From NCBI RefSeq assembly GCF_013368755.1, contig NC_049565.1, positions 4,960,001 to 5,024,000 of the forward strand: a stretch of 64,000 bases of DNA. Reading direction: 5' to 3'. The DNA comes from Talaromyces rugulosus (taxonomy: Eukaryota; Ascomycota; Eurotiomycetes; Eurotiales; Trichocomaceae). Positions 1 through 64,000 of the stretch are shown in pieces (position 1 is the first letter of the stretch; each line of letters starts with the position of its first letter). The position numbers were made by a program, and so were the translations under genes. Below the pieces are notes generated by a model. That model was not told where the DNA came from, did no database searches, and worked only from the letters and a program-made list of their open reading frames with translations.

Positions 1-487
1 TTAATCCCATTTTTGGATCTCGCGGCTTGGTCTCTGCGCTTGCGCATGCCTCGCTGCACAGTGTCCTCGGTCTTACACTACCACCGAGCGACGCGAAGCC
101 TTTTTCATCACTGTGCCGGTATACCGGCGCGCTGGAGAAGAAGTTTTTGTTTGTCTTTACAGGACTGTTTTCATTAAATAACGTATTTTGAAAGTACTCT
201 TAGTATCTGATAGAGACTATTGTGGGAGGCTACGCGTCACCTTGGCTTGGCTTTTTCCATGTACTACATAGCGCGTAGCTAGCTACTTTAGATCATTGTA
301 CTCAATTGAGAATAATAAAACTAGCATCGTAGAAGCTCCCATCGACATGACAGGTCAACTCTGGCGTTCCACTAGTCTGTGGTGAGCTCGGAGGTGAAGC
401 TCAGAGCTTAAAAATGCAAGCTCAACCCACCCCGCACCCCGTTCTCCCATCCTGTCAACAACAACGCGAACTGAAACCGCCGTCACC
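1..487. other. Upstream spacer of the translin gene
   Basis: I see no supported gene here. A minus-strand frame ending in a TAA exactly at bases 1-3 is open for only about 23 codons and has no start or recognisable content, so I do not call it. The last 100 bases before the ATG at 488 are pyrimidine and CA rich, as expected for a fungal 5' leader. Confidence 0.5.
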
Positions 488-1600
488 ATGATCGATCCGG
501 TGATTTTCGAGAGTCTGCAGACAAAGATTGACGAGGAGTCTGTCGTGATCGATGTGAGTTACCAGCTTTCGACGTTGATCTTCGATGATGCGGAGGGGTT
601 GAGGAATAACGTCATGAAGCTGAACATTACGGTCACAGCTAATCGGTGTCAACCTAACTAGGAGCTCCACGAGATAGTCCAGACTCTTGCGAGAAAGGGT
701 GTGTATCCAGAATGTAGCTTGTTATTCAACATGCTGATTTGATAAATCTTTTTGCAGGCCGAACAACACAGGCAATCCTCTCGCGGGCGCATTCGACTCC
801 TGCTAAAGACTGTAGGTCTACTTTTCTCTGTCAACAATTAAAAATGCTAACAGCAAAACTCGATAACAGTGAAGCCGGTTCTCGACGAAGCAGCGCAACA
901 GATCCTTGCACAGAAGGAAGAAGTCTCTCGGCTAAGCAAGGTCGCAAACCAACATCCCTTCTACAAATTCAACAATGTGTGGTCCCGCGAGTTACAGAAT
1001 CTGGTGAGCTGCTGCGGTCGCCCATTGGATTGTTTCACATCTGACTGCGAGGTACGGAAAAGGTGTATTACATCGAGTTATGTGCCTGGTTAGGCGGATT
1101 ATCAGAGTACAAGGAATCGGCCAAGTCGTCGTTTCTGACCATCGACGAGGTTGGAAAGTTTCTTGACGGTATGTTGTTGAATTTTTTCATCCTGTGTGCG
1201 AGGTGTCTTGCAATATACTAATAACTCTTTCATCCACAGTCCCAGTCAATCTCAAAGACGAAGACGCTTTCCACCTCACCATCGAAGAATACCTTCTCGC
1301 CCTGATCTCCATGGTCGAAGAACTCTCCCGTTTGGCAGTCAACTCAGTCACATTGGGAGACTACGCGCGCCCGTTGGAAATCAACTCGTTCATCAAAGAT
1401 CTCTTCGCCGGCTTTCAGTTGCTCAATCTGAAGAACGATATACTACGGAAGCGCAGCGATGGGATCAAGTACTCGGTAAGTTTGACAAACGTTTTCAGTT
1501 TTGTTCTTGTCGATACTGACTCGGATGGGCTACGCAGGTCAAAAAGGTTGAAGACGTGGTTTACGATCTGACCTTGAGGAATCTAATCCCAAAGGCTTGA
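488..1600 (+). CDS. Translin (TRAX/translin family)
   Basis: Translin is a ring-forming single-stranded DNA/RNA-binding protein. With TRAX it forms the C3PO endoribonuclease. Joining seven exons (488-553, 662-698, 758-811, 870-1003, 1063-1168, 1240-1475, 1538-1600) gives a clean 231-residue protein, close to the usual ~228 residues. Family segments seen are HPFYKFNNVWSRELQNL, a CAWLGGL segment, the GKFLDVPVNLKDEDAFHLT stretch and the near-C-terminal segment FQLLNLKNDILRKRSDGIKY. All six introns are short with GT..AG ends; the one before the VYYIEL exon uses an aaaag acceptor at 1061-1062, the only one that keeps frame. ATG 488 has a CACC context. It reads away from the left edge and converges on the minus-strand peroxidase. 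The family call is secure; exact exon edges are inferred. Confidence 0.9.
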
Positions 1601-1801
1601 GGGGAGGTGTTTTACAATGTACTTCAAAAAAAAAGTCGTGTTCGAGCAGTTTGCATGACCATTATGATAATAATAACGGAATACTGGAATTAGAGCAGTG
1701 GAATCAAGGCCAAGGTATCAATATGTGCACGTAAACAAAAATAACAACAACAATGAACGAGTGTTCCTCCGTCAGAGCGTTTCTCTTAAACAAGCGCAAA
1801 A

Positions 1802-2461
1802 TCAAGCCAATTTGGGCTCACCCTCAGGCTGTGCCGGTGCTGCGCTGTCGGTTGCAGCAGGCGCGGATTCAGTCGTGGCCGAAGCACTGCCGCTCTTCTT
1901 AGCCTTTTCGATCTCCTGGAGAATGGTTTCCTCGAGAGACTCGGGCTTGGTAATGCTTCTCCATCGGCCAACGACCTCGCCCTGGCTGTTGATCAACGCC
2001 TTTTCGAAATTCCACAGCACCCTCTTCATCCCAAAGAGCCCCGGCTTCTCCTTCTTGATCCACTCGAACAGCGGGTCGGCGTTGTTCCCGTTCACATCGA
2101 CCTTGCCCAGCACAGGGAAAGTGACACCGTAGTTGACTTGACAGAAATCCTGGATCTGGTCATTGCTTCCAGGGTCCTGGTTCCCAAACTGGTTGCACGG
2201 AAAGCCCAAGATGGTGAAGGCGCCGGGCTGCTTGGCCTCGACGGATTTGTAGAGTTTCTCGAGGCCGGCGAATTGCGGTGTGAAGCCGCACTTGGAGGCA
2301 GTGTTGACGATGAGCACGACCTTGCCGCGGAGAGGGGCGAGGGGGTAGGGGTTTCCCTTTTCTATAAAGAAGCATCATCATTAGCGATCGATCGCGGGAG
2401 AGAAGAGGCAAAACGTACTATCGGGGGGGCTGAAGTCGTAGAGCGTGGTTGCGGAGGCCAT
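1802..2461 (-). CDS. Glutathione peroxidase-like thiol peroxidase (Hyr1/Gpx3 family)
   Basis: This family reduces hydrogen and lipid peroxides; fungal Hyr1/Gpx3 proteins use thioredoxin and act as peroxide sensors. Two exons (2461-2419 and 2361-1802) join to a 200-residue protein starting MASATTLYDFSP. The peroxidatic Cys lies in NTASKCGFTPQ, the conserved Gln in GFPCNQFG (which also holds the resolving Cys), and the Trp/Asn in VLWNFEKAL. The Cys replaces selenocysteine, as in all fungi. The 57-base intron has gtacgt and tatag ends. After the domain comes an Ala/Ser/Pro/Glu-rich tail of about 30 residues, likely disordered. An in-frame ATG at 2527 would add 22 residues resembling a mitochondrial presequence (see findings), so the true start is uncertain. 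Confidence 0.92.
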
Positions 2462-2527
2462 GGTGGTAGAACGGCGGTATAGCTGGCTCTGGTATCGTAA
2501 GGCACTGGTAGCGATGGATCTTCTCAT

Positions 2528-3143
2528 GGAATATTTGCGACGAGAGTCAGGTATAAGTATGAGGTACGGACGATGAGGAGAGGATGAGGAGAAGGAAGGT
2601 GGCGCTAGCCGCACGAACAGCCGCGGCTTTGCTTCTTGGCGATCTAGACCGGCTGCTTATTCACAGAGTATTTGAAATAATATTATTATTATTATTGTTA
2701 AAGACGTCGTATGGTAGCACTGCCCCTCGGATCCTGCTGCATCCGGATATTAGTACTGGTCGTGGTATCGATATGCAGTCCCAATCAGGCAGTACGTAGA
2801 AGGTCAGCACGGCGTAATTGGCTGCACAGGTGGGGAAAGTTGTTCATAATTGCAGAATATCTACATAATAATTCTGAAGACGTTTTCTAGCTCACAGTGC
2901 TGAGTAATCTAGGCCACTCGCAGCGTGGTGTGCGTGCATGAAGCTATGGACTTGGTGATGCGCTCAAGATATTGGATCCGGAGTCTCGTTTACCGCAGAG
3001 GCGGGCGTCCGTCTGCAGCAGACCTCATGAGCTCGCGCAACAATTGCTTCGTCGTGGAAACACATTATTCATGGGCGTAGAATAGGTAATACGTAGTACC
3101 TCTTTCCGAAATCTTTCCGAAATCTTCCAAAAAGAAATCTCCT
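2528..3143. other. Spacer between peroxidase and Pcc1 genes
   Basis: This holds the peroxidase promoter and the downstream side of the Pcc1 gene. A short ATT run lies around 2678-2700. I see no further gene or RNA. Confidence 0.5.
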
Positions 3144-3577
3144 TCACTTCGGCGTCTCCGTAGCACCAGCTTCCTCCTTGAGCACGTCAACATCCAGCTC
3201 CTCCATCACCCCCAGCACAACCCCGAGCGTTTCCATAAATCCATTCACCGAGACCCGGAGCATCCGGTTCGTCGTCGCGTGGTATGTAGTCTCGAGCACC
3301 GTTTTGTTCTCGTCGTCGTCGTCGATGTCGGCTTGTTCGACCGAACCTGTGCGAGCAACCAGGGCGTGGCTGCGCCGGACAAGGGAAGACAGTTCCTGGT
3401 CGACTTGAATAGCCTGGAGAGCGGCCGATGCGAGGCGGTTGGTGGGCAAGGGAATAGAGATCACCCTGGAGATAGAAAAGTGGTGGTGAGTTGCGTGATG
3501 CGACTGCGGGGTTGGAGAGAAGGCTCGACTTACAGCGAGAAGGGGAATTCCGTGGCTTCGTCTGCGTTGGCGGGCAT
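3144..3577 (-). CDS. KEOPS/EKC complex subunit Pcc1-like
   Basis: Pcc1 is the small dimerising subunit of the KEOPS/EKC complex, which makes the t6A modification of ANN-decoding tRNAs and is linked to telomeres and transcription. Two exons (3577-3534 and 3465-3144) give 121 residues. The family layout is visible: an N-terminal strand SLVISIPLPTNRLA, a helix ALQAIQVDQELS, a strand ending TTYHATTNRMLRVSVNGF, and a long C-terminal helix METLGVVLGVMEELD. An acidic loop (DIDDDDENK) sits between strands. The intron of about 68 bases (gtaagt donor, tccag acceptor) hides the short first exon MPANADEATEFPF. Size and pattern match the family; the protein is unlikely to be anything else. Confidence 0.85.
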
Positions 3578-4272
3578 TTTGATAGTGTCGTCAAGGCATA
3601 AACCGGGTCAATGTATTGATATATTGTGCACAATTCATGTGAATATAGTGTTATGGCGAAGCTTGATACTGTGAGAGGATGCTGTTCCATAATGTTCAAG
3701 TTGCTACTGAAGCGGCGGGGCTGTCCGGCATCGGTGATTGGTTCATGAATCACTCTTTCGATTGCAACTCGATTTTCTAAATAATTTTCAATATATGGCA
3801 TTTTGGATGACTATAAATAAATACTAGCAGGAAATAACATTTTAAACCTAAAATAATGGACGTTTTTGGAGTGTCCAACCTGGATTGCTAGTACAATATG
3901 GTTGACAACTCAACGATATATATATACCTATCTTCGTGATAGTCAACATGAATTATACATCAATAATTGATCAATTGATATTAATTTATTCAAATATTAT
4001 ATATCAATTAACAGTTTACAACAGAAATTATACATTTATCATTGAGGCATTGGAGAAGTAATAAAAATTAAACAATTAACTCCAAAGGGTCAATTGCGGT
4101 AAATTCATCGTAAACGGCCGCCCGCCGGGTGCCTCAACAGGTATATATCTAGAATGTAACATAATCTACACTTTCGTCGCTGTCGAGCTTGGATATCCAC
4201 TCGAAGGGTATATGGCTCAATATACATTATTAAAAGTATCAGCGCACTATCATTCAACCACTAGCGCCCCGC
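3578..4272. other. AT-rich intergenic spacer
   Basis: Very AT-rich around 3830-4080, with many ATAT and TTAAT runs. It holds the Pcc1 promoter and the 3' region of the secreted repeat protein gene. No coding or RNA signal is seen. Confidence 0.5.
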
Positions 4273-5035
4273 TTACAGCTGGACAAGGGCAAGAGGAAGC
4301 TCGACGTAGGTGGCAACACCCTGGGTGAGGGCAGTGAGCTCGTGGATGGTCTGCTGCAATGGGACCTTGCCTGTAGAGAGAAGTTAGTTAGCATGAGTGG
4401 TAGCTGTATATAGAAAGTTAATCCACTTACTCTCAATGTTGCTGCAGAGGTTGTTGGCAAGGGGGGTGAGGTTATCAACGGTGCTGAGGGGGTTTCCGAG
4501 GAGGCCGGTAACAGTGCCGACGGTGCTAGAGACGATGTCACGCTTGGCAGCAGAGGTCAAGTCTATCACCGAAAGTTAGCAAATGAACACAAAGATGCAG
4601 ACCTGAAGACAATTAGATCTTACCCTTGAGGAGAGGGTTGGCGACGCCCTCGGCAGTGCCGACAACTGGGGCAGCAGCACCCTCGACAGTACCGACAACT
4701 GGGGCAGCAGCACCCTCGACAGCGCCGACAGCGCTAGAGACGGCGTCACGCTTCAGGCCGAGGCCGGAGAGGACGGGGAGGTTGGGCAGAAGACCCTGGA
4801 GACCGCCAAGCTGGGACTGAATCGAGGTAAGCTCGGACTTCAGGGAGGCGAGGTCGAGGCTGCCGTCAACATCCTGGGCGGCTCCGGAGACGGCAGGCTC
4901 AATCTTGTTGAGAAGGCCGTTGACCTGGTTGACGAGACCGTCAACAGTGGTGGAGACAGTGCTGTCGCGAGGGATAGCGGCAGCAGAGACAGCGCCAGCG
5001 AGGGCGAGAGAAGCAGCAATTCCAGTGAACTTCAT
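4273..5035 (-). CDS. Small secreted protein with internal repeats, unknown function
   Basis: I do not recognise a named family. Three exons (5035-4624, 4562-4431, 4370-4273) join to 213 residues. Residues 1-20 (MKFTGIAASLALAGAVSAAA) are a clear signal peptide. The mature part is Ala/Val/Leu/Gly-rich, amphipathic, and has one cysteine (NLCSN). Two kinds of repeat are visible: tandem copies of a ten-residue unit GAAAPVVGTV/A, also near identical at DNA level (4664-4722), and two copies of a KRD[AI]VSS[AT]VG motif. KRD sites could be cut by the Kex2 protease; an IPRD site sits near the N-terminus. It is probably exported to the wall or medium. A 5' leader with CT and A-rich tracts lies at 5040-5170, followed by TATATA near 5165. 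Confidence 0.8.
4664..4722 (-). repeat. Two tandem 30-base coding repeats
   Basis: Two near-identical 30-base units, each reading roughly ctcgacagtaccgacaactg with ggggcagcagcac, lie in exon 1 of the secreted repeat protein. They encode the GAAAPVVGTV units. A third, diverged unit flanks them on each side. Confidence 0.7.
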
Positions 5036-7584
5036 TGTGTAGGTTTGAAAAGAGTGACTTGGTTGGGTTTTTAAAGAGTGACTTGAGTTTGAGTAAACTT
5101 GAAAAAAAGAAAGATTGTCTGTGATAGAGAGAAGGGAAAGGAGGAGATGAGCATTGCATGCTCTTTATATACTCTATAACCATATATCGCCTTGGCCCCC
5201 TTTGGTCGCGCCATGTGCTGACGGCAAGCGGCTGTGGCTCCCACGCTGCTCGTTATTTAGAACCAGCGTCATTCATGGCAGATCTGCTCCCAGCGCAGTC
5301 ATGAGGATCGACATGGGGGAAATTGGAACATGAGTCTTTGTTCGGTAGTCTGTACGGCCACCCATCCGCAGCCAATGGGAGCAAATCAACAATTAAACCC
5401 TAGACGAACGGTCTTTGGGGCGGCTTTTAGAGTGTGGGCCCAGATAAAGCGATAGCCACGGAGAATAATCATGAGGTTTTGAGGTTTTGAGTCTTGACGG
5501 ACGCGGCAAGGCCGATATCAGGATGCTCTCCAGACAGGGACCTCTGCATTGTATACATTCTCCGGTTCATGACCAGTCGAAGAGGTAGGCAGGCATGCAA
5601 GAACCAGCAGAACAATAATAGCACACGGTCGATGACTGGAGAATAAGAGGAGGTATAGTAATAATGATAGCGGGTCAACCGTTTGGGAGACTACCAACGG
5701 GTCTATTGAAACTAGCGAGGCAAACGCGGGGATCGGGCCAGTGACGGCCCAACGGCTGGCAATCGCGTGTTTTTACGCAGGAATTAGGCCCTGAACTACG
5801 CTCAATCCGTTGTAGACTGAAAACATATTTCCAATAATTTTCCCCAGGTGTTTCAAACGCCTTTTCGGAGCGTACTTGGGGGCTTGCATGTTAGGTGCTT
5901 ATTTAAAATCTTAACTTAAGCCTCTAAAGAAGCAAGGGCTCGAGCAACAAAGTACCAGGGCAAGCATCTCTAAGGCCTTGTATAGAGTAGCGCTGTCAGT
6001 AATAATGAGTAGAATTATAGGATTGATGTTGGTATGTAATATTTAATTTCAGAGCCTTTGGTTCCTATATCAGAATAATACAGAGTAATATACGGATAAG
6101 ACGTACGTAGTAATAGGTGCTGGCGATCCCAAAGTACTCATAAATCAGGTACGAAGTTCTGCTTTCAAGCCTACGACACATCCGGTAAGAATAGGGTGGA
6201 GCTAACAAAATAGGGGTGAACGGCGCGCATCAATAGTAATAATAATGGTAAATCCTTCGCTCAGGCGGTGAATTGTCCAGCACAGACAGTGACTGGCGCT
6301 GATCTGAATTTAATCCCTAAGACTCTGAGTCTGAGCGCAACGACAACCCTGTGCTACGTAATCTGGCGGCCATATTAAGGAACCCGCGATCAACAAGTCG
6401 CGCAGGAGGGTTAACTTAGTAATTATCCGACCAAAGTAATACTCCGTTCAGAGGCAGACTACAAAGAAGGAGCCTCCGTACCTTGTAGTAAAGGGAGCGA
6501 ACGCAAAGCCACCGTTTTGGCCACCCTTCTCTGTTGATCAGCATGCAAGCCCCGTGGCTTTGCACAAAAGCCGTTCCACCCCAATATCCATTGCGATCCG
6601 AGCGTGAGACGAGCGGATTCAAAAATCCGAAATTTTATCAACATGAATATTTATTATTATCGATCTTGGGCCATGGCCATGTTCACGGGCGGCTGGTCCC
6701 GCATTGCTCTCTAGAAGAATGAACTGTGCTGATGTCTGAAGCATAAGCGTGGCCTGTCGATACTAACAGGTCGCGGGGTGCTCGATGCCGCCAATGAGTC
6801 ATATTTGTATTCAACCCTGTTGTACGGAGTAAAGGAGACCTTTACGCAAAGAAATACATTGTACGTAACCACGAGTATAGAGAGTATGCTGATGAACCAA
6901 AGCACTGCTGACAGACAGGTAGAGAGACTCGAGAGAGGCTAGCCAGCTTGTCTGAAACGAGTGAGGGGCAGGCCTTGGTGTTCCAGAAGCCTGCGGCAGA
7001 CGTGTTTCAGATAGTGGCGAGCATTTTGAAGAATTTTTGTTGTGTGTTGTGTGTTTTGAGTTGCGTGTTGATGTTTTGTTTTGGCGCATTTCCCGGGGTG
7101 GGGCTCCGTTGCAGCCGCCGATTGGCTGGGCGGCGCCGTGGCAGCCTTGGAGCCTGAGGCCGCCACGCGTTGTCGTGCCAACCGGCCCGCGCTAGCCGCT
7201 TCGGGCACGCCACAACACGGCAGCCAGTCAGCGCCGAGTTGCACCTATCTTCTTCCTTCCTTCCTGTTGTTGTTGTTCCTTGAACTTCACTCTTACACTC
7301 AACTCTCACTCTCTCTCTCCCTCTCTCTATCCTCACTCCTCTGCATCGCACTCTGCATTGCTCGCAGTCAGCGCCGTTAATTCATTGCATCCCATACGCC
7401 TTGTATCCTTAGTCCCCTGCCGCTCTCGTCGACGCCCGCAGCTGTCTTGTTCGCCTTGCTGGGTTATGCGACAGTCTCTCGGTCCGGCTTCGTGATTTCT
7501 CTGTCACTCCCTCAATCCCGGAAAGCCCAAGGCCCCTATTCGGTTGCTCTGCTTCTCAGCGGCCTCAACTAGCTACGCACCACC
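5036..7584. other. Long intergenic region with the CDC14 promoter and leader
   Basis: About 2.5 kb without a supported gene. The part from 5036 to about 5300 is the secreted protein's promoter. From 5700 to 6700 the sequence is AT-rich with stop codons in all frames; the short frames around 6416-6905 overlap on both strands and look random. At 7290-7345 lies a strong CT-rich tract (ctctctctctccctctctct), typical of fungal core promoters just upstream of transcription starts, and the roughly 240 bases up to ATG 7585 would be the 5' leader of the CDC14 gene. Confidence 0.55.
7290..7345 (+). promoter_or_regulatory. CT-rich core-promoter tract of the CDC14 gene
   Basis: A pyrimidine tract dominated by CT repeats sits about 240 bases before the start codon. 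CT-rich tracts like this mark transcription starts of strongly expressed fungal genes. The role here is inferred from position. Confidence 0.45.
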
Positions 7585-9544
7585 ATGCCGTCGCACGCCG
7601 CGGCCGCTCACGGACAGGTGATCGAGTACATTCAAGGTATGTACACGTGAGCATGGTGCTCCGCCATAGAACGGCGGTTCCGCCATCGCCTCGACACAAA
7701 ATGCTGACTTGCTTCAAGATCGCCTGTACCTCGCCTCGTACTCTTCTGCGCCAGACCCCAACACGCCGTTTCCGTTCCCCTCACAGCAGGCATCTTCTAG
7801 CAAGCGAACGGCCAAGGCTCCTCAGAGTCCGGTGAAAGTCGCCAAGCGCAAGTTTCCTGTATACTTTACCGTCGACGATACCCTCCTGTATAACGCCTTC
7901 CACGCCGACTTTGGCCCCCTTCATATTGGTCACCTGTACCGCTTCGCCGTGCATTTTCACGAAATCCTCGGAGACCCAACAAATTCTGATAAGCCCGTCG
8001 TGTTCTGGAGCAGGCCCGATGCTCGAAGTCGTGCAAATGCGGCCTGCTTGGTCGCCTGCTATATGGTGCTGATTCAATCGTGGCCGCCGCATTTGGCCCT
8101 TGCGCCTATTGCCCAAGCCGATCCTCCATACATGCCATTTCGCGATGCTGGTTACAGCCAGGCCGACTTTGTTCTTAATATTCAAGATGTTGTATATGGT
8201 GTGTGGAAGGCGAAAGAAGAAGCCCTTTGTGGCCTGAAGGATTTCAGCCTGGAAGAGTAAGTCGAGCGCCACTTGATTGACCCTGCTAGATGCTGACAAC
8301 GATAATCTAGATATGAACGATATGAGCGTGTGGATATGGGGGATTTCAACTGGGTAACCCCTCACTTCATCGCTTTTGCGTCGCCACAACAGGAGCCCGT
8401 TGCACCCATTCCTACCAACTCCGCCAAATACGCTGCGCTTCCAAAGTCAATTTCAGAAGTGATGGCTTCGCAGCTCCCGCAGCCTTTCAAGAACGTACTC
8501 GCGCACTTTTCGTCTCGGGACGTTGGCCTAGTCGTCCGTTTGAACTCGGAACTCTACTGCCCGTCGTATTTCACGGCCCTCGGTATCGAGCATATAGACA
8601 TGATCTTTGAAGACGGCACGTGTCCTCCTTTACCATTGGTTCGACGATTCATCAAAATGGCCCACGAAATGATTACCGTGAAAAACCGGGGAATTGCTGT
8701 CCACTGCAAGGCTGGTCTGGGTCGCACCGGCTGCCTCATCGGTGCTTACTTGATTTACCGATATGGGTTTACCGCAAACGAGATCATCGCTTTCATGCGA
8801 TTCATGCGTCCTGGCATGGTTGTCGGGCCACAGCAGCATTGGCTTCATCTCAACCAAGGCTCTTTCAGAGAATGGTGGTTTGAGGATACTATGCGTGAGA
8901 AGCTTGCCCTGGCTGCGCCAGTCACACCCGGCCGCCAAACCACCAAGCAAAGACCAAGTAATGGACAGACGGTAACTCCCCCCAACGGTAACCAACGAAG
9001 ATCAGCGCTCGGCGTAATCGATCATAACGAGGGCGGAGCGCCTTGTGCCGATGAGAATCTGCCCGCGCCAACCCCCGGTCAACCGCGCAAATCTCATCGC
9101 AAGGATTCTCGCCATCACCCATATGCCCGCAATGTGTCGGGCACTTTAGCTGTCAGTAACGAGGGGGATAAAACTTCCGATCGCAACACAGTTCGACGCT
9201 CTCAGCGTGGAGGCACCGAGGCTAGTGAAAGTGACGAGGAAATCCAGATGCGCATGCTAGCTAAGCGGACGTCCAGGTCGCCTAGTGGCTCACCCGCACG
9301 CTCAATCAGCTATTCGGCTACCGTCACCGCTAGCTATGAGTTACACGAGGACAGGGAAAACTGGGTGGAATCCGGTGCGCCTGCACAGAAGACTCCCAGC
9401 AGTGCCAAGGTTGGCATTCCCCTCAGCAAAATCCGCTCCAGTCCTCGTCGAGTGACAGACAGTAAGAGTGAGACCAAGGGTGTTCGCAAAATCAGTGGCC
9501 GGGTTGGCAGTGTTGGCACATCATCCCCAACGAGAGTGAAATGA
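7585..9544 (+). CDS. CDC14: Cdc14-type dual-specificity phosphatase
   Basis: Cdc14 removes phosphates from Cdk1 sites at mitotic exit and in cytokinesis or septation. Exons 7585-7636, 7719-8256 and 8311-9544 give 607 residues. An N-terminal Cdc14 domain (RLYLASYSS...PVYFTVDDTLLYNAFHADFG, PVVFWSRPDARSRANAA) precedes the catalytic domain. The signature HCKAGLGRTG lies near residues 328-337, with the nucleophilic Cys about 329, followed by GCLIGAYLIYRYGFTANE and the GMVVGPQQHWL loop. The last ~200 residues are Ser/Arg-rich and low in complexity, with SP and TP sites and basic clusters, as is usual for the regulatory tail that governs nucleolar and spindle-pole-body location. The intron ends are standard. 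Identification is secure. Confidence 0.96.
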
Positions 9545-10122
9545 GAACATTCTCGACCGCTCACTGCCTACATTTTGGTGCCGTTACCAGCTTGACTTGC
9601 ATGATATCCCTGTTTTAAGTCACTTCTTTTCCGACGTATAGATTCTGCTGGTTTGGATCACGATGAACTGATTATTCTTCTGCGAGTACATTTTAATTTT
9701 ACATCTTTCAAGGGCTTGGAATTACGAAAAGCACGAGTGAGAGTTTGGGAAGGGCATGGCGTTTTCTGGTTGTTTGGTTTATTGGTTTGCACTGAGGGTG
9801 TGATTTATTTTTATATTCTTTTTCAACCAGCGGCAGTGGTCTTTTGGGACCGGCTGGTTTATTTTTGATTGATGTTTTGCTCAAGTTTTGGTTGCGCAGT
9901 ACGTTACATCATGCCACGACCGATGATGTTCGTACGAAATGAGATTCAATTATTTCAAGTTTCACGATTTTTAAATGTAGCCACTACCGTAATTGATCAT
10001 ATCAAATGATTTCTCACACCATCAGGGGACGGAATATACCCTACCTCGATCAGCCAAGAAGTACGAAGGTCTCGCTTCCTGATACAGTCTTGCTTCACAC
10101 ATCAATGTTTCCCAAAGCTTAA
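9545..10122. other. Convergent 3' spacer
   Basis: This lies between the CDC14 stop and the end of the minus-strand secreted protein gene. It is T-rich after 9600, consistent with 3' untranslated sequence. No gene is seen. Confidence 0.5.
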
Positions 10123-10799
10123 TCAAGTCTCTGTTATCAACGACACACAGTTTCCCTACATAGGCATAATCAGTGACTTAAACGAACGCTTGAAAAAGAC
10201 AAGGGAGAACATACCATCAACTTGCAGTCTCTCATCCCATCGACCCCTCGACACATCTTCGTATTGAAATATCTCATAAAATCCAGCACCGACTGATAGA
10301 AACCCCCCCTCCAATCCTCGTCTCGTTCACAATCCATCCCGCTCTCTCCTATATGCTTCAACGATGTAGTCACCTTGCGCATCGCCTGATCACGGCATTT
10401 TCTCGTCTTCTTGTCAATGTCCAAACAAAGGTCGCGTCGACCACTACACTCGAAGAGCTCACGCATGTATTTCAAATGGGCGGGTCTCGCTGTGCAGTTG
10501 GGTTTGTACTGAATTGAGATGAGCTCAGGAACGAGGAATTGCGAGATGTACGAGGCGTCGCTGGGCCAGGTGCCTGGCTGGCAGCCGTTATCACAGATCT
10601 GTTTCCATTCGTCCGAGATGGCGTCGAGGGAGGGTTGGTAGCTGATTTCGTCGTCCTCGATGGAGCTGGTTTCTTCGGAGCTGCTGCTGCTTGTTTGACC
10701 AGAGGTTCCTGCTGCTGATGTCGGTGTGGATATTGAGCTAGTGGCGTGAGTCACTGCGGCAAAGAGTGCCGATGAGAGCAGAATCGTGGATAGCTTCAT
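10123..10799 (-). CDS. Cysteine-rich secreted protein, unknown function
   Basis: Exons 10799-10215 and 10155-10123 join to 205 residues. The start MKLSTILLSSALFAAVTHA gives a clear signal peptide; upstream in-frame codons exist but would bury it. A Ser/Thr-rich spacer (about residues 20-50, with SSSSSEETSS) is followed by a domain with ten cysteines, including ICDNGCQPGTW, PNCTARP, FECSGRRDLC, RKCRDQ, MDCERDEDW, KMCRG and RDCKLMGNC. The even number suggests disulphides. The last intron (gtatgt donor, tatgtag acceptor) swaps a run-on tail for GNCVSLITET and supplies the tenth Cys, which supports the model. Function is not recognised; it could be a wall-associated or effector-like protein. Confidence 0.75.
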
Positions 10800-11582
10800 G
10801 GTGGATGTGTTATGTGAAGATATGATCAGCCGGGGGGCGAAACAGTTGACTTGCCACCTTTCAACACGTAGGGAGAGCCCGTGAATATAAAGAGTCGGCG
10901 CATTCCTTGCCCTTGATGACTGTGCACGATTTTGAAATTGACATGCCAACACCCCTGGAATACTGGAAGCCCCAAGAGAAAACCCTAATTTCTTGGTTGA
11001 GGATACTCGATATAGGGAACTAATAATTCCCGTTTACATATATCCTTGCTTGATGAAATCATCGTTAAAGACTGTAGTTCTTAACCAGGAGTATTCAAAT
11101 TTTCGCTGCGAAGATAGGAAGGAGCTTTGCAAGGGTGGGTGACCCCTTTCAAGGGGTTACAATTTATTACATCCAAATATACAATGATTGCATCCCCAAG
11201 CCTACCTTGAAAAAACACCAATCAGTTACTCGGCTATAGATCAATTCATGATAGTTTATGTTTTGCCCACATTTTCATACCTGAATAGGTAATTACCTAT
11301 CATTCCTTCGCGACACAAGGAAATAGAAAAGCAGAAACTTTAATTAATAAAACTCTAAATGTTATTAATTATACTTTAGAGCATGATATTGCTCCACAAT
11401 TTAAACCAACTCAAAGACGACTTCCAAGTGGCGATTGTGTATGAATGACATAAGAGCGCTACATCATAGCAGATTACTAGACAATAAAATTTTTGTCAAA
11501 TATCCAAACACTTCTCATAAGAAATAATTCACAATAAAGAAGGCAAGAATTGAAATTAATACTCAGCTACATCGTCCAAACA
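10800..11582. other. AT-rich spacer
   Basis: It contains the promoter of the Cys-rich secreted protein gene and AT-rich sequence (11160-11580). No gene is seen. Confidence 0.5.
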
Positions 11583-11906
11583 ATGAATAAATATAAACCC
11601 GGCCAATGGGTGGAATATAGCCCTATTGACAGTACTGTTTCCACCCCTCCCCCCGAATATGTCGAGAAAACCTAATGGAATTTCTTTCAGATCCATACCC
11701 GCACAAAGGTGTCATCTCATCACTTGTCAAAGACGAAAGTGGGAACCATACGGGGCAATATTTGGTATGTTTTTATGATTATCTTTTCTAGAGACACACT
11801 GATAGATGAACTCGAATAGGTTAGGGAACGAGATCTCGAGGACCGTATACATACGGTAAACGAAAGATTTATTTATCAAATGCTAGACAAGCCCGCAGGT
11901 CCTTGA
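11583..11906 (+). CDS. Micro-gene A: 69-residue protein, probable Tudor/SH3-like fold
   Basis: This gene is split by two introns into pieces too short to notice singly. Exons 11583-11631, 11691-11764 and 11820-11906 join without a stop to 69 residues. The start MNKYKPGQWVEYSPI, a middle GVISSLVKD and the later GQYLV...RIHTVNERFI pattern resemble small fungal proteins beginning KYxPGQxVEY that I associate with the hypervirulence-associated TUDOR (DUF2945-like) group; that link is from memory and tentative. Intron 1 is 59 bases with a CTAAT branch site and ttcag acceptor; intron 2 is 55 bases with gtatgt donor. A clear paralogue lies 300 bases downstream with the same intron phases and lengths, which strongly supports both models. 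No signal peptide, so probably intracellular. Confidence 0.65.
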
Positions 11907-12201
11907 GGGGGCTATATAATGTTGTTTAGAATGAACCAGGCTTAGTAGATAATACTGAGCATCGATAGTGAATTTCTGCATAATTGGTCGTGTATTATTA
12001 CATGTAGCATTTGGAAATGTTAAATTTAGTCATTGTCGGGATTGTAGTCCGGCAGTCGCCTGTGGCGTTGGATGGTGAAATCAGTGTTTTAATAAACTTA
12101 CCCTGAACATTTCATCCAAGTCAGAGAACTAATAGTACCAAAGTCACAGTGCCATTTACAAGCTTAAATCTGCTAAGAAGCATTTTGGAATAAGCGGGAC
12201 T

Positions 12202-12543
12202 ATGGCAAAATACAGTAAAGGACAGAAAGTTGAATTTATGCCGCATGGCACCGAGTCTAAACCTCACGATGGCAAGTATTCAATGAAATTCCACCCTGAA
12301 GCCAATAAGATCTAACAAGTCTTAATTCAGCCAACACAAAAGGGTACCACAACTATGAGCATGCCGGCTATATTATCGATATCATGACTGACCGTGGTGG
12401 TGGATTTATTGGGCAATACGCGGTGGGCATATCCTGTTCCTTGTGCATGAGTAAGGGTTAATAATGGAACGTTAAAGGTGCAAGATACTACTCGCAACCG
12501 TGTCGAAATAGTGGAAGAAGGCGATATACTGAGATCAGAATAG
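12202..12543 (+). CDS. Micro-gene B: 75-residue paralogue of micro-gene A, with a GC-AG intron
   Basis: Exons 12202-12271, 12331-12422 and 12478-12543 join to 75 residues starting MAKYSKGQKVEFMPHG and containing AGYIIDIMTD and GFIGQYAVQD. The parts line up with micro-gene A: KY-x-x-GQ-x-VE at the start, a hydrophobic G-x-I strand, GQY before intron 2, and an acidic end EEGDIL. Intron 1 is 59 bases, phase 1, with a rare GC donor in the strong context gcaagt and a CTAAC branch site 14 bases before the cag acceptor. The nearby GT donor, two bases further on, would throw the frame off. Intron 2 is 55 bases, phase 0, at the same site as in A. The fold assignment is tentative, the paralogy firm. 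Confidence 0.65.
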
Positions 12544-13409
12544 CTGCGCATATACACTCCAACGGGGTTAAAATTGAAGACTATTCTCAGTGGAAAGAAA
12601 AGAAAATCTTGAATTACAAGACTGACCTGTGACAAAAGTGTTATCCCGATGTAAGTGATATAACATACATATGTAGATCGGTTTTAGATGTATTCATGAT
12701 AGAAGGGCCAGCAGTCAAGTTGTTCCTTTCCCGGCGTAAGGGCCTGATATCAAAGGATTAAAATGTTCCCACACATAGACAGGTATGATGTAATTTGGCT
12801 CGGGGCAACCAATGATCATCTATCAGTGCACATAACAGAAGCCAAGAAATGCACCAGTAGCTTTTTTTGGCATGATAAGACAGATACTGACAATCCAAGT
12901 ATGATATTGCCAATCAACGAGATGGAATCGTAATCACTTTTAAAGAAATTGGAGCGCCTTACGCCTATCCATGCCCTCCTTGTTCCCGAGGTCCAGATAG
13001 ATGCCACACCCGATCCAAGTATGGGATATACGTACATAGTAGGTTATCTTGCTCGCGAATCATAGAAAGCTATCATACTAAAAATATAGTGATCGACGTT
13101 TAGCTTCCGAGTTGGTGGACCAACAAGGGGTGGTGTTTGGTCTATAGGCACACTCCACAAAAATATTTGGACACTTAAACAATCTCCGCAAAGGAATGTT
13201 GGTATTTTGTTACGAATTAGTGGAGATTTTTTCAGGTTCTCCAGTTTCAAACGTCAGCAAACGCTGATTATTATTCTCCAGTATGGGTCTACCAATGCTG
13301 GTGTACATATAAAAGGAACGAATATCGTACAATATCGTCTTCAAATCTAGTCAAATTAATGGAGTATTTCATTTCATTTGTTTTCCTATGATTTAATGGA
13401 TTGGCCAAA
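12544..13409. other. Spacer with one doubtful small ORF
   Basis: AT-rich spacer leading to the MFS gene. The only frame of interest is a 56-codon plus-strand ORF, 12763-12933 (start MFPHIDRYDVIWLGATN), which looks protein-like but has no match I recognise and no splice partner. The words atccaagtatg occur twice (near 12895 and 13012). I do not call a gene. Confidence 0.4.
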
Positions 13410-15151
13410 ATGGTTACTTTCACAGAGAAGCCAGCAGATATTCAGCAAACGGAAAAATTGGCTGAACCGGAAGACGAAGCTGGTTCTCTTTCCACAAAAA
13501 CTAGTTGTGATACACTTCCCTCAGCTCATTGCTCTACGGAGCAACTCATTGAACATGAAATCGTCCCTAGTTCACCAGATTCATTGTATTGTGACAAATA
13601 TATGCGGGAATTCTGTGTCGACTTTACCGAAAACGATCCCGAAAACGCTCAGAACTGGAGTATATGGTACCAAATATATACTGTTATCGCCATCACATAT
13701 TCTGCTTGGGCAACAGTGCTATACTCGACTTGCTACTCCAGTGGCATTCCTGATATGATGGCGGATTTAAACATTGCTAATGAGACGGTGGCAAACCTGG
13801 GAATTTCTCTCTATCTTCTAGGATGGTCGATTGGTTCTCTTGTCCTGGCTCCACTGGGCGAGACTGTTGGACGACGGCCGGTTTATATCACGGCTTTATT
13901 ACTTTTTATAGGACTGATACCGGCAGCGGCCCTGGCAAACTCCTTTGTCGTCATTCTTATTGTGCGAGTTTTGGGGTAAGCTGCCTATTTCCAGCTTTTA
14001 ATATTATCATGGTAATCAACACTGGCTGACGACATAAAACCAAATAGGTCTATTGTTGGAGGTGTCATGGTTAGCGTTGCGCCTGGAAGCCTGGTTGATA
14101 TCGTGCCAGCCTCTCACACGGCGCTTGCTATGTCATTCTATTCATTTGGAACGTTGAATGGCCCAGTTACTGGACCGATTATTGTATGCTATGGGTTCGA
14201 AATCCAATGCTATTGAGCGAAAGCTAACGTGTATTTCTTGACTAGGGAGGTTTTGTAACTAAGCGCTGGGGTTGGAGAGGCGATGGCTGGTTTATCATGA
14301 TAGCCTCTGGGGTTGGACTGGTTATGATGTCGTTAGTACGAGAATCTTATCCACCAGTCATTCTTCGTCGACGAGCTGCAAAGATGCGCAAACAAACAAG
14401 AGATCCACGATGGTGGTCAAAATATGACGAGTGCGAAATTCCGCTGCATAAACGACTGCGAACTGCGCTTTGGCGACCAATAAAACTGTGCGTTACAGAA
14501 CCGGTACTGTGGTTTTGGAATTTCTACATCTCCGTCATCTATGCAATTCTTTACCTCTGTGTGGTTGCCTACCCGATAATCTTCCAAATCCGGCAGTGGT
14601 CACCAGAGATGTCCGGACTTGCATTCCTTGGTGTTTTCATCGGAAACACTCTCGCCGTGGTTTGCGAGCCATTACTTCGGCGGCTGGTCAACCTCCACCC
14701 CGTTGATATTCGCACGGGTCTACGGGCTCCCGAGGCGTCGGTTTTGGTGATCATCATCGCTGCCGTCATAGCACCAATTGGTCAGTTGGTTTTTGCGCTG
14801 ACGTCTTTGCCGGCCTCGGTTCCTTGGATTGTGTCTATGTTTGGCGCTGTTCTCTTTGGATTTGGGAACACGATCATCTTCACATACGGCACAAATTACG
14901 TTGCCGTCTCCTACGGGATATACGCATCTTCTGCCCTTGTATCTAATTCCGTCTGTCGCTCGCTGCTTGCCGCGGGCCTTGTGGAAGTTGGGCAGCGTTT
15001 CTACAGCGACCTCACTCCACGTGTAGCAGGGATTGTGCTTGCTGGTGCTGAATTTGCCATCATTCCCATTCCAGTTTTGTTTTATATATGGGGGCAAAAA
15101 GTGCGCTTGCGAAGTAAAGCACTTGGAAAACAATCTGCTTCGCAAGAATAA
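13410..15151 (+). CDS. MFS transporter, DHA1-like (drug/polyamine type)
   Basis: Exons 13410-13975, 14048-14183 and 14246-15151 give 535 residues. A ~75-residue polar N-terminal tail is followed by the typical ENDPENAQNWS segment before helix 1, found in fungal DHA1 transporters. The motif between helices 2 and 3 is GETVGRRPVYI (Motif A variant), and PGSLVDIVPASHT and SFGTLNGPVTGPIIGGF mark helices 4-5, with ten or more hydrophobic segments in all. The centre has the basic loop MRKQTRDPRWWSKYDE. It should export small molecules across the plasma membrane using the proton gradient; the substrate cannot be told. ATG 13410 is the first in frame. Family secure, substrate unknown. Confidence 0.9.
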
Positions 15152-16221
15152 CTGCACATATCATTTGAACTGTTTGGATAAAGATACATCAATTCTCCTG
15201 TCATTTATAGTATAGTATGCCAACGTCTGGGTTAAATTGCACATGTGGTTTTTACAATGAAAAAGGTTGTACTCTTACAATTGTTTCTTTTGCTTTTATT
15301 GAGTTAATCTTAATACAACAACGTAAAACACAATAAAAATGTCAACGAAAACAAGCAAGACCGCCAAGCCAGCTACTCTCGGCAGTCGGCACATTCCATC
15401 GATAGTGTGATGATGCTTATAGATGCTAAGACTCAAGAGACGTCTCGGCAGAGATCGGCTCTCAGCACTGTGGAGCAGACTCAGCCTCATTCCATGTCTT
15501 GTCTCGTTGTTGGGAGCGTTGCGTATCTAAATTAATAATAACTCTGAACTCTAATCTTAAAGACTGTTTGTTTGGGGATCAGCTTGAGCTCCACCTATCG
15601 ACAGCGAGTATGTACGGATTATTTACTTCAACGAAACAGAGACAATAATAATCCCCCAAAGCGTGCGTGATTTCAAAATTGATCTCAGGATGCGCCAGGA
15701 TCACTGTGCTAGTTAGTAGTAGCTCCTGCTGCTGAATCATGACACCTTCCCAAAGCGTCTTGTCGCAGCACCAAGCAGCGTGACTTCGCGGATGATCCAT
15801 CTCCACCTCGGCAAGCCCTAACTAACCCGCAATGCAACGCGATCTGCAGGGGGCGCACCGCAAATCAACCAGCCTTCACTGTGATTTGTGTTGTCTCGCT
15901 CCACTGGAAATGCCTGCCCAATTGCCAGCCTGGACCTGGCCAACACTGGCGTCACATTCTCCTCCATCGCGACATCGCGGCACCGCCTTATCTCAGGGAC
16001 AGCAGTGATCGGATCATGCTTGTTACTTTTTTCCACCGTTCGACGGAGTACTACTAGAAAAACTACGTAGATCCAATTTCTCACTAAACAATAGTGGAGA
16101 GGCTAATAGTACGTATAATAGCGACGAGTGCTTAATTGGTATTAATACACCGGCCGCCCCCCGCGAGTCTCGTCTGGAGCTCCCCAGTCCAACTCATACC
16201 TCTGACATCGACTCAATCAAG
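15152..16221. other. Spacer before the carboxypeptidase gene
   Basis: About 1.07 kb without a supported gene. Short overlapping frames on both strands around 15300-16084 look random. The final 90 bases before ATG 16222 are pyrimidine and CA rich, as in a 5' leader. Confidence 0.5.
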
Positions 16222-17952
16222 ATGCATGTCCTCACTGCCTTCACGACGCTTGTCGCTGCGGGCGCTGCTCTGCAGAGCAACCCTCATGCAAAAGCTGCCG
16301 GAGCCAGAAAATCGCACCCCATGATTCCTGCAGCCAACAACAAGCGCAGTGTCGAGGCCGAGAAGTCCAACGGGTTTCAGTTCCTGTCAAACTCCACCGA
16401 GAGTGAGCAAAGCCCATTTTTTATTATCGCTGGAACTAAAGACTGATTTATGATTGCAACAGAGTTCTTCGTCAACGGCACCACCATCCCTTCGGTCAAC
16501 TTCGACGTCGGCGAGTCGTACGCCGGCAACTTGGCCAACACGCCGCATGGCAAATCCAGCCTGTTCTTCTGGTTCTTCCCATCGACCAACCCGGACGCCG
16601 AGAAGGAGATCACAATCTGGCTGAACGGTGGCCCAGGATGCAGCTCACTCGACGGTCTGCTGCAAGAAAACGGTCCTTTCCTCTGGCAGTCCGGTGTCTA
16701 CGAGCCTGTCCGCAACATGTACTCGTGGAACAACCTGACCAACATTGTCTACATCGACCAACCCGCCGGAACCGGTTTCTCACCTGGCCCAGCGACCGTG
16801 AACAACGAGGTTGACGTCTCCAACGAGTTCAATGACTTTTGGCGCCGCTTCATCGACACCTTCAGCATGCAGGGCTACAAGGTGTACATCACCGGTGAAA
16901 GTTATGCTGGAATGTACATTCCGTACATTGCCGAAGGTTTCATCGAGCAAAACGACACCAAGTACTTCAACTTGAAGGGCATTCAAATCAACGACCCGTC
17001 TATCAACGACGACAGCGTCCTGATCTACGGTATGATTCCCAAAAAAACGACCTTGAGCTTCTGTGAGCAAATGCTAACAAAACGCGAAAAATACAGCCCC
17101 TGCTGTTGCGGCACTGAACCACTTCTCCGCCGTCTTCAACCTCAACGATACCTTCATGAAGGAGATCAACGCGCGCGACAAGAAATGTGGCTTCACCAAG
17201 TACCTGGACGAGGCTCTGACCTACCCACCCCCCTCTAACTTCCCGACTGTTCCAGACCCCTATAGCGATGACTGCCAGGTGTGGGATGATATCACGACTG
17301 CGGCGGCTCTGGTTAACCCGTGCTTCAACATTTACCATCTCACTGATTTCTGCCCGTACCCCTGGGATGTGATGGGTTTCCCCTCGCTTGCTGGTGGTCC
17401 CAATGACTACTTCAACCGATCGGACGTACAGAAGGCCCTGCACGCCCCGCCAACCGACTACTCGATCTGCGGAGGTAACGTTTTCCCCGAGGGTGACAAT
17501 TCCGTGCCCAGCGCCCTGGGCCCATTGCCCAAGGTCATCGAGGCCACCAACAATGTCCTCATCGGACATGGGTGGTATGACTATCTGCTCATCATGAACG
17601 GCACCCTGGCGACCATTCAGAACATGACCTGGAACGGTGCCCAGGGATTCCAGAGGCCACCCACCGAGCCTCTCATCGTGCCCTACACTTCTGGTTTGGT
17701 CGCGGATCCAAACGTCTGGGACGGTGGCGCAGGTGTTCTGGGTACAGCCCACACCGAGCGTGGTTTGACCTTTAGCTCTGTTTACGGATCTGGACATGGT
17801 AAGTCCTGGATTCTCGATTTTCGGATAATGACACTAACAGCATCACAGAAATTCCCCAATACGTTCCCGGCGCGGCATACCGCCAGCTGGAATTCTTGCT
17901 CGGACGAGTCAAGAACCTGCAGGACCCTGCACCATTTACGACACTGAAGTAG
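16222..17952 (+). CDS. Secreted serine carboxypeptidase (peptidase family S10)
   Basis: This enzyme trims C-terminal residues from peptides at acid pH. Exons 16222-16402, 16463-17029, 17097-17798 and 17849-17952 give 517 residues. The signal peptide [19 protein letters not shown] is followed by a short propeptide-like stretch containing NKR. Substrate-binding [10 protein letters not shown], nucleophile Ser in [10 protein letters not shown], catalytic Asp in [10 protein letters not shown] and catalytic His in VYGSGHEIPQYVP are all present, the His right at the last exon junction. Many N-x-S/T sites suggest glycosylation. It resembles the Aspergillus/Penicillium carboxypeptidase S1 type. The gene is convergent with the GH31 gene; together with the next gene it points to secreted nutrient breakdown. 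Confidence is high. Confidence 0.95.
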
Positions 17953-18169
17953 GTTGAGACCTAAAGAGTCAATGGCATGTACATATGTGATAGATTTAAA
18001 GTCCGTTACGATCTGAATGTACACTTACACATACATACTTGAATATAAACAGGGTGAATTGCCCTTAAATATTGTACCAGGGATAGTAATGGAGAAGAGG
18101 ATTCATATGATAAAAACTATGTACAGGAAAGTAACTTATATTCAAGGAAAACGTTTAAAACAGCCCAAG

Positions 18170-21000
18170 CTACTGGTTGATCTTAGCCTCCCAACCTTCG
18201 TTCAACCCCTTCTTCAACGTCGTGTACGACGAAAATCCATTGCTACTCTTGGTCGAACTTGTGCCCATGACCCTGGCGCGAATGACCTGGCAGCTTGTCT
18301 GGAAACCAAACGTTCCGTTTACCGACAACTGACCATTATCGAAAGTGAAACCTATTTCACTCGAAAACGACGGGTTGACGCTCTTCCCATCGTCCAGATA
18401 GAGGCTCCCCGTGGCCTGGCCGTTGGTATCGGGAGCGATGAGGAGCTCGAAATCGTGAGTACGCAGTTGCGCCGTAGTGTTAGCCTTGTCGGCATCGGAG
18501 CGAAGGGCGATAACAGATCCGCCGCGAACGTGGACGGGGATGTCGGTGTATGTGACATTGTCGACGGTGATCTGTGAGCCAGTACCGACGACCTTCTCGC
18601 CCGTCCAAAAGTCATAGAATAGATCGTCGGGTAGATACAAGGTGGCGCTCTGCGAGTCTGTTGCCGTCGCCGTCGCCGATGGGCTTTCCTCGGTCACTGG
18701 CGAGACGAGGATGGAAGGGCCGAAGAAGAACTGATAGCTGATATCCAAAGTATTCGCATCGTTCGGATATTGGAAGAAAAGTGGGATGATGGTCGTGGGT
18801 GAGCCATCAACGGTCTGCTGGTGGAAGGCTGTATAGAAGTAATCGAGGAGCTGGAACCGCGTAGCAATCGCCTTTTGGGCTGCAGCAGCTACCAAGGGCC
18901 ACCGGTAGAATTCCTGGAAGTTGGAGCTGATGTCTGCGTGGTTTCGGTAGAATGGATACCAGGCGCCCAACATGGCCCATCTGGCGCAGAGCGTTTCGGT
19001 CGTATTGTCATTAAAACCGCAAACGTCGGTGCCGATCATGGGCATCTGGAAGATTGATGCGAATTCCATGTGCTGCACGATCGAGAGGAGATAGTTGGCC
19101 CATGTCGATGCGTTGTCACCGGTCCATTTACCGGTTTTTGCGCCGTCCCCCGCAAAGCTGCTGCGAGTGATGATAAAAGGGCGCTCCGATGAACGGCGGT
19201 CGAGTAAGCCCTGTCTCGAGTGCGCAATCATCTGCGAAGCATAGAGATTATGCGTGTCATACATAGTATAATCGTCGTATTGCCGTACTTCGGGGTATAC
19301 AGTGCCCGCGTTTAGTGTTCCGTCACCTGTTGCTGGTATATAGGGCGGATTGGCAAAGTTACGGCCAGAGAGCCCGGTCATGTTGCCCGTGCTTCTCGTA
19401 CTCAGTCGACGAGATGATGTCGATGGTGGCTGAAAGTCGGCAGGGAACCCAGGCAGAGAGTCCCAGGTCGTACGCACCGCTGGTGGTGCGGGCGGAATAC
19501 CACCTTCAATGGCAATTTGAATAGGGTTGGAGCATGGGTATGTGCAGAAATTTGCGGGCTATACAACATTAAGTCAGCCCTTGATCAATCCTAGTTTTCT
19601 TGGAGTTGAAAATCATACCTCGTTCATATCTATCCACATGCCATCCACGCCGACACCGGATTCATCATCAAAAAACGACCCAATCTGGCCACTCCAAAAA
19701 TCCATTGCATTGGGGTTGAAAAAATCTACATATGAGGCGGCACCGGACCACATGGTAGCGACGAAGTCAGACCCATTGTCCCACTTCATAAATAGGCCTT
19801 TCTCTTTTGCCGTGGCATACAAGGAGGTATCGTTTATAGATATTGGCGGGTCTACCATCAAGATATACTGTTGTTGGTGGTCATGTAAATACGTCACCAG
19901 CTCCTGCATCTTGTGTAGTGGAAACCGCTCTGGATCAAGCGTCCAGGGGCGGCGCAGGTCCATATAGTCGATATCTGTCCACATTGTTTCTAGTGGGATA
20001 TTCGCCTGTGAGTAGTTGTAGACGACTTCGGCGACCATCATGACGTCCTCATAGCCGTACTTGCATTGGTGGAAGCCGTATGTCCAGTAGGACTGCTCAG
20101 CGGGCTATTGAATCTATTAGCTAATGTCCCTTTTTTTCTTCTCAAAAAGAATGAAAACGAGCATACCGTTCCAACAACTCCGGCGTATTGGCGGGCCACA
20201 TCCGCTGGCGCAGGCCCGGATAGGAAATAGAAATCAAGCACGCCACCAATGGTGTTGTACTCGAGATACTGCCCGTCCTGTGTGGTCTTGTTGATCTTGA
20301 TATCCATTCCGTTGCTATTCGACAAGAATACGCCGTGGGCTTGGCCATCGCGCATCTCAATGTAGATCGGGTGGCTACTATATAGACTCTGAAGCGGGGG
20401 TAAAAAGGCGGCGCCTCTGTTCCACAACGGGCGCGTATAATCGACGGTCTGACGCTTGAAAGAATCCGAATCTTCGCCTAGCCCGTAAATGTTTGGGTTT
20501 TCGGGGAGAGACGTGCGCAGACGGACGTATTGGCTTTCAAAAATCAGACCGCTTGCATTGAACAGGGTCTCCTGGGTGGAGCGCCGCTGGATAGCGAATG
20601 TGAACGGGTTTGTGGTGTACGAGAAGACTAGGTCAGAGCTGCTCGATGAAGAGCCATGCTGGCCGGAAGGTGTTTCCAAAACGGAAGAGGGGATCTGGTA
20701 GACTTGCTCATCGGCGTCGTAGATTTTAACGTGGAGACGAGAGTCTTGCGTGTAACAATGTTAGTGTCTCGGCCGTGATTTCAAAGCCATTGTCAATTTA
20801 CCTGTCTGGTACTCGACCAACAACCTGAGATTGTCCAAATCGTCCCCATACACATTGCACACATCACCAGCCAGAGACAAGTCTGCTGTTAGTGACGAGC
20901 GCGACGACAAGATTGCGCCGGCATTGTAACCAGGACAGCTATCCACGGAGGCGGCCGCAGCAGCGGTGGCTAACCCTAAAAGAAAATATCCCCCGCGCAT
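18170..21000 (-). CDS. Secreted alpha-glucosidase (GH31)
   Basis: It releases glucose from the non-reducing ends of maltose and maltodextrins. Four exons, beginning with 21000-20802 and ending at 18170, give about 900 residues. The signal peptide is MRGGYFLLGLATAAAAA. Domain landmarks are NIYGLGEDSDSF, QSYWTYGFHQCKYGY, TMWTDIDYMD, the nucleophile block DGMWIDMNE (its last residue closes exon 3) and the acid/base block GKWTGDNAS, then FWTGEKV and VRGGSVIAL in the C-terminal beta domains. Introns are phase-consistent. A further in-frame ATG at 21060 would place 20 residues before the signal peptide, so 21000 is preferred. The insert of about 80 residues after the catalytic block (PPAPPAVRTTWDS...) is Ser/Pro-rich. 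It may act with the intracellular maltase at 29-30.8 kb. Confidence 0.94.
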
Positions 21001-23101
21001 GTTGTTTGCTACAGGTGCTGTATATGATGCTACAAGTACAACATGCAGTATGGAGGACACGAGAGGGGATAGAATCTTTATTCTGATTTTTTTGTTAAAA
21101 AAATTTCTCTAAAAGGTACGGAAAACCCCTTGCATATGTACTTGTCGAAAAAACACTCATTCCATTTGCCAACTTCTTTGTCTTCCCCATTCCTGTACTC
21201 CACGCATGTGGATACGTACTAACATGCATGGGCTTGATCGGCTGCCAAGGGAGATAGGTTGATTAGGCCTAATATCTAGGGGTTGGTGATAGCTTCAACG
21301 GCCATTCGGAGAAAAGACAGGACCTCATGACCCACCCCGGACTATACCCATTTCACCGCCTGACCAGTGGTTGGACAAAGGATGAAGCCGAAGTCCGGAA
21401 CGGTGACTGATTCCTGGTTTTCATATTGGTTGTTATTCGTTGTCAGGTCTCCAGGCATATCCCCGCATGACAACAGTTTGAGCCAACCGAGTTTGCTGGG
21501 CTGGCTACCGATTGATTTGGCGCATATGTATGAAGTCATATGCAGGTGGGCGCCCAGTCCTGTTAATAACGGGAGAGCCGTGTAGAAATAGGCAAGTGGA
21601 AATGTTTAAGACTGATTTGTGAATGTTTTGTGTTTTCCCTTCCGAAGATTCGGTTACTCAGGGCTACCAATGGAATGCATTAAACGCGTATCTACGTAAG
21701 CTTTGCGGGGAGGGGAATCTATGCGCTGCCCAATAGCATGCAGAAAATGTACTAACCAACCCCTCGGTGGGCTTGTTAGGGAGTTCAGTCCGGGCTAAGC
21801 GATCCTCGCTCGGAACATCTTGCCAGCATGTGGCATGTGAGTGCTCATGTGCGGAGCGAATGACGGAATATCTGGTCGATGCGATACGTTCGTTTGTGAT
21901 GCGGGGAGGACGACGCAAAATTTTCCAAGGAGAGGAGAAAAGACAAGAGGCTTGACCAGGTCGTGTGAGGGGGCTCAGCCGCTAAGCTTATTTTTTCCCC
22001 GCTGTCGATCTCTATGCCGTCATAGGACCTTTGTTTTGTTTTTTACCTTCTGCTCTTCTAGGTTGCGCAAGGTTTGATCGGAACAAGCCGAAGAAATGCC
22101 GGTAGAAAAGCTCTCTTCCCTGCTAAATAAAACGTGCCGGATGCACACTTTAGCCTATGCGATCCGACACCATGTAACAGACAAGGGTTTCCTCGCTCCT
22201 CCCGGTTAGCCCTAATCGGGCAGTGATCGGGCAGACGGTGAACAGCGTAAAACTTGGCCGGACCAAACGCCGAGCCAATGGGAAACCTGTGAGCATGGTA
22301 GGATGATCAGAGGATCTGTTTAAGCTAAGCCCAGTGCGTATTCTTTTCCAGGAGGCTTCGTTCAGCCGGGGCCGCGCGGTTTTACAGTCAGAACTATGAA
22401 TTGAGAGCGAGTCTAGCTAGTCACAAGGTGCTGTGGCACAGCCAGACAGGATAGATCAAGTAGTGTAAATTGGCATATCGTCTGGCTACATAGTCACACG
22501 ACGCAAGAAGTCTTTTTTTTTAAACTTGTCTGTGCTAGCCTCTTTTGGTGGCACTGCCGTAACCGTAGGGATTTGCTACAGACACTCCTAAAGACACTCC
22601 CGTATTTTATGAAATAATCAAATATTTTTTTATAATTCATTAACTAAATATTGTTTTCTTTTTGTATTCATAAAATATATATACTTATTTATCTATAAAT
22701 TAATTTTCATTAAAAAAATATGTTTATTTTAATAGTAAATTTTAATATTATATTGTGTAAAGAAAAAGACTAAATATTATTTAACGTCTTAGCATTTTTT
22801 TGATTAAAAATTCTTTATTAAATACTTAACAGTTTCTAATTTTTATATGATAGATATAAATAAAATCTTCTATTTTGTATTATATCTTATAATCTTTAGA
22901 TATTTTAAAAATTAAATTGGTGTTGTATAAAAAGCCGAAAAAAGTTGAAGAGTATCTCTAGCGAGTATCTCTCGTCAATCCCCCATCCATATTCAACGAA
23001 AGCAAAGTCCAAGTATCCGGGTCCAGAAATGACTCCAACGCTAGGTAGTGAATTACGCTAATCAGATATTTATCGAGCAATAAAAGCGGTCATAAGTTGT
23101 A
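21001..23101. other. Long spacer with an AT-rich island
   Basis: About 2.1 kb without a supported gene. The first part is the GH31 promoter. Short frames between 21340 and 22080 overlap on both strands and carry no recognisable content. Around 22200-22300 there is GC-normal sequence with a CCAAT word (near 22273). The block 22600-22930 is extremely AT-rich. Confidence 0.5.
22600..22930. other. Extreme AT-rich block
   Basis: This stretch is almost only A and T, with long runs such as taaaaaaatatg and attttaatagt, ending abruptly at about 22931. Its base composition is unlike either flank. It carries no open frame. Confidence 0.6.
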
Positions 23102-24771
23102 TCAGATATTGACACCCATCAGTCCAACCCAATGACGGAACTTCTCAGGTGATATTAGAACCGGTTTTCCATATGCACGCTTGGCAGACAGGTCAACGTC
23201 AACTATATCTCGATGCCAGTCCTCTGCTGTATCCAGGATGGAGTGAGCGACCGATAAACTGGCCATCATACTACCAGCGCGAATATCGGTCTGTCGTGAA
23301 CTTCGGATCGTCAAAATCTGACCTGCGATTTCTAGCGATTCGGGTTCTAGAAGATATCCTAGGGTTCGGTCGAGTGCAACCAGCATTCGATTAGTCATCA
23401 GAACACAGGCTTGATACGTGACTAGGATTTGTGGCCATAGGTAGGGGCCGTCAGTCATCGGAGATGATGTTTTATCTTCCATCTCGTTAGGTATATTTTT
23501 GCTCCACCTGTGATACCATGTCGACAGAGCCTCTCGTCTCGTGTAAACTTTCCGGACTAGTGTTTCGTACAGCACACCATCGTGTTCATCGGGGTTCATA
23601 ACTATAGTAATACAATCGCTGAAAAGACCAGTGAGCTCAATGAGACTCTCGTATAACGAGATGACCCTCTCACTACGATCAGAAAATTGACTGTTTGGGG
23701 AAATAGCAGATTGCAAAGTAGACATCCAGGCATCTTGCTCGAGAAAGCAGTGTTTGCTATCAAAATATGATTCTGTTGTCTATGGACCTGGGTTAGCATT
23801 CGGATTTAAAATAAAGAAAAAGAAGTTAATTCAACTCACAATAATCCCCATCTGGCCAATCAAGAGAGACATTTCAAACTCAGTCGTAAACATCTCAGGG
23901 CCACGGTGCTCGATTAACAAAGCGGCGCCCCGGGTATGTTGAAGCCAAGCTTTATCGATGTCATTAGTCAAGTACTATGAGGAGCTGTGTGTCAGTAGAA
24001 TGGCCCAGACCCTCTAGATCATGATGTACTCACTTCAAAAAGACAGAGCAGTTCGGTCGCACACAAAGTCTCTGCAGAAAGTGATCTCTCCGGATCGTTA
24101 ATAGCCTGTTGAAGACTGTTCAATGCACGCATGTACAATGAGAGAGTCTTCTGCTTCGAGGAAGATTGACTATGCAATGCGTGAAACGCAGCGACAACGC
24201 ATTGAACTGCATGGTCTAGGGCAACTTCATGCCCCAATCGACAAGGAACATGAGTCACATACGAAGCTTCTTCTCCAAGTGAGGGCAGGATGAACCGTAA
24301 TAAATTAGAAGAGAGATACTCTCTAGCCGCACGGCCGATATGTACCGATGTCAACGGGGCTAGTAGCAACAATTCTGCACCCTCTACAGTTCCATTGAAC
24401 CGTGGCAGGGTCAATCGGTAAGGCGGAACCCTATCTATGGCTCTATCTGAGGAGCCAGTTTCCTCCGCAGTTTCTCTATTATGAACCGAGGTAGGTACAG
24501 TATCCCGCTTTCTTCGACGGTCTTTATGCATATTAGTCGCGAACGAAGAGACTGTTTCTGTTTGAAAACGCGTCTCGAAATCATTTCGATATCCGGGACA
24601 TGACCGTCCGGATCGGAGACAGCAGAGACACGAAGGACGCGTTAGATCGCACTTTGGTATAGTTAAATATATGCATTTTTTTTCCCTCATGGATTGATAA
24701 GATAACTGTACCTTGCGTCGTCGCACCCTACATTCATGACAGTCCCGACTAGGTCTCCCGACATTTGGCAT
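23102..24771 (-). CDS. Zn2Cys6 transcription factor
   Basis: This is a fungal-specific regulator. Exon 1 (24771-24712, 20 codons) ends in the first half of the zinc cluster, CHECRVRRRK, and exon 2 (from 24651) continues CDLTRPSCLCCLRSGRSC, giving C-x2-C-x6-C-x6-C-x2-C-x6-C. Further introns lie after CLFE (about 24030) and after GQMGII (about 23835). The middle region (AELLCLFE, DKAWLQHTRGAALLIEHRGPE, CFLEQDAW) matches the fungal TF domain found with such clusters, and the protein ends GLMGVNI. Total about 490 residues. The start MPNVGRPSRDC is chosen because it directly precedes the cluster. The target genes are unknown; nearest neighbours are spacer on one side and the hydroxylase gene 1.3 kb away. 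Confidence 0.88.
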
Positions 24772-25733
24772 TGCGTTGATGGTTGAAGAAGAGTTAACAA
24801 TGGCTTGAGATGGATCAATTAATAATTGAGGTACGTATAAATAGTTATCGAAACGACCCCTGGGAGCGGCTGAGTTCGTCCGGACAACACATATTGTTGA
24901 CGTTGCTAATAATAAATGAAGTTCCAATGTGCCAAATTTTGAGATCGGCTAACTCAATGCCCGGAAAGGATCCGTTAAGCGCGACTACGCAAGCACTATC
25001 ACCTTAACTGGGCTATTATTAGAGACAGACCGGCCATATCAATAACCATGTTATTTCCGCCTTGTGTGCCCAAGGTTACGGTGGTATGAGTTGCTGTAAG
25101 CCAACTGCATTTCAGCCTCAAAATGGAAGGCGGTGAGAACGGCAGTCGGTATTTTATTATAATAATATAATTGTAATAGTGGAGCTTCGCTCCACGATTA
25201 TTATAAAAATCCATAATAATTCATATAATTCTAAATATATTGCTTTTTATATATAGAATATATAGTACAGTAGGGGGCCACATGCAATCAGTGTTGGTTT
25301 GAAGTAACTCCGGCGACTAAACCAATCTAATAATAGAAAAACCTCTGGCTGCTTTAAATGTGATAATTTAACTATTAATAATCAATATTGTATTTCTACG
25401 TAATCTTTACTTCTAATTGTAACATATAATATTAAACGAATAAAGTGGCAAGATAAATAATAGAATGTAGAATAGTGTAAACGCTCGCTATTAGTGCATA
25501 CTTAAAGTTTTTGACGTCGACATGTCTGACACGACACAGGCCAACATGACCTTGAAGACTTGATGAGTTATCCATTTTAGCTCGCATTTCTTCAGCCCTT
25601 CAGCCCTTCAGCCCTGCGGTGGAGACTATAAATCACGTGCGCTGAATTCCTGCCTGATCTCTTAGGCACCGGAACTGCTAACAGTCCAAGTCAAAGCAAA
25701 TTTTTATCTATACTATATTACAATAGTGTACGA

Positions 25734-25793
<60 letters not shown>

Positions 25794-26057
25794 CAAGGAC
25801 TGGCTGGAGATGGGGGTGCTATAAGCTTTTGTTTTGCATTCACGATATTCTCTCCATTCTCGCTGGATTAAAAGCATAATAATCGCTACGATCAGAATCA
25901 GAGATTTGCAATAAACGCCACTTTAAATCCTCTCTCTAGAAAGGGCACTAGCAAATCCAGGCGACTGACTAGACCGAGGCTTTACCATCTTCCCTTATGT
26001 ACGGTAGGTAGTCACTGCCTATCATATCCACATGGGCGTTAACCCAATATAGTGACT
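24772..26057. other. AT-rich spacer with a microsatellite
   Basis: This holds the regulator's promoter, AT-rich sequence (25140-25500), three copies of the word cttcagcc at 25592-25616, and the GATT microsatellite. No gene is seen. Confidence 0.5.
25734..25793 (+). repeat. Perfect GATT tetranucleotide microsatellite
   Basis: About fifteen uninterrupted copies of GATT (ATTG register), roughly 60 bases. Such a tract should vary in length between strains. Confidence 0.95.
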
Positions 26058-27035
26058 TCACTTGCTCATAGTGTTGCTAGCCAATCGCTCAAGAATGAGG
26101 GATCTGGCCTTTTCTTCGTCACCCCCAACTCGCAATTTCGCCTCCTCAAGAGTCCTTACGTATTTTCGGTTTGTCTGGTGGAAACCGTCAAGCAACCCAG
26201 TTGGTCCAAAGTTCTCATCAAACGCGAAATGATGAAAATCATGTTGAAGATTGGACGGCAGCCAGGGGATGTTGTACCCGGAATGCGTACAGATCGTGCC
26301 GAATTCCAGTAGCAGAAAAGTAAAGGTCGCCTGGGACCAGTGATGTGGAACCAGCAGTGTGCCAAGGGCGTTCGGCAACAGGTTTGAAAATATATGCTCA
26401 GTCACGGTGCAATACGTCGAGGCGAGTCCGACAGGGGCAGTGAATTCATGATGCTGTTTGTGGAAAGTCGCATAGAGCGATTTGGAGTGAAAAGTCCGAT
26501 GGATATAGTAAAACCCCACTTCGGTGCAGAGGATATCAAACAGGGCAGTGGCGATTGTCTCTAATGGCGATGGTAAAGCTGCGGGGTGGACTGGCTTCAG
26601 CGGACTCGTCAACGCATTCAAATATATCACAGGCAAAGCCACGAGAACTTGGTTTCGCAGTGAGATGAGAGCAATTCGGCTGTAGGATCGACCATCAACC
26701 CGGATGAACGGCTGTGTTTTATATTTGAAAAGCCACCGCGGCCAAGCAGTCAAGTCTGGGATAGCAAAGACGGCCGACCATGCCCAGAAAAACACCGAGG
26801 TGACCACAAATGTGCCCCAGACATTGACGTTGTAGATGCCGTACTGCTGATCAATATACTGGTAGAATCTGTGGCCAGTAGCCGACTGATTGAAGGCAAC
26901 AAATGCTCCGATTAGAGCAACATTCATCGAGAGGGAGCGCAGCCTTGTGTTTGCCAGGGCAGTCGTTGAGTATACCCAGCGCTGGCTCTGGGGGATTGTT
27001 TTGCCAGCGAGGTCTTTAGCTGTGGTCTGCATCAT
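26058..27035 (-). CDS. Fatty acid hydroxylase / sterol desaturase superfamily membrane enzyme
   Basis: This is a non-haem di-iron oxygenase of the endoplasmic reticulum. A single exon codes 325 residues. Three histidine boxes are present in the right order: HRTFH (about residue 177), HKQHH (about 191) and HDFHH (about 263), plus other conserved His in VTEH and THSGYNIPW. At least four hydrophobic segments are seen. The layout resembles C-4 methylsterol oxidase (Erg25)-like proteins, but several fungal members act on other lipids or in secondary metabolism, so the substrate is open. The basic end lacks an obvious KKxx retrieval signal. It is divergent from the SAT4-type gene and shares its 630-base promoter region. 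Confidence 0.88.
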   Translation of the reverse strand: MMQTTAKDLAGKTIPQSQRWVYSTTALANTRLRSLSMNVALIGAFVAFNQSATGHRFYQYIDQQYGIYNVNVWGTFVVTSVFFWAWSAVFAIPDLTAWPRWLFKYKTQPFIRVDGRSYSRIALISLRNQVLVALPVIYLNALTSPLKPVHPAALPSPLETIATALFDILCTEVGFYYIHRTFHSKSLYATFHKQHHEFTAPVGLASTYCTVTEHIFSNLLPNALGTLLVPHHWSQATFTFLLLEFGTICTHSGYNIPWLPSNLQHDFHHFAFDENFGPTGLLDGFHQTNRKYVRTLEEAKLRVGGDEEKARSLILERLASNTMSK

Positions 27036-27665
27036 TGCTTAGCCGCTTTTATCCTTCTCATAGTAGTCACACTTTTGTTACCAGCGTAGCCATCTGGTGT
27101 ATCCCACGCTGATATAAAAACAGTCGGGCATTTTCAGCTGCCTCGGCACACGGTGACGACCCACTTATGCTGCAGCTAATATGTCGATCTGTGGTGATAC
27201 GAGATGAGATGGCGAGAAAAACATCGCGGGGAAATCCTTGTTAATTCGGGAGTCGGTTCTCGGACAACATAAGTTACATAACAGACAGACCCCCTCAAGA
27301 AAACGGGCCACTCACCGCGAGAGCGCTGGACCAATATTCTCCCCTGTAGAGGATGAATTAGCTCGTGCGCGGCGCCATGCGGGGAACGCAGGGACGTTAG
27401 CAGGCGAATTATAACCGGTTTTCGACCCAAATCCCGAGCAGAAATGTTGTGTCCGGACTCCGGAAACGTCCATCCCCACTAGCGAGGCATTATCAAGATC
27501 ATTATTGATTGATCCGATGCGAATTTCTCCACAGTTTGCTTGGACCTTCAGAACCAAATTATGCGCGTCGAACATAGACCTAGACAAAAAAAAATGATAA
27601 TACAACAATCTTGATATTCGCGCTTTCCGCTATGTCTCTGCAGGTTGCAGGGCTGGAGAGGAATA
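27036..27665. promoter_or_regulatory. Shared divergent promoter region
   Basis: This lies between the hydroxylase gene (minus) and the SAT4-type gene (plus). It contains a palindromic word tccggactccgga near 27453 and CGG-N4-CGG (cggttctcgg, near 27252), triplets of the kind bound by Zn2Cys6 factors. Binding is not shown by the sequence alone. Confidence 0.35.
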
Positions 27666-28898
27666 ATGGCAAGCGGTAGTCATGCAATCATTATCGTGAC
27701 CGCCGTATTTCTGGCCTTGTCACTCTTCGCCGTGTGCCTCCGGTGTTTTGTGCGTTTGTACGTGGTCAAGTCCTTTGGCCGCGACGATGGCCTGATGGTG
27801 GTGGCTGCGGTAGGTAACCTGCTTGACTTTCTTCGTCCATGTTCTGATAAATTCAGGTTTCCAACATCGTCTTTGCTGCGTTTGGTATTTTCGGTGCTGT
27901 ACACGGCATGGGCAAGACGCAGAGTTATCTGTTGCAGCATCCAGACGATGTCCGTCTGGGCTTACTGGTAGGGAGGCTCCATTGTACATGTATATCGACG
28001 ACATACACTAACGTCCATTGATCTCGATCAGGGATGGCTACTAGGCCAAATATTCTATGTAATCACCTGCACCCTCGCCCGTCTGTCCATCGCAATCACA
28101 CTTCTCCGAATTACCGTTAAGCGCGTCCACAAGCTTATTCTATACGCCGTTATTGTTCTCTCAACCGCTGTCGGGATCGTATTTCTCTTTTTCACCATTT
28201 TCCAGTGTAGTCCAGTGGACTACTACTGGAACCGGCGTACCATGCCACACGGCCACTGTATGAATATGAATTCGCTGCTTGGGGTGGTCTACATGTACAG
28301 CGGAGTGGCAGCCGCTTGTGATTTCACCATGGGAATCTTACCGGTATTCATTATTTGGAATCTACAGATGAGTCGACGCATCAAAGTGGCCATTTCCGGA
28401 ATCCTAGGCATTGCGTGTGTGTATGTACCTTCCCAAATCTTCGGCTTTGAGAATTTTCTTATATTCTAATGGGAACATCCTCCAGCGCAAGCACGGCCGT
28501 CATCGTCCGCATCCCATTTTTACACTATGCCGCCAGCCCCGATTTTCTGCGTTCGTCCCCCTCCTTTAGTATTTTGATTTCCGTGAGATCTGACTATATT
28601 AGATACAACAACTCAGGTATCAATCTGGTCCAATATCGAGGCAAGTCTCGGCATTATCGCGGGGAGTCTCATTGTGATGCGGCCCCTTTTTCGAGTCTTC
28701 GCATCTAATACCGCCTCTTCACGGACTCGACCAAATTCCTACACAATCTTGAGGAGTAATCGACCGCACATTGAACTTGGGGCGTATAATATCGACACTG
28801 GCAATAATAATAACTTGCATTGTGCTGCGAGCCGATCCCAAACGAGCTTCTGCAGGGATTCTGCAATGCAACAAGTTCAAATGGCTGTTGTAAGATAA
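27666..28898 (+). CDS. SAT4-type integral membrane protein (fungal rhodopsin-like domain)
   Basis: This is a seven-helix plasma-membrane protein family (Pth11-like/SAT4), some members of which act in surface sensing or lie in metabolite clusters; molecular function is mostly unknown. Exons 27666-27809, 27857-27967, 28032-28420, 28486-28550 and 28603-28898 give 334 residues. Family patterns are FGRDDGLMVVAA, GMGKTQ, a cysteine-bearing TCTLARLSIAITLLRI, FQCSPVDYYW, CMNMNSLL, FTMGILPVFIIWNLQMSRRIKVA, and DFL...VSIWSNIEASLGIIAGSL with RPLFR. The fourth donor (gttcgt) is weak but only it gives the expected DFL-to-IWSNIE join. The short C-terminal tail is polar and Asn-rich. The family call is secure. 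Confidence 0.85.
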
Positions 28899-29046
28899 GG
28901 ATCTTTGATTTGTATTATTAATTATACCAGGGGTATTGTTATTTTATTCACTAATGTAATATAAGCTATTAATTTGAAATGAGGACTGACAGAAAGAAAT
29001 TTATTGTCTTGAATTGGGTTCTTCTCCCATAAAGTTTAACTGGTTT

Positions 29047-30822
29047 CTATTGGGTCCAATAAACCCTGCCTTCATATGGCTCTAGGTTGTCTCCGTCTAC
29101 CCTTCCGATATTTGTGCTGATGGCTAACTCTAAAGTGTGCGATTGACAGTCTTCGGGGAGAAATATCTTCTGCCGCACGCCTGAAAAATTAAGACAAACG
29201 AGAGCTTTCTTGACCTCCTTCGTTTCACCTAATGAGGGGTTCGCATTATCGTCAAGGGACTTTGTGTAGGTAAAGAGAGCGGTGTTTTCATGATCATATT
29301 CCGTGAACCGCCCGTAGATGAAGAGGTTCTTATGGGTTTTCCGGAAACGAAGCAGGCGCTTCCAAAACTGTAAGGGGCTGGTGTCGTCGTTAATCTGCTT
29401 CTCAACGTTTATCTCGCGATAGTTGTCGTGAACTCGCATCCAGGGATTCCCTACTGAGAAGCCCGCGTTCAACGAGTCGTTCCACTGCATCGGAGTTCGG
29501 GCATGGTCTCGCGCGAGATACGCAATTCCATCCATAGCAGCACTCATTTCTTTAGGGTCATTCTTGGTTTTTTCCTTCATCAAGGCAAAGAAATTGCGAG
29601 TTTCCAGGTCCTTGTATTCCTCCAGCGGCCAGTCGCGCGGGATATTGACCATGCCGATCTCTTGACCTTGGTAAATGAAGAGGGTCCCAGTCAAAGTAGT
29701 CAACATCAATGCCAGCATTTTTGAAGATTGCGCGCGGTACTCGGGAGCATCTGAAGCAAATCGGGAGATGGATCGAGCGCTGTCATGGTTCTCGGCAAAC
29801 GAGGTCGTCCACATATCTGTGTCTTGAATGAAGCACTGCCATTTGGCGAGTGCTGTCTTAACATCCCGAAGATCGAATGGTTCGGGGATGTACTTGCGAA
29901 TAGTTCCCATTCCAGTGTATACCATGTCGAAATGAAAGACCATGTTGAGTTCGTGCTCCCTAGCACTGACGTATCGCAAGATTTCTTTCGCATCAGGTGT
30001 GCAGGGAAGTTCACCAACAGTCATAACGTCCCCATATGGATCCATGGCTTCGCGGACCATCTCTTTGAGGTATTCATGTATCCGGGGTCCATTGCAGAAC
30101 AGTGGATAGGCGAACTGCCATGGACTGCTGGGGTCTGTAATAGGGGCATCAGGAAACTCTGCTGGTTTACTGTACTTGTTGACGGTATCTACGCGGAAGC
30201 CATCTACACCCTTATCCAGCCAGAAGCGGATTGCTGAGTTGTAGATTGCTTTGCGCGTCTCTGCATTATCCCAGTTAAAGTCCGGTTGCTCTTTCGCAAA
30301 ATAGTGGAGATAATATTCTTCGGTTCTTTGATCCCATTCCCAGACACTACCGCCAAAGCTGGCCCGCCAGTTGTTTGGGGGTTGTCGGTTTCCCTTGGAA
30401 TCATAAGTAGGAGGACGCCAAATATACCAATCTCGCTTCGGATTATCTCTCGAGCTGCGAGATTCTTGGAACCAGGCATGCTGGTCAGAGCAGTGATTGA
30501 TGACTAGATCGAGAATCAATTTCATGCCCCTTTGGTGAAGCGCGTCGATCAACTCGTCCATATCGGCGAGGTTGCCGAAAGGTTCGTGGACATCTTCATA
30601 GTCGGAGATATCATACCCCATGTCTACCTGGGGGCTTTTGAACATCGGTGAGAGCCAAACCACATCAACCCCGAGATCTTTGATGTAGTCCAATTTAGAG
30701 ACTAGACCTTGTATATCACCTATACCATCACCCTTGGAGTCCTTGAAACTGGCAGGGTAGACCTGATAGACTACAGCCTCCTTCCACCAAGGCTGATGGC
30801 TCACCGAAGCCATTATAGCCAT
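29047..30822 (-). CDS. Intracellular maltase / alpha-glucosidase (GH13)
   Basis: It hydrolyses maltose and related alpha-glucosides inside the cell. A single exon codes 591 residues, the normal length, with no signal peptide. The start WWKEAVVYQVYPASFKD, the nucleophile Asp in GFRVDTVN (about residue 218), the acid/base Glu in TVGELP, and the stabiliser Asp in AENHDSARS are all present, along with DLVINHCSDQHAWF and ARTPMQWNDS. Position +1 loops are those of oligo-1,6/maltase-type enzymes. A second ATG nine bases later (MASVSH) is equally possible. Fungal maltases are often next to a Zn2Cys6 activator and a maltose permease; here a regulator follows at 31.7 kb, but no sugar permease is seen in the window. 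Confidence 0.95.
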   Translation of the reverse strand: MAIMASVSHQPWWKEAVVYQVYPASFKDSKGDGIGDIQGLVSKLDYIKDLGVDVVWLSPMFKSPQVDMGYDISDYEDVHEPFGNLADMDELIDALHQRGMKLILDLVINHCSDQHAWFQESRSSRDNPKRDWYIWRPPTYDSKGNRQPPNNWRASFGGSVWEWDQRTEEYYLHYFAKEQPDFNWDNAETRKAIYNSAIRFWLDKGVDGFRVDTVNKYSKPAEFPDAPITDPSSPWQFAYPLFCNGPRIHEYLKEMVREAMDPYGDVMTVGELPCTPDAKEILRYVSAREHELNMVFHFDMVYTGMGTIRKYIPEPFDLRDVKTALAKWQCFIQDTDMWTTSFAENHDSARSISRFASDAPEYRAQSSKMLALMLTTLTGTLFIYQGQEIGMVNIPRDWPLEEYKDLETRNFFALMKEKTKNDPKEMSAAMDGIAYLARDHARTPMQWNDSLNAGFSVGNPWMRVHDNYREINVEKQINDDTSPLQFWKRLLRFRKTHKNLFIYGRFTEYDHENTALFTYTKSLDDNANPSLGETKEVKKALVCLNFSGVRQKIFLPEDCQSHTLELAISTNIGRVDGDNLEPYEGRVYWTQ

Positions 30823-31687
30823 TATCTAAGGATCTCGAGATACCAGGATCAAAGTGGCAGCGACAATGATGGAGAATGAGCAAATCTGCTTGCCGGATTA
30901 TGGTAAAAAAAAAAGTTTCTTTTTATCGGAATTCGAGACCCCGTTTGAGCCACAGTCTAATCGGCTTCCCTGTAGGTTTAATTTAGGACCGGACCTGGTA
31001 GAGTAACACGTCAAGCTGGGGAAAAAAAGAAAAAAGAGAAATTCTGGTCGATATCTACCTAATGCGGCGATTATGAGAATCAAATATATCAAGATGATTG
31101 GCCCAGCCGACGTAAACTTGGTTCATCAAGTTATAACTTGGATGTCGCCTCCACTTATGTAGACCCACCGCTGAGTCAAGAATCTTAGCTCGGGAATACG
31201 AATCAGCGCAGTCCAGCCTAGTCTGTCGGCCCAATTATGCGAGTAGATATGTTGCTGATCTGTCAATGGCTACGCTCCTCGTATAGCAAATAAGGCCCCG
31301 TAATTTTCTACTCCATTTTGATGCCTGACAGAACTACATGCTCTTGTACTTCCCAGCACAAGAAACTGCCTAATTCCAACGAATTTTTAACAACCTTGGT
31401 CACGGTTCACTCGACCGATATGGAATAGGTGTTCTCAGGAAACTGTTCGAATTTGTAGATAACAGAAGAGTGAGTCAAAGGGTGGTTACAGACCATTTGC
31501 CATCTTATACGGGATATGCAGCATTCGGTAAGGCTTTCTCGCATGCAGACGGCCGTTCGGCAAAGGGTGGAGGTTTTGGAATACGAACTATGTAGACCTA
31601 TTCGCTGCTATTTAATTTAATCCCTAATGCAGTGGCTCAGATGACAAATTTTTGGACAAAAAACAGTCTAATTGATTCGTACTTATA
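30823..31687. other. Spacer: promoter of the maltase gene
   Basis: 865 bases between the maltase start and the end of the next regulator gene. An A-rich tract (30903-30915, and around 31020-31040) and a CGG-N5-CGG word (cggccgttcgg, near 31549) are present. I find no CGG-N8-CGG site of the AmyR type. No gene is seen. Confidence 0.45.
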
Positions 31688-33513
31688 TCAATATCCATTA
31701 CTGTCTTGCTGTCGCCCCATGTGGCTCCATGAGTGGATGAAACACCATGCCAACTCTTCATTTTTGTCCAGTTCCATGTGCCTTGTTCTTTTGTCTAAAA
31801 GCAAATCGTTGGTCACACTTGCATGTCTCCATATGTCATTGACATCAGAAGGAAAGATTATAGTCTCACACCCGTCCATCAAATCTTCAACCCTTGCAAT
31901 GCTTTCTTCAACAACGTGTTCAAACCTGTGAAGAATATTTGTCGCATCTGCCCATTGCTGAGATACAGACCGTAGTACATGGCTGATGTTTTGAACGCCA
32001 GTCCACAAAGGACTGAGTCGTACTGCGGCCGCATTTGTTGCGTATTGCTGGTCTTTACAACGAACAATTTCTTGGTAAGAGTATATTAGTGCAATTCCGG
32101 TAGTGAAAGCCCATTCCGCAGAGGCGGCGAGATCTAACATCTCTTCAGTACAGTCTCGCTGGATTTGTGCGAATTCAAGTGAATAGTTCCACAAGTGTAA
32201 TAAATGCTCTGGAGATCTTTTTTTGAGTGCTTGGCATGGGCGGTATAGGAGAATCGTTGCATGATAAAATTCCCTCCTAAGTGATCGTATCAAATTAATA
32301 GAATTAATTTGTATGTTTTGCTGGTCCCATGTGGCCAGTCTTGTGGCAAGGCGTTCAACCGAATCCAGGGAAACTTCGGAGTTTGTATGTAGTTGATCAA
32401 AGATAGCTGATTGCAGCTGGATGATTCTGCATTTTTGCGCGTGATACAGTGAATCTTCTTCAGAAACATGTAGTTTCCAGCCCGCATCTGTCAAGGCACA
32501 TGGTACCGACCTAGCAATGCAAAAGGAACAGTCGAAGTTGTATATGGTCCAACGCAATCTTCTGCTAACCTGCTGCGTCTCATCATTTGTCTCAACATTC
32601 CGATGTGATTGAAGATCAACGCACATTCGTACACCGGCGTTGATAAGATAGCTGACATGTACATCAGACGGATTCAGCATTCCATACTGTATCAAAAAGA
32701 GTAGTCCTTGAATGGTTTCTATCAGCGTTTCGGAATTTACCAGATAGTTGCCAAAGAGACGAAAAGCGCGTCGGAAAAGAGTCCTGGCGGTTGAATTTAA
32801 TATAGAATAGCCCCTTTGAGAAAGAGAAGCAGTTGCAATGGCCATGATCATAAGAACATTAAAGCAGGCCGTGTTATAGTCACTATGATATGCCCCAACT
32901 TCTCTTGATGAAGAATAAACTAGATCAAATTGGGTCCGGATTGACTGTGTGGAAATAAAAGGCGTAGTCACGGCGTGAATGTGCTCGAGATAGTACCCAC
33001 TCAACATCGAACCGATATCTTCCTGTGGAAGAGACAGCTCCGTCTCTTGCGCTTCAGCTTCAGAAAGGTTAACAGCGCAAGTAGAGGCAATGATGATTTG
33101 TGACAGAGGAAGACCACATCGCAATTTTGAGGGCAACTCCAGCGATGTTGCGTCGACCTCATCCACTAATTTAGTAAAATCTGCACTTTCTTCTTCATCA
33201 AGTTCTTCTCCGGATAGATGACCCGTTAAACGCTCTTGTAAAACCCGAAGTCTCCGTTTCAAATACCCCGTGTAATCTCGATCTTGCCCATGCTGTTGGG
33301 TGCCTAGAGAGCATGTGTCTGCTCTATCAAGTCTGATGCAAGAAGAGCAAGCCGGTGTAAGACTATCGCACTATATATATTTTGAGCATTACAATGGGGA
33401 ATAATACGGATGGTCGAACACACCTTGAGCTTGCGCGCTCGGCAAAAGGAACATGCAAGTTGCTTTTGCTTTAGACGAAGGGGAACTGTTTCGCGGGGCC
33501 ATGAATGCGACAT
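31688..33513 (-). CDS. Zn2Cys6 transcription factor (fungal TF domain), possible sugar regulator
   Basis: Exons 33513-33424 and 33370-31688 give 590 residues. The zinc cluster is split by the intron: ACSFCRARKLK at the end of exon 1 and CDSLTPACSSCIRLDRADTC at the start of exon 2, so C-x2-C-x6-C-x6-C-x2-C-x8-C. A short coiled-coil-like stretch (KRRLRVLQERL) follows. The middle matches the fungal TF homology region (ISTQSIRTQFDLVYSS, RTLFRRAFRLFGNYL, RRLRWTIYNFDCSFCIARSVPCAL). The order maltase-regulator on the same strand, and the habit of fungal MAL loci to pair enzyme and activator, suggest it may control the maltase; this is inference. ATG 33513 lies 20 residues before the cluster. Confidence 0.9.
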
Positions 33514-33700
33514 GTCCAAGAATTGTTCGAAGCACAGAGAAGAGAGCGCGATGAGGAAGAGACGGAGGCGCCGAAGAGCAAAGTGGGGATAATCGTTCCT
33601 ATGTAGGGTTAGCGTGTACTCTCCTAACAGTAATTGCTTCGGCGCCTCCGTCCCCTTGCTTCCAACATCAACAGCGTTGAATACGGAAGCATAGAGGGCT
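33514..33700. promoter_or_regulatory. Short divergent promoter between two Zn2Cys6 genes, with a 16-bp inverted repeat
   Basis: Only 187 bases separate the two divergent regulator start codons. The word gacggaggcgccgaag at 33561-33576 recurs as its exact reverse complement at 33637-33652, 60 bases away. Each arm contains CGG-N5-CCG (cggaggcgccg), the type of paired triplet bound by Zn2Cys6 dimers. Probable operator; binding factor unknown. Confidence 0.6.
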
Positions 33701-35563
33701 ATGGCAAAGGTATATTATATCCCTGCGTGCACCCGGTGTCATAGCAAGAAAATAAGATGCGACACGGATCGCCCTTGCTGCCGACAATGCGCGCGAGCTG
33801 ACACGAGCTGCGAATTCGTCGTGTCCACAAGCTCCCAAAATGCTGTGCTATCTTCACGCGATCATATCTCGGCTTTAGAAAGCAAACTATATGACCTAGA
33901 AGTCGATTATGCCTTGTCAAGGCTCGAGAGAGAAGAGACTGCTTCCATTACGCCCTGTAATGATCCTGAAAGAGCGACTTTGAAGCGGAGCACGGTAAAA
34001 CAACTCATGAAAACGTATTTCTCGCACTGCCAATTTCCATACTTGATTCTTCTGGAAGATGAATTCTCCGAGAAAGTCGAAAATGTTTACGCCAAATACG
34101 GCGACTTATTTGCCAACTCTGACGACATTCCTGATAAGATCTTCTTCATGACTAGCATGGTCGTGGCCATTTCTTTATTGTCATTAACCTGCCGGACGCC
34201 CAAAGCAAAGTCCCTGGCAGAATTTAATTTTACAAGAGCTATCAATCGGCTACATCGAATTCTTTCTGGAGAGAAGGATGCGGAAGTGCTTCAGTGTGTA
34301 TTGTTACTATTGTTATACTCAATGAGGCATTACACCAGCTCGGCACACCCATGGTATATTTCGGGAATAATCCAACAGATATGCTGTAACATTGTGTTGC
34401 ACGAGGGAGCATATTTGAAAAATCGAATAGGGATATGCTTGACGTCCTGGTCGATGGATCTAGGTATAAGCAAGGTGCCGTTCAGACTCAAAGACTGGGT
34501 TGTTGACAAAGTCCCACCCGAAAGTCTGAAAGAGCAACAAACCATGCATTTTATTCAGCTTCAGAGGTTTCGAGACCTCGTAACTACCCGACTATATTCA
34601 CCTAGCGACCAGGATAAAGACGAAGATAGACATGGATTCATTATGGACATGGCCCATCGTCTAGAAAATTGGAAAATGCGAGCACAACAACTGGCAGCCG
34701 CAGATATACATACGGCTAACTTGTACGTTGCATTTTTGGTTTATCGTTGCTGCTTTAAGCTAATTTCATCGTCGTTCTATCGCAGGTGGGAATTATGGCA
34801 TTCCGGTACGACTTTGCGTCTACTTAGGCCACTACTACAGCAGCATCCTGTCGTCTCAAATAACCTTCAACGCTGTTACTCATTGTCTACAGAAACAATC
34901 GATATTTCGTTTACACAGTTGTTTATTCGACGGCATACCCCGGTTACTTACTCGTGGAAAGATATCTGCGACATAATCCTAGCCGGCGTGACATTTTTAT
35001 ATGTAATATCCACATCGAAAGAAGTCATTGAAGATGATGCGTCTTTTTTGGGCAGAAGATTTGCGAAATTCACGGCAATTTTAAAAACTGCTCTTCAAAA
35101 TTGGCCAAATGCAGCTCGAGCACAATCGCTGCTAGTAAGCCTGACAAAGCACACTATGGATAATATACATTCACGCGGAGCAGATGACCAAGGAGAGCAA
35201 CAAAGACTTTCAAAAAGACCAAGGATAACTCCAGACACAAATGAAGCATCGAATCTGCCTTGTCCTGACGGCGATGACGGTATTGATCTACCGGTTCCTA
35301 GGGCGAAAGTGCGGCGTGGCCTTGCGCATCGTGATTCGGAATCAGAAGTGCAGAGCAATGCTAGTAAGGACGGTTTGGAAGACTCGTTTTTTACGCACGA
35401 GTTTGTAGAACGGCACCGTGTCAGGATTATGTCTACAATACTGGGGCTAAACCCGCCTCAAATTGAAGGAGAGCATGGCATGGGCACTTCATGTGATGGA
35501 ATGAATGATTATATGTCGTTTCTGGAATTTGTGGATGTTCTCCATTGTGGTGCAGTCCCGTAG
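33701..35563 (+). CDS. Zn2Cys6 transcription factor
   Basis: A single exon of 620 residues. The cluster starts at residue 10: CTRCHSKKIRCDTDRPCCRQC then C further on, giving C-x2-C-x6-C-x5/6-C-x2-C-x6-C, followed by a leucine-containing linker (HISALESKLYDLEVDYALSR) likely to form the dimerising coiled coil. The central part (TMSK-free) carries TF-domain landmarks such as YFSHCQFPYLILLEDEF, SLAEFNFTRAINRLH and VLQCVLLLLLYSMR. The C-terminal 130 residues are polar and acidic with a basic KRPRI near-NLS. It is transcribed divergently from the previous regulator across 187 bases with an inverted repeat, suggesting joint or mutual control. The absence of introns inside the cluster differs from the other two Zn2Cys6 genes here. 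Targets unknown. Confidence 0.9.
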   Translation: MAKVYYIPACTRCHSKKIRCDTDRPCCRQCARADTSCEFVVSTSSQNAVLSSRDHISALESKLYDLEVDYALSRLEREETASITPCNDPERATLKRSTVKQLMKTYFSHCQFPYLILLEDEFSEKVENVYAKYGDLFANSDDIPDKIFFMTSMVVAISLLSLTCRTPKAKSLAEFNFTRAINRLHRILSGEKDAEVLQCVLLLLLYSMRHYTSSAHPWYISGIIQQICCNIVLHEGAYLKNRIGICLTSWSMDLGISKVPFRLKDWVVDKVPPESLKEQQTMHFIQLQRFRDLVTTRLYSPSDQDKDEDRHGFIMDMAHRLENWKMRAQQLAAADIHTANLYVAFLVYRCCFKLISSSFYRRWELWHSGTTLRLLRPLLQQHPVVSNNLQRCYSLSTETIDISFTQLFIRRHTPVTYSWKDICDIILAGVTFLYVISTSKEVIEDDASFLGRRFAKFTAILKTALQNWPNAARAQSLLVSLTKHTMDNIHSRGADDQGEQQRLSKRPRITPDTNEASNLPCPDGDDGIDLPVPRAKVRRGLAHRDSESEVQSNASKDGLEDSFFTHEFVERHRVRIMSTILGLNPPQIEGEHGMGTSCDGMNDYMSFLEFVDVLHCGAVP

Positions 35564-35872
35564 AGAATATTTAGTTACATTTATTTCCCTAGCACAAGAA
35601 AAGGCAGACAGCATAGTGAACTAGCAATTGGCCAGGCGGTATCGATTGTGAGGTTTTGTTTTTAGTCAGGTTCAAATCTTCACTACCCCTGGATTGAGTA
35701 AGTGACGCGACAATGTTTTGAATTTTGTAATCCAGTATTGGACACCATATTTAACTAAATAAAGGCCAAGGGAACAATTAAGGCCATGAAACCGTAACAG
35801 CAGATCTATCGTTCAAACGCCACCCATGCAGGCACAATCAACATAAAAAAAAAATAAAAATAATAGAGACGA
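35564..35872. other. Convergent 3' spacer
   Basis: This contains AT-rich 3' sequence of both flanking genes and a long A tract (35845-35860). A tRNA B-box-like word at 35672 has no matching arm structure (see rejected items). No gene is seen. Confidence 0.5.
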
Positions 35873-36907
35873 CTATGCCAAGACATCCCCATTCATCAAT
35901 GTACTCTTACTGGTCTTGTTGCTTGGATTCTTTTCAGGAGCTGTCAGGTCCACCAGACTGTTTCCCCTTGTCTGCAAATAAGTGCCCTTGCTTCCATCTG
36001 GCACCCAGAACCTTCTGTCGATCCTAGTGATCAAGAACATGTAGAGGACAAGGATTTCAACGGTGAAAACGAAGATGTAGAAGCATGGCTTGTTCTGGAC
36101 CGTGTGCGGGTTCGAAGCAAGACGTTGAGGCAAGAAGCTGGTTGCATCCCTGAAGGAGGCACCAGCACACAGCAGAAACGCAGCGGTGCCGACAATCCAC
36201 AACTTTGAGTTGAACGAGCCAGCAGTGCCAAACTCTTCCGCAGGGAACGACGATGACCGCCTGGGCAAGAGTAGGGTCAAAGCCAAAACCGGCAATGGGA
36301 GGAAGGAGAACCAAGCCATATAGGTTCCTCCAACCAAGAGGATATCTCGGCATTGGCTCAGCTTATGGACGTCAAGCGTGTAGTGAAGATAAATGTTGGC
36401 GGTGATGACCATGATCAAGATTCCAATAATCAGGACGTAAAAGAACATGAAGACTTTGCTAACAATAGGATTCCAGCCAAAGGTCGGATGGGCAGCGCGT
36501 AAGCAGCGCTGGGCAAAGAGAAGGTTGAGGATAAACAGAACCAGCACGCCAGCGGCGACGAAAATGCTAGCTGCAATTCCCAGTTGCACGTTGTCGTGGT
36601 TGTATGCCCAAGAAATCCGCAGGGCGCAGGTAAGGGAGCGCGCCATGCAAAAGCCAAAGCACGCAGCGCTGGGGATGAACTTGTGGGTTCGTCTTCTGTT
36701 GATCTGAAAGATTGTCATGTGCGAGATGGCGCCGAAGACGAAGAGTACTAAGAAGACGCAGGTGACGGGGACATCGACATTGGTATTGGGTATGCCACCC
36801 AGTTGGGCGGTGATGAAAGGGTATGGTGCCTGTCAGAAGTCAGCACTGAGCAAAGTGGTCTCGCCTAGAAGAGCAGAGAAACAAACCTTTTCTGCAGGTT
36901 GCTCCAT
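35873..36907 (-). CDS. Seven-helix membrane protein, DUF3112-like
   Basis: Exon 1 (ATG 36907) codes only MEQPAEK; after an intron of about 60 bases (gtttgt donor, gacag acceptor) the main exon runs to 35873, total about 325 residues. Seven hydrophobic segments can be counted. Recognisable family stretches are FGAISHMTIFQINRRRTHKFI, FGFCMARSLTCALRISWAY, FVAAGVLVLFILNLLFAQRC and a late CFYIFVFTVEILVLYMF. I relate it to the fungal DUF3112 family from memory. The cytosolic tail is short and polar, ending NGDVLA. Function is unknown; topology resembles a receptor or transporter-like protein. The first tiny exon is inferred from frame and splice signals. Confidence 0.75.
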
Positions 36908-37602
36908 ATTGACGATGGTGGTAGTAGTCTCCTTGCGAGAGGGTTATTGAGGATATGGATCGTGGTTGACATCTAGAAAGGGCGGCGAATGAAGGAATCG
37001 CAGTCTTTTAAGTAATATAAATAATAGCGGCCCCTCATCTGACGTTGCCAACGTTTCAACGTATGCACAACCTAGTATAGTAAGATTGGCAAGACTGATC
37101 GCTTCCAAGTTTCCGGGAGTCTTCTTTCTCATGGCGGCGCCCAATCAGGCCAACGCGCGCACTGCATCTTCACGGGGTTAACGAGAAGATCCGCTTCAGC
37201 CGGCCTCCTCGCGCTCGCTGTTCCGGAAACATGGCGGCTGAATCTGCTCGCAAAGGGCGTCATGAAGCGCGAAGCTGTAGAGAAGAATCTTCTTTCCGAC
37301 AACAAACAAGTCGAAAAAGACGCCGGGAGACCGATCGGTTGGTCGGCGGCCGACCCCCCGTGCTGCCGATGCGCACGTGACGCGCTATCTGGTATGGGAA
37401 TAGCCTCGTATCGTTTTATATCGCGGGCTTCAACTTTCGACATTTGGAATAGAAAGTGAATTGCACAAACTGCCATCTACAAGGGATCCTACTGGCATCA
37501 GGGCGGTATGGTACAATGGTATGTAACTGTTTTATTCTATAGCTAAAGAGAAACTGAAACTCAACAATGAGTAGTCTGAGGGATCATGCACTTGCAGGTT
37601 GA
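36908..37602. other. Spacer
   Basis: This lies between the DUF3112-like gene and the glycosyltransferase gene and holds the former's promoter. The short frames on both strands at 37129-37476 overlap each other and look random. No RNA gene is seen. Confidence 0.5.
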
Positions 37603-39039
37603 TCAAAGCTGGCGCCCACTCCAGTTGGTGTCCGGAAATGTGAACAGCGCGTACAGCTTGATCAAGCTATGAAAGTACGTAAATGCATAGTACCCAGGCA
37701 AAAAAATCAAGTCCCGCGGCTCTTTGACGAAATGGGGGATTGATTTGGCCGTCTTGCCAGCCAGAATCCAAAGAACAAGGTACTTGAGACTTCCACCCAA
37801 GGTGTGGCAGTAGCTGGAGTGGGAATAGCTGTATAGGAGCGCAGCGTCGTAGAACAGCGAAAAGTTCACGAAGCTAGTCAAATGAACGGCATACACGCAC
37901 CATGGCTGCGCTTTCCACACCGATCGATCAGTAAAGAGGCTGGCAGAGTTGCTGCGCCACGTTGTCCGAGCCCATCGGAGGCACTGTGAAAGATACTTGG
38001 GGTACTCGCCAAGCGTAGTTTCAATCAGCGCGTCTTCGCAAATCTGGAATTTGACCGTGTAGCCTTTGCGCACATAATATCTGGTGATGTACTTGTCATC
38101 GTCAGCGTTGAGGGGCCCGAAAATACCGAAAAAGAACCGTTCGTTTTTAAACCCCTCCATGAATTCTTTCTGCTGGAGAACTTGGGTACGATGTACTGAA
38201 GTTCGGCCAGAGATGCACGACATACCGCCGTCGACGGCATTGGTGGCCCCAGCATTGAAATTGTTTCGCTCAAGGTACAGGGCGCCGATCATGTTCCAAA
38301 AAGACTTTGTGGTAAAGCCCGTCTCAGTTCGTCGCACTCGTTTGTTTGTTCCCACGCCGCCCACTTTGGGGTCTTCAAGAGGTGCTAAGACAGAGCGAAG
38401 AAAGTTGGGCGAGGGCCAGAAGACATGGTCGTCCAACAAAACAAGAATGGGTGTTTTGACAAGCTCAACTGCACGTATCACTTGATGGCGCTTGTTGGGC
38501 GATTCGGTGAAAGTCACCGATATGGTAGACTTACAGCCATCCGTGCGGAATTTGGCCACTGCATTTTCTGCCTCGTCAAGTAATTGTCGACGTCCCACAA
38601 CGATAATGAGCTCTCGTGGGCTGTTTGCGAGACACGTTCTAAGGCATTCTTCAAAGTCCTTGTTATTAGGGTCCACAGTTGGGATAATGACGGTGACATC
38701 ATCTGGAGTGAGAGTGGGAGACTCCGGGATCTCTGTCGGTTTGTAGAAAACCCAGAAAGCAACCATGTGAACAATGTGCCGCAAATAACGAAAAATAAAG
38801 AGAAAGCAAAAGGAAAATTTGGGGTGAGAGATGAAAAAATTTACCAGGGCGTTGCCTACCAGAAGGAAGAAAGCCACGATGACACAGAGACAGTTCATTT
38901 GGAACCAAGTCATTGTCTTTTTCCAGTTAACATGGACAGGTAAAGCTTTGGATTTTGCTATAGCTAACATGGTAGCAGGAGGTTGGTTCACCTCTTGCCG
39001 TTCGTTGAACGATGTGTTTATAAATCGACACAAGACCAC
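37603..39039 (-). CDS. Processive family-2 glycosyltransferase (Cps1 / type-2 GT, membrane-bound)
   Basis: A single exon of 478 residues from ATG 39039, or 455 from ATG 38970 (MLAIAKSK). Membrane helices flank a cytosolic GT-A domain. Motifs: VTVIIPTVDPNNKDFEECL (nucleotide binding), ILVLLDDHVFW (DxD-like metal site), AVDGGMSCISGRTS, NADDDKYITRYYV (catalytic Asp region) and QCLRWARTTWRSN (Q-x-x-R-W, the mark of processive synthases), with the end NWSGRQL. It most resembles fungal Cps1/hyaluronan-synthase-like enzymes; related type-2 GTs are needed for hyphal growth on solid surfaces in plant pathogens. The polysaccharide product is not known. It probably works at the plasma membrane. Confidence 0.9.
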   Translation of the reverse strand: MVLCRFINTSFNERQEVNQPPATMLAIAKSKALPVHVNWKKTMTWFQMNCLCVIVAFFLLVGNALVNFFISHPKFSFCFLFIFRYLRHIVHMVAFWVFYKPTEIPESPTLTPDDVTVIIPTVDPNNKDFEECLRTCLANSPRELIIVVGRRQLLDEAENAVAKFRTDGCKSTISVTFTESPNKRHQVIRAVELVKTPILVLLDDHVFWPSPNFLRSVLAPLEDPKVGGVGTNKRVRRTETGFTTKSFWNMIGALYLERNNFNAGATNAVDGGMSCISGRTSVHRTQVLQQKEFMEGFKNERFFFGIFGPLNADDDKYITRYYVRKGYTVKFQICEDALIETTLGEYPKYLSQCLRWARTTWRSNSASLFTDRSVWKAQPWCVYAVHLTSFVNFSLFYDAALLYSYSHSSYCHTLGGSLKYLVLWILAGKTAKSIPHFVKEPRDLIFLPGYYAFTYFHSLIKLYALFTFPDTNWSGRQL

Positions 39040-40643
39040 TTGCAGAGATATAGAGTTGGTGGATTTTTATTGCGATAACTTGATATTTTTCGAAATTGTG
39101 TATTAACTAGGAGTGATATTTATCTCGAGACACGGGCTCTTTCAAAGGGACATGTTGACTCATGTGGTGACTCAAGGCCGGTTGTCGACTCACAAATGCC
39201 TGAGAAGAACCGAATTTGATTGTTGTCACCGCGATGAGACATGACGCCGCAGACTGTTTTGTTCCTTTCTTCCTCCTTTTTTGAGGGAGCGTTTCTGTGG
39301 ACTATGGAGTTCCACCGAATGCCATTGTTAGCCTGGGTTCGTTGATGTTGGCCACGACAACACGGGGACGGGAGTTTTACGAGAATCAACTGTGTTTACC
39401 AAGAGGTATTGGATCTATGGGCAGAATTTTCTACATTGATGCGTTGCCATTGAGCATTAATCAAGAAAGGAGTGCAATCTCTTACCGTGGGAGAAACGTA
39501 ACTCGTACGTAGTCTTTGAATGAATGTGTCAAAGCGCATTGAAGAGGCTATTTTCTAGGTTGCTTTGTCAAAAGAGTTCTCTTTCCTCACTAGATAATGT
39601 ACGATAATTACTGGATTAGGAAACGACGAGACAAGACAAGCCTAGCCCTAATAGACGGGCTCGTGTTGGTGCCTCAGGCAGAAAACGCACGCCAAGCCCT
39701 AAGTCCACATCACAACAATGCACCCAACCATCTTATTCTTCCATGGTGATGCTTGTTTCCAGCCATATTGCGCATTCGCGAGAAATCCGGAAAGTAGTAC
39801 ATCATCGGCAGATAATTAACAATAATATCACACTTCCACACATCCACATATCCGGCAAGGCCAGGGATATGACTTTAGCCGCCCCGTGGGGGATCGTTTC
39901 CGCCTCCGCAGAGATTAGGATATCCATCTACTAATAATCTACTAACAGTTGGCTTCGTCTGCAGTGATTCTTCTGTTCCGCCATGATCCCAGAACCCAAC
40001 GTGCTAGCACTGAGGACTCCGTACTGACTGGTTAGTAGCACACCATACTCTGTACGGAAACTCCGTCTCGTATCATGTAGTTCTATGTATTTTTACGCTC
40101 CAACGTCGCACCCAGCCAAGCCACTATCAACAGTTAGCGCGTCTGGTCGACAGCGATCAGGAGGGTCGCACTGAAACACTCACGCCGTGGTAGGAGAAAA
40201 CGATGCAACAATGCGCCGATCACTGTCAGTCGCGGTGCTGTGTTAAAATCCTTATCACCAGTCTCGCACCACCGACATCCGGCCGGATGGCGCTGTGGTG
40301 ACCATCTTGACTGCTCTCGGAATGGTGCAAAATGCGGTTCGGTTGAATTGGCCCCTGGACGGGAAGATATTAAGCTTTCGCCATCCCGCGCTCTGAGCTT
40401 CTCCTCTGCTGCTCGTTAATATTACTACGTACCCTGCTCGCCATCGCCCGTCCACTTCTGTTGTGTCTCTCGCCTGTTCGCTCGTTTTATCAGACAGAGA
40501 CGCAAATCTTCTTGCTGTCGCCATCCTCAACTCTAGCAAGCACTGCGCCGGGTTTCCCCGCGCCTACAGCCGTCGGATGCCGCTTACTGCGCCGTGAAGA
40601 CTCCCAAAAAAATATCGCGTCGCATCGCATCAATCGCGTCGCC
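39040..40643. other. Long spacer upstream of the MFS gene
   Basis: 1.6 kb between divergent genes. Short frames at 39120-39512 overlap on both strands. From 40380 to 40643 the sequence is rich in C and T, consistent with a long 5' leader of the transporter gene. No gene is supported. Confidence 0.5.
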
Positions 40644-42349
40644 ATGGACGAAAAGAACCCCAAGCCGGTGGCCCCGGACAGCGATTCTGAGATTGCTCCC
40701 GAGCATCGTGAATATCTCCTCCAACGCCATGGCACCTTTGAGCTGGACCCGGTCCCGGCCATGGACGACGAGGACCCCTACAACTGGCCTGCATGGAAGG
40801 TATTACTGTGACTTTATATATATCAGTTGATGTATCAATTGATATCCACATACATACCCGGAAATCTTGGAAGGCTGACTCTCGTGCATAGAAACACACC
40901 AACCTCGTCCTCGTCGCGTTCCATGCCATGATGTGCACCTTTATCGCCTCCTCCATTATCCCCGCCTATCGCGACATTTCATTGGATTTAGGAGTCAGTA
41001 TGGACAAGACATCGTACTTGACCTCGCTGCAGATTGCCATCATCGGCGGAGCCCCTCTCTTTTGGAAGCCGCTGTCCAACCGCTTCGGTCGTCGTCCCAT
41101 TTTCCTGATTTCGCTGGTCGGTAGCTTGGTATGCAACATCGGCTGCGCCAAAAGCCCTTCGTATGCCTCCATGGCCGCCTGCCGCGCCCTGGTAGCCTTT
41201 TTCATCTGCCCGGCCGGTGCTCTGGGAAGTGCCGTTGTGGCCGAGTGCTTCTTTCGCAAAGACCGCGGCCGATACATGGGTGTCTGGGCTTTGTTGGTGA
41301 CTTTGGGAGTGCCGGTCTCTCCCTTTATCTTTGGATTTGTCGCCCAGCGTGTTGGTTATCGGTGGATCTATTATATTCTGGCAATTGTGGGATAGACACC
41401 CTTGTGCATTCTACTAGGAATACGCTAACCTCCCGAGTACAGACAAATGGTGTGCAGCTGATTTTGTGTATTTTCCTCAGTCCGGAGACTCGCTACATCC
41501 CAGGCTCGCCCTCGTCCGTTGCTGGCTCCGGCTTTCGCCAGGAATATCTCACTTTCCGACGCATCGACCCGACGCCGCTTCGTCTGTATGAGTTCATCCA
41601 ACCCCTTACCTTGGCTGGTCGCGCTACAGTGATGATCCCCGCGGTGGCCTACTCCATGGTGTTTTTGTTCAGCAGCGTCATGACTACAGTTGAAATCCCC
41701 CAGCTGTTGCAAGAAAAATTCCATCTGGATGCCCAGGGACTCGGCTTGCAATTTCTGAGTCTCATCATCGGATCCGTACTTGGAGAACAACTCGGAGGGC
41801 CGTTGTCGGATCTGTGGATGAACCGGAAAACCCGTCAATCGGGGCAACGCCCGCCGTCGGAATACCGATTGTGGCTAAGCTACATTGGCTTCCTGCTCTC
41901 TATAGCTGGCTCCGTCGTGTTTCTGGTGCAGACGGAGAAATCCCCCTCCGGGCATTGGAATATCACGCCCATTGTGGGAGTGGCAATTTCTGCGTTCGGA
42001 AACCAGGTTGTCACGACAGTATTGATCACTTATGCGGTCGATACCAATTCGACCGAGGCTGCGTCAGTCGGGGTGCTGATTACCTTTGTCCGCCAAATCT
42101 GGGGTTTCATTGGACCTTTCTGGTGAGTTATACGTTATACCCCCTGCTATCTCTCTTACCTCGTTCCTCTAGGTCAATTGACTAATTTGTCTTCCCAGGC
42201 TCCCGCACATGTTTTCTAGTGTCGGCGTTGCCAACAGTGCCGGAATTGCTACTGCGCTGATTGTTGTTGCCAGTCTTATTCCCACAGCGCTGCTTCAATG
42301 GCGCGGCGAACTTTGGCATACTAAGAAGCAAGATAAGATGTCTGCATAG
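40644..42349 (+). CDS. MFS transporter, DHA1-like
   Basis: Four exons: 40644-40799, then from KHTNLVL (about 40893), a third from TNGVQLI (about 41444) and a last from LPHMFSS (about 42200) to the TAG at 42347. Total about 500 residues. The tail DDEDPYNWPAWK before helix 1 is the fungal DHA1 pattern. Motif A is KPLSNRFGRRPIF between helices 2 and 3; the helix-5 stretch is ALGSAVVAECFFRKDRGRYMG. The long middle loop is typical. The predicted second donor (gtgggatag, giving LAITNGV) is unusual but the only one keeping frame. Probable proton-driven efflux; substrate unknown. The family call is secure. Confidence 0.9.
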
Positions 42350-42523
42350 AGTTGATCTTCAGGCTGACGTCAACTGGACGGATAACTTTGTATATGAGCA
42401 CATGTGTTCCAATAGATCTGATGAAGAATACCTTTTATTTCTGCTTATAGTCAATATCGCTTCTCGTATATATATATTTAAATTACTTGTTCAGTCAATA
42501 CACTATTTCCTACAACAATCATT

Positions 42524-43259
42524 TCACATTTCCACTTCCTCGTAAGGAGGTGGCTCGTCGTGAGCATCCCATTCTGCGGTAATCCGGCGTGCCTCGGACA
42601 TCTCGCCTTCTGTCGGCATATTGACGACCATCAAGTATAACACTTTCTACAAGACAGAGTGAGTATACGTCAAAAAAAAAAATTACAGGCAGGGATACGT
42701 ACTTCCGCAAGAAGTTTCTTGATCCCAAGCGGACCGCCTCGGCCTGATCTATCGGGACCTCTTGCGCCAGCTCGCTGCGTTTGTGTATAACCTTGCTGCT
42801 GCTGGTGTTGGTACTCATCAACCCGGTATGTATCATCTCCATAACCTTGCTGGGGCGCTGTTCCGTGCTGCTGTCCGCGATTGCGCACTGCTTCTGTAGC
42901 CATTCCGACCAGACCACCAATGAGCCCTCCTCCCCCTCTACGAGATCGACCGCCACCAAGACCAAAACCACGGTCTGATCCATAACTATTTCTATCATCG
43001 TACGCTTCTTCACCGAATCTTCCGGTACGCTCTCGTCGACCGGACAATGCAGATCCGATAAGCCCGCCACCCCCGAGCAGGCCGCCAGACGAGCGACCCG
43101 CTTTGGGATTGATGTACCCTAGCGAGACGAGGGATACGAGTGAGCCACTATGGATCGGGTGGTTTGGATCTGCATATTTAGATGCAAAAGTTGGGTTGAG
43201 TTCGTTGGAGAGTAGATTATCCGGGTTTTCACCAACCTGGACAGATTCTTGTTAACAAA

Positions 43260-43303
<44 letters not shown>

Positions 43304-44409
43304 TACTGAAAAGTGCCACACTTACAAATTCAGCCTGAGCCTTTCGATCCATATACTCGGTGACAAAGTTTTTGCTCCGCTTGAGCTTGTTCTTGATTCC
43401 CTTGGCCTCCTCTCCCGGAGCGGCGGCGATATAGTCCAGCCCGGGGAAGACCAATTGCGCAGTCTGCATGAATTCGAACTCGGTAGTAGTGCCGCTAGAG
43501 GACTGAAACTTGCGCGACATGCCACCAGGGTTAGAGGCCGAGTTTTTGATGGTCGTATTCACGTCGATATTGACGCGAGAAGAATGCGACTTGGGATCCC
43601 ACGTCATGACGAGGCAGTATAACCCCCGCGGCCGGAAGAATTCGTCATTAAGTCTGGCGAGAGATTTGTTCTGTCTGTAATATTTATAAGAACTTTCGCG
43701 TTACACGATATCAATTGATACAATAGAGGACTGACCGGTATCGCCCCTGCGCCTCCATGGCGATCTGCGTCGCAATCATAATCGCCGTCGAAACAGCAAA
43801 TCCGATGGCAGAGGGAAGCGCATTCGTCGCCAACGCTGCCAGGTTAATAGCATTGATCCACGGGTTCGCCAGGCTAGATTCGTTCAGCGTCTCGATAAGG
43901 TCAAGCCAGAGTTCCTGATCGATTCCTTTGCTTTGTAGATCGGGCGCATAAGCACGAATGAATCCGCGCTTCTTGTCCCTTGGCCGGCGCTGAGGGAGGA
44001 GGACAGGGTATTCTAACTTGACTCTTTCAAAAGCCTGCAACTGGGTAGTGTCCGGGAGACTCTGTCGGTCAAGAAAAGCCTGCACCACTTTGTCTGGATT
44101 TGCTGTCCCCTGTTTGTTTTTTCGTGGTGCGCTGCCACCGACAAGCTCGTCCTGGGCCTCGTCGAGCTGCCATTGTGCTTCTTCCAAACCGTCTGTTTCC
44201 TCCATGGGGCTGGGCCTCGGAGAAGTCTCATTGTAGGGTGAGACTCCTGCCCGGGTCTGGGACTCCCCAGTCAGGTTTTCAGTACCGTTTTCGACGCCAT
44301 TTTCATGGTTGGTGCGCGCTCGCTCTGCTGCTTTCTTTGCCTTGTGATGTTGACGAGCTTCGGCGACAAGGCCGACGCCCGAAGAGACTTTGCCGATAAG
44401 TCCGGACAT
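42524..44409 (-). CDS. Large protein of unknown function with a C-terminal PPxY motif
   Basis: Exons 44409-43736, 43674-43326, 43236-42703 and 42646-42524 join to exactly 559 residues. I do not recognise the family by name. The N-terminal half starts MSGLIGKVSSGVGLVAEA, has a charged linker, then a conserved-looking block RVKLEYPVLLPQRRPRDK and hydrophobic stretches (NAINLAALATNALPSAIGFA), suggesting membrane association. A second block (MTWDPKSHSSRVNIDV, SRKFQSSSG, LKRSKNFVTEYMDRKAQAEF) follows. The last 180 residues are Gly/Arg/Gln-rich (GGGGLIGGLVG, QHQQQQGYTQ) and end EPPPYEEVEM. The PPPY is the kind of site recognised by WW domains of Rsp5/Nedd4 ubiquitin ligases. The third exon's 5' intron has a long CT tract before the acceptor. 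Confidence 0.78.
43263..43301 (+). repeat. GA dinucleotide microsatellite inside an intron
   Basis: About 19 GA copies. On the gene's minus strand this is a CT tract lying about 30-60 bases before the tgtccag acceptor at 43237-43238, so it forms part of the polypyrimidine region of that intron. Confidence 0.95.
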
Positions 44410-45479
44410 TTCTACCAGCGCGTGGTGGATTGGGAAGAGATGGAAAATACGAAAAGAGGACCCCGCTTTATATAGACTTTGCTTAAGTTTACCAGAGCAA
44501 GTAGTTACTACTACTTCTCAATATTGACAAGTGGGGGGAGGGGCTTTCAGTTAGGCTCGATTTTAGCTCTGCATTCCAAAAGCTTGTTGTCCATTTTTTG
44601 TGTTCCCAACTTCCCAAGACAAATCAACACACGATACGCCTCGTTTAGGCCCGTTTAGCGTGGCCGTTTCATAACAGTCCGCTTGCGGGCTGAGAGGCCC
44701 AAAGAGAAGCCTGAAAAGGGGGCCAGAAAAAAAGCCGCGTAACGTCCAATGAGCCTTGCAAATGTCGAGCATTAGCCACTGGGAAATGTAGGCGGCTGCA
44801 GGGTTCATGAACTGATATCTGATTGCGAAATCCCTAATCCGGTATGCTGTGCGATTACCTGGAAGGCGTTGCAGGGGGAATTTGGGTGCCTGCTGCCACC
44901 AAACATTTCAATACTTTCATAACGGAAATTAGTAGCTGGTCAGCAGGAAAAGACAATTATTATTTCTGAAAAGCAGATTTCTGAGGTTTTGTGGACTCGC
45001 TTTGTAGCCTTGACCTTTTTATGACCTTGGTTTTTCGAAGAATGATTCCTATATCTTTCCTTTCTACGAAATAAATAATCGTACTTAATCGCCGTCGATG
45101 AAATATTTTTCTAGTCACTGAACCCACGGCAAGATTATTAATAATGATTCTCAAAACAAAGAAGACACAACATGGCCGGTCGCCGATATCTATATATACG
45201 ACAGTTTCTCAAATTAGAAACACCAGTTGACACAAAGACTACATGTATGAAACACTCAGATGGCAATCTAATCTTAGATACATATGTGCACTATGTTCCA
45301 GGAATATTGTATATATAGAGCGCAATGGCTGCTGTAATTTTCCAATTTTTTAACTTAGGAAACATCGAGCTAAATAATTCTACATCCTAGGCGTCATAAT
45401 CAATAGACAATGTCCGACTTGCCCCCCACAAGTTATCGGCTTTTCCAGCTTGCCGGGCCCGGCCTGACTTCGCTATTAT
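44410..45479. other. AT-rich spacer
   Basis: This holds the promoter of the unknown PPxY gene; the short TATATAG tract at 44473 is near its start. The rest is AT-rich without a supported gene. Confidence 0.5.
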
Positions 45480-46022
45480 ATGGTTCGTTCATCTGGTTTT
45501 TATATGAAGCAACACTCTGATAAACACACAGTCGGCACCGCCGCCGTTTCTATCGCAACAGTTCCGGCCTTGCAACAACTTTCACCTCCCCAGATCCTCG
45601 CTCCTTTTAGACGACTCTACCACGTTGACCATAGTCTCCGCCAGTTTCTTGTTGCTATCAGTGCAGGATCCTTATTCATTCTATCAAAACATTCCTACAC
45701 ACAGACAAGACCTGCTTTCGTGGCTGAACTGTTCCGGTACTCTGGAATTTTGACGGGTTTGAATTATACATTTACAGCATATATACTCGACCGCGTGGCT
45801 CGGCCATTGGTGGTGTCTTTGATTATAGATGAGGATGACGACGACACCGGAGACAATCTTGATAAATGGGCATTGTGGAATTCTCTCAGAGCAGACTGCA
45901 CTCTCGGAGCTAGTGCAGTGTTGTCGATTTGTGCAGTGGTCGAGTTTGACGTTATCAAAATGCTGTCGAGGAACATACTTCGGATAACAAGATCACTGTT
46001 TGTTTCTTTCTTCTCCGTTTAA
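45480..46022 (+). CDS. Hypothetical protein, 180 residues
   Basis: A single ATG-to-stop frame of 180 codons in otherwise AT-rich surroundings. It shows hydrophobic segments (QFLVAISAGSLFILS, AFVAELFRYSGILTGLNYTFTAYILD, TLGASAVLSICAVVEF), an acidic run (IDEDDDDTGDN) and a basic C-terminus, suggesting a small membrane protein. I recognise no family. The frame is long for chance in sequence of this composition, but no homology pattern supports it, so it may not be a gene. Confidence 0.4.
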   Translation: MVRSSGFYMKQHSDKHTVGTAAVSIATVPALQQLSPPQILAPFRRLYHVDHSLRQFLVAISAGSLFILSKHSYTQTRPAFVAELFRYSGILTGLNYTFTAYILDRVARPLVVSLIIDEDDDDTGDNLDKWALWNSLRADCTLGASAVLSICAVVEFDVIKMLSRNILRITRSLFVSFFSV

Positions 46023-46259
46023 CCCAGGTCAGAGTCATTTTTATGCGATTATTCTTCTTCAAGATTTACCAATACAGAGAATCGATAAAAAACATTCGTT
46101 AGTCGCTTGCGTATAAACATCAATTTATGAGTAGCGTGAAACCAATAGAAAAACCATTGGCTGATTGGCCAGTCCATATATTCAATAAAAACAGTTATAT
46201 ATACTAGAAAATAGAAGCATGTACAAGTTCAAGATAGCACTGCATAGCTAGACCCGAGC

Positions 46260-47297
46260 TTAAAGAGCAGCTTTGATAGCTTGCTGGTAGTTACCGTTTT
46301 GCACAGCCAGCTGTGCCTCCCAGAGCATAGCGCCACCGAAGTTGGGTAAGTTCATTCCCTCAACTTCTTGCAGCGTCTGGACCAGGGTATCCGAGTCGAC
46401 GTATCCCTCGTCACCATCTGAACCGCTAGCCAAGGCGCCGATGAAAAGTGTGGCGCTGCCAATGCCGTCGCTCCAGTTCTGTACAGCAGCGTTAAAGCCA
46501 GACTGAGCAATGTTGCAATCTCCGTTATTGTAGAATTGAACCCAGACGTAGTCCAGCTCCTTGCACACGTCGAGGGGGATAGACTCGTCAGGGTAAGGGC
46601 ATTGAGGAGCAGCAGTCAGGTAGTATTTCTTGCTGGAGTCCTCGGCGAAGTTGGATTTGAGCTGAGAAACCAGGGCGCTGTAGCCAGTAGAGTCCCCAGA
46701 TTCATTGTCTGATATTGTTATAATCGGTTAGCATGCAAGGACTATTCATAGCTAATAGTGGGGAAACTAACCCAAATCAAATCCATCAAGCTTAACGTCG
46801 CCAAAAGGACGAAGGTCCTTCAGGGTCTCGTCGGTGCCGCCGCCGAACAAGTTCCACAAGGTATCAGCGACAGACTTGCCCTCATCATCGTCTGAAAGGA
46901 CAACGTCGGAGTAATCGACGGCGCCACCCAAGCTCAGAATAACCAGCTTGCCAGCAGACTGGCATGACTTGATAGCAGACACCAGCGAAGATCCATCCTG
47001 AAGCGACGTAGCGCCGGCATCCTGTTGAGCCTGAGAGGCGCCATCCAATGTGCTGATACTAAGACTGGGATATCCGCCGTCGGCCGAGAATTTATTCACA
47101 AAGGCAAGGTTGACGATGTCGTACGAGTCATCCGAGCAGACGTCGTCAAGAGTAGTGCTGTCATCCTCGGCTCCCCAGTAGACACTGAGCTGGTTGCCCG
47201 AGGTCGAGTTACCGGGCACTCGTCGGTGCATGGCAGGGAAAGCGAGAGTGGTGGAGGCGAGAACACCAGCACATAGCAGTGTTTTGAGGGAATGCAT
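46260..47297 (-). CDS. Secreted GH18 chitinase (class III type)
   Basis: Exons 47297-46772 and 46708-46260 give 324 residues, the usual size for small class III chitinases. The signal peptide is MHSLKTLLCAGVLASTTLA. Family landmarks are NQLSVYWGAEDD, DIVNLAFVNKF, KLVILSLGGA and the catalytic block LDGFDLDNE, whose Glu is the proton donor; the exon junction falls inside this block, so unspliced reading would lose it. Later YVWVQFYNNGDC and GGAMLWEAQLA match the barrel end. An ATG 24 bases upstream (47321) would precede the signal peptide and is less likely. It probably acts on wall chitin or for nutrition; no chitin-binding domain is seen. Confidence 0.93.
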
Positions 47298-49155
47298 GGT
47301 GATGATGGTTGTAATATTCAATGTAGTTGGGCGAGTTGAAGAGAAGGAATGTGTGATTCGGTCAACGAATAAACCAGAAAGGAACGTATTGGGTTGTTTT
47401 CAGAAAGGAATGATTGTCTCCAGGGACTTTGCAATGGGCTGTTCCATTATCCAAGACGGCCGGCGCCCTATATATAATTCCCTCCATGATCGAAAAAGAG
47501 CTTATCTCCAAAAAGGAAAATCGTCATTTCACGTCAAACATACACGCTATTCCCTAAAGAACACAAGACGCGAGGGGAGAAGGTAGCATCGTCTCATATC
47601 GGGTCTACTTTGAGGTAAAAAAGCGGAGAACACCATCGCTCTAACACGGCACAGGGAACTTTATATGACACTTGTTGCTTGTTGGCATGAGTGAGATTAT
47701 TATTACCGAGTTATGGCACACGACTCGTCTACAGCCCTTGATGAGTCGCCTCTTTGGGAAAGTGGGTTCTCGGAATTTACTCTAGAATGGCCGGTGGATG
47801 TTACATCGGTAGCATACTAGGGGGGCCGCGACCCCGAGGGCGATTATTATGGTTCTTCACGCTCACATTCAGCAGAGCAAATGGGAAATTTAGACCAAAT
47901 TATAATATTAAATAATAGGGAAGAATAGTAATCCACGAGTATGTCCTTGCGGCATGATTCATATTTACTACGCCGAGCTATCATTAGAGTCGCATGCTTA
48001 TGGATTCTTGTTGATCTTGACAGCTCATACTCAACGGTAATGATATATGCAAATGCCAAACATAAAGGAATCATATTTATTAAAGCTGACAGAAAGAGTC
48101 TCGAAATCCCGAAAAAACCATCACGTACTCTACTAGATGCGGTGCCCATCAGCAGCCCCCACATGTGAAGGCCCAAAAATAGTATACTGGACCCAACGTC
48201 CCTGACGATCTTGATGACTTGAACTGTCGGTTATCGAAGAGAGTCTCCACATTTCCGGTAAAGACCGGTAAAGATCAGGAAAACTATAACTCGAAAGAGG
48301 CAGTGGATCTATAGCCATGAAGCCCTTCCTAGCTATTGCGCGGGTTTAGCATCGGTTCATTTCAAGCCTAGGCTGGAATTAAAATCTCTAACCTAATTGA
48401 CCTGAAATATACAATCTTAGCGTGAAGTTCTGAACAGTCAAGAACCGTTCAAAATCCACTTAAATGCATACTTGGAAAAGTTTTTCCTACTGCTACTCGG
48501 TGAGGTGCCTCTTCGTCCAGAGCATTTCAATTATCAGGGCTAGCCGGTCCTAGTCAATCACCACAGTGTGCAAGGTTGGAGTTAATTGAAATAATATAGC
48601 GGCTCCGACGCCTTGTCGAGGCTGTGCCCTGCGGTCTTACTAGGGGAGGAGCATCCGGTTGTGAAAATTGTGTTTACTGGAAAAGAACAGACCTGAATAA
48701 TGTGAAGAGAGACCAGATGCTGCTAATTGGCCCTTGATAGTTTTTTCAATACGACATCTCAAAGACTTCTAGTACACACAAATTCTATTAGCAAAAAGGG
48801 AACATCTTCAATGATGTACGTCCAAGGTGCAAAGCCACAATGCCCTACGCAACAGAAGAATCCTGTTGCCTTGGGAGGATATCTAAGGTGGCTTGGCTTG
48901 GCTTTGCTAATAAAAAGGTTCTACGTCTGGTTGTGCTGCTACCCCATTTACCGTCAACTCCCTATGTACCCGGTGCGAAGGCTTTGTCTTTTAATGTTTT
49001 CTACGGGAAGATTCTTTCAAATATGATTGTATTAACTCGTTAAAGTGGGCATTTGAAATGTAAGCTCTATCAAAGAATAGATCGGTCGCCCTTAGATGGA
49101 AATCTCTATGACGCTGTATTAAAAACAACTGAGGTGGGTGTTTGTCCTTATCGAT
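47298..49155. other. Long spacer
   Basis: 1.86 kb, AT-rich after 47850. The first part is the chitinase promoter with a TATATATAA word near 47469. Scattered short frames on both strands (47847-48318, 48727-49043) overlap and have no content I recognise. No RNA gene is seen. Confidence 0.5.
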
Positions 49156-52100
49156 TCAACCAAGTTCTTGAACTGTCGCAGATCGAGACTGATCATTGTT
49201 ATTTTGCATAGAATCGTCGTCAATAGCATCAATGGCGGCTATCACACCACCAAGAAGCATATTCCATACACTTGAACCATGGAATCGACAATCGACAATG
49301 TCACTGAGAAATAGTCAGCACAAATCATCCAGTTACGGTGGCCCCGGTGAGTTAAGTTCTTGAAGAGAACCATTTCCAAAAAAAAGAAAAGAAAAGAAAG
49401 AAAAGAAAACTTACAACTGGAGCTCTTTGCCTAGATCATCGTCTAGATATTTCAATCGACGTTTGCTCACTTCGTTATTGCCAAACAGAATAAACTGAAG
49501 TGAAATATGTGTTCGCATAAAGTTTCTCTTGCGCATTTCTTTTACCAGCGATCGTATTGGATTGTCAACACTGCAAGCATAGCTACCCACCGGGTCATCC
49601 CACAAAGCATCAGTCAGGATGTAGATACTGGTTTCTCGTTGCTGTCGCGAGGAAAGCCTATTCTTCACTTGCTCTAGAATTGTGCTGAGACTGAATTCCA
49701 TATGGCAAAAATTCTCGCTGACCTTGTTTTTTTGATTGATTACTAAATCCACCAGCGACTTTATTTCGCCCCTATGGAACATTGGGACTCTAGTCCACCG
49801 TGACTTGCGGACCTTGTCTGGACCCGACGTAAAAAATAGCTCAATACCATCTGGGTCAACTTGGCTAACGAGATGTGCAAGCGCTTTGAACGTATCGGCA
49901 GTATTTTCCCAATGATGCAATCTCATCAATGCGGAGTCATCGATGATAAATATCTGAAAAGCGGCATTAGCTTCTTTTATGGAAAGGAAAATATCTTGCA
50001 ACATACTTGGTCACGCCCTTTTAACAATTTAAGTGCTGCGGCTTGACCTGGAAGCTCTGTCTTTTCCCCATTTTCTATCCATCTAAGGACCTCATCGATT
50101 CGTACGCGTGGGGGGTATTTGCCTCCAGATGGAGATCGGCTTTGACTCGATGGTTCGCGTGAATCCCCAGAAAAAGTAAGTTTTGCGGAGTTTGTGATTA
50201 TAGCCGGAAGTAGAGTGGTACCGTTATCTTCCTTTTTGAGAATTTCTGTCGAGTCAATTGAGAAAGTGTGTGAAACTCGCTCCCCACCAGGCGTGGGTTT
50301 AGGTACTGTGTGTGATGTGCCTCTATGACACTGGCCGGAACAAATTTGCGCAGTACAAAATAATTCTTTGATATGGTTTGACCGACATTCAGAGCACATA
50401 TACCCACGGCCTCCATCATCTGCTCTTTGTTTTGAGCCCAGGCTATGAGCCCTTGTGATTGGAAAATCACTTTCGAATGTTTGTTGACCCAAACCTGGAT
50501 GCGATCTCGGGCTGGAATGAACTGAGGATCGATTGGGATACTCATGTTCATGTATCGAAGAAGGCGAATTCACAAAATCTCGCTGACCCTCGATTCTGCA
50601 ATCGAGCTGTGGGACTGAATTCCTTGGACGCTGCTTTGACCGTACTGAAGCCGGACTAACTGGTGATGAAGACGAGCTCTCTGGAAGACGTTCTATTGAT
50701 GGGGTTTCCGATGACTGGTACTTATTGAGAGTTTTTTTTAGGAGAGGGTAGAGCTCCTTGGCCCGACGTCGCCTTTCTGTTCTTGGGACCAACACGAAAC
50801 GTAGCAATATGCTACAAATCCCGTCTGTGAAATCATCAAAAACCCGGCGCCGACTAAGGATAGCTACCAGCATCTTATCAACAGCAGCTATTCTTTCAAA
50901 ACCGTCATGAAAAGAAGCTCCATATCCTAGGTTGACATGCGAGGGATATTGGTTAATTTCTTGACATCGAAGTGCCCGAAACTCTTCCCGACCTTCGTCA
51001 CCACAGATACTCCAGACCGCGAATTCGAACAATACACAAGCAAACGACCACATATCGGCTTCTTCGGTGATACCTCCACCGAGAAGGCGCGTGTCCTCGT
51101 GGATTTGTGTTAATTCTGGAGCGCTGTACATTGTTCCACCTTTATTATCAGGGCTCATATTTGAATTCTTATCAAAAAATTCAAAACTAGTAAGGCCAAA
51201 ATCCCCGATTTTGAATTTATATTGATAAACCCCCTGGTTTTGTTCTCGGAAGACGAATATATTTGCAGGCTTTAGGTCTTGGTGTACACCACGCAACTGT
51301 TTTGTTGTTATTGTTAGATTTTGGTCGTGAAGGATACTCAGACCTAATAACAATTCAAAAAGATTATTCCATAGGTCATATAGCGTCTCGCGAGTGTAGG
51401 GTGGGGTTCGGCGCTGAAAGAAGTCTAGCAAGCTACCTTCATTGGCATATTCTAGAAGAATATACCCTTTCTGGTTTTGAATAAATGAGCCATGGTATTT
51501 CAAAAAGTATTTTGATACCACATCCTTCCTAGCAGTATTACTCAACGATATGTAAACGTTGACCTCGTTTTCAAAGCTTGGCTCGAGTTCGCATTTTGGG
51601 TACTCTTTGACGACGATGACTTTCTGCGTGAATCGATCTCCTGTCAGCGACAATTTCCACGTGCTCTTTGTAGGGGGGTCACAGTCAATCTCACCTCACT
51701 AACTTCAATGCCTGCCGCTGCATGAGGCTCATACTTCTTAATAACGACAGAGTCGCCACAGCCCCCAGATAGTTGTTTTTGAAACGTCAGGGGTAGAATA
51801 CACTGAGGACTAAGCTCTTTCCGATGCAGTCCTGAACCAAATACCACAGGATTGAAACGAAAATAATACTTTTTGAAGGCCTGTAAGACATTTGTCCCCT
51901 GAGAAGGTGATGCGAAAATTCGACTGAGACCTTGTTCGAAATACGGAAGTACGTTATTGTCATGGATGTTCCATTTGTTGAAATCTTCGAGATAAACAAG
52001 GCTTGGTATCCTGTGCTCAGCGATATATACCAAAGTCGAAAAAATGCGAAGATAATTCTCTGTGATAGATTCCACCGGGATAGGAAGCTGTTTTGTGACT

Positions 52101-52252
52101 TCCTTGTGCCACACCGTGTGGATTCGCTGACGATTCCAGTACTTTCTTAGGTCGCTCTCGGCGACGTAATCAGCCTTATTCCCATAGCCATCAAGCCCAC
52201 TAATCTTGTTCTCTTCGAACCAATTGCCGAACTCTCGGGATATTGAGTCCAT
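49156..52252 (-). CDS. Protein kinase fused to a von Willebrand A-like domain
   Basis: Exons 52252-51695, 51623-50007, 49953-49415 and 49303-49156 join in frame to 953 residues. An N-terminal ~110-residue domain (MDSISREFGNWF..., DLRKYWNRQRIHTVWHKEV) is followed by a kinase domain: glycine loop LSGGCGDSVVIKKY, Lys in VIVVKEY, catalytic loop HQDLKPANIFVF, KIGDFGLTSF, MYSAPEL and ADMWSFACVLFE. Then a Ser-rich linker with a Cys/His cluster (CSECRSNHIKELFC, CSGQC), and a C-terminal vWA-like fold (IFIIDDSALM, SIYILTDALWDD) ending ELQFDIVDCRF...NMLLGG. All kinase residues seem present, so it may be active. The metal site of the vWA part looks incomplete. Similar fungal kinase-vWA proteins exist; their role is unclear to me. 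Confidence 0.85.
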
Positions 52253-53320
52253 TTTTCGTGGGCACGACGACTCCACCTTCCCAGGTGGCGGAACGTAGGA
52301 AGATGCAATACGATTCGGCAGGGTATTACACGAAGGTGTGCAGGCAAATGCAGTTGCCACCGTAGACGCATAAACCAAAGCAACCCGGAGAAAGTTATCA
52401 GGAGTAGGGGGGAGTTTAAAGAATAAAAGAAGTTGAGAAGATTGCTCCTGACGAGTACGAAGCAAGCGGAGCCAGCCTTGTGAAGCAGGGTGGCGAATTG
52501 CCCGTGTGTTGCGCCTCATTTCTGGTGGCTAAGCCTTTGAACTAAGTGTACCCGGGCGCAAATGCTTTTCCTCTTGATGTAGGCAACAGCGAGGCTATGC
52601 CAGCCTGCAAGAGATCTAGATGTGTGCGGGGTAAACAGAGATACGACTCCTAGCTGCTAACAAACCCCTAGTCTCAAGTGCTTCTTTGGCTTTGGTAGAG
52701 TCCAAAACAAAAAAAAAAAAAAGGAGAAAAAAGGACAGTAGGTTACGTAGGAGTTCGAGGACAACGAATGCTAACAACTCCTAGCAAATAGAAACGTCGA
52801 GGAGACCACCACGCCCGGAAAGCCCGCATAGTGCCATGTAAATATCAACAGTGGATTATTATGAATAATTCATGTTGGTGCCTGAGGATATAAACCATAG
52901 ATTTACTGCCTAAAAGAGTAAAAGTCTTTTGGTGCAGCTGTTTATTAGGTTATGGGACCCTGCTATAATTATTGCTCTAACCCGGCAATAACCCTGAAAA
53001 ACATATACTGAGTTCACATCCTTTAAGAGAGGACAAATGGAAAATAGAGATTAATATTACAAACTACAAAAACAATGATGGTTAGAACCGCGACGGCTAA
53101 GATGGTGATTTGTTAAAGAGTTGGTCTGTTAAAAAAACAAAGAAATCCTTGACCAACTAAAAAGATAGAGCAGTTTAATCTGACCGCTAGAAAAAAAAGA
53201 GCGGTATTAAGCGCCAGAGTTGTTAGCCTTCCAGCCTGAGGGGGGGTGTGTTGGCACCTGAGGATATAAACCATAGATTGATTGCCCAAAAGACTTTCAG
53301 TATTTTGGTGCTGCTGATTG
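52253..53320. other. Spacer with repeats and hairpins between the kinase-vWA and CorA-like genes
   Basis: A polyA tract lies at 52707-52722. From 52855 to 53335 there is a repeat-bearing element: a ~75-base direct repeat (52873-52947 and 53249-53325), 12-base inverted repeats at its edges, and two hairpins with A-rich loops (53119-53158 and 53183-53205). No coding frame is seen. Confidence 0.5.
52873..52947 (+). repeat. Direct repeat copy 1
   Basis: This starts TGTTGGTGCCTGAGGATATA and ends near ttggtgcagctgtttatta. Its partner starts at 53249. Confidence 0.7.
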
Positions 53321-53325
53321 TTAAT
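53249..53325 (+). repeat. Direct repeat copy 2, overlapping a gene end
   Basis: This starts TGTTGGCACCTGAGGATATA and runs through ttggtgctgctgattg into the ttaattcat that codes, on the minus strand, the last residues and stop of the CorA-like protein. Confidence 0.7.
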
Positions 53326-55427
53326 TCATAATAATAGAAACCTTTCCAGATCCCTGTGCCCACCCTTCACCACTACAATCGCCACGGGGGTCTCGACTCC
53401 TAATTGCCGAGCAGTACGCTCCTCCCCATATCAGCAGGATCCCCCCCATAAAAGGGAAGCATATCTTCGCGAAAAGATTGAAGAACTCGGGTTTCCAGAC
53501 CGGCATTGCCTCCGGGTTATTCTGGTCCCATTGAAACAGTCCACTGCCAAAGAAGGTCTGTTGAAGAGTCAGAGGATTCCCAAGCTTACGCAATGGTGTG
53601 CAAACTCTTACGGCAATAAAGGTACCCGGAAGGAATATGAGGGTAGCAAAAGTGATAATATGCATCGATGCGGTTTCCCGCTCGGTCTTTTCTGCCACTT
53701 TGTGCATACTTTTAGTCATTCGCTCCATTTCGATTGTTGACTGATGCATATCTAGTGTCATGCGCTCCATTCGCTGAGAGCCAGTATGTGAATTCAACGC
53801 AAACAGCTTATTTGTCTCGATACTTCTAAACTGTAGAATTGCTTCGAACTACCAAAAAGAAGTTTAATTAGTTGAAAATGCCGTTCCTAGCATTGGGTGG
53901 AACCTACCATAACTTTGCCGTTATTTAGCCTGTATATAAGCGTATTGACTCGAGACTGCTCTCTTTCAAGGTCTTGGATAATGTTTTTTGATTGCTGAAC
54001 AAAGTCCGATATGGCAGTTGGATATGTACTCTTGATGGAAGCCGGAAAACGAGTGTCCGTTAGCAGACCTTGGTAATATTCCACTATCTCGGCTAGGACA
54101 TGAGCGTTGAGCTTTATCACTAGACCGACCTCTTGAAGAGTACAGTCAATGCGGGAAAGTTCTTGGAGTTGTTCAATCGGGAATTGCTCAAGGAATGTAA
54201 ATTGGCCATCTCCGTCAGTAATCCTAGCTGATATTGGAGACTTCTGTATCACGTTATGGGATCCCTCTGCCCTCGTTTGCTGTGAATTGAAGTCCACATT
54301 TTCGGAAACAACCGGGAGAATAGACTCTGGGATCCTCCATGTGCCCGTCGTATGTCTCGAAAGAACGCGACCTTGCTCAAATGTGCTATTTCTAGAAGGC
54401 CCTTTTGGGGGAAAAGCATTTGCCGGTTCAATGAACTCTGGGGGTGCGGCCTCTAAAAGTCCGACAGGAGCGTTGAAAACCCTGGTTAGGATTTTTTCCA
54501 GCCTTTGTTCGAGTGTACTCAGATAGGGTCGCCAGTTCTCCCTACACCACTCGAAATGAATCATATGAGTTTTCAAAGTTGCAATAAAACAAGTGTTTAT
54601 ATTCGTCATTCCATCAGCACTTAGCTCACTGCAGGTTGCTGTTGCATCCGTAACCCTTGATTTGATAAGGTCATTGGCCTTGATATTGATCCAGAGAGCT
54701 TTCCCGCTTTCAACATCAAACGAGTGATACACTGCAGTATTTCTCATGGACCACTGTTTTCCGCCAAAAGAGGATCTTTCAGCTGACCACAGGTTGTAGC
54801 AATGTCTGACTTCTCGCCCAGACCGACCAAGTTGGTGTATCGCGAAAGCACCGGCATCCGTTACATCAAGGAAATTTTCTTGTCGAAAGCTCGTATAATG
54901 GAAATCATCCGGTTGCGTTTCTTTTCCAAATGAAAACACAAGCTCCAGAAATGAAGGAGATACTTGATGGAAAGCTAATAGATAGTCGAGCATATCACTC
55001 GAGCAGTCCAATGGACTTCGTGAACTCTCTGCATGGATGAACCTGTTAAATTAATTTATCAGCGTAGTCCACATCTCATGTAGTAATTTACGCACACGTA
55101 TCGACAATTAGGATCTTTTCGATTTCGCTGAAAATGGTTCTTGATATTCTCGACAGAGTTACAGCTCGTAGAGTTAAACGCTTTGCTCATCGCGTCAGTG
55201 ATGTCACGGTGGGAGAAGTCTTATCACTACGTACCGCTATCCTCATCATAAGCTTCTAACAGATGGATTGCGTGATATTGAGATCTCGAATCAAATAAAT
55301 GTTTCTCATTATCCCGTAGCCGTTCTTGGTAAGATTGCAAAGTTTGTGAAAATTCCTGCGTACGAATCAGGCTGGTCGGATAGGAACGAGTTCTACAGGC
55401 CATTTGGAGCCTATCGTATTGTTCCAT
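53321..55427 (-). CDS. CorA-like domain membrane protein, multi-exon
   Basis: Exons 55427-55235, 55180-55096, 55042-53908, 53848-53612 and 53557-53321 join to exactly 628 residues. The N-terminal part has the family pattern ENIKNHFQRNRKDPNCRYVFIHAESSRSPLDCS...DYLLAFHQVSPSFLELVFSFG, recognised in fungal CorA-like transporter-domain proteins. A helical region with repeated heptad-like MERMT segments (MERMTLDMHQ, MERMTKSMHK) leads to two C-terminal membrane segments: HIITFATLIFLPGTFIATFFGSGLF and FFNLFAKICFPFMGGILLIWG. The CorA GMN motif is not obvious. It is the neighbour of the kinase-vWA gene on the same strand, 1.07 kb apart. Transport of metal ions is not certain. The alternative start at 55508 would add 27 residues. 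Confidence 0.8.
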
Positions 55428-55913
55428 CGTAATATAAGGGTGTTCAGCTATATGAGTAGAGCTGGTGGTTATAGAACTTAGCCAACATAGATCCGGCAAA
55501 AAATGCATCTACTTTGATGAGTTTTATATTGGTATCAGCTTGAAAATGTTCATCTCCAGGCTAACACGGGGCGAAATTCGGCGAAATTCGGCTAAATGGA
55601 GAAAAGGTATACAGAGCCCAGATGCCGAATAATAGAGTAAGCAGGCACTCCATAAGTGTAGTTTAAAATAATCTATGACAAAGCTCAATTCTGTGTCACG
55701 ACAATACCCAATACGCTGTCTTCACGTTATTTTCAGCTGAAGGCGAAGCAAGGCTGCAATGCAAGGCTGCAAGGCTGAGTGGGAAAAAATAAATTAGACA
55801 AATACTGCCCATTGAGTTATAGGGTTCTCATTTGAATTTCACACAGCCTTGTGTTACTTCCTATACCCGGGCAAGTCACGCCATCGCCACACTCCATAAA
55901 CAAACCATCCACG
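55428..55913. other. Spacer with short direct repeats
   Basis: The word cgaaattcgg occurs twice at about 55572-55591, and gcaaggctgc occurs in near-tandem form at 55749-55776. This region includes the CorA-like gene's promoter. No gene is seen. Confidence 0.5.
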
Positions 55914-56560
55914 TCAGTATCGTTCGGATCGGAGACGTCGGATAGCCTCGTGTTCTTCCTGGAAAATATTTTGTAAATATACCTTCATCAACTCTCCTTT
56001 CCTTCCCTTTTCTGCTAAAGGTACTTACAGCAGACAGGCTGTGTGGGACATCTGCAACGTAAAGATCGTCTCTCACCTGATTGAGTTGTCAGCAGACCGG
56101 AAATAAGGCTATGACGACACATTGGGGCTCTTTTAACTGTGGCTATGGCACCGGCCTTGTGGTAAGACTTACGTAGATTGGGATGGGGCATTCGAAGACG
56201 GTCTCCAGATAGTTCTTCAGCGTTTCCTGGCCGAGCCGATACGTAGATATGTATTCCAACACCATGGTTATTGTATCATGGTATGTCATATCAATGATAC
56301 ACAAAGATTGATCAAACTCATTAGGCTGCAGCCCGGTTTTTCTACGCGACAGGGAATACGGCTCATGCATCTGAAAGAAGAGGGGAGGCTATTTAGGCAT
56401 TGCCCGACGTGTACATTCATGATTGCTCATATTTATCTGGCGTAGCCTTGCGACCGGGGGTAAATGAGGGGTTATCGGAGAACAAGGCTACATACGCCGA
56501 TTGGTGGTGGGATACTACAACCGTCTTGTCGAAGGGCCGGAAATGAGGAGGATCTAGCAT
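55914..56560 (-). CDS. Small four-exon gene, unknown function
   Basis: Exons 56560-56492, 56370-56173, 56075-56028 and 55958-55914 join in frame to 119 residues: MLDPPHFRPFDKTVVVSHHQ at the start, MHEPYSLSRRKTGLQPN in exon 2, then MTYHDTITMVLEYISTYRLG, FECPIPIYVRDDLYVADVPH and the end EEHEAIRRLRSERY. I recognise no family. The last two introns have strong gtaagt donors and clean acceptors; the first uses a weaker gtagcc donor because the stronger gtatgt two bases earlier breaks the frame, so exon 1 is the least certain and the protein may start at 56370. It may be a fragment of an older, longer gene. It sits between the CorA-like gene and a long spacer. Confidence 0.4.
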
Positions 56561-58891
56561 GTCACCCTATCAATACAGTGGGTGAAGTATGAGTACTCAT
56601 GCTGCTAGTGAGCGAAATATACACATGACTTGTCTCAATCGATTGCTATGAACATGAAGTTTTAATTGTCACAATATCCAATTATCTTCAAGACATAGTT
56701 GTCTGAAACTTCAATCAAAAAGTAAGGATTTAGTATTAACATAAAATAAAATAAAAAATAAACCAGAACCAGGCTGCGAGACTTGAGGGTTTCATCTCCA
56801 GCCCTAGAATTTCGTTCTCGCTGGTTCTTCAGCCACTGAAGCTAGTCGCGAAGTTTAACAAGCGACTCCAATTTCTATCGATCGTTCCATAATGTTTTAT
56901 AAGAGACTGCCAATATGGACATTTTTATTTGTCATGTATTTCTCGTCAAAATCACATGCTAGAGGATTCTTTCCCCCCCCTTTTTTTTTTACACTCGAAA
57001 TGAAAATAGCCGCCACCTGCAACTGTTAGAAATCCAGAGAGTACACCCTAAAAATGACCCATCTTGATTAGTAACCAAGAGGTTTTTAAACGCCCTGGAC
57101 GCTGGATTAGCACGGTGATCAATAGTTTGGTAAAGCGAGATTGGCATCTAGTGTTCAGTGAACTTGTCAAAGGACTCCTACTTTCGGACATGTGAATGCT
57201 TTTCGGGGATTATTTAAGCCCACCATGAGGAACCGGGCGGATTTTTATGAAGCAAGGCACTTCTTGTTTGTGACGACCTGGAAGGAAATGCCTAATACTG
57301 AATTGCTCTTACTAGCTGCTAAACTAACATAGCATTCCCCATTCCCCATGTCCTAATAATTCTTACACTAAGATCTTGTTGACCGTCAGCCTACATAATG
57401 CGTGTTCAAAGCAGCACGCCATGGCAAAAAACCATATGATAAAGAGAAAATGTCACTCAGTTACCAAGGAAACCCATTACGGTGGCCTGTTCTGACACAA
57501 TGAATAACAAGTCTAGGCGATACTGGTCCTGGGTCTGGCACACACCCGTAGACCGCGTGGGCATAGTTGTATCGTACATACAGAATCACGAAAATACTTT
57601 ACTAGAAGATATTAGAATGCAGGTTGTTACTTTGGGTGTTTTTATGAAAACTGTTTGCCGTCCTGTACTGGTACTGTTTTCTAGCATTGGTCATATCAAA
57701 TGGTTGGTTGACTCCGTGAGAGTAAAATTACCGGATAATCAGTACCAATGTCCTTCCAATCATGCAAGGCTGACGGCGATGATACGGTATTTAGCATACA
57801 AAAATGCAAAGGTACGAAAGGTTTCACATATTTAGAACCCCCCTTTCCAATTTTTGGGCCGAAAGATGTAACTGGGAAACATATGTTCGACACATGTGAT
57901 TTTAAGCACCCCGAATGTCGTGTACCCGAGTGGTTTGCTCTCAAATCCAAGACCTTTGCCCCACCGGTGAGATTTGCGGGCGGTTCTGGACAGTCACTGT
58001 TGCCTCAATGGCGCGATCACGAAAGCAGATCAATCGACGGATCGGCCCTCACGGGGCATAACCTCGCCTATCGGGAAGAGTGCCTAGTTTCATGCTCTGG
58101 AACTATGTCGTGGCTGCAGCCACTGGGATCGTCGGATAAGAGATAGGATTTTCACGCGATTCCTGTTGTAGAAAGGATCTAAACTTTATAACCCACAGTA
58201 AACAACACATCACGGAAATGTGAGCCGTCTCGGTGAGACAAAAATCGCGTGGTCATCCGTTAATCATCTTGTATTCGGTAAGCACAGGATAAAGGGAATT
58301 CTTGGATGTGAATGTTTTTGACTAGAGCTCTTCAGGAACAACTAGGTATCGGGAATACGTAGGTTTGGTTTTTTGTTCGCATTCTGGTCCGAGTTCATTT
58401 AAAGTGACAGGCTTTGGATCGATAGAGAATGGATCCTGGAAATCGGGGATATTTCCCTGTCTAACAAGATCTTAAAATCTTACCAGAGTCCACAAGCCCT
58501 GCGAAACAAATGCATGCTAACCGCAGATGATAAGTTCTTAGTATCATCCCCCGACATAGAATGGTCTGGTCTGCACACTGCATGAAGCTATTGGATCATT
58601 TGCTCCATAAAAACAAACTAGGTCCTATAAAGATTTTTTTTTAGAGATATAAAATCGTAGTCACTTCCAAATAAAGTTGTTACAGTAGTGTGGGCGTCGT
58701 CTTCCGGCTCGGTGGCTGGCTGTAGACCTGGTTTAACCAAATATGCGTAATTAAAATGGCGACATGCCCTTTACATTCTATTCAAGAATAAAAATACGAG
58801 TAAAAACGACACTGGGATATTACCCTTGTTTATAAGACCGCATTTTTCAAAAGATTTTCTTTATTATCAGCGTCTATTAATTCTGTTGATA
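56561..58891. other. Long spacer with doubtful frames
   Basis: 2.3 kb, AT-rich at 56600-57000 and 58150-58890. Two plus-strand frames, 57482-57835 (117 codons) and 57748-58146 (132 codons), overlap. Neither shows a family pattern, signal peptide or usable splice partner. They may be remnants of decayed genes, but I do not call them. Confidence 0.45.
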
Positions 58892-59437
58892 ATGCGTGTC
58901 CCTTACGTTGCCGACCCAGCGTCAAAAACAGATACTGAGAAAACAATATTTGGGCGAATCAAAGAAAGACGCTAGCCTGGGCTGCTGTTGGACCTTGACC
59001 GAGCTCTTTTGCATTCTCTAGAGGTGGCAGATGGCTGGAACTCCTTTTTCGGGAGTATTCGAGAGCGAACCTCATTATCTGCTGATATCAGAGAGTTAGC
59101 CATATGCCGAATTGCGATACTCAATAAAGCGCAGTTTGAATGGTGTCAGCATGCACCATTGGCAAAAGAAGCAGGCGTTGACGAAAAGGGCCTCAGAGAC
59201 GAACAAAACGAAGGCGAAGGGATGACGCCGGAGCAGACGGCCGTGTTGCGATATACCGACGAAATGACAAGGAACATCGCGGTGTCGGAGACGACATTTA
59301 AGGATTTGAGGCTCTATTTTTCCGACAAGGAGATTGTCGAGTTGACTCTCACGATCGGGGGTTATAATTGTGTCAGCCGATTCTTGGTGGCATTAGATGT
59401 TGGAGAGAGGAATGGGTTGACCAATGCCAAGGAGTGA
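58892..59437 (+). pseudogene. Carboxymuconolactone decarboxylase-family gene broken by an in-frame TAG
   Basis: Reading from ATG 58892 gives MRVPYVADPASKTDTEKTIF...KERR, then TAG at 58973-58975, and then the same frame continues PGLLLDLDRALLHSLEVADGWNSF to a normal end NGLTNAKE and a TGA at 59435-59437. The family pattern (MRxPYV, LDRALLHSPxVADGWN, ADIRELAICRIAIL, EWCQHAPLAKEAGV, VSRFLVALDVGER) runs on both sides of the TAG, so only this one codon (codon 28) is wrong. These AhpD-like proteins are small fungal enzymes or peroxidases. No GT..AG intron can remove the stop and keep the frame. The allele is probably dead in this strain, unless the stop is read through or a sequencing error. Confidence 0.85.
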
Positions 59438-59810
59438 CACTATTGATGGAAAAGAATGAGTCTTTAGAAGGTGGTCTTATACAATTCGGGGCAAACAAAG
59501 GTGCTTCCAGCAAATCTTGATCGGGACCGAGCTTGCACAGCTGTCGGGACCGTAACGGGGACAGAACTCCCCAGAAGGTTAGGCTCGGGTTCCTGTCGCC
59601 GAATCTATAAACGGTCGAAAAGCATGTATCTAGTTTTAATTCATAATTTCGTACGTCTCCTAAATGAATTATGACTATGCTCGTTTATTTATTTATTTAC
59701 TTATTTGCACAATATAGCGAGAATCTCCCTATTCATAGCAATGCCTACCGACTGAAGTTAGACAGCTACTCAGAGATTTGCTTGGCCCTTCATGCTGGCT
59801 TCTTGGGGTT
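59438..59810. other. Spacer
   Basis: This contains the 3' end of the broken gene and a run of ATTT repeats (tttatttatttatttactta, about 59683-59703). It is the upstream region of the DHA2 transporter gene. No gene is seen. Confidence 0.5.
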
Positions 59811-61889
59811 ATGAAAATTACATCAAGTACGAGAAAGAATAGGACAGAAATGGTATCTTTGAACTGTGATGAGGCGTATGTCCCGGACGAGACAGAAGTT
59901 GTGCAAGGACAAGAGGGTAGCCCTACTAACGATTCGCAATCCGTCAATGGATGGCGGCTCTATATCCTCACCGCTGGGTGAGAATCTGATGGATTATTGA
60001 ATGAAAGCAAGATACGCTACTGATATCCTTTTTCTTTAGGCTGTGGTTGGCACTGTTCCTTTCGACAGTGGAAACAACCATTGTTAGTACATCGCTCGTC
60101 TCGATAACCGACTCACTCAGCGGCTTCGACAAGCGAGACTGGATAGTAACTGCATATCTATTGACATATACAAGTATGTCTTTGATTATATTCCTACTGT
60201 TTTATTCGGCGAAACTGAGTTATACGTGATCAGGTTTTCTCACAATTTACGCAAAACTGGGCGACGTATTCGGACGAAAAACAATGTTCGTCGTCGGACT
60301 TGGAAGCTTTATAATATTCTCCATTCTTTGTGGTATTTCGACACATATCGAGCAATTGTATCTATACCTCAACATTTACAAGTACATTCTCCGGTAATTG
60401 ACTGATTTCAGAATCGTTTTTCGGGCTCTTCAGGGATTTGGGGCATCAGGAATATACTCAATGACAATCGTCATAGGACAAAGCCTGGTTCCGCCGCATA
60501 AAATGGGTAAATATATTGCAATTTTGTCGTCGGTTTATGCTCTAGCCAGTATTGTTGGGCCTCTTATGGGAGGTGCTATAAGCCAGAGCGGGCATTGGCG
60601 ATGGGTTTTTCTATTCAAGTGAGACTTTTCATACCTGATTGGGCCCAGTCACTGACTGTGTAAGTGCACCTGTGGGCGCATTGGCTATGTTCATTATAAA
60701 AGTGCTTCTACCACCAACAATATCTTGTACTTCGAAAAAATCTTTTATGGAGAAAGCACGTCACAAGTTATCTCCGACTAATTTACAAAGGGTCGATTCC
60801 GTGGGCGTAATGCTCTTGCTTGCTGCATCGACCCTACTTGTATATGCTTTTGAGAGCGGAGGGACACAATTTACCTGGACTAGCGCGGTTGTTATTGTGA
60901 CTTTGATTGTCGGCACCATTCTCTTTGTAGCATTCATGATCTGGGAATGGTGGCTACAAAACCAGCAGTCTGCAAGAGTAGAGCCTGTCTTTCCACCTCG
61001 AATCCTCCGAAATCGCATTATGGTGGCCATGTTCGCGTAAGTCGTCTAGTTTCAGTTTGGGCCTTACCGTGTTGACAGAGTACACTGCAATAGCACATCA
61101 TTCTTCGCGGGGTTTCCATTCACGTCTGTGGTAGTCAACACACCCCAAAGAGCACAAGCTGTTTATGCATTCAGTTCACAGCACGCCGGGATCGCCCTTT
61201 TTCCATTACTCCTATGCTCTCCTCTAGCGACGTTGGTTTCGGGGTATGCAACATCCAATGTCAGAGTCCCACCAGTATACCTCGTAATATCAGGAGCAGT
61301 CATTCAACTCGTGGGTGTGGCACTGACATGCTCGCTGCCAAGCCACTCTCCACAGTTTCCACCTCAACAATATGTTTTTGAGGCGATCATGGGTATCGGA
61401 TTTGGTCTCACACTGACTACTATATTAACACTTGTGCCACTTGTGGCTGATAGTAATGACCTACGTAAGTTGGCTAGGGATGATCCAGATTTAATGAATA
61501 GACGCTAACACGAAAACTAAAACCAGCTGTTACAATGGGAGCATTGAGTCAGGTCCGCATCCTTGGAGGCACACTCGGTCTGGCTGTAAGGTGTGTCACT
61601 AAAATACGGGTGACTAGAGGAGTTCTAACAATTACTTAGCGCCACGGTATTAGACAGTCAGATATCACAGACATTGAAGGCATTAAGAGATCCGGAGACC
61701 CTTCAAGCGATTACAGATTCATTCACTGCCATTGATTTGCTCTCACTTACAGACCAACAAGCGGTTCGAGTTGCATTCTCAGAGGGCTTCAACAAACAGA
61801 GTATTGTGCTGGCAGCCTTTTCGGCAGCGGCGTTGATATGTTCCATGTTTCTGTGGGAGGAATCTCCGCGAAGAGTGGTAAAAGAGTGA
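59811..61889 (+). CDS. MFS transporter, DHA2-like (drug:H+ antiporter, 14-helix type)
   Basis: Seven introns are inferred, all giving clean frames, with total about 530 residues. Landmarks: LWLALFLSTVETTIVSTSL (helix 1, Motif D-like), YAKLGDVFGRKTMFVVG (Motif A), IVFRALQGFGASGIYSM (Motif B), YALASIVGPLMGGAISQSGHWRWVFLFNAP (Motif C), then WTSAVVIVTLIVGTILFVAFMIWEWW and the late GALSQVRILGGTLGLAVSATVL. After CGISTHIEQL the best join is at gtatct (about 60357) to ttcag at 60408, restoring IVFRALQG. The N-terminal tail is polar. The protein probably exports drugs or metabolites across the plasma membrane. It lies next to the broken decarboxylase-family gene and a reductase; a metabolite cluster is not evident. 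Confidence 0.9.
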
Positions 61890-62386
61890 TTGTAAAAAAA
61901 CGCCTTCCCCTCCCTGGAGTTCTGAGCAATTGCAAGAATTGCAAGTCTTATTAAGAAATAGTGGGATTCAATAGTCATAAAGTCCTCTTATGTATTTCCT
62001 TTAAAGGCGACGATGCCGCCTTACGATAAGAATGGTATATGATCATAGCTATGTAAATTTAATTCATATACAACAACATTGAAGCAATCTTGGTCAACTG
62101 GTTGTTTTCAGAAATATTTATTGCACCTCTTGTTAGTCATTGATATCAATTGACATGTGGGCGTCTAGGCAGAATAGCTGGTAATTCTCTCTAAATTCTA
62201 TTTTTATCCAAAACGTCCTAGATCAAGTTTTTAATTTCACAAGTTTCCTTTTCAAACATATAATAACTATCATCGGGTAAATTTATTTCGGCACTGAGGT
62301 AGGTAGGCCCCACTTGAATGCTTCTATATAGGCATGGACAATACATTCCCTTGACATGAGTATTGTCGGGTGGAGTTGAGAATCTA
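61890..62386. other. Convergent 3' spacer
   Basis: This lies between the DHA2 transporter (plus) and the reductase (minus). It is AT-rich with no coding signal. Confidence 0.5.
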
Positions 62387-63439
62387 TTAAAGCTCGACAA
62401 CCAACTTAGTCCCACTGACACCCTGTTTGAGCTCATCGAGCGCCTTGTCAATATCCTCCAGTCCTTTCCCGGCCACCTTCACTCGGGGGCTGGGAACATA
62501 CTCTCCAGTAGCAAGCTTCTCCTTCAACCATTCCATGAACACCCAGTGGTAAATATTATAAAGCTCTTTTGGGTCATTCATTGGCGGCAAGATAAATATC
62601 ACTTCAACACCTTCAAGGTCCTTAGCCTCCGGGGGTACGATTGGTGCCGACGCAATCTTCGGGGTGCGGTCACTTTTCAATTGTCCGAGGATGTTCGCAA
62701 TAGGCTCAAGGCTCCCTTGCCCCAGGAAGCAGTAATTCAGAGAAACCCCGTCTTTTCTTGCGGCTTCAACGACCTGGGAAACAATGTTGTCTGATTTATA
62801 GTCGAATGTCTGATCTGCGCCCAGTGTCTTGAGGTAATCGTGGTTACCAGGGCTCGAAGTAGCATAAACCCGGAAACCTAGTAGTTTTGCACTCTGTACA
62901 GCCGCACTACCGACGCTGGTTGATGCACCCCAGACCAGTATTCCCTGTTTATCCTCCGGCTTGTAGCTGGTGTCGCGCGGAATTCCTAAGACATACCAAC
63001 CCACTAGGGCGACTGCCACCGACATGGGTAAGATCGACCCCTCGGAAAAGCTGGTCGAATCTGGCAATGGGGTAACCCTCTCTGCATTAACGAGCACGAA
63101 CTTCTGAAAAGCCCCAAAGTCTGCATCACTCTGATGGAAGAATGCTGTGGCGTAGGCGGCTACTCTTGTACCGGGCTGTGGGGTGTCTGCAGGAACTTCT
63201 GGGCCACACTCGATCACAATACCAGCGACGTCTGACCCTAGTACTGTAGGGTAGTTGGTAATGAGCAATCCACTGTCTCGTTGGAAATGGTCAACTGGGT
63301 TCAGGGCTATAGCTTTGATCTCGACAAGCAACTGGCCCGGCCCAGGTTGAGGTGTCTTGCGAGAAACTCTTGAGTGTTGAGCGCCTTTCTCAGAAATAAT
63401 GACAGCCTGATGATGACCGTGCAAGGACTCTTGTGTCAT
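62387..63439 (-). CDS. Zinc-type (medium-chain) dehydrogenase/reductase, quinone- or enoyl-reductase-like
   Basis: A single exon of 350 residues with the medium-chain dehydrogenase/reductase layout. An N-terminal GroES-like domain (LVEIKAIALNPVDHFQRD, TVLGSDVAGIVIECG) lacks the catalytic zinc ligands of true alcohol dehydrogenases. The Rossmann fold carries VWGASTSVGSAAVQSAKLLGF as the NADP(H)-binding loop, then ATSSPGNHDYLKTLGADQTFDY. The overall look resembles fungal ToxD-type trans-enoyl reductases and quinone oxidoreductases, some of which partner polyketide synthases; no synthase is seen in this window. A hydrophobic end KLVVEL closes the protein. The substrate is not known. Confidence 0.9.
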   Translation of the reverse strand: MTQESLHGHHQAVIISEKGAQHSRVSRKTPQPGPGQLLVEIKAIALNPVDHFQRDSGLLITNYPTVLGSDVAGIVIECGPEVPADTPQPGTRVAAYATAFFHQSDADFGAFQKFVLVNAERVTPLPDSTSFSEGSILPMSVAVALVGWYVLGIPRDTSYKPEDKQGILVWGASTSVGSAAVQSAKLLGFRVYATSSPGNHDYLKTLGADQTFDYKSDNIVSQVVEAARKDGVSLNYCFLGQGSLEPIANILGQLKSDRTPKIASAPIVPPEAKDLEGVEVIFILPPMNDPKELYNIYHWVFMEWLKEKLATGEYVPSPRVKVAGKGLEDIDKALDELKQGVSGTKLVVEL

Positions 63440-64000
63440 GTTTATTATCGAATTTTGTTTATAGTCTTAAAAATAAATAAAAAAATAAAGAGGTGACGCG
63501 AGATGAGATAAATGACTGCGTTTTGGGCAAGTCCAATAGCACTAACACACAGAAATTCAGAAATTCCACATATACCGATAGAGAGATGGTTTGGATCCAA
63601 CGTCTCCGGTACCAGTCGTATTCAGGGTTATATAGTTTCAAAAAATTGCCTCATCCGCCATGAATACATGCAATTCGGGTATCCCCGCCGGGCCGGGATA
63701 TTCTTAACACCGCATGTGGGTCTTCTGTTTGGGGTCAACCCATGGGTGAATCAGGAAGTGTGAAAATTCCCAGATGTCTTTTTTCCATGTCGATCTACCG
63801 TTTCTCCTTCCAGGCTAGAAGGACTGACCATATCCACTGAATGAGTCGGGGTCAGAAGTTGGCGCAACTAGGACAGGACAAATATTCGCACATCCCGAGA
63901 GAGCCCCAAGGTGCGTAAAACAAAATTCGTTGTATAATATTCGAGAACTGAGAGTTAACATCTTTGTTCATGTTGCAATGATCTCCCGCAATCAATTGCG
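63440..64000. other. Right-edge spacer
   Basis: This includes the reductase promoter. Only short, overlapping frames are seen; no gene is supported before the window ends. Confidence 0.5.

Follow-up and report, generated by a model that had tools for sequence, protein, structure and literature searches.

The question raised by this locus is whether two very short, split reading frames lying side by side are real genes and, if so, to which family they belong and how they came to be neighbors. The window, which is the whole 64-kb stretch analyzed here, corresponds to C5:4960001-5024000 of the Talaromyces rugulosus assembly (six contigs, 35.76 Mb). The initial annotation had proposed two three-exon genes in it, here called A and B, and both models were reproduced exactly: the exons joined over 11583-11906 encode 69 residues and those joined over 12202-12543 encode 75 residues, without internal stops. 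As proposed, each gene has a phase-1 intron of 59 nt followed by a phase-0 intron of 55 nt, and the shared KYxxGQxVE start, the GxI strand, and the GQY before intron 2 are present in both. The two genes are separated by 295 bases on one strand. Their features are as follows (window positions; P0001, P0002, and P0003 are related proteins described below).

Gene A exon 1, 11583..11631, + strand: 16 codons plus 1 base (49 nt), MNKYKPGQWVEYSPID
Gene A intron 1, 11632..11690, + strand: GT-AG, 59 nt, phase 1; the junction is ungapped in the alignment with P0002
Gene A exon 2, 11691..11764, + strand: PYPHKGVISSLVKDESGNHTGQYL; 17/24 residues identical to P0002
Gene A intron 2, 11765..11819, + strand: GT-AG, 55 nt, phase 0
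Gene A exon 3 with stop, 11820..11906, + strand: 13/22 residues identical to P0002
Gene B exon 1, 12202..12271, + strand: 23 codons plus 1 base; identical to P0001 at 21/23 and to P0003 at 23/23 residues (by eye)
Gene B intron 1, 12272..12330, + strand: GC-AG (GCAAGT...TCAG), 59 nt, phase 1; the P0001 read-through diverges from here
Gene B exon 2, 12331..12422, + strand: 27/30 residues identical in P0001
Gene B intron 2, 12423..12477, + strand: GT-AG, 55 nt, phase 0; P0001 diverges here and agrees again past the acceptor
Gene B exon 3 with stop, 12478..12543, + strand: matched at 12451-12540 by a family model that has B itself among its training sequences

Intron 1 of B, which begins with GCAAGT and is thus a GC-AG intron, lies 7 codons later than that of A, in the same loop. 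The codon context at intron 2 is QYL/V in A and QYA/V in B (slash, intron position). An alternative splice of B, using the sites GCACCG...TAAG, gave a score against A of 80 compared with 72 for the chosen splice; it was dropped in favor of GCAAGT...TCAG.

We searched 5.8 billion proteins with an alignment of A, B, and two further copies (C and D, see below) and retrieved T. verruculosus ZTR_03706 (P0002; E 1.9e-19), which is annotated as a hypothetical protein. Spliced A is identical to P0002 at 44/63 positions (70%), comprising 13/16 in exon 1, 1/1 at the junction residue, 17/24 in exon 2, and 13/22 in exon 3. P0002 was compared as a protein, and the evidence lies in the ungapped alignment over both junctions of A. 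By this alignment, P0002 is the T. verruculosus orthologue of A; it differs from A in its longer charged C-terminal tail. A relative of B, P0001 (E 1.6e-22), is an unspliced mechanical translation. Its read-through of intron 1 is unlike B in sequence and corresponds to 66 bases, by our count, versus 59 in B. P0003 consists of B exon 1 followed by intron read-through, with a single difference that falls inside the intron. A and B matched each other by BLASTP with E = 1e-7 (a single comparison) at 30% identity.

The initial annotation had argued that two independent chance models would not agree so closely. We found 70 possible pairs of same-phase three-exon models in both stretches, with a best score of 80, and the proposed pair scored 72. 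In 60 dinucleotide-preserving shuffles the highest pair score was 25, at an average of 0.43 pairs per shuffle. The control mainly reflects the rarity of such models, because few shuffles held any pair to score. The outside homologues are stronger evidence for A and B than this control. Judged by the BLASTP match, the orthologue, and the exon conservation in P0001, A and B are genuine, paralogous protein-coding genes, as had been proposed. The accompanying claim that they are too short for gene callers did not hold: ZTR_03706 is annotated, and annotations also exist for many Hva1_TUDOR genes of fungi that encode about 75 residues.

To which family the genes belong was less obvious from standard searches. 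A Pfam scan up to E 10 gave no match to Hva1_TUDOR (PF11160, formerly DUF2945; curated cut-off 24.1 bits) for A, B, C, D, or P0001, and P0002 carries no precomputed Pfam domain. In this genome, Hva1_TUDOR genes score above the cut-off at two places, C2:5293336 and C3:5630188, referred to here as the C2 and C3 parents. The C2 parent scored 63.4 (for a query whose last few residues were incorrect), and its closest named proteins, among the matches listed, are from T. stipitatus (78%) and T. proteolyticus (77%). A further candidate at C5:3023568 scored 15.5 bits, below the cut-off, and has introns at other places.

Profile comparison connected the two groups. A profile of A, B, C, D, and P0002 matched a profile of 37 parent-family sequences over 62 columns with a probability of 96.6% (E 4.8e-10, one comparison). 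Adding copies E and F gave a seven-member profile with 97.0% (E 8.8e-11, one comparison) and a score of 54.4, whereas 150 column shuffles did not exceed 18.1; with G and H also added, the value was 96.7%. A smaller profile test scored 39.2 against at most 15.2 in 200 column shuffles. Single sequences gave a broad range of values against the 37 parents: P0002, 90%; B, 87%; A, 86%; D, 81%; E, 63%; C, 1.4%; and F, 1.0%. Against a profile of the two parents of this genome, the values were 41.5% for P0002, 27.9% for A, 10.0% for B, 6.3% for D, and 0.4% for C. In pairwise comparisons with the C2 parent, each run with 500 shuffles, the observed score was reached by 3 shuffles for A, 10 for B, and 2 for C.

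The profile alignments place YL/V of A onto parental YE/V and show a 10-column gap opposite the VxASxxxP segment, which precedes R-Y in the parents and is absent in A. The silence of Pfam is likely to result from the deletion of this 10-residue loop. Since the Pfam match and the VxASxxxP loop are both missing, A and B would form a divergent sister group rather than ordinary members of the family. In other respects the fungal branch of PF11160 resembles them: it consists of single domains of about 70–75 residues with a Y-x-x-G-Q-x-V start and G-x-I and Y-x-V strands, and both of its introns correspond to theirs in site and phase. The divergent copies differ from it also in being clustered.

The introns give a further line of comparison. 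The C2 parent has a 49-nt exon 1 with a phase-1 end, as do A, D, and E, and lacks intron 2. In the C3 parent, an intron of phase 1 follows YRSVG and one of phase 0 lies at RYE/V, the latter agreeing in site and phase with intron 2 of A. This splicing was our choice among six models, and the second intron has alternative acceptors and an open read-through; if it is not removed, 16 extra residues break the family sequence. Among 54 Hva1_TUDOR matches, 14 have additional residues separating KPVG from the conserved motif that follows; 4 of the 54 had a motif missing and were left unscored. In 17, RYE is followed by V and then by unrelated sequence (by eye). We read these extra residues as probable unspliced introns at both sites in other fungi. 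Both introns of the A/B-type genes were probably inherited from Hva1_TUDOR: the phase-1 intron lies in the loop that follows strand 1, and the phase-0 intron between Y-x and V.

We examined the fold of P0002 by structure prediction. Folded alone, P0002 gave a poor model (pLDDT 52) that was unusable, and a second fold was therefore built with parent sequences. With 25 parents and two exons from the window in the alignment, P0002 gave five strands with a mean pLDDT of 74.5. In the alignment used, RYMV of P0002 was set on parental RxVxA and not on RYEI as in the profile alignment; an earlier fold alignment was discarded because its G-x-I strand was off by about three columns. Foldseek with the P0002 model gave no match at 1e-3. 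The Tudor domain of PHF1 ranked first (E 6.2e-3, TM 0.73 by target length), and Hva1 of Cryptococcus (4P5N) ranked second (E 7.0e-3, TM 0.55 by target length); 4P5N was absent among the best 50 matches listed by VIA-align. PDB sequence searches with the family profiles gave matches at chance level only, those with the C2 parent gave none, and those with the parent profile gave one chance match; 4P5N was not matched in any of them. Since a good model was obtained only with parent-family sequences in the alignment, we infer the barrel from the family as a predicted fold.

Pfam has placed the PF11160 family in the Tudor clan (PMC6324024). The shared intron sites, the profile values of 96.6–97.0%, and the five-strand model built with parents argue that the initial annotation, which had suggested a Tudor/SH3-like fungal group, pointed to the right neighborhood. 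We consider it highly probable that A and B belong to a divergent sister group of fungal Hva1_TUDOR, with a single domain predicted to form a five-strand SH3/Tudor-type barrel; this estimate covers the explanation as a whole, including genuine genes, family, predicted barrel, inherited introns, and old duplication over two chromosomes. No published account of this divergent group was found in the literature searched.

The initial annotation had treated A and B as just a pair, but further copies were found on chromosome C3.

Gene C, C3:2006255-2006586, + strand: both introns
Gene D, C3:2006790-2007066, + strand: both introns
Gene E, C3:2003347-2003680, + strand: both introns
Gene F, C3:2003939-2004259, + strand: both introns
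Gene G, C3:1986552-1986240, - strand: both introns
Gene H, C3:1987105-1986821, - strand: intron 1 absent, intron 2 kept
Copy I (probable), C3 near 1987869, - strand: splice sites unsure
J, C3 near 1988235-1988603, - strand: a weaker and longer relative
Exon-1 remnant, C3:1986000-1986101, - strand: beside gene G, with no start codon and no visible exon 2

C3 thus adds at least five intact copies with three exons and one without intron 1, making at least six more readable copies, plus uncertain or degenerate ones. The C3 copies are new here, and A/B-type genes lie in clusters on two chromosomes (C5 and C3). Because the family model was trained on A to H, its scans provide independent evidence for I, J, and the remnant only; when the same 100 kb were reversed, the model gave no match below E 0.5. 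The eight readable copies, A and B included, are a lower bound, because genome searches with A to D as queries, which start from a coarse screen, had missed E to J. An arrangement in obligate gene pairs (A-B, E-F, C-D) was considered and dropped, since G, H, I, and J form a run. Eight residues are conserved in 8 or all 9 of the aligned members (A numbering): G7, Q8, H21, G23, G38, Y40, E56, and I59. Genes A to G all keep intron 1 in phase 1, after strand 1, and intron 2 in phase 0, before the V of the R-Y-x-V strand, with lengths of 49 to 71 bases. The equal 59- and 55-base introns of A and B are therefore no family trait.

These copies bear on two rival explanations. One is that A and B arose by recent local duplication from a single ordinary gene without any wider family, as the identical layout had been taken to mean. 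The spacing, the common strand, and the equal intron lengths agree with it, but the proteins share 30% identity and blastn gave no convincing DNA similarity, the best match being 17 bases on opposite strands (E 0.056). The layout appears to be ancestral, being present also in Hva1_TUDOR genes on other chromosomes, and a layout that belongs to the wider family is no proof of local duplication. A and B were joined as sisters in 0 of 3 trees, which were weakly resolved, and B grouped with C of the other chromosome in one tree (support 86/82); later trees with more members were poorly resolved (63/76 and 33/79). Moreover, the A/B split looks older than the split from T. verruculosus, since A shares 30% with B and 70% with its T. 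verruculosus orthologue. The copies on C3 largely refute such a pair, and we regard it as very improbable. Less probable still is that the models represent frames left open by chance, or pseudogenes in decay. Degenerate relatives on C3 such as the exon-1 remnant would fit decay, but the frames and splice sites of A and B are intact, and the orthologue with the same junctions, the exon-limited conservation, and the shuffle control argue against it. The simplest reading is a multi-copy group that would have spread over two chromosomes by old tandem duplication, with movement between chromosomes and losses. Synteny added little: when frames of at least 40 residues from L008 were compared with window positions 8001-18000, matches were found at family exons only, and blastn between the same regions gave 24 bases only (E 0.67).

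In regards to function, we noticed no signal peptide or catalytic motif in A and B by eye. Our best guess, based on the predicted structures, which point to a putative binding face, is that each gene encodes one small, putatively intracellular, stand-alone binding module whose barrel face would bind a partner. The strong divergence of the copies suggests either relaxed constraint or changing partners, and in the latter case the copies may diverge toward different ones. It is distinctly unlikely that A and B recognize methylated lysine or arginine as true Tudor readers do. Tudor domains, for example those of PHF1 and PHF19, account for many of the best structural matches, but the PHF1 Tudor is a domain within a chromatin protein, whereas A/B-type proteins stand alone and seemingly lack the cage residues (by eye). 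The aromatic-cage positions of PHF1 do not seem to be kept, and a histidine kept in 8 of 9 members stands where a cage tyrosine would be expected (by eye). With the cage seemingly lacking, methyl-lysine binding is disfavored as far as inspection by eye goes.

A closer named system is HVA1 (CNAG_02591) of Cryptococcus neoformans, which is described as having three exons, two introns, and 75 residues (PMC5008624). It resembles A (69 residues) and B (75 residues) in size and exon count and differs in that no sequence search with the A/B family matched its PDB entry. Hva1 is a small protein of known structure with a virulence-related phenotype and no settled molecular function, its role being known from the knockout phenotype. 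The authors of the HVA1 study suggest a barrel that binds NADP(H) and so adjusts the cofactor pool (PMC5008624). That A and B act in this way, as NADP(H)-binding barrels, is unlikely. A bolder reading, which taken as a whole we hold to be quite improbable, is that the genes constitute a lineage-specific, fast-diversifying set that encodes stand-alone mini-Tudor proteins. The set would have originated from an Hva1-type gene and would evolve through birth and death of copies on both chromosomes, its members recognizing different partners in a genetic conflict (self/non-self recognition, genome defense, or a mycovirus). Such a set would have stayed invisible so far because Pfam does not see its members. 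For the preferred reading of A and B as binding modules in a divergent Hva1_TUDOR sister group, the copies offer natural variation on probably the same barrel and thus a handle on which face binds what. The case also suggests that domain libraries can overlook expanded families of micro-genes and that intron sites can recover homology where sequence similarity has nearly faded.

PF11160 was also encountered in bacterial data. A DUF2945 protein labeled Pectobacterium parmentieri (P0006), on a 680-base contig, carries the fungal family form and is perhaps fungal contamination of a bacterial assembly. Genomes of Robbsia, Paraburkholderia, and Burkholderia (L020, L021, and L022) have PF11160 genes over the cut-off. 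In one bacterial class, 1 of 56 genomes, the center genome (G001), carried the family and the 55 others did not. The spread of PF11160 among these bacteria is patchy, and the bacterial members were too few to make a profile.

Around A and B, the window contains the following.

7709-9544, + strand: DSPn and DSPc domains in adjacent frames, a layout that we take to be that of a Cdc14-type phosphatase gene
10173-10952, - strand: an open frame upstream of A and B without a Pfam match at E 0.01, with a signal-peptide-like N-terminus and a Ser/Thr-rich stretch (by eye)
13401-13976, + strand: the first part of a gene for an MFS-type transporter, downstream of A and B
16450-17944, + strand: a serine carboxypeptidase (Peptidase_S10) gene
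18173-19477, - strand: a GH31 glycosidase gene
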